Assembly: GCA_003552785.1 (NCBI GenBank)
Contig: PUOQ01000075.1
Coordinates: forward strand, 1 to 33,968
Length of the DNA: 33,968 bases
Source of the DNA: Dehalococcoidia bacterium
GTDB taxonomy: Bacteria; Chloroflexota; Dehalococcoidia; Dehalococcoidales; CSSed11-197
Reading direction: 5' to 3'
Shown piece by piece: positions 1 through 33,968 of this stretch; within the stretch, counting starts at the first letter, position 1, and the number at the start of each line of letters is the position of its first letter. Position numbers and translations under genes: made by a program. The notes under the pieces were generated by a model, which was given only the letters and a program-made list of their open reading frames with translations, searched no databases and was not told the DNA's origin.

Positions 1-612
1 CCCCGCCTCCGGCACCGCGACGCAGTTGAGCATCGGCAGCGTGTGCCCGGCCTGGCTCAGGTAGCGCAGGCCCATCTCCTCGAGGCCTTGGCGCAGCAGC
101 GCGTGCATCTGGCGATGCCGGGCAAACCTTTTAGCTGAAGAGCCTCCCTGACGGTGCCTGCCATGAACCAGGCCGCTACCGGTTTTTCCAGTTAAAAGTT
201 CCTCACCTCTGGCTACACCCAGGGTATACCTACCGAGCCTTACGAGAACAATGGCTATAACATAGTCAATGTCAATTGCGTGTACAAAGGGTTTAACGTC
301 AATCGTTTCGGTGAAGTAGTATTTGTTAAATGGCACTGGAGGGATGATTAGCATATGTTCGGCATTGTCTGACCCTGTGTTAATAAATAAAGCAAATCCA
401 GTATCCGATTTTTTCATTTTAGCTAAAGCTTCCTCAGGAATGTAATCGAGAAAAGTACTATGCTTCAGGCTGTTTTCAACCTCCGAGATAGATGCAGGTG
501 GCAAAGAATAAATGGACACGCCTTTGCTGATATTGCTTTGAAATTGCTCAAGGAAAGGAGCAATACGTTTTCGATTCAGGTTTTTAGTAGAAATATTAAA
601 CTTGTCATTCAT
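1..612 (-). CDS. Vms1/Ankzf1-type (VLRF1, eRF1-superfamily) peptidyl-tRNA hydrolase, partial; C-terminal ~40 codons (1-120) appear foreign
   Basis: Minus-strand open frame from ATG at 612 to the window edge (absent from the ORF track because it runs off the end): [24 protein letters not shown]...[38 protein letters not shown]. The [19 protein letters not shown] motif is typical of VLRF1 release-factor-like proteins. ATGA overlap with the mutS2 stop. Confidence 0.75.
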
Positions 613-2951
613 TTAAAAGTCACCACGGTAACACCGTCACCGCCTTCATTTAAATTGCCAGGTTTTATTGAATTTATGAGTTTATTATCGGACAGGTAGG
701 CTCTGACTATCTGGCGTAATGTTCCCGTGCCATGTCCGTGTATTATGCGTACACTTTCAAGGTTGCTCATCAAGGCTTTGCTTATATATTCTTCAAGAAT
801 CCATTCTACATCTTCGGCTCTTTTTCCGCGCAAATCAAGCTCTAAGGGTGCGCGCTGTGCTTGCGCAGTGGATGGCTTTTTGATAACGGGCCTGGTTGAT
901 GTCTTGCTTCCTGGTGAAACTTTAGTAACTCTCTTCATATCCAGCGTAAATCGCATGGATCCTGATTCGGCGGTAAGCTGACTGGTTGCTGGATTGATCG
1001 AAACAACCTGAGCTTCTACCTCCATATCTTTTAACCATACTAAATCACCTTCGTGAAATTCTTCACCATCATCAGTATCATTCGTATTTAGATTTAGACA
1101 CCTGATTTTTTTATGAGAATTTTCTGCAATTGCCTTTGCGTGCTTCAGCTGGCTTTTTGAACGGCTCTTTTTTAACTGGCTGGTGGTTTCTTTAATTTCA
1201 TTATAAAGGCTGGTTACTTCTTTAACGACCCTGTCTCTGGCTTCGTCAAGTATTTGTTCCTCTGCCTTTTTGATTTCCTCAAGCCGTCTTTCCAGTTCAG
1301 CGCGAGCGTATTCTGCTTGTTGTTTTTCAAACATGGCATCCCGGCTAAATTTTGCAGCTTTTGCTTTTTCATTTGCTATCTCAATCAGCAACTGGTCAAG
1401 GTTGTGAGCCGGTGAAGCCAGCCGGTTTTTTGCAGCATCGATAATATCCGGAGGTATACCAAGACGGGAAGCGGTAATAAGTGCGTTGCTGCCGCCAGGA
1501 ATGCCGGTTATTAGCCGAAACGTTGGGGCAAATGTTTCGGGGTCAAATTCAAAAGAGGCATTTTGCATTTTGCTGTTTGAATGCGCAAGGCCTTTCAACT
1601 CATTAAAGTGGCTGGTGACGACGGTGGTTATATTTTCATCGGCTAAATAATTAACTATCGCTGCTGCCAGGGCAGAACCCTCCACCGGGTCGGTGCTTGT
1701 TCCCAGCTCGTCCAGTAGCACCAGGCTTTGATTTGATGCCTGTTTTAAAATGCGGCTGATATTACTAATGTGCCAGCTGAAAGATGATAATGTATTTTCT
1801 ATGCTTTGCTCATCTCCAATGTCTGCAAAAATGTTGTCAAAAACTGGAAACTGGGAAGAAGCGTCTACGGGTACTGGAAGGCCGGATTGAACCATCAAGC
1901 TCAAAAGACCAATTGTTTTTAGTGCAACTGTTTTACCACCCGTATTTGGTCCGGTGATTATAAAAGATGTAGCATAACTGCCTATTTCCAGGTCTAATGG
2001 TACGGCCTTATATCCGAGGAGCGGGTGGCGGGCTTTAACCAGCTTTAGGGACCTGCTTTTTTTAAAATCATTTATACATGGTTCTAAAGAACCTGTGTTA
2101 ACAGCAAATTTAGCTTTTGCCATTTCAAGGTCGATTTCAGCAAGAATGTCAATATTTTGTTTAACTTCATTCCGTTGGCTTCCTATTTTGCCACTCAAAA
2201 GAGATAGTATTCTTTCAATCTCTCTGGACTCTTCTAACTCCAGTTGCTTAAGCTCATTTCCTGTATCTACCGTGCTCCAGGGCTCGATGAAAACAGTTGC
2301 ACCGGTATTTGAAACATCATGTACAATTCCCTTGAATTCACGCTTGTGTTCAATTTTTACTGGAACTACATACCGTCCTTCTCGCTGGGTTATTATCGGC
2401 TCTTGAAGGACTTTTTGAGATTCATTCGACTTGACTATAGAATCCAGTTTTCGTAAAAGCTCATCACGAACGATTTTTAGCTGATTCCTGATATATTTCA
2501 GGGGTTGCGAAGCATCAGTGCAAACTTCGCCCCCGGGGCTAATAGTGCGAGATACTTCTTTCTGTATGTAGCCCAATTCATTCATATTTCTTGCGAGGCC
2601 TGAAAGCAAAGGAAAGTCGTTTTCCCTGCGCTCAAAAAATATTTTCGTCCTGTGGCATATGCTCAATGAATGTTGGATATCGAGAAATTGCTGCGGATCA
2701 AGTGTTTTACCACGTGAAGCACTGTCGGCCGGTTGTGTTACATCTTTTGTGCCTTCAAGTGAAAATGCAGGTTCCACCTTAAGTAAGCGTCTTGCTTCAG
2801 CGGACAGCATTAGCCGATGATTAATAACTTCCTGTTCAATGGAAGGGTTAATATCTAAAACTAATTTTTTGCTTTTTGCAAAGCTTGTATAACCGGAAAT
2901 GATATTTTTAATCTGCGTAAATTCAAGCAGTCTCAAACTTTCATTATCCAT
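609..2951 (-). CDS. mutS2: MutS2 family endonuclease / ribosome-collision ATPase with C-terminal Smr domain
   Basis: 780 aa; Walker [18 protein letters not shown], Walker [19 protein letters not shown]-terminal Smr [18 protein letters not shown]...[20 protein letters not shown]. Confidence 0.97.
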
Positions 2952-3025
2952 CAGCTATTTGCCACCATTCTACCAGCAGGATAAATACACAGGCATAAAT
3001 ATTTATGTTGGGTTAACAGGATTGT

Positions 3026-3256
3026 TTATTCACCCTTTTCACCCCCTTGGGGAAATCTTTGCTCAAAACATTCGCGTGCACTTGTGCACCAGTCCGCACA
3101 AGACGGTGTTTTTTCCCGGTATACCCAGTTTTTGCACAGTTTGCACTTAATTCGTGTTTCATCGGAGAAAATTTCAACGCTTCTACTGCATTTCGGGCAA
3201 TTAAAAAGGTCTGCCTTTAGGTTTCGGCTGTCCTGGCCCGGACAATGGTTAAACAT
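3026..3256 (-). CDS. small cysteine-rich zinc-ribbon-like protein
   Basis: 76 aa; CPKC...CKLC plus C-x3-WC-x4-EC (FNCPKCSRSVEIFSDETRIKCKLCKNWVYREKTPSCADWCTSARECF). Confidence 0.6.
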   Translation of the reverse strand: MFNHCPGQDSRNLKADLFNCPKCSRSVEIFSDETRIKCKLCKNWVYREKTPSCADWCTSARECFEQRFPQGGEKGE

Positions 3257-3370
3257 ATTATCCTGCCCCCCCGATACTACTTATGATATGTATATTATAT
3301 CTAATTATAATACGAGTGAATACTTGTATAAAACCTGTAAACCTGATTATTAATTGAAAAGTATATAATA

Positions 3371-3405
3371 ATTAGAGGTCTGCCTTGTAAAAGCAGACCT
3401 CTAAT
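3371..3405 (-). terminator. bidirectional-looking intrinsic terminator hairpin downstream of the minus-strand lipoprotein gene
   Basis: 13-bp perfect inverted repeat attagaggtctgc / gcagacctctaat with 9-nt loop, flanked by AT-rich sequence. Confidence 0.75.
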
Positions 3406-3425
3406 TATTTAGCTACTAAGATACA

Positions 3426-3845
3426 TTAGTATTCCAGGGCGTGGCAATCATAGCACTCGTCTTGAGGAAAATCTGAATGGAAGCCATCGTCCGGAACTGG
3501 GTCGGTGCCGCCAAGCATGTGGCAGATCATACACAGGTTATCATAACCCGGTCCACCGGGATGAGAGGTGATCGGCATGGCGTCTTCAGCAGTGGGTTCT
3601 TTTGGCCCAACAGGTTCGGTCGGTGTAGGAGTCGGTGTAGGTGTAGGAGTCGGTGTAGGCGTAGGCGTCGGCGTCGGTGTCGGCGTAGGAGTCGGTGTAG
3701 GCGTAGGCGTCGGTGTAGGAGTCGGTGAGGGTGTTGGCGTGGGTGTAGGAGTCGGGTCCGGCTCGCCGTTGCTGCCGCACGCTGCTAAGCCGGCCATGCT
3801 GGAAACCAGTAACAGGCTGATTAAAATAAAGACAACCCTTTTCAT
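3426..3845 (-). CDS. lipoprotein with (Pro-Thr)n linker and two CxxCH heme-binding motifs (small diheme c-type cytochrome-like)
   Basis: 139 aa: [25 protein letters not shown] signal/lipobox, long PT repeat, then LCMICH and ECYDCH. Confidence 0.8.
3619..3755. repeat. low-complexity 6/12-mer coding repeat (Pro-Thr linker)
   Basis: Repeated gtcggtgtagg(a/c) units on the + strand, read as (PT)n on the minus strand. Confidence 0.9.
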
Positions 3846-4222
3846 GTAAGTGTGACCTATCTCCTTTCTTTATAAATTTTAAAATACTTTGCAAATATTT
3901 CAGAAATAGCAGTAAACTTATTTATTATATCCTTAGGCCGACAGTATTACAAATCAGAAGAATGAGCGCTATACAACCTAATACAGCCTGCAATATTTCA
4001 GGATATTTTTAAATATATTCCAATAAGTTGATTATACTAACAAATAATTGTTGAAATGTTGAGCAGTATATACTATAATAAACAAATATTTATAAGTATT
4101 ATTTTGCCGATGTGTATGTAATATAGATAGAGGAAATGATAGTAATTAATCTGGTAACAGTTTTTGTAATGAGTTGCGTTCGAATATCTAAAATAGATTG
4201 ACAAATATAAAGGAGACAAAGC

Positions 4223-4585
4223 ATGAAAAAAGGGTTTTTGTTCACTGTAATTTCCCTGACTCTGGTGATGGTAGCGTTGGTTATTGGCGCATGCGTTCAG
4301 GGAGAGACAACCACACAAACGGTCACTCAAACCGAAACCTCAACAGTCACCTCGACTATCGAAACCACCGTAACACAGACTGTTACCGCCACATTAGCTC
4401 CCGGGGGTAATCCTCCGGAAACACCGCACTCCCTGGAACTGGATTATGGCCACTGTTTTAGTTGCCACATAATTCCACTGGGGCATGAGGGGAGGCACAC
4501 CGTTGAACATGAATGTGCCGGGTGTCATGTTGAGGCCCCACAATCCGAATGGACCTATGGAGAGGGTGCACCGGGCGCAGATTAA
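4223..4585 (+). CDS. lipoprotein with Thr-rich linker and two CxxCH heme-binding motifs
   Basis: 120 aa: MKKGFLFTVISLTLVMVALVIGACVQGETTTQTVTQTETSTVTS...; CFSCH and CAGCH; aaaggagacaaagc RBS before ATG. Confidence 0.8.
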   Translation: MKKGFLFTVISLTLVMVALVIGACVQGETTTQTVTQTETSTVTSTIETTVTQTVTATLAPGGNPPETPHSLELDYGHCFSCHIIPLGHEGRHTVEHECAGCHVEAPQSEWTYGEGAPGAD

Positions 4586-4605
4586 AATTATAACTCCTTA
4601 AGAAT

Positions 4606-4640
4606 AACTAAAAGGCCGGCAATTAGCCGGCCTTTTAGTT
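4606..4640 (+). terminator. intrinsic terminator-like hairpin after the diheme lipoprotein gene
   Basis: 15-bp perfect inverted repeat aactaaaaggccggc / gccggccttttagtt with 5-nt loop. Confidence 0.8.
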
Positions 4641-4729
4641 ATGTCAAGCACATGGTATTGACATGTTATAATACAGTCTTTTAGTATAAGATTTATAAAG
4701 AGCAGGGGTATTATATTTAAGGGGTCAGG

Positions 4730-7612
4730 TTGTTGGATGTCAAAATGAATACTCTTAAACCCGGCGACCATCTGTGTCTTTTGCATGAAAGTCATGATGA
4801 CTGGCTTTTAAGTATTGCCTCTTTTATCCATTCAGGCCTTACTTCGAATCAAAAATGCCTGTATATTACTGATTATCATACAGCTGATGAAATCAGAGAG
4901 CATTTGGCATTGAATGGTGTTGATATCAAAAGCCACCTCTTGAATGGACAACTCGCAATACTTGATTCAAAAGACGTGTATCTCATAGATGGTTGCTTCG
5001 ACTCGGGCCGGACCATAAGCCTTCTTCAAAATGAAACCCGTAAAGCCATGGATGAAGGCTATGATGCCCTGCGGGCTACCGGTGAGATGAGCTGGGCCAT
5101 AAAGAATATGCCCGGTTCAGACAAACTGGCCGAATACGAAGCAAACCTCAAATCAGGCCTTTTTGAAACTTCTGCCTGCATTGCAGTATGCCAGTATGAC
5201 CTTACCAGGTTCGAACCGGATATTTTAAAGGAAGTTCTAAAAACGCATCCGTATGTGATCTGGCGAGGAAAAATTCTTCAAAATTGTTATTATGACCCTG
5301 CGACGGCTCATTCCAGCTACAAAGACATGTATGATGAAATAATAAACTGCCTTTCACACCTTGAAACTCAACATGCCAGGCAAAAAGAACTTGCAGAAAG
5401 CGAAGAGCGATACCGCGCTCTTGTTGACCTGAGCTCTGAAGTCGGTGAAAGCATTCTGATGGTGCAGGATATCGAAGGCAAAGAAGGCGTTATTACCTTT
5501 GCCAGCGACCAATTTGTGCGTATTACTGGATATAGCAAGGATGAGTTAATCGGCAGGGCCGGCTTTGACTTTATATCACCCGAACACCGACAAGCCGCCC
5601 TTGAAAGACACCGCAGAAAAATGAAGGGGGAATCGCTTCCCGGGTTATATGAAATTAATATTGTATGCAAAGACGGCTCATATATAGATGTTGAACTTAC
5701 TTCAGCTGTTACAAGGTATAAAGACCGGCTTGCCAATGTTATATACCTCCGAGATATTTCTGAAAGAAAAGAACTTGAAAATAAACTTGCTGATGAGAAG
5801 GAAAAATACCAGACTATTTTTGAAGAAGCACCTATTGCCCTGTGGGAGCTAGATTATTCTGAACTGAAGAAATATTTCGACAGTTTAAAAAGCCAGGGAG
5901 TAACAGATTTTAAGAAGTATTTCGATGAAAACATGGAAGCGTATATCAGGGCTGTCAGAATATCAAAAATGGTCCGTTTTAACAAAGGGCACCGTGATCT
6001 TTGGGAGCTTGACGATGAAGACACTTTTGAGGATTACTGGGAAAAATCAAGAAAGTATTTTTTCAAAGGGTCCGATAACTACAAAGCTTTAATGGATGAT
6101 TTTGTCAGGCTGGCACATGGGCACACGAGTTTTACCAAAGAAGAGCCCGTGCAAACAACCAGGGGCAATAGGCGCTACATTCTCACCCGTTTTGCTATTG
6201 CTCCGGGTTATGAGCAAACATGGGCCAGGGTGTTTGCATCTTTAGTTGATATTACCGACCGAAAGACGGCAGAGTTAAAACTGCAGGAATCCGAACAAAA
6301 ATGGCACACCCTATTTCAGGGAGCGCCTGTTGCAATGTGGGAGCTCGATTATACCGAAGTAAAGTATTTTATCGAAAAACTGAAGGCCAGGGGAACAACA
6401 GATTTTAACCGATACTTTAAAGAAAATCTTGATGCAGTGAAATATTGCATTGAAATACCAAATAAGATAATGGACGTCAATGCTGCTGCGCACCGCCTAT
6501 TTGAAACAAGCAGCTTTTTAGAACTATCGGAGAAAATTAAAAGCGCTGGTGACACCGAAGAATCCGGCTACCAAAATTATCAACACATATTGGCTTCGCT
6601 TGCCGGAGGTGAAAATGAAATTGCATTCGAGAGCAATATTTGTACAGCAAAAGGGAATGGCAGGGTTGTATTAATCCATTATTCCGTCCCGCATGAACAG
6701 CAGCAAACTCTTTCCAGGGTATTTGTATCAGCAGTAGATATTACCGCCAGGAAACACGCCGAAGGTGAACTGAAGACATATCAAAAGAATCTTGAAAACA
6801 TGGTAAAAAAGAGAACTGAACAGCTAAAAAAAGAAATGGAGCAAAGAATACTTGCAGAAAAAAAATACAAAGATCTCTACGAGGAAGAATCACGATTAAG
6901 ACGGGAGATCGAAGCCGTTAGCGAACAAAGGGTGAGATATACGAGATCAATTGTCCACGAACTAAAAACCCCGCTTACTTCACTGGTTGTTGCAAATGAT
7001 CATTTAGCCGAAAATCTTTCAGGTGCGAATAGAGAATTTGCCCTGGCTGCCAGAAGAAGCACTTTGAGGCTGGAGCATAGAATCAATGAACTGCTGGATG
7101 TCTCCAAAGGTGAAGTTGGACTCCTTGAACTTGATCGCAACGAAATCAACCTGTACCAGATGTTAAAAGAACTTGTTAGAGATATAAAACCGCTGGTGCA
7201 TAAGGCAAACCAGCAATTAAAATTGAAAATTGATGACAACCTTCCATTTGCATATGCAGATGAGGGGAGAATTAACCAGGTCATTACCAATCTTGTAGAC
7301 AATGCCATAAAATTCAATTCACCCGGAGGCACGATTACAATTGAAGTTGGTTGTGAAAACGGAAATATAATGTTTTATGTTAAAGATCAGGGTCCGGGTA
7401 TAAAAGAAAGTGAATTGGAATTATTGTTTGAGCCTTACAAAGGGGTAAAGAGAGACAGTTCTACCGGTGGCCTTGGTTTGGGTTTACCCCTCTCAAAAAT
7501 GCTGGTTGAGCTGCACGGCGGTGATCTAAAATTTGAAACCGGAAAATCTAATGGTAGCTGTTTCTACTTTTCCATACCGTTAAAACAGTTCAACCGGCAA
7601 AATTTATTATGA
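4730..7612 (+). CDS. MEDS-domain multi-PAS sensor histidine kinase
   Basis: 960 aa with TTG start; N-terminal LKPGDHLCLLHESHDDWL...DEGYDALRATGEMSWA (MEDS/DcmR-sensory-like), PAS repeats, HisKA IVHELKTPLTSLV, HATPase DNAIKFNSPGGT...GLGLGLPLSK. Confidence 0.92.
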   Translation: MLDVKMNTLKPGDHLCLLHESHDDWLLSIASFIHSGLTSNQKCLYITDYHTADEIREHLALNGVDIKSHLLNGQLAILDSKDVYLIDGCFDSGRTISLLQNETRKAMDEGYDALRATGEMSWAIKNMPGSDKLAEYEANLKSGLFETSACIAVCQYDLTRFEPDILKEVLKTHPYVIWRGKILQNCYYDPATAHSSYKDMYDEIINCLSHLETQHARQKELAESEERYRALVDLSSEVGESILMVQDIEGKEGVITFASDQFVRITGYSKDELIGRAGFDFISPEHRQAALERHRRKMKGESLPGLYEINIVCKDGSYIDVELTSAVTRYKDRLANVIYLRDISERKELENKLADEKEKYQTIFEEAPIALWELDYSELKKYFDSLKSQGVTDFKKYFDENMEAYIRAVRISKMVRFNKGHRDLWELDDEDTFEDYWEKSRKYFFKGSDNYKALMDDFVRLAHGHTSFTKEEPVQTTRGNRRYILTRFAIAPGYEQTWARVFASLVDITDRKTAELKLQESEQKWHTLFQGAPVAMWELDYTEVKYFIEKLKARGTTDFNRYFKENLDAVKYCIEIPNKIMDVNAAAHRLFETSSFLELSEKIKSAGDTEESGYQNYQHILASLAGGENEIAFESNICTAKGNGRVVLIHYSVPHEQQQTLSRVFVSAVDITARKHAEGELKTYQKNLENMVKKRTEQLKKEMEQRILAEKKYKDLYEEESRLRREIEAVSEQRVRYTRSIVHELKTPLTSLVVANDHLAENLSGANREFALAARRSTLRLEHRINELLDVSKGEVGLLELDRNEINLYQMLKELVRDIKPLVHKANQQLKLKIDDNLPFAYADEGRINQVITNLVDNAIKFNSPGGTITIEVGCENGNIMFYVKDQGPGIKESELELLFEPYKGVKRDSSTGGLGLGLPLSKMLVELHGGDLKFETGKSNGSCFYFSIPLKQFNRQNLL

Positions 7613-8289
7613 ACATTTTAATAATCGATGATGATCCGGAAATAATCAACGTAATAAGCCTCACTCTCCGGGTGGGGTGGCCGGGTGTCGAGATAAATTC
7701 TGCCCGCCTGGGACAACATGGGCTGGACCTGGTGGAAACCAAGCAGCCAGACCTGGTTGTTCTCGATCTGGGCTTGCCGGACATTAGCGGCTTTGAAGTT
7801 CTAAAGCAAATAAGACTCTTCTCCGATGTCCCGGTGGTTATTTTAACTGTAAGCGAACAGGAAGCTGATGTTGTTAGTGGCCTTGAAATGGGTGCCAATG
7901 AATACATAACAAAACCCTTCAGGCAGATGGAATTACTCGCCAGGCTCAAATCTACATTGAGATTGCTTTATTCGCCGGAAAAATCGGAAAGTTTTATAAA
8001 AATCGGAACGTATAATTTTTTCCCTCAGATGCGCAAACTGGAAAGCAGGCACCAAAATATTTCTTTAACACCCACCGAAGCTACTATTTTACTTCATCTG
8101 GCAAGAAACCGGGGAAAAACAGTCACCTACGCAAGCATTGCTCAAAAATTGTGGGAGGGTGACTACCCTGGTTCTTCCGAAGCAATTCGGGTTTACTTGC
8201 GAAACTTAAGAAAGAAAGTTGAAAAGGACCCCGCTAACCCCAAAATTATAAAGACAAGCCCCGGAATTGGTTATTACCTCTTTTCTTAA
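7609..8289 (+). CDS. OmpR-family response regulator (REC + winged helix)
   Basis: 226 aa; DDDPEI, VVLDLGLPDISG, KPF; C-terminal winged helix. ATGA overlap with the kinase. Confidence 0.95.
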   Translation: MNILIIDDDPEIINVISLTLRVGWPGVEINSARLGQHGLDLVETKQPDLVVLDLGLPDISGFEVLKQIRLFSDVPVVILTVSEQEADVVSGLEMGANEYITKPFRQMELLARLKSTLRLLYSPEKSESFIKIGTYNFFPQMRKLESRHQNISLTPTEATILLHLARNRGKTVTYASIAQKLWEGDYPGSSEAIRVYLRNLRKKVEKDPANPKIIKTSPGIGYYLFS

Positions 8290-8432
8290 CCATTTTACTT
8301 CTTCTTTTCTGTATCAATAAGAATATTATTATATTCTTATAACGAAATCATAATATTACTCTGCATTTAATCACGGGCTTTCTTATATAACTCTGATATC
8401 CTTTTACGCAACAAAACCTGGAATTGATATTG

Positions 8433-8831
8433 ATGGATGAGAAATTATTGGTATTGATTGCATTGAAGGATAAAGAGACTCAAGGAAACGTGGTGCGAGC
8501 TTTCAATATTTGTTTCCCGGATGCCTGTATTGAAACGACATATTTTGGCTATGAATGTATTCAGCTGGTTAAAGACAAAAATCCGGATATTGTAATACTG
8601 GACAGTTTTTTTGACGACATGGAAGGAAACGGTGTGCTTGAAAATATTCGCGCTTACTCAAATGCTCCGGTGATCATGATGGCTTATTCAAAGGATGAAA
8701 AGAGGCTTGTTGCAGCTTTTGAGCTGGGGGCCAGTGATTATATGGTAAAACCCGTTCACCAGATGGAGCTAATTGCCAGGGCGAGATCTTTATTGAGAAC
8801 TCATCGTGCCAAAAACGCTGGAAGAGGATGA
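8433..8831 (+). CDS. response regulator receiver domain, truncated (apparently without its output domain)
   Basis: Receiver-like fold (PDIVILDSFFDDMEGNGVL...GASDYMVKPVHQMELIARARSLL) ending RAKNAGRG*. ATG at 8433 is the likely start. Confidence 0.8.
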   Translation: MDEKLLVLIALKDKETQGNVVRAFNICFPDACIETTYFGYECIQLVKDKNPDIVILDSFFDDMEGNGVLENIRAYSNAPVIMMAYSKDEKRLVAAFELGASDYMVKPVHQMELIARARSLLRTHRAKNAGRG

Positions 8832-9063
8832 AATAATTCTAAATAAAAATTTGACACGAAAATTTATGATTGGTTCAGGTAAAAAATATTCCGCCGGATC
8901 CTGCCGGGGGAAACCGGGGTGCCGGGGTTATTCAGGCGTTTCCACCGGCTTAAATATGATTGACCTCCCCCTCCCGTGTGCTTTAGCCCTGGGCGTAATC
9001 GGGGTTACGGCAGGGTCCGGTTTATACCAGATAAAGCAATAATTTGAAAGGTGGTGAATTAAT

Positions 9064-9240
9064 ATGGGTGAAATGAATCCGCGTTCCACCATTGGCCTCA
9101 GAAAATCAACCAAAGCCAAATTGGATAAAAGCCGAGCTCCCGGGCAATGCTATGACGGTTTTCTTTGTCAGCTGGTTGATATGTGGGAGGAAGTGAATGG
9201 TGAGCGGCATTTAAACCGAACCATAAAAAATTTAGAATAA
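9064..9240 (+). CDS. small ribbon-helix-helix-like protein (58 aa)
   Basis: MGEMNPRSTIGLRKSTKAKLDKSRAPGQCYDGFLCQLVDMWEEVNGERHLNRTIKNLE*; gaaaggtggtg RBS. Below the ORF track size cutoff. STIGLRKSTKAKLDK...YDGFL resembles RHH DNA-binding proteins. Confidence 0.6.
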   Translation: MGEMNPRSTIGLRKSTKAKLDKSRAPGQCYDGFLCQLVDMWEEVNGERHLNRTIKNLE

Positions 9241-9360
9241 CCTGTTTTTAGCACTCCAAATTAAGAGCTTAAATACAAACACAAGGAGGTGAAGATAGAA
9301 CTATAAAGTAAAAACAGCATGTGATTTAAAAATTAAGAAAGGAGTTCAAAAGAACAAATT

Positions 9361-10158
9361 ATGCCACATGAAAGAAACAAAGATCCAAAAAACATTTCAA
9401 GACGGCAGTTCTTGCGTGATGCCGGAATTGTGGTTGGAGGAACTGCCGTTGGTTCTGCTTTTATCCTCACCGCCTGTGGTGAAGAAAAAGAGATAACCAA
9501 AACCGTAACCAAAACAGACACTGTTACAACCACTGCGCCGGGGACGACCGTCACACAAACAGCGACGGAAACAGCAACCAAATATGTTTGCCCGGTGTGC
9601 AATGAAGAGTTTGATTCACTCGATGAGTTAAAAAACCACTTTGAATCAGAGCACCCGGATGATAAAGAAATCAAAGATGAACTCGACCGGGTGGTTACCT
9701 ATACCGTAAATGGCCATCAGTACGTTTTACAGGTAGACCCTCAGGAAACTTTGCATGATGTACTGCGTGAAAAGTGCGGATATTTATCACTTAAGGATAT
9801 GTGCACTGGATGGGGTGCATGCGGCTCCTGTACTGTAATTGTTGAAGGTAAGCCAATTCTGGGTTGCATGGCTCTGGCAAGAGAGTTTGACGGGGCCAAC
9901 ATGGAGACGTCCGAGGGGCTAGCCCAGAAGAAGCATCCATTGATTGATACTTATGTAAAACACTATACCATGCAGTGTGGTTACTGCACACCGGGTTTCA
10001 TAGTAACTTCAAAGGCGCTTCTTGACATGAACCCAAACCCGACCGTAGAAGATATACGCGACAAGCTTGCAGGTAACCTGTGTCGCTGCGGCACCTACCC
10101 GCAGCACATACCGGCAGTTCAGGAAGCCGCAGAAATCCTGCAACAAGGAGGAGAATAA
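9361..10158 (+). CDS. Tat-exported lipoprotein: Thr-rich linker + C2H2 zinc-finger-like motif + xanthine dehydrogenase family [2Fe-2S] small subunit
   Basis: 265 aa; SRRQFLRDAGIVVGG Tat motif, ILTAC lipobox, YVCPVCNEEFDSLDELKNHFESEH (C-x2-C-x12-H-x4-H), then CTGWGACGSCTV, MQCGYCTPG and NLCRCGTYP iron-sulfur motifs. Confidence 0.93.
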   Translation: MPHERNKDPKNISRRQFLRDAGIVVGGTAVGSAFILTACGEEKEITKTVTKTDTVTTTAPGTTVTQTATETATKYVCPVCNEEFDSLDELKNHFESEHPDDKEIKDELDRVVTYTVNGHQYVLQVDPQETLHDVLREKCGYLSLKDMCTGWGACGSCTVIVEGKPILGCMALAREFDGANMETSEGLAQKKHPLIDTYVKHYTMQCGYCTPGFIVTSKALLDMNPNPTVEDIRDKLAGNLCRCGTYPQHIPAVQEAAEILQQGGE

Positions 10159-12530
10159 TGCCAGAGCAACCGTATCATACCAGAGAAGAGTTTAATTACG
10201 TTGGTAAGGCAGGCCTGAAGCGAAAAGATGGCCTGGAAAAGGCAGCAGGCACGGCCCTGTTTACAAGGGATGTGTACCTGCCGGGCATGCTTATAGCCAA
10301 GACCTTTGAATCTCCCTATGCACACGCAAAGATTGTAAGTATGGACACCAGCAAAGCCGAGGCTTATCCGGGTGTACATGCGGTGCTTCGTTATGATGAC
10401 CCCGAATTAGCCTATGAATTTGAATACCCATCATGGGGATGGTCTGCACAATATCAGCATCCGCTAAATCAAATTGCCCACTGGGCAGGCTGCCCCATGG
10501 GCTTTGCCATCGCCGCAGTCGATGAACAGACGGTAGACGAGGCCATGAAACTGGTTGAAATCGAATGGGAAATATTGCCCTTTGAGCTAGACTATGAACA
10601 ATCGGCCAAAGATGACGTTATACTTGAAGCCCACCGGGATATTGATACCAATATCCGTAGCGCCGAGGGGGTCATCGAACATGAACTGGGCGATGTGGAA
10701 AAGGGCATGCAGGAAGCAGATAACATTGTCAAGTTTACCTACATCGATGAAGAAGACACTTGGGGCGGGGTTGAAGCCCTTTCCTGCATTGCAGTATGGA
10801 GAGGGGACCACCTGGACATCTGGGTGCATAACCAGACACCCAACCCGGCTCAAATGCGGCTTGCCGGGTACCATCAATGGGTTCCAGTCGGATACTTCGT
10901 AAGAGTTGCTCCGCCTGTTAACCAGTATACTCTGGCAAACAAAATACATGTACATTCGCTGTATCAGGGCGCACAGTTTGGTGGCCCCAACTGGAATACA
11001 TGGTACTGCAACTATCCTTTAACTGCAGCATGGCTTGCCAAAAGGGCTCAAAAACCGGTTAAGCACATTCTTGACCGCAGCCATTTTGAAAACCGTGGCT
11101 ATGATGAAGCGGTGCATTATATGGAAGTCGGTTTTAAAAATGACGGTACAATTACCGCTCTTAAATCTTTGGACTATGGATCCACCATTGACTTCCCCTT
11201 TAAAGTCGGTAAAGGCACCGGTGTTCCCAATTATTACGATACGGTAATTGTGCCTTATGTCAACAAAGGTCCAAAATCCTGCTACCGCCATGGCATGAAG
11301 GAATGCGGCGGGCTTAATTTACCCTATTCAATTGTTGCCGGAGAACTGGGAATGCCAATGACTGAAGTAGCCCTCAAGAATGACGGTTGCTATGGCAATA
11401 GCATGGAGTGGATAAACGAAAATGTTAAAGCCCAGTACGGCTGGACGCGTGACAGCTTGAAAGAAGTCATTGAAGCCGGTAAAGAAGCAATCGGATGGGA
11501 TGAAAAGTGGCACCTGCCAGGAGAGAAAAAACTGGATAATGGCAGGTACCATGGTATTGGGCTTGCTTTTTCTCACAACTGGGAAGTCGACCCCAATACT
11601 TATTTTCAGCCTAACCAGGCATGCGTTGCCATCCAGCGAACCGAAGGCTCGGTAAAACTGATTGCACGCCACTCAGACGGTGGCTGGACCGGGGAAACTT
11701 CATACTGTCAGATTGTAGCTGATGAACTTGGGGCTAAATACGATGACGTTGAAATTCGCCCCTTTGATGATGTTAAATTTGAACTGAAACAGGGCATGGG
11801 CTCCTGCGGGCTGATATGCAGTTCTGTATTTCTGGTGGAAGCTGCACGTAATTGCAAAAAGAAACTGCTTGAAATCTGTACTGAGCCGACCGGCCCTGGT
11901 GGAAGACAAATATTCCCGGGATTAACACCCGATGACCTGGAAGTAAAAGACAGCGTAGTTTTTGAAAAAGCCAATCCGGATAATAAGAAGACCTTCTATG
12001 AGGTATGCCAGGCCGACTGGCAATTCCACGACCCTGCAATCGGATGGGCGGCCAACCGGCGGCACGGCATGGAAATTTGGAACCTGTTGCGGCAGGCTAC
12101 ATTCATGGAAGTAGAAGTCGACACCGAAACCGGTGAAGTTATCATCAAAAAGGTTGTTAACGTCAACGACGTCGGCAAATGCGTTACACCTGAGTCGGTA
12201 AAGGGCCAGCAATATGGTGGCTCCTATATGGGTATAGGCAACTCCAGGAACGAAGAAGTTCTCTACGACACTCAGACAGGATTCCAGATAAATGACAACC
12301 TGATTGACTACAAGTGGTTTTCCTTTAACGACATTGAAGGCCCAATGGAACAGATAATTATAGAGACCGGTATGGGCTATGGGGCCTATGGTATGAGTGG
12401 CTGCAGCGAAGTTGTTGGCGCGTTGATGGCTACTTCTACCAGTGACGCAATATTTAATGCTACTGGCAAGCGCGTTACCCACTTCCCAACTACACCGGAC
12501 CGGGTGCTAAAAGCACTTGGGAAGATATAG
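10158..12530 (+). CDS. xanthine dehydrogenase / aldehyde oxidase family molybdopterin-binding large subunit
   Basis: Starts MPEQPYHTREEFNYVGKAGLKRKDGLEKAAGTALFTRDV after GGAGGA RBS, overlapping the upstream stop by 1 nt; C-terminal SGCSEVVGALMATSTSDAIFNATGKRV matches the family GxGE...A-I-x-x-ATG region. Confidence 0.93.
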   Translation: MPEQPYHTREEFNYVGKAGLKRKDGLEKAAGTALFTRDVYLPGMLIAKTFESPYAHAKIVSMDTSKAEAYPGVHAVLRYDDPELAYEFEYPSWGWSAQYQHPLNQIAHWAGCPMGFAIAAVDEQTVDEAMKLVEIEWEILPFELDYEQSAKDDVILEAHRDIDTNIRSAEGVIEHELGDVEKGMQEADNIVKFTYIDEEDTWGGVEALSCIAVWRGDHLDIWVHNQTPNPAQMRLAGYHQWVPVGYFVRVAPPVNQYTLANKIHVHSLYQGAQFGGPNWNTWYCNYPLTAAWLAKRAQKPVKHILDRSHFENRGYDEAVHYMEVGFKNDGTITALKSLDYGSTIDFPFKVGKGTGVPNYYDTVIVPYVNKGPKSCYRHGMKECGGLNLPYSIVAGELGMPMTEVALKNDGCYGNSMEWINENVKAQYGWTRDSLKEVIEAGKEAIGWDEKWHLPGEKKLDNGRYHGIGLAFSHNWEVDPNTYFQPNQACVAIQRTEGSVKLIARHSDGGWTGETSYCQIVADELGAKYDDVEIRPFDDVKFELKQGMGSCGLICSSVFLVEAARNCKKKLLEICTEPTGPGGRQIFPGLTPDDLEVKDSVVFEKANPDNKKTFYEVCQADWQFHDPAIGWAANRRHGMEIWNLLRQATFMEVEVDTETGEVIIKKVVNVNDVGKCVTPESVKGQQYGGSYMGIGNSRNEEVLYDTQTGFQINDNLIDYKWFSFNDIEGPMEQIIIETGMGYGAYGMSGCSEVVGALMATSTSDAIFNATGKRVTHFPTTPDRVLKALGKI

Positions 12531-12544
12531 GAGGCTGAAAAAAG

Positions 12545-13522
12545 ATGAAATTGCATAAATTCAATCATGTTAACCCAAAAAGCGTAGATGAAGCTGTATC
12601 GATCCTGGGAAGAAATGGAGGTAAAGCCTGTGTAAATGCCGGTGGTACCGACATGGTCGGTGTGTTGCGGCTAAAGATACTACCCGAATACCCTGATGTG
12701 GTTGTGAACCTGAAATCTATTTCGCCAAGCATGAACTATATAGAAGAAGACGGAAATGTCTTAAAAATAGGTGCTCTAACCCTGCTTGACGATATAGCCA
12801 ATAACGAGATAGTAAAGGAAAAATACACAGCTCTTGCCCAGGCAGCGCATAAAACCGCATCTCCACATATCCGGGTTATGGGCACCATAGCCGGAAACCT
12901 TTGCCAGCACAACCGCTGCTGGTATTACTGGAAAAAAGACAATATTTTTAATTGTGCACGGAAAGACACAACAGGACTGTGTTACGCAACTGCCGGGCAG
13001 AACAAATTCCACTCTGTGTTTGGAGCAGCGGCGGGTTGCCTGGCATTTCATCCAAGCGATATGGCACCGGCCCTGGTGGCCCTGAACGCCGATGTTGTAA
13101 CTTCCAAAAGAACCATTCCGATTGATGAGTTTTTCACCGTGAAAGTTAGTCCGAGTGGCGCTGGCTCTACAGTACTTGAAAGTGACGAGGTTGTCACTGA
13201 AATTCAGGTGCCGCAACCTGCTTCAGGTGTAAAGAGTGCATTTGTGAAATTTGCCCTTAGAAAATCAATTGACTTCCCGGTAGCCAATGCTGCTGCTGCC
13301 ATTGGCGGTGAAGAAGCTCGAATCTGCATGGGGGCCGTTGCCCCCAATCCCAGGCGGGCAACCGGGGCTGAGGATTCAATCCGCGGTCAATCTATAAATG
13401 AATCCAATGCCGATGCGGCCGCTGCCGAGGCGGTACGTAATGCTATGGGCCTAGCACACAATCGATGGAAAATTCAGATTGCAAGAGCTATGGTAAAAAG
13501 AGCAATTCTCGGTTGCGCATAG
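12545..13522 (+). CDS. FAD-binding subunit of xanthine dehydrogenase / CO dehydrogenase family, with Cys-rich insert
   Basis: 325 aa; NAGGTDMVGVLRLKI, MGTIAGNLCQHNRCWYYWKKDNIFNCARKDTTGLCYA, HPSDMAPALVALNADV. Confidence 0.92.
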   Translation: MKLHKFNHVNPKSVDEAVSILGRNGGKACVNAGGTDMVGVLRLKILPEYPDVVVNLKSISPSMNYIEEDGNVLKIGALTLLDDIANNEIVKEKYTALAQAAHKTASPHIRVMGTIAGNLCQHNRCWYYWKKDNIFNCARKDTTGLCYATAGQNKFHSVFGAAAGCLAFHPSDMAPALVALNADVVTSKRTIPIDEFFTVKVSPSGAGSTVLESDEVVTEIQVPQPASGVKSAFVKFALRKSIDFPVANAAAAIGGEEARICMGAVAPNPRRATGAEDSIRGQSINESNADAAAAEAVRNAMGLAHNRWKIQIARAMVKRAILGCA

Positions 13523-13547
13523 TTTAAAGACAGCGTCTTAATTTTGG

Positions 13548-13580
13548 TAAATGAGGCGGTGTTATTAACCGCCTCATTTA
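13548..13580 (+). terminator. hairpin terminator candidate ending the molybdenum hydroxylase operon
   Basis: 13-bp perfect inverted repeat taaatgaggcggt / accgcctcattta, 7-nt loop; no long T tract. Confidence 0.6.
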
Positions 13581-13611
13581 CAATAGTGGTAATATAATAA
13601 TATTATACCGC

Positions 13612-14184
13612 ATGAATTTAACGAGCGGGTATTCGGGCATGCTTAAAAGCTGGCGATTCTGGTTTTTTAATGCGCTATTATTATCTGCTGTAATTATGAT
13701 GGTTGTATCATTCATGGGCCCCTGGTGGACGTCACGCATCGAGCCGGCTCCCGGGCAACCATCGGCTATCGGTATGGTAATAGAAATTTTTCAATGGGGT
13801 ATTCCGGAAGGTCCACACGTAGAACATTATATGGAAGATGTAACTCCGGATTATCAGATTGCGCTGGCGCGTATTTTTCTTGCCGGAAGCATTGCGCTGG
13901 CTTTTGCCAGTTCCTGGTTGCGGGGTTTGGCTGGCAAATTAATTTTGGGGCTTGTGGGTGCAGCCTGGGTGGGTTATGCACTCGGCGCTTATTATCTGAT
14001 TTCCAGCCGTACTGCTGAGTACGGGATGCCACTCCAAGGAAAAGAAACTGTATATGATTTTGTGTTTATCGTCGTTGCAACTTCTGGCTTTGAATTTGAA
14101 TACTACCTTGCCTATGCAGCCGGTTTGCTGTGTATATTGCTGGCGGTTATGCGGAGTTTAATTACCGGGAAATTATTAAAATAA
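13612..14184 (+). CDS. integral membrane protein of unknown function
   Basis: 190 aa with about four hydrophobic segments (FWFFNALLLSAVIMMVVSFMG; IALARIFLAGSIALAFASSWL; LILGLVGAAWVGYALGAYYL; YLAYAAGLLCILLAVM). Confidence 0.6.
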   Translation: MNLTSGYSGMLKSWRFWFFNALLLSAVIMMVVSFMGPWWTSRIEPAPGQPSAIGMVIEIFQWGIPEGPHVEHYMEDVTPDYQIALARIFLAGSIALAFASSWLRGLAGKLILGLVGAAWVGYALGAYYLISSRTAEYGMPLQGKETVYDFVFIVVATSGFEFEYYLAYAAGLLCILLAVMRSLITGKLLK

Positions 14185-14221
14185 AATATTATTACAATTG
14201 TATATAACTGGAGGGTTCTCG

Positions 14222-15328
14222 ATGTCTCTTATGTGGCAAAACAAATTACATGAATTGAAAAATTACATTAACAACAATCCTGAAATCATGGTAACGAAAA
14301 ACAAAACGGTAATCTCTGCGGAGTACAAGGTTAGATTTTACGAGCTTTTCAATGAAACGCGTAAAAGCTTCATTTTAGATTTGTTCAATGAAGAATTAGA
14401 TACTTCATACCAGCTTGCGCACAGTTTAAATGAAAGCATCGAAAACCTTAAAACTCAACTTGATTTGGATGAAGTTAATTTCCCAGATGGGATTAGTTGG
14501 TTCGTTCAAGACCCTTCAAAAGGCATGGCAAAAATTTTATGGGAACCTCTTTTTGATTTAATAGCCGATGATATAAGCATGGAAAAGTTTGAAAACATAA
14601 GCAAGGAAAAAGTCAAAAAGATCTTTGATACCAGTTTTTATGAAATGTATGAAGACTGGCTGGAGGTATCAATACTTGAAAAATTAGATGCCAGGCAGTT
14701 TCTAAGGGTGCTTGCCCCCACTATCATTGGATCTTTTGGTCATGCCCAGGGTTATGTAATGCATCTTGACGTAAAACCAGTTATTCCTCCAGAGGAATCA
14801 AAGGTGTTGTCACTTCGCCACCGTTTTGACTTCAATTCATTTTCTGTTCCTGATTTTATTGTATATTCTAAACATTTTCGAAAGTACGTTTCCGTTAAAG
14901 CAAGGCATCATGTGGCCAGGTGGATAGCTCATGAACCGAGTCAAAACAGGGAGTGGTTACCGTTAAGTGAGCTTGAAAATGTTTTGGGTGATGGCTATTT
15001 ATTGGTTTATATGGACGATAACCCCCTTAATCTTGCGCTTGTTAACGACGTTAATGTATTGTGTCGGCCGGACATGGTAATTGAGTTCAGGGAAAAAGAG
15101 GGGTGGTATTCTGCTGATGAGATAGAACTTATTGCCCGCCGGTCTGAACTGCTCCAGCCAAAGCTGGGCACTTTTATCGTATACAGGTGTCCGGGTGAAA
15201 ATATATCAAACAGCCAGATGGGTGATGGCTTTACCTTTCTTGAGGCCGGCATAGAAAAAAGCAGGCTGCAAAACATTATCAGGGTGTTAGAGGAAAGCGC
15301 CCTGAAACATATTTCCCGGCCTCAGTAG
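14222..15328 (+). CDS. conserved-looking protein of unknown function (368 aa)
   Basis: Long ORF with ggaggg RBS before ATG 14222 (track start 14198 is upstream of the RBS). No family recognised. Confidence 0.75.
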   Translation: MSLMWQNKLHELKNYINNNPEIMVTKNKTVISAEYKVRFYELFNETRKSFILDLFNEELDTSYQLAHSLNESIENLKTQLDLDEVNFPDGISWFVQDPSKGMAKILWEPLFDLIADDISMEKFENISKEKVKKIFDTSFYEMYEDWLEVSILEKLDARQFLRVLAPTIIGSFGHAQGYVMHLDVKPVIPPEESKVLSLRHRFDFNSFSVPDFIVYSKHFRKYVSVKARHHVARWIAHEPSQNREWLPLSELENVLGDGYLLVYMDDNPLNLALVNDVNVLCRPDMVIEFREKEGWYSADEIELIARRSELLQPKLGTFIVYRCPGENISNSQMGDGFTFLEAGIEKSRLQNIIRVLEESALKHISRPQ

Positions 15329-15389
15329 TTTGCCTATAATCAGGTCGAGGTGTGTTGCTTGAAAAAATTTTTGATACGATGCTAAATAT

Positions 15390-16394
15390 ATGAATGATAA
15401 TCATTTCAACTACCACCAGGCCTTCAGTATCAATTTGGGGCTGTTCTCTCCCTCCGAGCAGCAGCGTTTAAGGGAGGCGAGAATAACCATTGCCGGCACC
15501 GGCGGTGCCGGCGGTGTGATAGCTATTATGCTGGCAAGAAGCGGGGTTGAAAACTTTACCCTGATAGACTACGACACCTATTCAATCACTAACATCAACC
15601 GCCAGATCGGCTGTTTTGTCGATACCCTGGGCCAGTACAAAGCTGAAGTGATAAAAAATGAAATTCTGCGCATAAACCCCGGAGCAAATATAACCTGTAT
15701 CAATAGGGCAATACCCCTTGAAGAGTTAAAGACACTGCTAGACGAAACCGACGTATATTTCTCCGAAGCCGACGATCTTGCCTATTCCACCTGCTCTTTG
15801 ATAGCCGCCCAGAAGAAAAAGGTCATGGCTATCTCGTATATGCCCATGGGCATGGCGGGCTACATCATGGTGTTTCCACCCGGTCTGCCCCGCGTATATG
15901 ATCCGACCGACATGTTCGGCGGCCCCAAAGGTTTAAATTACGATGAACTAAAAGAATTCCAGGGGGACCCGGTAAACAGAAGCGGTCGGCGCTGGCATAT
16001 CACTCAGGGTAAAATGAGAATTGAGTGGTTCAAAAAATGGTGCCGTGGAGAAAACACCCTTACCCAGCTGTGCCCGGCGGTCTGGACAGGTACTGCCCTG
16101 GCAAGCATTGAAGCTGTTAAGTATATTACCGGCAAGTGGAAAAGGGTAAAGGCGCCCAAAATGTGGCAGATCGAACTTGCCGAAAACCGCATCAGGGTTA
16201 AGAAATTCCGCCGCCGGACGCGTATTTTTTCAAAGTACATCTACTGGGCGGTAAACATCAAATGGTTGGGAATTGGTCAAAGAATAAGGCAATTTACCCT
16301 TAAGTCCTTGGAAAAGGACCTGGAAAAGATGCAGAGGCAGGAAGAGCAGGGTAAAACACCCCGCCTTCCCTTCATGTGGAAACACATTATCTAG
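15390..16394 (+). CDS. ThiF/MoeB/E1-like adenylyltransferase family protein (paralog A, intact ATP motif)
   Basis: 334 aa; ITIAGTGGAGGVIAIMLARSGVENFTLIDYDTYSITNINRQ, GQYKAEVIKNEILRINPGANI, DVYFSEADDLAYS. Confidence 0.85.
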   Translation: MNDNHFNYHQAFSINLGLFSPSEQQRLREARITIAGTGGAGGVIAIMLARSGVENFTLIDYDTYSITNINRQIGCFVDTLGQYKAEVIKNEILRINPGANITCINRAIPLEELKTLLDETDVYFSEADDLAYSTCSLIAAQKKKVMAISYMPMGMAGYIMVFPPGLPRVYDPTDMFGGPKGLNYDELKEFQGDPVNRSGRRWHITQGKMRIEWFKKWCRGENTLTQLCPAVWTGTALASIEAVKYITGKWKRVKAPKMWQIELAENRIRVKKFRRRTRIFSKYIYWAVNIKWLGIGQRIRQFTLKSLEKDLEKMQRQEEQGKTPRLPFMWKHII

Positions 16395-16498
16395 GCTTTA
16401 ACTACACCGGGTTAATATAAGGCAAAGCTTGTAAATCAAATAAAATGATATGATAATAATAAGCGACAGATCCTTATTTCTAACAGGTAACGAAGTTT

Positions 16499-17365
16499 AT
16501 GCTATCTGATGCACCAAAAATGGAAAAAGGATATGTACTCCCCGGCACCAGCATCATACTTGAAAAAGGCTGGCTGGAGCCATACAACCGGGCTGTGGGG
16601 CAGAAACACCGAGGCAAAAGCCTTCAAGCACCGGTGTCCCCGGTGGCCGTTGCCGGCAAGGGGCTTATCGCCCTCACCCGCCCCTTGAATCTACCCGGGG
16701 GTGTCGTCCATACCCATGCCCTCATTAACAGCTTGTCGCCGGTTTACACCGGAGAGGAGCTTTTATGCCAGGGAAGGATAAGCCGGGTTATCAGCCGGGG
16801 CAGCGTTAAGCTGGCAACCGTTTCTTTTGAGATCATGAAACCCGATCACCAAAAGGTGATTTGCGGCCACATGACCTATCTGCTTCCCGGCTCAAACGTT
16901 AAGAACTCTACTTTCACGGGAGATAAAACATACGGCAACGGCAGCATTAATGCCTGTGGCAGGGCTTTGCCTCCTGTATCACGGGTGGTTACCCATAGGG
17001 ATGTAGAATCTTATGCCCTTTTCAGCGGTGACTACAACCCTCTGCACCTTAACAGACTTTTTGCCGGCAAGACGGCTTTCGGCAACATAATTGTACATGG
17101 TATGCTGGTTCTGGGCCTGGTAGACGAGTTTCTGGCGGGCACATTCGGCAAGCACTATACCGACAACGGCTCTCTGGAAGCGCGTTTCAAAAAACCGGTC
17201 CTGCCCGGCCAGAAGATTCTCCTAAAGGGACAGGCAAATGATAATGCGCCCGGGCCTTCGGATAGGGACGCTGCCTGCGAGGTGCAGGTTAGCAGTCAAA
17301 ACAATGAACTCTTGCTTTCGGTAGCGGCCGAATTCAGCACATCATCGAAAGGAGAAGCATGGTAA
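16499..17365 (+). CDS. MaoC-like dehydratase (double hot-dog)
   Basis: 288 aa; YALFSGDYNPLHLNRLFAGKTAFGNIIVHGMLVLGLVDEF hydratase motif. Confidence 0.85.
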   Translation: MLSDAPKMEKGYVLPGTSIILEKGWLEPYNRAVGQKHRGKSLQAPVSPVAVAGKGLIALTRPLNLPGGVVHTHALINSLSPVYTGEELLCQGRISRVISRGSVKLATVSFEIMKPDHQKVICGHMTYLLPGSNVKNSTFTGDKTYGNGSINACGRALPPVSRVVTHRDVESYALFSGDYNPLHLNRLFAGKTAFGNIIVHGMLVLGLVDEFLAGTFGKHYTDNGSLEARFKKPVLPGQKILLKGQANDNAPGPSDRDAACEVQVSSQNNELLLSVAAEFSTSSKGEAW

Positions 17366-17366
17366 T

Positions 17367-17627
17367 ATGCCAGACCCGGTCGAAGAAAAACTAAAGCAGA
17401 TCGCCCTTAGAGTAACCCGCAAACAGGAGGCTGATTTTAGCGGCGATACCACCTTTGAAGACCTTGAAGCCGATTCCATGGACAGAGTCCAGATACTGGT
17501 GTCTCTCGAAGAGGAGTTTGACATCGAAATACCCGATGAAGAAGTGGCAGAAATAAACGATATGAAAACTTTTGTTGATTATGTAAAAACCAAAATCGCC
17601 CGGAAGGAGGGTTCAGCCGGTGAGTAA
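17367..17627 (+). CDS. acyl carrier protein
   Basis: 86 aa; DLEADSMDRVQILVSLEEEFDIEIPDEEVAEINDMKTFVDYV with phosphopantetheine Ser in DSM. Confidence 0.93.
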   Translation: MPDPVEEKLKQIALRVTRKQEADFSGDTTFEDLEADSMDRVQILVSLEEEFDIEIPDEEVAEINDMKTFVDYVKTKIARKEGSAGE

Positions 17628-18864
17628 CATGCCCCGGGTAGTCATAACCGGTCTGGGCGTGGTAAGCCCGCTGGGCTCAACGCTTGATGAGTTCTGGCAT
17701 AAACTGACCTCTGGCACCAGCGCCATCGGCAAAATAACCCACTTTGATGCTGAGAAGTTCCCGGTAAAAGTGGCCGCCGAGGTCAAGGACTTCGACCCGG
17801 TAAATTATATGAAGATGAAGCGTGCCGACCGGACCGGCCGTTGTTCCCAGTTTGCCATTGCCGCCACCCGGATGGCTGCCGACCATGCCCGGCTTGATAT
17901 GTCAGTTGAGGAACCTGAAAGGATCGGTGTTGTTGTCGGCACCAGCGGCATGCCGGAACTGTTGGCAGAGCAGGCAAACATTATCGAGCGCAAGGGCCCC
18001 AACCGGGTCGACCCGCTGGTGGTGAGCAAGTACCGGGCCAGCATGGTGCCTGCCCATGTCGGCCTTGAAGTGGGAGCAAAGGGCATAAACACCAGCATAA
18101 ACAGTGCCTGCAACAGCGGCAATGACTCTCTCGGCAATGCCTATAACCTGTTACGGCTGGGGTATGCAGACCTTATTTTAGCCGGCGGGGCCGGTGCCAA
18201 TATAACCCCTCTGGCCATTGCCGCTACCGGCCGCATCGGGGCCCTGTCCCGGGAAGAAGACCCGGATAAAGCATGCCGCCCGTTTGACCTTAACCGCAGC
18301 GGCTTTGTCTACGGCGAAGGAGCGGCCATGCTGGTACTGGAAACCCTGGAGCATGCCCAAAACCGCCGGTCTGAGATACTGGCTGAAATCACAGGCGCGG
18401 GCTGGTCGTTTGATGCCGTCAGCGAAACCTCCCCCGGCATGGCAGAAAGGGCCCGGGCCATGAGCCTTGCATTAAGGGATGCCGGTATTTCCCCCGGAGA
18501 CGTAGATTACATCAACGCCCACGGCACCGGCACCAAACTGAACGATGTTTCCGAGACCCGGGCCATAAAGTCGGTGTTTGGTACTGGTGCCTATAGCCTG
18601 CCGGTAAGTTCAATCAAATCAATGATAGGACATCTGGGATGTGCCGCCGGCAGCGTTGAAGCGGTAGCGGTGGTGATGAGTATTTTGAATAGTACCATAC
18701 CCCCGACCATAAACTACCAGACACCCGACCCGGAGTGCGACCTTGACTACGTTCCCAATGTATCAAGACGGCAAAGCCTTGATGTTTGCCTGTCCAATTC
18801 ATTCGGCCTGGGCGGTCAAAACTGCAGTCTTATTTTCAGGCGGTTTAAGCAAAATGGAACTTAA
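17620..18864 (+). CDS. beta-ketoacyl-ACP synthase (KAS II / FabF family)
   Basis: 414 aa; SINSACNSGNDSLG (Cys), INAHGTGTKLND (His), SIKSMIGHLGCAAG (Lys/His), GLGGQN. Confidence 0.94.
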   Translation: MSNMPRVVITGLGVVSPLGSTLDEFWHKLTSGTSAIGKITHFDAEKFPVKVAAEVKDFDPVNYMKMKRADRTGRCSQFAIAATRMAADHARLDMSVEEPERIGVVVGTSGMPELLAEQANIIERKGPNRVDPLVVSKYRASMVPAHVGLEVGAKGINTSINSACNSGNDSLGNAYNLLRLGYADLILAGGAGANITPLAIAATGRIGALSREEDPDKACRPFDLNRSGFVYGEGAAMLVLETLEHAQNRRSEILAEITGAGWSFDAVSETSPGMAERARAMSLALRDAGISPGDVDYINAHGTGTKLNDVSETRAIKSVFGTGAYSLPVSSIKSMIGHLGCAAGSVEAVAVVMSILNSTIPPTINYQTPDPECDLDYVPNVSRRQSLDVCLSNSFGLGGQNCSLIFRRFKQNGT

Positions 18865-19594
18865 TAACCGGGTAGCGCTGGTTACCGGCGCCTCCAGAGG
18901 TATAGGCCGGGCAATTGCTGTAAAGCTGGCCCGGAGCGGGTGCCGTGTGGCCATAAATTACAATACCAGCCAGAAGGAGGCAGAAGAGGTAAAGGCAGAA
19001 ATTAACCGTTCTGGAGGCACCGCGGTGCTTGTAAAGGCCGATGTTACCAGTTCCACCGCTGTAAAGGCCATGTTTGGTGAGGTCAACCGCTGTTTTTCCA
19101 CTGTTGATATACTGGTAAACAATGCCGGCACCGTCAGAAATGATCTTGTTTTGAGAATGAAAGAGAAAGACTGGGATGAAGTGCTGGACACCAACCTGAA
19201 GGCGGCATTCTTATGCACCCGGCAGGCATTAAGGAGGATGATAAACCAGGAGTGGGGCCGGATTATAAACATTGCCTCGGTTGCAGCCCAGCGCGGCAAT
19301 TACGGCCAGTGCAATTATTCCGCATCCAAAGGCGGCCTGGTTTCCTTTACCCGGAGTGTTGCCCGGGAAGCAGGCTCAAGAAATATCACCGTAAACGCGG
19401 TTGCACCCGGACTCATTCAAACCGAAATGCTTGAGACGGTTCCCGAAAACCACCTCAAGGAGGTGCTAAACCGCCAGGCAATACCCCGGCTCGGCACCCC
19501 CCGGGACGTAGCTAGCCTGGTTTCATTTCTGGCCTCTGAGGAGGCAGGTTTTATAACGGCCCAGGTTATCAATGTCGACGGCGGTTATATTTAA
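18854..19594 (+). CDS. SDR-family 3-oxoacyl-ACP reductase (FabG-like)
   Basis: MELNNRVALVTGASRGIGRAIAVKLARSG..., NNAG, YSASK catalytic motif. ATG 18854 overlaps the KAS stop; track start 18743 is inside the KAS gene. Confidence 0.93.
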   Translation: MELNNRVALVTGASRGIGRAIAVKLARSGCRVAINYNTSQKEAEEVKAEINRSGGTAVLVKADVTSSTAVKAMFGEVNRCFSTVDILVNNAGTVRNDLVLRMKEKDWDEVLDTNLKAAFLCTRQALRRMINQEWGRIINIASVAAQRGNYGQCNYSASKGGLVSFTRSVAREAGSRNITVNAVAPGLIQTEMLETVPENHLKEVLNRQAIPRLGTPRDVASLVSFLASEEAGFITAQVINVDGGYI

Positions 19595-19644
19595 TCTTGC
19601 CGGGTAGCAATAAAAACGCATCCATGCAACCAAAATGATATTTT

Positions 19645-20649
19645 ATGAATCAAAACGTTGACTTTGGTTACAACACGGCTTTCTATATTAATTCAGGTCT
19701 TGTGACCTCCTGCCAGCAGGAAAGGTTGAAGCAGGCCCGGATAACCATCCACGGCATGTTTGCCGGTGGCGCCATCGCCATAATGCTGGCTCGCTCTGGA
19801 ATTGGCAACTTCACTTTAATAGATCACAGGCGCTACAGCTTGGGTGACATCAACCGGGACGCGGGCTGCTATGCCGACGCCCTCGGTTTATTAAAAGCAG
19901 AAGTTATTGCCGGTCAGATAAAAAGAATAAACCCCGGAGCCAGTGTACGAGCGGTTACACAAAGGCTTAACCTCGAAGAAACCCGGCAGTATATAAAAGG
20001 CTGTGACGTTTATTTTGCCCAGTCCAAAGATATAGCCTTCAGCTGCCATGCGCTGATAATAGCCCAGGAGCTAGGCGTGTTTGGCATTACCTTTATGCCC
20101 AGCGGCATGACAGGCTATGTAGAAGCATATCCCCCCGGAATGAAAAAGGTGGTAGACCCGGCGGCATTATTTGGGGCCCCGGCGGGAATGGGCTATAAAA
20201 AACTCTACCACTTTTTGCGAAACCCTCTTAACAGGTGCGGACGTCGGTGGCATATAACCGAGGGAAAGTGGCGGATTGACTGGTTCGTGCGCTGGCGAGA
20301 CAGAAAGGTGCCCGAAGCCCAGCTGTGCCCCAATCTGTGGCTGGGAGCCGGGCTGGCAAGCATGGAAGCTTTAAAGTATATCACCCGGACATGGCCGGTG
20401 GTAAAGGTGCCCAAAATGTGGCATTTGGTTCCCGCTGAAAACCGGATAAAAGCCGAAAAGTTCCGCCGCCGGTCATGGTGGTTTGAAAAAATAATATACC
20501 GTGTCTTTAACATAGGCTTTTGGGGAATAGGAAAAAAATATCAAAAATACACTGCCAGAAGGCTTTTTAACGAACTGGAGCATATGCAAAAGCAGGAAAA
20601 CCAGGGCATTGAAGTAAAGCCCCCTTTTATGTGGCGCCACTTAATATAG
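19645..20649 (+). CDS. ThiF/E1-like paralog B with degenerate nucleotide-binding motif (candidate pseudo-E1)
   Basis: 334 aa, same length as 15390-16394 and alignable end to end, but GTGGAGG is GMFAGG and the SEADD region is AQSKD. Confidence 0.8.
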   Translation: MNQNVDFGYNTAFYINSGLVTSCQQERLKQARITIHGMFAGGAIAIMLARSGIGNFTLIDHRRYSLGDINRDAGCYADALGLLKAEVIAGQIKRINPGASVRAVTQRLNLEETRQYIKGCDVYFAQSKDIAFSCHALIIAQELGVFGITFMPSGMTGYVEAYPPGMKKVVDPAALFGAPAGMGYKKLYHFLRNPLNRCGRRWHITEGKWRIDWFVRWRDRKVPEAQLCPNLWLGAGLASMEALKYITRTWPVVKVPKMWHLVPAENRIKAEKFRRRSWWFEKIIYRVFNIGFWGIGKKYQKYTARRLFNELEHMQKQENQGIEVKPPFMWRHLI

Positions 20650-20678
20650 AGGTATTACCCGGATAAAACAATGATCAA

Positions 20679-21944
20679 ATGAAGATAGTTCTTGTCTCAA
20701 TCGGCACCCTTGGAGATGTCTACCCGTATGCGGCACTTGGCAGAGGCTTGAAAGATGCCGGACATGAGGCAGTAATAGCTACCCATGCACCATTCGAGCC
20801 CTTTATAAGGCAAAAAGGACTTTTATTTTCACCGCTGGCCGGGGATCCGGTACAGTGGCTTGAAAACGGTGAACTGCTCTCTCTGATACAAAAAAGCACC
20901 AATTTTGTAAGCTGGCTGGCAAAGCTGAGGGAGCTTTCCGATGCAATTATTCCTGATATACTTGGATCGTGCCGGGAATCATGCCGGGGTGCTGAGGCCA
21001 TCATATATTCGCCCCTGGCCTGGGCAGGGTATTCAATTGCCGAGGAGATGCGGGTAAAATCAATCGCTGCATGCCTGCAGCCCCTGACTCCCACTGGCAA
21101 GTTCCCATCTGCCTGGTTTCCAGCTAATAGCCTTAAGGTGCCATTATTTAACCGGCTCAGTCACAAGCTGGCAAGGCAGATTTACTGGCAATTCTTCCGG
21201 CCCTACATTAACCCGTGGAGAAAGCATTCACTGCTCCTGCCTCCCCTGCCCTTAATGGGCCCATATGCCGGTGAAACATGGAAACGTCAGCCATTCCTGT
21301 ATGGTTTCAGCCCCCATGTTATTCCAAAGCCGCCTGACTGGCCGGAAAATGCCCACGTTACCGGCTGGTGGCTTTTTGAGTCTGACCCGGGCTACGTGCC
21401 CCCATCACCGCTGGAAGACTTCATCAGCTCTGGCAACGCCCCGATATATGCAGGTTTCGGCAGCATGCCCCAGCGGAACCCGGAACAACTGCTTGACACA
21501 ATACTGCTGGCAACAGAAGCATCAGGAGTGCGGGTGGTTATTCAGTTGAAGGCGGAAGGCCTGCCAGAAGGAAGAATAACGGACAACCTTTTCAACGCAG
21601 GCTGGGTGGATCACACCTGGTTGTTTCCACGCATGAAGGCCGTTGTCCATCACGGAGGTGCTTCTTCTTTTGCCAGCAGTCTTTATGCAGGCGTTCCGGT
21701 AATTACCGTACCCCATGCCTGGGATCAGTACTTCTGGGGCAGGCGGATTGCACAGCTCGGCCTGGGCCCCTCTCCGATAAAGCGGGCGGATTTAAACAAA
21801 GACCGGCTAACAAGGGCAATACGCATGGCGGTTACAGGCCCCGGGTATCTTAAGCGCTGTTCTGAATTATCTGGCAAATTAAGGGCCGAGAACGGAGTTG
21901 CCAGTGCGGTTGGAGTGATTGAAAAGTACCTTAAAGTGGATTGA
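20679..21944 (+). CDS. GT1-family (UGT/sterol-glucosyltransferase-like) glycosyltransferase
   Basis: 421 aa; MKIVLVSIGTLGDVYPYAALGRGLKDAGHEAVIAT, PIYAGFGSMP, GWVDHTWLFPRMKAVVHHGGASSFASSLYAGVPVITVPHAWDQYFWGRRI. Confidence 0.93.
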   Translation: MKIVLVSIGTLGDVYPYAALGRGLKDAGHEAVIATHAPFEPFIRQKGLLFSPLAGDPVQWLENGELLSLIQKSTNFVSWLAKLRELSDAIIPDILGSCRESCRGAEAIIYSPLAWAGYSIAEEMRVKSIAACLQPLTPTGKFPSAWFPANSLKVPLFNRLSHKLARQIYWQFFRPYINPWRKHSLLLPPLPLMGPYAGETWKRQPFLYGFSPHVIPKPPDWPENAHVTGWWLFESDPGYVPPSPLEDFISSGNAPIYAGFGSMPQRNPEQLLDTILLATEASGVRVVIQLKAEGLPEGRITDNLFNAGWVDHTWLFPRMKAVVHHGGASSFASSLYAGVPVITVPHAWDQYFWGRRIAQLGLGPSPIKRADLNKDRLTRAIRMAVTGPGYLKRCSELSGKLRAENGVASAVGVIEKYLKVD

Positions 21945-22138
21945 TTTACAAAGGTATTTGATGCACCAAAATACACCAGGTGTATAACCTTTCTTACTTT
22001 TCTCATCCATAAAGTACCCCGGGCACATTTTGAACCGCTCAGGTAAACAGCTATTTATGCCACAGGCACAAGAAAACGAGGTTACAGGTTTCGGTGTTTA
22101 AAACTTTGTGAAAATGGTTAAAAGGAATTAAGAGTATA

Positions 22139-22274
22139 TTACAAGCCTTGCCATCGATGGTCGCTCACCCCTATCTTTTTGCTGACTACAGAGATGGTTG
22201 TTCCCTGATTGAGCAGTAATTCTGCCTCCGTAGCTTGTTGATGATCTGTTCCGGTGCAAACCTTTTTTGGCCAT
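22139..22274 (-). pseudogene. IS3-family transposase OrfA remnant (frameshifted, truncated)
   Basis: Reverse complement reads KRFAPEQIINKLR | EAELLLNQGTTISVVSKKIGVSDHRWQGL* across two frames; matches the OrfA N-terminal pattern (K)RFTPEQIIxKLREAExLLxQGxTIxxVxxxLGVS. Confidence 0.8.
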
Positions 22275-22367
22275 CTATTACCCCCTTTTTTACGAGATTA
22301 TAACTGGTGCCGTTTTCGGGGGGCAGGCCAGCGGGATTATAATGCGGTTGCTGTGCCAAGGGTATGG

Positions 22368-22441
22368 TGGGCGGTATTGGACTCGAACCAATGACCTCTG
22401 CGATGTCAACGCAGCGCTCTAACCAGCTGAGCTAACCGCCC
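22368..22441 (-). tRNA. tRNA-Val (GAC anticodon)
   Basis: GGGCGGTTAGCTCAGCTGGTTAGAGCGCTGCGTTGACATCGCAGAGGTCATTGGTTCGAGTCCAATACCGCCCA; full cloverleaf, anticodon loop TTGACAT, CCA not encoded. Confidence 0.95.
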
Positions 22442-22491
22442 GTATGTAATTTATATGTAAACTACATATTAATTAACACTCAAAGATAAAG

Positions 22492-23097
22492 CTACCTTGA
22501 ATGGTTTTCTTTTGGAACGATTGCCAGTGCAATCAATCCTGCCACAACTGCTTTTATTATATCACCAAGTATAAAGGGAGCAACACCAAGTGTTAATATA
22601 CCAGACATTCCAATTTGACCTGCTCCCATGGTGTTTAGCCATATTCCCAGCCACGTAACTCCTGGAATATAATAGAGTAGCGTAGCCACCAGCATGAGGC
22701 CAATCATGGGTAAAAGGCGTCTGGCTTTGACATATTTATCTACAAAATGTCCAAGGAAAAGTGCCGCTGGAATAAAACCTATAATATAACCACCGGTAGC
22801 ACCCAGGCCACTGGCCATACCTGCAAACCAGGGTACTCCGGCTATGCCAAGCCCGGCATAAGCAGCCATACTGGCTCCACCCCACCATCTTCCTAACATG
22901 ATGCCTGCCATTAATACAGCCAGTACCTGACCTGTAATAGGCACCGGTGTAAAAGGTAGTGGAATCCTGACCTGGGCCAGCAAACCGGTTAAACCTGCTA
23001 TTGCTAAAAGCATGGCTATCTTTGCAGGGATACTCAGGCTGTTACGCCAGTCAAAAAATCCGTGCCTCAGTCTTATTACGTTTGAAATTGCTTCCAT
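22492..23097 (-). CDS. bioY: biotin transporter BioY
   Basis: 201 aa; LAQVRIPLPFTPVPITGQVLAVLMAGIMLG...GGASMAAYAGLGIAGVPWFAG...GATGGYIIGFIPAA. Confidence 0.93.
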   Translation of the reverse strand: MEAISNVIRLRHGFFDWRNSLSIPAKIAMLLAIAGLTGLLAQVRIPLPFTPVPITGQVLAVLMAGIMLGRWWGGASMAAYAGLGIAGVPWFAGMASGLGATGGYIIGFIPAALFLGHFVDKYVKARRLLPMIGLMLVATLLYYIPGVTWLGIWLNTMGAGQIGMSGILTLGVAPFILGDIIKAVVAGLIALAIVPKENHSR

Positions 23098-23128
23098 AAT
23101 CCTTCTCCAGTTTCAGTCTGCAATCTGG

Positions 23129-23350
23129 CTATACCGAGGGTTTTTTATTGCCGATCATCGAAATTTCTACGTTACGACCACAGTGCGGGCAATTAAGCGT
23201 CAACGAAACCGGTTGCACCATAACACGCTCTATTACGGCCGAAACCATCGTGTCTATGTCATCCAGCCGGTGGTCAAGCATATCAAGGCGCCGTTTAATG
23301 TCTTCAGTTTCCTGCTGAGCTTTTTTGTCTTGCTTGTTTTTGTCTACCAA
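23129..23350 (-). CDS. small coiled-coil plus CPHCG protein, unknown function
   Basis: 73 aa; charged heptad-like N-terminus (EDIKRRLDMLDHRLDDIDTMVSAVIERV) then NCPHCGRNVEI. Confidence 0.55.
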   Translation of the reverse strand: MVDKNKQDKKAQQETEDIKRRLDMLDHRLDDIDTMVSAVIERVMVQPVSLTLNCPHCGRNVEISMIGNKKPSV

Positions 23351-23514
23351 AATATCCTTTTACCTGTTGTTTTCGGGCTTATTATAGTTATTTGGTGTCT
23401 GTAATGTCAAAATAATTAGAAAATTATCCAATTCAAGTCAAAAACTTATTGATTTGGGCTTTAACTGGATTTATACTTGATGAATAGCTATTTGTTTATT
23501 AAGGAGGTTGCTTT

Positions 23515-23772
23515 ATGGCTGAAATGGAGATTGGAGTCGTTTCAGATTACTTTGCCCATCCAAATGTTGCTGGTATAGAATTGACCGGAGAGCTGAGAGT
23601 CGGTGACACCATTCATATTCTGGGGCACACCACCGACATTGAGTTTATCGTAAATTCCATGCAGATAGAGCACAATGATGTAAGCCGGGCTCAACCAAAC
23701 CAATCAGTAGGCGTTAAGGTGCCTGACAGAGTGCGAAAAGGGGATAAAGTATTTAAAGTAACCGGTCAGTAG
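23515..23772 (+). CDS. translation elongation factor-like (EF-Tu domain 2-like) small protein
   Basis: 85 aa; MEIGVVSDYFAHPNVAGIELTGELRVGDTIHILGHTTDIEFIVNSMQIEHNDVSRAQPNQSVGVKVPDRVRKGDKVFKV; aaggaggttgc RBS. Confidence 0.85.
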   Translation: MAEMEIGVVSDYFAHPNVAGIELTGELRVGDTIHILGHTTDIEFIVNSMQIEHNDVSRAQPNQSVGVKVPDRVRKGDKVFKVTGQ

Positions 23773-23774
23773 TG

Positions 23775-24242
23775 CTATTTCATTGCTTTAATCAGGTTGG
23801 CCATTTCAATAGCACTGGAGGCAGCTGCAAACCCCTTGTTACCCATCTTTGAACCAGCACGCTCGATAGCTTGCTCTAGATTTTCGGTTGTTATAACTCC
23901 GTTGATTACCGGAACCCCTGTGTCAAGGTTTACTTTTGCAATTCCCTTGCTCAACTCAGTAGCAACAAAGTCAAAATGTGGCGTTCCGCCTCTTATTACA
24001 GCTCCGAGGCAAATAATAGCATCATAATTTCCCTGCCGGGCCAGTTTTTGGGCGATAAGAGGTATCTCCAGCGCTCCAGGTGTCCAGGCAGTATCAATTG
24101 TTTCACGATTAACATTATGACGAATTAGGCCATCCATAGCCCCATCGTACAATTTATTTGAAATAAAATCATTAAATCGTGATATGACCAGGGCGATTTT
24201 TAATCCACTACCATCCAGGTTACCTTCAAAACAGTTAGACAT
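23775..24242 (-). CDS. ribH: 6,7-dimethyl-8-ribityllumazine synthase
   Basis: From internal ATG ([27 protein letters not shown]...[16 protein letters not shown]...[16 protein letters not shown]). Confidence 0.96.
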
Positions 24243-24255
24243 TTCCCTCTCCTTA

Positions 24256-25482
24256 TCAGGCTTCGTTTGATTTAGATTCATTAATGTTTAATTTATGCCC
24301 CATTTTGCTTTGCTTTGTCTCAAGATAGCGCCGGTTGTGTTCATTGGGTTCGACTATTATAGGCATCGTATCAACAACCGTCAAACCATAACCTTGAAGG
24401 CCAACAACTTTTTTGGGGTTATTGGTCAGAAGTATTATTTTGCTTAGGCCCAGATCGGCCAATATCTGTGCTCCGGTACCATAATCTCGAAGATCGTCTT
24501 TAAAGCCAAGGCAGATGTTTGCTTCGATTGTGTCCAGCCCTGTGTCCTGGAGTGCATAAGCCTTTATCTTGTTGTGGAAGCCGATACCCCTCCCCTCCTG
24601 GCGCATATATAATAAGACACCGCTTCCCTGCCGGGTAATCCTTTTTAGAGCTTCATCAAGTTGCTGGCCACAATCACAGCGCTGGCTACCAAGAACATCA
24701 CCTGTAAGGCATTCACTGTGAACTCTGACCAGCACAGGACTTGAAGTATTTATATCACCGTATATCATGGCGAGATGCTCGCCACAATCAGTTACACTTG
24801 AATAGGCAATTGCCTGAAATTCTCCGTATTTGGTCGGCATTTTGGTATTAGCCACTGCAGCAACCAGCTTTTCATGGCGCATGCGATATTCGATAAGATC
24901 TGCAATACTTACTATTTTAATGCCGTGTTCATTGGCGATATCTTCAAGTTCGGGCAATCGAGCCATTGAACCATCGCTATTTATTATTTCACAAATCACA
25001 CCTGCCGGATATAGACCGGCCAGATTTGCGAAATCAATAGCGGCTTCCGTGTGACCTGCTCGTACAAGCACTCCCCCTTCCCTGGCACGTAATGGAAAAA
25101 TGTGACCGGGTCTGGCAATATCTTCAGGTCGTGTAGCTGGATCGATAACAGTTTTTATTGTCTTGGCTCGATCATACGGAGATATCCCTGTAGTTACCCC
25201 CTCTTTAGCTTCAATGGATACAGTGAAAGCAGTGCAATGGGAAGATGTGTTCTGATTAACCATCATTGGGATGTTAAGTTCATCCAGGCGATTTCCCGTC
25301 ACCGGCATGCATACCAGGCCGCGACCGTACTTTATCATAAAGTTTATGGCTTCGGGTGTGACTTTTTCAGCCGCCATCAGAAAGTCACCTTCATTCTCCC
25401 TGTTTTCATCATCGACAACAATTATCAATTTACCGGCTTTTATATCTTTAATTGCTTCTTCGATAGAAGAAAGTATCATCAA
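24256..25482 (-). CDS. ribBA: bifunctional 3,4-DHBP synthase / GTP cyclohydrolase II
   Basis: 408 aa; [18 protein letters not shown] and [30 protein letters not shown]. Confidence 0.97.
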
Positions 25483-25491
25483 TTAACCTCA

Positions 25492-26121
25492 CTAACCTGC
25501 AGAAAATCCATGCTCAGATAGAAATTCAGCGGAAATTTTGTTTTTATTTGGCCTTAAGAACTTTTCTACATATTTTGCAATCACATCAACTTCAAGATTT
25601 ACAACCCTTGGTACGTTAAAATCGCTCAGTGTAGTATTGGCAAGGCTGTGGGGAACTATCGATACTTTGAATTCATCATTATTAACTTCAGTAATGGTCA
25701 GGCTGATTCCGTCAATACAAATAAATCCTTTCTCTACAATATAGCGCATTATTTCACTTGAAGCTGAAACAGCAATCACAGTTGCTGAGGTGCCATGCGC
25801 TATCCGCCTGATACGACCGGTGCCATCGACGTGACCCTGTACAAAATGACCGCCGATGGGTTTAGTTGGGTAGAGCGGACGCTCAAGGTTAACTTTGTCG
25901 CCATTTTTGAGTATTCCAAGATTGGTCCTATTAAGCGTTTCGGGCATTATTCCGGCTGTAAAGCTGAATTCATCGAAATGAGTAACAGTAAGGCAAACCC
26001 CGTTAACTGCAATGCTGCCTCCAATTTCAAGGTCAGCCAGAACCTGCTTTGCATTTATTTTCAGGTTGTTTTGGCTGGCAAGGTTTAAAGTGCCAACTTC
26101 TTCAATAATACCGGTAAACAT
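25492..26121 (-). CDS. ribE: riboflavin synthase alpha chain
   Basis: 209 aa; MFTGIIEEVG, GGSIAVNGVCLTVT, GGHFVQGHVDGTG, GISLTI. Confidence 0.96.
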   Translation of the reverse strand: MFTGIIEEVGTLNLASQNNLKINAKQVLADLEIGGSIAVNGVCLTVTHFDEFSFTAGIMPETLNRTNLGILKNGDKVNLERPLYPTKPIGGHFVQGHVDGTGRIRRIAHGTSATVIAVSASSEIMRYIVEKGFICIDGISLTITEVNNDEFKVSIVPHSLANTTLSDFNVPRVVNLEVDVIAKYVEKFLRPNKNKISAEFLSEHGFSAG

Positions 26122-26122
26122 C

Positions 26123-27217
26123 TTAACCTCTGATGTATCCGCTAATCATGACATCGTTCTCAAACTGTTCAATGCTAATATTATGTAAACGATATGCATC
26201 TTGAATTTTTTCAATTCCCTGGCCTCCAACGGGAGTGCGGGCATTTTCGCCCCCGATGATTACCGGGGCAACAAAAGCGACAACTTTATCTACAAGGCCC
26301 TGATCAAACATGGATCCCATTATTGACGATCCACCTTCAACCATTATACTGGTAATTTCTCTTTTGCCAAGTTCCTCAATAAGAGCTTCTAAATTGACAA
26401 AGCCGTTAACAGCCTTTAATTCAAGAAGCTGGGCACCTTTATCCCCTAAATTCCTTTTGTTTAATTCTGAAACATGGTCGCTAATTGCTATAATGGTATC
26501 GCCTGCTTCATTTAATATTTGAGAGTCCAGCGGTGTTCTTCCATAACTGTCAACAATGACTCTAATGGGTTGCTTGTGCGAAGTACCCCCTCTGCCTCCG
26601 CCGCATCTAACCGTTAACTGTGGATTATCTTTTAAAATAGTATTTATTCCAGCCATTATTGCGTCATGCCGGTGTCGGAGATGATGTGAAAAACAGCGAG
26701 AAGGCTCGCAAGAGATCCATTTTGAGTCCCCGCAAAATGTAGCAATTTTTCCATCGAGGCTCATGGCAAATTTTGCCGTGACAAATGGAATACCGGTTGT
26801 GATGTATTTTATATGACCTTCTATTATTTCCCGCACCCGACTATGTTCTTCTCCAACAGCTACTTTAATACCTGCCTGTTCAAGTAATGCACGTCCCTTG
26901 CCATTGACAACAGGGTTTGGATCAAGCATCGATATGTGCACCTCGGATATGCCGGACTTGATAATAGCATCGGTACAGGGCGGAGTCCTGCCATAATGAC
27001 AGCAGGGTTCAAGCGTGATATACATTGAAGCACCTCTTGCTTCTTCTTTTGCCTCCTTTAAAGCAACGACTTCAGCATGATCATTACCGGGAGGCTGGGT
27101 GTAACCTCGCCCTACAATAACATTATCCTTGACTATTATTGCACCAACAGCCGGGTTTGGGCTAACGTTGCCCTCAGCCAATCTTGCAAGAGATAAAGCT
27201 TCCTGCATGTATTTCAT
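26123..27217 (-). CDS. ribD: bifunctional riboflavin deaminase/reductase
   Basis: 364 aa; HAEVVAL, TLEPCCHYGRTPPCTDAII, MVEGGSSIMGSM. Confidence 0.97.
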   Translation of the reverse strand: MKYMQEALSLARLAEGNVSPNPAVGAIIVKDNVIVGRGYTQPPGNDHAEVVALKEAKEEARGASMYITLEPCCHYGRTPPCTDAIIKSGISEVHISMLDPNPVVNGKGRALLEQAGIKVAVGEEHSRVREIIEGHIKYITTGIPFVTAKFAMSLDGKIATFCGDSKWISCEPSRCFSHHLRHRHDAIMAGINTILKDNPQLTVRCGGGRGGTSHKQPIRVIVDSYGRTPLDSQILNEAGDTIIAISDHVSELNKRNLGDKGAQLLELKAVNGFVNLEALIEELGKREITSIMVEGGSSIMGSMFDQGLVDKVVAFVAPVIIGGENARTPVGGQGIEKIQDAYRLHNISIEQFENDVMISGYIRG

Positions 27218-27319
27218 GTAATGATTCTATCACCCTGTTTCTCAAACCTGCAAATAAAATAAGAACAAAACAAATCTTATTGGCGGAGGAATGAAATTTC
27301 GAGTATAATTAGCCTTGAT

Positions 27320-27874
27320 ATGAATAACGCATTCAAATACTGGGCTCGCGAAATAATTGTCGTTTTGACAGCGGCACTGGCTATATTTTTCGTTCTTCAA
27401 TTTACTCTGATGAAGGCAGAAGTTGTTGGCGAAAGTATGGAGCCCAGCCTGGTCAGGGGCGAACAGGTCATGATAAATAAAATGGCCTATACCTTCGGGC
27501 TCCCCCAAAGAGGTGATATTATTGTTTTCACCCCACCCGAATCGGTCGGTTCAACGCAAAACTATATAAAAAGGGTTATAGGTCTGCCCGGTGAACAGGT
27601 CAGTATTTATGGTGGCAAAGTACATATTACTGGTAATAACGGTTCTGTACACGTTCTTGACGAGCCATTTGTCGATAAAAACCCCTTGCATGACTATGAA
27701 AGTGGCGTCATCCCCGAAGACCACTACTTTGTCATGGGGGATAATCGCACCAACAGCAGCGATTCGCGGGGTGGATGGACTGTAGACGTGGACGATATTA
27801 TTGGTAAAGCCTGGATTTCCTTCTGGCCGCTTTCAGAGTTCGGCGGTGCTCCGAATTATACGTTTTCTGATTAG
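27320..27874 (+). CDS. lepB: signal peptidase I
   Basis: 184 aa; VVGESMEPSL, NYIKRVIGLPGE, GDNRTNSSDSRGG. Confidence 0.95.
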   Translation: MNNAFKYWAREIIVVLTAALAIFFVLQFTLMKAEVVGESMEPSLVRGEQVMINKMAYTFGLPQRGDIIVFTPPESVGSTQNYIKRVIGLPGEQVSIYGGKVHITGNNGSVHVLDEPFVDKNPLHDYESGVIPEDHYFVMGDNRTNSSDSRGGWTVDVDDIIGKAWISFWPLSEFGGAPNYTFSD

Positions 27875-27878
27875 TATT

Positions 27879-28463
27879 ATGGCAAATACAAATAACAATT
27901 ATGCTGAAAATCTGTTTTTAAACGCAGGTGCTGTATTAAAAGGCCACTTTCTTCTAACTTCTGGCTTGCATTCACCAGTTTATTGGGAGAAGTTTAAAAT
28001 TCTCCAGTATCCGGAATATACTTCAAAACTTTGCCAGATGATAGCCATGCATTTTAGTAATGACGATGTCGAAGTAGTGGTGGGGCCAACTACCGGTGGC
28101 ATTATTCTCGCTTATGAAACGGCACGCTATTTAGGTGTAAGGGGTATATTTGCTGAAAGCACCGTTGATGGAACAAGGGAATTAAAACGCGGTTTTAATA
28201 TCGAGAAAGGCGAAAAAGTATTGCTGGTTGATGACGTTTTGACTACCGGCAAATCAATTAAAGAGGTATACCAGGTGATTAAAAAATGCGGCGGAATTTT
28301 GGCCGGGATTGGTGTTTTGGTTGACCGTTCTAAATCCGGAGTTGATATAGATACGGATTTATACAGTTGCATCCGGTCTGCTGAAATAAGTTATTCTCCG
28401 GAAAAGTGTCCATTATGTAAAGAGGGTGCACCTTTAATTAAGCCCGGGGGTAAAACAGGATAA
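27879..28463 (+). CDS. pyrE: orotate phosphoribosyltransferase
   Basis: From internal ATG 27879 (MANTNNNYAENLFLNAGAVLKGHFLLTSGLHSPVYWEKFKI); KVLLVDDVLTTGKSI PRPP motif. Confidence 0.94.
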   Translation: MANTNNNYAENLFLNAGAVLKGHFLLTSGLHSPVYWEKFKILQYPEYTSKLCQMIAMHFSNDDVEVVVGPTTGGIILAYETARYLGVRGIFAESTVDGTRELKRGFNIEKGEKVLLVDDVLTTGKSIKEVYQVIKKCGGILAGIGVLVDRSKSGVDIDTDLYSCIRSAEISYSPEKCPLCKEGAPLIKPGGKTG

Positions 28464-28952
28464 ATGTCAGATGAAATTATTGTTAAGCCCATTGGCACCA
28501 TATACTCCCCTTTAAAAGAACCAAAAGGTGCCCCGATTCAACCTGTTGGTGCAACCGGAATAAAGGGTCACATTGAACTAAAACCCGAGTATATAAATGG
28601 CCTCAAAGATCTTGACGGGTTTTCACACATCATCCTCTTGTATTATTTTCACAGGGCCAGCGATGGCCCTATGATTGTTACGCCATATATGGAAGATAAG
28701 CCAAGAGGCATTTTTTCTGTTAGAATGCCCGGGAGGCCCAATCACATCGGAATATCGGTCGTTCGATTATTAAATATCGAAGGCGCAATACTTCATATTG
28801 AAAATGTAGATATACTTGACGGTACTCCTTTACTCGATATAAAGCCTTATGTTACTACTTTCGATATTTATAAAACGGAAAAAGAAGGCTGGCTTTCCAA
28901 TATATCCAGACGTGCCGAGGAAAAAAAGTGTGACGGGCGCATCACAAAGTAA
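28464..28952 (+). CDS. trmO: TrmO/TsaA-family tRNA (t6A37) methyltransferase
   Basis: 162 aa; IGTIYSPLKEPKGAPIQP, GLKDLDGFSHIILLYYFHRA, RPNHIGISVVRLL. Confidence 0.88.
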   Translation: MSDEIIVKPIGTIYSPLKEPKGAPIQPVGATGIKGHIELKPEYINGLKDLDGFSHIILLYYFHRASDGPMIVTPYMEDKPRGIFSVRMPGRPNHIGISVVRLLNIEGAILHIENVDILDGTPLLDIKPYVTTFDIYKTEKEGWLSNISRRAEEKKCDGRITK

Positions 28953-29002
28953 AGGGCATTCATTAGCTTATTAAGCATTGTGAGTAAAAATGACCCTGTC
29001 GA

Positions 29003-31252
29003 TTAAAGCTTTTCCAGGCGCGCGTAACTCAACAGGATGCGCTTTAGTACTACCTGGTCGCCATTAAAAGCAATTACTACTTCTTGATCACCTTCAACGG
29101 GTTTAATGCTGACAACTATACCTTCTCCAAATTGAGGGTGCCGCACTTTATTGCCGGCTTTTAGTCCAATGATATTTTGCGCTTTGCTTTCTTTTACCTG
29201 TTTATGAGGAGCACTTTTTCCCGGAAGAAAATAGGGTTTTTCGCCTGTTTCATTTTTGCTCCTGTGATGAAGATTAAATCCAGCAGTCCTTATTTTTTCC
29301 TTTCCGTACTGATTGCCGGTAACAATGTTATCAGGTAAGTCCTTTAAAAACCTTGAGGGAGGATTTGACTGTGTAGTTCCCATCAACATTCGCTTAAAAG
29401 CCCGCAGAAGGTATACACCTTTTTTGGCACGGGTAATGCCAACGTAGCACAACCTGCGTTCCTCTTCCATTTGCCATGGATCATCCATTGACCTGTAATG
29501 GGGTAAGAGCCCTTCTTCAAGCCCGATTATAAATATATACGGAAATTCAAGGCCCTTTGCCTGATGCAAAGTTATAAGAGTAGCCCCTTCCCTGCCATCA
29601 CCAAGGTTGTCCGTATCAGAAACCAGTGACACAGATTCAAGAAAAGCAGAGATTCCTTCGGATGGCGAATAATCGTTATATTGCTGGGCTACACTTTTTA
29701 ACTCAAGGACGTTTTGCCAACGGTCTTCACCATCCGGTTGAGTTAACAGGTACGACTTATAATTTACCCTCTCAAGTACACGGTCCAGCAGCTCAGTTAT
29801 ACGCATTTCCTGTGCCATTTCCATTAGCTCGCCAATATTTGAAGAAAAATCTTTTAGTAATCGAAAACTTCTTGGGGTAAAGGCATTATTTGTATCGTCC
29901 TTATCAAATGATTTTAAAGAAAGTAGCGCTTCACCCTCGCTGGTCCCTATAGAATATGCCCAGCGCTTAAGGGATTCTATTGTATTTTTGCCTATATTTC
30001 TGGGAGGGATATTGATAATTCTAAGCAAGCTGAGGTAATCATGCGGATTAAATATATATTTCAAATAACAGATAACGTCTTTAATTTCACGCCTTTCATA
30101 AAATTTGGTTCCGGCAGCCAGCCTGTACTTGATTCCATGGCGTATAAAAGCCTCTTCTATGGCACGGGACTGAGCATTGGTGCGAAATAAAACAGCAATA
30201 TCCCCCAGAGGTGTGTTTAAATTATCTGTCAGGTTTTCAATTTCTCTAATTACAATTCTTGCTTCTTCACGCTGGTCGTAAGCCTCCAGAACCTTAAGCT
30301 TTTCACCTGTATCGTTTTTAGTCCACAGGTTTTTAGGCTTTCTTTCTTGATTTGAATCGATAATAGACTGCGCTGCGTCAAGAATGCAGGCAGTCGAGCG
30401 ATAGTTTTGTTCAAGCATTATAGTTTCAGATTCAGGAAAATCTTTTTCAAAATTTAAGATATTCCTTATGTCAGCTGAGCGCCATGAATATATGGATTGG
30501 TCAGGGTCACCAACTACACATAGATTACAGTTCAGTGCAGAAAACATTTTAACCAGCTCATATTGCACCAGGTTTGTATCCTGAAATTCATCAACCAGGA
30601 TGTGTAAATATCTCTGCTGATATTTCTTTAATATATCAGGGCGGGATGATAATGAGCGGAGAGTCTTTAACAAAATATCGTCAAAATCAAGAGCATTGTT
30701 TTTTTCAAGGAGCTGCTGGTAATTACTATAAACCTTTGCTGCTATTTCATCGTAGTAACTGCCGCCTTGAAGAGCTGATTCTTCCGGTGAAAGCAGGCGG
30801 CTTTTTGTATGGCTTATTTTGGACAGTAAGCTTCCAGGTGTGTAGTTTTTTGAATCCAAACCACAATTTTTAATGGCTTCTTTTACCAATTTTAACTGGT
30901 CATCCGCATCGTAGATAGAAAAATCGCGGTTCAGCCCCAGGTTTTCAGCTTCCTGTCTTAAAATCTTGACACATATTGCATGAAATGTTCCCAGAGTAAT
31001 GTCTTTAACCGTATCGGGGGAAAGGGCCGAAAGCCTTTCGCGCATCTCACGAGCGGCTTTGTTTGTAAAAGTCACCGCCATTATTTGATAAGGCCTTATA
31101 CCGAGAATATTTACCAGATAGGCAATACGGTGAGTTATTACCCGGGTTTTTCCAGAGCCCGGCCCTGCAAGAATAAGAACGGGGCAATTAACTGTTTCGA
31201 CCGCTTTTCTCTGGGGTGGATTAAGACCGGAAAGAATATCGTTATTTGTCAT
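29003..31252 (-). CDS. pcrA: UvrD/PcrA/Rep family DNA helicase
   Basis: 749 aa; LNPPQRKAVE, AGPGSGKTRVITHRI, VDEFQDTN, VVGDPDQSIYSWR, LITLHQAKGLEFP. Confidence 0.96.
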   Translation of the reverse strand: MTNNDILSGLNPPQRKAVETVNCPVLILAGPGSGKTRVITHRIAYLVNILGIRPYQIMAVTFTNKAAREMRERLSALSPDTVKDITLGTFHAICVKILRQEAENLGLNRDFSIYDADDQLKLVKEAIKNCGLDSKNYTPGSLLSKISHTKSRLLSPEESALQGGSYYDEIAAKVYSNYQQLLEKNNALDFDDILLKTLRSLSSRPDILKKYQQRYLHILVDEFQDTNLVQYELVKMFSALNCNLCVVGDPDQSIYSWRSADIRNILNFEKDFPESETIMLEQNYRSTACILDAAQSIIDSNQERKPKNLWTKNDTGEKLKVLEAYDQREEARIVIREIENLTDNLNTPLGDIAVLFRTNAQSRAIEEAFIRHGIKYRLAAGTKFYERREIKDVICYLKYIFNPHDYLSLLRIINIPPRNIGKNTIESLKRWAYSIGTSEGEALLSLKSFDKDDTNNAFTPRSFRLLKDFSSNIGELMEMAQEMRITELLDRVLERVNYKSYLLTQPDGEDRWQNVLELKSVAQQYNDYSPSEGISAFLESVSLVSDTDNLGDGREGATLITLHQAKGLEFPYIFIIGLEEGLLPHYRSMDDPWQMEEERRLCYVGITRAKKGVYLLRAFKRMLMGTTQSNPPSRFLKDLPDNIVTGNQYGKEKIRTAGFNLHHRSKNETGEKPYFLPGKSAPHKQVKESKAQNIIGLKAGNKVRHPQFGEGIVVSIKPVEGDQEVVIAFNGDQVVLKRILLSYARLEKL

Positions 31253-31407
31253 TTTATAATTATATCACCTGTACCATTGATAAGCATTTTTAAAAAATTT
31301 TCACACTACCAAAAGGACTGCGTGAAATTTTGCTTGCAATCAACTCATTGTAAGTGATATACTGCGAAAGCAATACAAGCAGGTTATTAACAAATAGTAC
31401 CTTTAAA

Positions 31408-31425
31408 CCAGCCCGGCGAGGTTGG
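31408..31425 (+). promoter_or_regulatory. putative PyrR-binding RNA hairpin in the pyr leader
   Basis: ccagcccggcgaggttgg: hexaloop CGGCGA fits CNGNGA, closed by CC/GG, followed by taagg; resembles the bacterial PyrR-binding loop consensus. Confidence 0.7.
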
Positions 31426-31462
31426 TAAGGAGCAGCAAATGTTACATTATATATTAGCTTAT

Positions 31463-31491
31463 CCTCTTGCCAGCCGGCAGGAGGTTTTTTT
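31463..31491 (+). terminator. leader attenuator terminator overlapping the pyrR Shine-Dalgarno
   Basis: cctcttgcc-agcc-ggcaggagg (9-bp stem with one G-U) followed by seven T then ATG. Confidence 0.75.
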
Positions 31492-32061
31492 ATGACTTCC
31501 AAGGTTATTTTAAACAATGAAGATATTCGACGTACTCTTGCACGGATGGCACATGAAATCATCGAAAACAACAAGAACCTGAACAATATAATTTTGGTTG
31601 GGATGCGCACACGAGGCGTTCCAATTGCTCAGAGGCTGGCAGACAATATTAAATCATATGAGGGAATTGTGATCCCCGTTGGCGTACTTGATTTTAGTTT
31701 ATACCGGGACGACCTTGCCTCGCGCAATTTTTATCCTGTGGTGCGCCAGACAAGAATCCCTGCCAGCATTGATGATAGTGTAGTCATCCTGGTTGATGAC
31801 GTGTTATATACTGGCCGAAGCGCCCGGGCGGCAATGGATGCCCTTATAGATCTTGGCCGCCCTGCTGCCATCAAACTGGCTGTACTTGTTGACCGCGGCC
31901 ATAGAGAGTTGCCCCTAAGAGCTGATTATGTAGGTAAGAATATACCCAGTGCTCACAGTGAAGAAATCAAGGTGCGGCTTCTAGAAGTTGATGGTATCGA
32001 CCAGGTATTGATTGAAAAAACCAGCCCTGGAGCAGAGGTGAACACAGATGCGGCAGTTTAA
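31492..32061 (+). CDS. pyrR: bifunctional pyr operon regulator / uracil phosphoribosyltransferase
   Basis: 189 aa; [43 protein letters not shown]. Confidence 0.96.
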
Positions 32062-33031
32062 CACCACTCCAACGCACAATATTGACGCAGAAATTAACTG
32101 GAGCCGCAGGCATCTTCTTGATATTGATTCGTTTTCCAGGGATGAATTTAATTACGTTACAAATACCGCTTTGGCCATGCAGGAAATACTCACCCGCCCC
32201 ATTAAGAAAGTACCAGCCCTCAGGGGTAAAACTATAGTTACCCTATTTTATGAGCCAAGCACCAGAACAAGGGGCTCGTTTGAGCTAGCAGCCAAACATT
32301 TGAGTGCCGATGTTGTTAACCTGTCGCCGCCGGCCAGCAGTATAACCAAAGGTGAAAATCTGCGGGATACCCTGCGCACTCTTGAAGTAATGGGTGCTGA
32401 TACCATAATATTGCGGCATCATATGGCAGGAGCTCCTCATTTTGCTGCCAGGCACGCAAAATCTTGCATAATTAACGCTGGCGATGGCTGGCACGCACAC
32501 CCTACCCAGACCTTACTGGATATATATACAATTCAAAAATACAAGAAAAATGTTGAAGGGTTAAAAATCGTTATCCTGGGTGACAGCCGGCACAGCAGAG
32601 TAGCCAGGTCAAATATTTCTGGCTTAACCCGGATGGGTGCCTATATTACACTTTGTGGTCCACCAACCCTGCTCCCTTTTTCGATTGGTCGCAATGATTC
32701 AGTCCAATCAATGCTTAAGGTCGAGCTCGATATCAACAAAGCATTGGACGGAGCTGATGTTGTTATTGCCCTTCGCATTCAAAAAGAAAGGCAGAAAGCC
32801 GGATTGATACCCGGCATTGAAGAATATATATCCGGATACCAGCTTACCGGCCACCGATTGAAGCAGGCCAAGCCGGACGCCATTGTTATGCACCCTGGAC
32901 CGGTGAACGAAGATATTGAAATTTCCATGGAGGTCGTTCGCTGCTCGCAGTCTGTTATTGATGAACAGGTTGCAAATGGTATTGCGATAAGGATGGCAAT
33001 TTTGTACCTGATTAACAGAGGTAATGGATAA
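32048..33031 (+). CDS. pyrB: aspartate carbamoyltransferase catalytic subunit
   Basis: 327 aa; [45 protein letters not shown]. Confidence 0.96.
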
Positions 33032-33968
33032 TGAGCGGTGAATTACTAATCAAAGGGGGGAGGATAATCGATCCTTCCCAAAACTTAGATACAACTGGTG
33101 ATTTACTGGTAAATAATGGGGTAATTATTGATATTATCAACAACAATGATTATGAGCCATTGGATAATGTTATTGATGCCTCCGGAATGATAGTAAGTCC
33201 CGGATTTATTGATTTGCACTGCCATTTGCGCCAACCCGGATTTGAGCAAAAAGAAACAATTGAAACCGGTTCACGGGCCGCAGCTAAAGGTGGGTTCACC
33301 ACCATATGCTGCATGCCAAATACTTCACCAGCAATCGATAGTGCTTCTGTTGCTGCCCATATTATCAAACTCGCCAGCCAATACTCAGATATCAGAGTAA
33401 TTCCTATTGGTTGCATAAGCAAAAACAGGCACGGAAAAGAGCTGGCTCCAATGATGGAGCTCTTACATGCAGGAGTCTGTGCTTTCAGCGATGATGGCCA
33501 TCCTGTTTTAAGCTCCAACCTGATGTTAAGGGCAATGGAATATGCCCTGCTTACTGGATTGCCCATCGTTGAACATTGTGAAGATCTTGAAATTTCTGCT
33601 GAAGGGCAAATGAACGAAGGGTACCTGTCTGATAAGCTTGGCCTGCCAGGCATACCAACTATTGCTGAAGAAATACATGTCGGCCGGGACATAAAATTGG
33701 CAGAGTATACCGGTGCCCACCTGCATATCGCACATGTTTCTACATCAGGGAGTGTAGAAATAATCCGGCAGGCAAAGACAAGGGGCGTCAAAGTTACTGC
33801 CGAGGTAACACCGCACCATCTTACATTGACCGAGGAGGCCGTTGGTGACTATGATACCAACGCTAAAGTTAGCCCTCCTTTGAGAACGTTGCATGATGTG
33901 GAAGCGCTTATCGAAGGCGTTAAGGATGGTACTATTGATATTATCGCTACGGATCATGCTCCACACAC
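33031..33968 (+). CDS. pyrC: dihydroorotase, partial (runs off window end)
   Basis: Open + frame from ATG 33031 (overlaps pyrB stop): [20 protein letters not shown]...SPGFIDLHCHLRQPGFEQKETIETGSRAAAKGGFTT...DIIATDHAPH. Confidence 0.95.
   Translation, partial: MSGELLIKGGRIIDPSQNLDTTGDLLVNNGVIIDIINNNDYEPLDNVIDASGMIVSPGFIDLHCHLRQPGFEQKETIETGSRAAAKGGFTTICCMPNTSPAIDSASVAAHIIKLASQYSDIRVIPIGCISKNRHGKELAPMMELLHAGVCAFSDDGHPVLSSNLMLRAMEYALLTGLPIVEHCEDLEISAEGQMNEGYLSDKLGLPGIPTIAEEIHVGRDIKLAEYTGAHLHIAHVSTSGSVEIIRQAKTRGVKVTAEVTPHHLTLTEEAVGDYDTNAKVSPPLRTLHDVEALIEGVKDGTIDIIATDHAPH

Follow-up and report, generated by a model that had tools for sequence, protein, structure and literature searches.

Eukaryotic E1 enzymes pair one active half with one inactive half. 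Whether two separate bacterial genes might arrive at a similar division of labor is the question raised by the window analyzed here, a stretch of DNA of 33,968 nucleotides from a Dehalococcoidia bacterium that encodes two related E1-like proteins, which we refer to as paralogs A and B. An earlier note on this DNA had proposed that A is an active enzyme, that B is a pseudo-enzyme, and that the two form an asymmetric heterodimer.

A Pair of ThiF-Fold Paralogs

A and B are paralogs. The earlier note had described both as 334 residues long and alignable throughout, and this agrees with the coordinates (Table 1) and with an end-to-end alignment in which 169 of 335 positions are identical (50%, E=1e-124). 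Both proteins match the Pfam ThiF family (PF00899), with 114.1 bits for A and 62.7 bits for B at a cut-off of 28.1, and the best NCBIfam match of each is NF006077 (PRK08223), at 150.8 and 99.4 bits, respectively, which does not reach the cut-off of 266. In the window genome, which is 92% complete, A and B are the sole ThiF-family proteins found. Their C-terminal half is private to A and B and carries a conserved GRRWHI..GK motif, and in every A and B row the last ~84 residues have a basic composition (16-23 Lys plus Arg versus 6-11 Asp plus Glu). A C-terminal motif of B, NPLNRCGRRWHIT.GKW, is invariant across all B sequences and differs from that of A.

Table 1. Features of the A/B locus and its surroundings in the window
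Feature	Coordinates	Strand	Remarks
MEDS-PAS histidine kinase and response regulator	4730..8289	+	kinase/regulator pair also in G506
2Fe-2S subunit, exported xanthine-dehydrogenase-family enzyme	9361..10158	+	TAT-like N-terminus read by eye
Molybdopterin subunit, xanthine-dehydrogenase-family enzyme	10080..12530	+	
FAD subunit, xanthine-dehydrogenase-family enzyme	12545..13522	+	
190-aa hydrophobic protein, probably membrane-anchored	13612..14184	+	neighbor of exported redox enzymes
376-aa protein, no Pfam match	14198..15328	+	homologue by same neighbor in G506; similar ORF in G001
Paralog A, ThiF-fold (E1-like), 334 aa	15390..16394	+	usual nucleotide-pocket residues except trans Arg (Ile14)
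A glycine loop GTGGAGG, aa 36-42	15495..15515	+	G36, G38, G39, G41, G42 invariant in 4 A lineages
MaoC-type dehydratase, double hotdog	16499..17365	+	two adjacent ORFs in G001 (L007 1818-2650)
Acyl carrier protein (ACP)	17367..17627	+	PF00550, 4.7e-12
FabF-type ketosynthase	17620..18864	+	
FabG-type ketoreductase	18854..19594	+	
Paralog B, ThiF-fold, 334 aa, degenerate nucleotide pocket	19645..20649	+	
B shortened loop GMFAGG, aa 37-42	19753..19770	+	one residue short
B Asp68	19846..19848	+	Asn in A and all ThiF/MoeB relatives examined
B Lys128 (MoeB Asp130 position)	20026..20028	+	codon aaa; Lys in this species only
EryCIII/UDPGT-type glycosyltransferase	20679..21944	+	similar ORF after B in L008

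Distribution and Gene Neighborhood

Full-length relatives of A and B were found in 5 of 156 Dehalococcoidales genomes, all five of which carry both, and no genome among those found has only A or only B. The five are the window genome, G001 from the same genus, G474 (by its position the L008 locus), and G505 and G506 from another family. Sampling the class (393 genomes) and the phylum (400 genomes) revealed no further pair, and a scan of ~85,000 species genomes picked up no loci other than those of G001 and L008, using patterns that would miss divergent pairs such as those of G505 and G506. The named relatives are Dehalococcoidales and Dehalococcoidia MAGs. Viral contigs searched for A/B relatives yielded none, and plasmids yielded distant ThiF proteins only, for example a Desulfovibrio-type ThiF protein beside PEP-CTERM genes. 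In a phylogenetic tree all A sequences form one clade and all B sequences another (support 99/100), which dates the duplication to before three families diverged, barring a transfer of the entire cassette from one family to another.

Genes for an ACP, a ketosynthase and a ketoreductase accompany the A/B pair in five of five genomes. In the window, L008, G505 and G506, A and B enclose these genes, which make up a mini fatty-acid pathway, and in G001 two contigs hold the ends of the same order, A-dehydratase-ACP-ketosynthase and ketosynthase-ketoreductase-B. The dehydratase, a second reductase and the glycosyltransferase are optional members of this cassette; in L008 a second short-chain reductase (4395-5180), absent in the window, is placed between the ACP and the ketosynthase.

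The surroundings of the cassette also recur. Xanthine-dehydrogenase-type subunits, together with the 190-aa hydrophobic and 376-aa-type proteins, precede the cassette in the window and lie next to it in G505 and G506, and in G001 a FAD-type subunit, a hydrophobic protein and a similar unknown-family protein stand in a row. In L008, a reductive dehalogenase relative occupies the place of the molybdoenzyme; the Dehalococcoidales are known for organohalide respiration. Relatives of the hydrophobic protein also lie beside iron-sulfur and molybdopterin-type subunits (types read from sequence) in G017 and G039, which have no A/B pair. Taken together, these neighborhoods suggest that the cassette goes with exported redox systems.

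The partners of the hydrophobic family (window 13612-14184; L069, L070, L072-L074) are exported enzymes of the xanthine-dehydrogenase, reductive dehalogenase and apparent DMSO-reductase types, and this family may be a common membrane anchor of exported redox enzymes. It is adjoined in three lineages by a family of 355-393-residue proteins (window 14198-15328, L058 7884-9065, L068 1777-2841), for which the window and G506 copies tested gave no Pfam match. Residues 75-98 of the 2Fe-2S subunit of the window (9361-10158) form a C2H2 zinc-finger-like stretch, which separates the exported N-terminus from the 2Fe-2S domain and is missing from the G506 homologue.

Residues Lost and Retained in the Nucleotide Pocket of B

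Four A sequences, four B sequences and six PRK08223-like (ThiF-type) relatives were compared residue by residue. At 27 positions the four A sequences and the six relatives are invariant, and 17 of these are kept in every B. Only four of the 27 are lost in every B, namely G38 (deleted), G39 (replaced by Phe or Ser), N68 (replaced by Asp) and Q72 (replaced by Asp or Glu), and all four fall within the nucleotide-pocket glycine loop and the N-x-N-R-Q motif. The contrast between loops GTGGAGG in A and GMFAGG in B, drawn in the earlier note, is indeed seen at residues 36-42 and 37-42, respectively. In A, the MoeB pocket residues G41, R73, K86 and D130 are matched in four lineages by G39, R71, K84 and D128. 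B retains D60, R71 and K84 in four of four lineages and D128 in three of four, and the equivalents of these residues serve ATP in MoeB and UBA1 (PMC12355090, PMC9378703). The interpretation given in the earlier note is supported in part.

A second contrast drawn in the earlier note, Asp in A versus Lys in B at the Asp site of MoeB, is confined to one species. Profile alignments to 1jw9 place A D128 and B K128 at the position of MoeB Asp130, and the difference is real in the window, where A reads SEADD and B reads AQSKD. The other three B lineages have Asp at this site (AQSDD in G001, AQADD in L008, SQADD in G505 and G506), and the Asp-to-Lys change, being private to the window species, was rejected as a family-wide marker of B. 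The case for a degenerate site consequently rests instead on the loop, N68 and Q72. B is a paralog that has been conserved without decay, and part of its nucleotide pocket is missing in all of its lineages.

With regard to quaternary structure, the solved ThiF-fold relatives MoeB, ThiF, MccB and PaaA are dimers (PMC12355090, PMC12250964), so that the real alternatives for this locus are A-A plus B-B, or A-B. The constant pairing, the arrangement in one gene block and the one-sided loss of pocket residues favor A-B, to which we would assign a roughly even chance. Formation of such a heterodimer is plausible on present evidence from sequence. In the model that we propose, A and B would be ancient paralogs forming an asymmetric E1-like dimer, within which A would bind ATP and then adenylate a carboxylate, and B, its fold kept and its own ATP site impaired, would probably bind substrate, carrier protein or A. 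The more specific proposal, that A in this heterodimer adenylates an acyl carboxylate for the ACP-ketosynthase-ketoreductase cassette, could equally well prove right or wrong.

Because B keeps much of the pocket, the strongest rival to the A-B heterodimer holds that A and B are separate homodimers that diverged after duplication, B having a functional yet re-shaped site for a nucleotide or another cofactor and serving another step of the same pathway. The retention of D60, R71, K84 and, for the most part, D128 in B is consistent with this idea, as are the invariant and B-specific NPLNRCGRRWHIT.GKW motif, which suggests a function of B's own, and the homodimeric state of characterized stand-alone bacterial ThiF-fold enzymes (PMC12355090, PMC12250964). 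Nevertheless, the deletion of a loop Gly and the N68D and Q72D/E changes in every B fit ordinary ATP binding poorly, and we regard separate homodimers as possible, though on balance rather doubtful.

Absence of the trans Arginine

In MoeB, an N-terminal Arg touches the ATP of the partner subunit, and in UBA1 it is supplied by the inactive half (PMC9378703). The corresponding position is Ile in eight of eight A and B rows, as against Arg in six of six relatives and in two MoeB-like proteins, so that A itself has Ile where a MoeB/ThiF-type enzyme would direct an Arg to its partner's triphosphate. In addition, the Asp at position 125 is replaced by Ser or Ala in the A and B rows. With Ile in both A and B, the textbook mechanism in which an inactive half lends an Arg is inapplicable, and A may be no standard adenylating enzyme.

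Since both A and B are without this Arg, it is conceivable that neither adenylates and that the two are E1-fold scaffold or substrate-binding proteins, holding an acyl or peptide substrate for the cassette enzymes. The change at position 125 would agree with such a role, and peptide-binding scaffold proteins of the E1 fold are known, as exemplified by ocin-ThiF (F) of azole-peptide clusters (PMC4603692). However, the remaining pocket residues of A are kept in four lineages, which would be unexpected for a pure scaffold, and this explanation appears unlikely to us. Should A and B instead function as an adenylating heterodimer, the chemistry would have to be completed in some other way, for example via the C-terminal GRRWHI..GK motif.

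The Candidate Substrate

No ThiS/MoaD-family protein was detected in the window genome, where a divergent one could escape detection. Combined with the constant presence of an ACP gene with the pair, this would make an acyl carboxylate or acyl-ACP the likelier target. In the proposed A-B heterodimer, the carboxylate would most likely be that of a small acyl molecule or an acyl-carrier product, and less probably a ubiquitin-like C-terminus, and the pair would serve the ACP-ketosynthase-ketoreductase cassette that accompanies it. The basic character of both C-terminal parts would be compatible with docking of an acidic ACP.

MoaE is present in the window genome and in several relatives in which, likewise, no MoaD/ThiS-family protein was detected. 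As the search for ThiF-family proteins in the window genome gave A and B alone, and a molybdoenzyme is their neighbor, A might be the genome's substitute for MoeB, activating MoaD and so providing molybdopterin for that enzyme. Yet in four relatives (G002, G004, G006 and G009) MoaE is accompanied by no ThiF-family match, which indicates that the order manages without a ThiF-family protein; the L008 pair adjoins a reductive dehalogenase relative and no molybdoenzyme; and the failure to detect MoaD/ThiS speaks against this role as well, leaving it very improbable.

Constraint on B

B is under constraint. Between G505 and G506, the sole usable pair because synonymous sites are saturated in between-species dN/dS comparisons, B has codon differences of which six are synonymous and two nonsynonymous; A has none. 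The decay of B in relatives that the earlier note had named as counting against its proposal was not encountered, B being intact in five genomes. That B is a decaying, pseudogene-like copy was rejected as barely credible: the two same-genus species share 65% identity in B as against 75% in A, but the B ORF is intact and of similar length, it carries the same lesions in four lineages, and its synonymous changes are in excess.

Comparison with Known E1 and ThiF-Fold Systems

Separate A-only and B-only profiles were run against PDB sequences. Within UBA1 of yeast and of human, the A profile fitted best to the active half (residues ~400-550) and the B profile to the N-terminal inactive half (residues ~14-160). 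The A profile matched SAE2 with 52 bits, and the B profile matched SAE1 with 27.9 versus 25.2 bits for SAE2, a gap of only 2.7 bits. AlphaFold monomer models of the two proteins have mean pLDDT values of 65 and 64, with the C-terminus below 50. Structure searches with both models were led by AclA, ThiF, MccB and MoeB, followed by SAE1 for B and by UBA3 as well as SAE1 for A, and, given the modest confidence of the models, they add little past the fold. The resemblance of B's degeneration to that of eukaryotic inactive halves is probably convergent.

In terms of novelty, active/inactive E1 enzymes in bacteria are already known in single-chain form from BilD (PMC11354881), as are E1-fold scaffolds. 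Our literature search for a link between ThiF proteins and ketosynthases or Dehalococcoidia returned nothing relevant, and what appears to be new in the literature searched is a pair encoded by two genes, one partner being degenerate, that is conserved in several families and linked to an ACP pathway. The broadest form of our proposal, a two-gene bacterial E1-like heterodimer in which a catalytic and a degenerate subunit together activate an acyl carboxylate for an ACP-dependent pathway, with a tie to exported redox enzymes of the Dehalococcoidales, is put forward tentatively and is more likely wrong than right. If true, the active/inactive E1 architecture would have evolved independently outside protein conjugation, and, as a separate bacterial case with free-gene subunits and a lipid-type pathway, the pair would point to subunit degeneration as a recurrent route from homodimer to heterodimer. 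The A/B pair would also provide a simple system for testing what a dead half contributes, and the locus directs attention to a biosynthetic cassette that is so far undescribed and is associated with exported redox enzymes.

The likeness to SAE1-UBA2, NAE1-UBA3 and the IAD/AAD halves of UBA1 consists in a common fold with one pocket intact and one degenerate. Compared with these canonical eukaryotic E1 enzymes, A and B have no visible catalytic Cys domain or ubiquitin-fold domain, no Ubl partner was found, the trans Arg is absent from both, and B keeps much of its pocket. In the bacterial BilD/BubCD system, too, the E1 combines an active and an inactive half (PMC11354881), but BilD unites them in a single chain, has a Cys domain and acts on a Ubl, whereas A and B are two genes. 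Unlike BilD- and Cap2-type systems, A and B have no E2, JAB or Ubl genes beside them, their neighbors being of FAS and redox types, and their PADLOC E1-E2 matches span the adenylation fold only.

Among stand-alone enzymes, proteins of the PRK08223/PRK14851 type (NF006077) are related and were found across the order, but they have a different C-terminal half and no partner paralog was seen. MccB and PaaA, homodimers acting on peptides (PMC12250964), share the fold and have an N-terminal peptide-binding domain, whereas A and B have no extra N-terminal domain; no precursor peptide was seen among the ORFs examined at this locus. AclA (9egb), which has the same fold, ranks first in the structure searches with either model. 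The adenylation fold is likewise common to MoeB, ThiF and TcdA, of which TcdA and MoeB matched A and B best among PDB sequences. The homodimers of MoeB and ThiF each contain two active sites, whereas A and B are without the Arg and possess a private C-terminal half.
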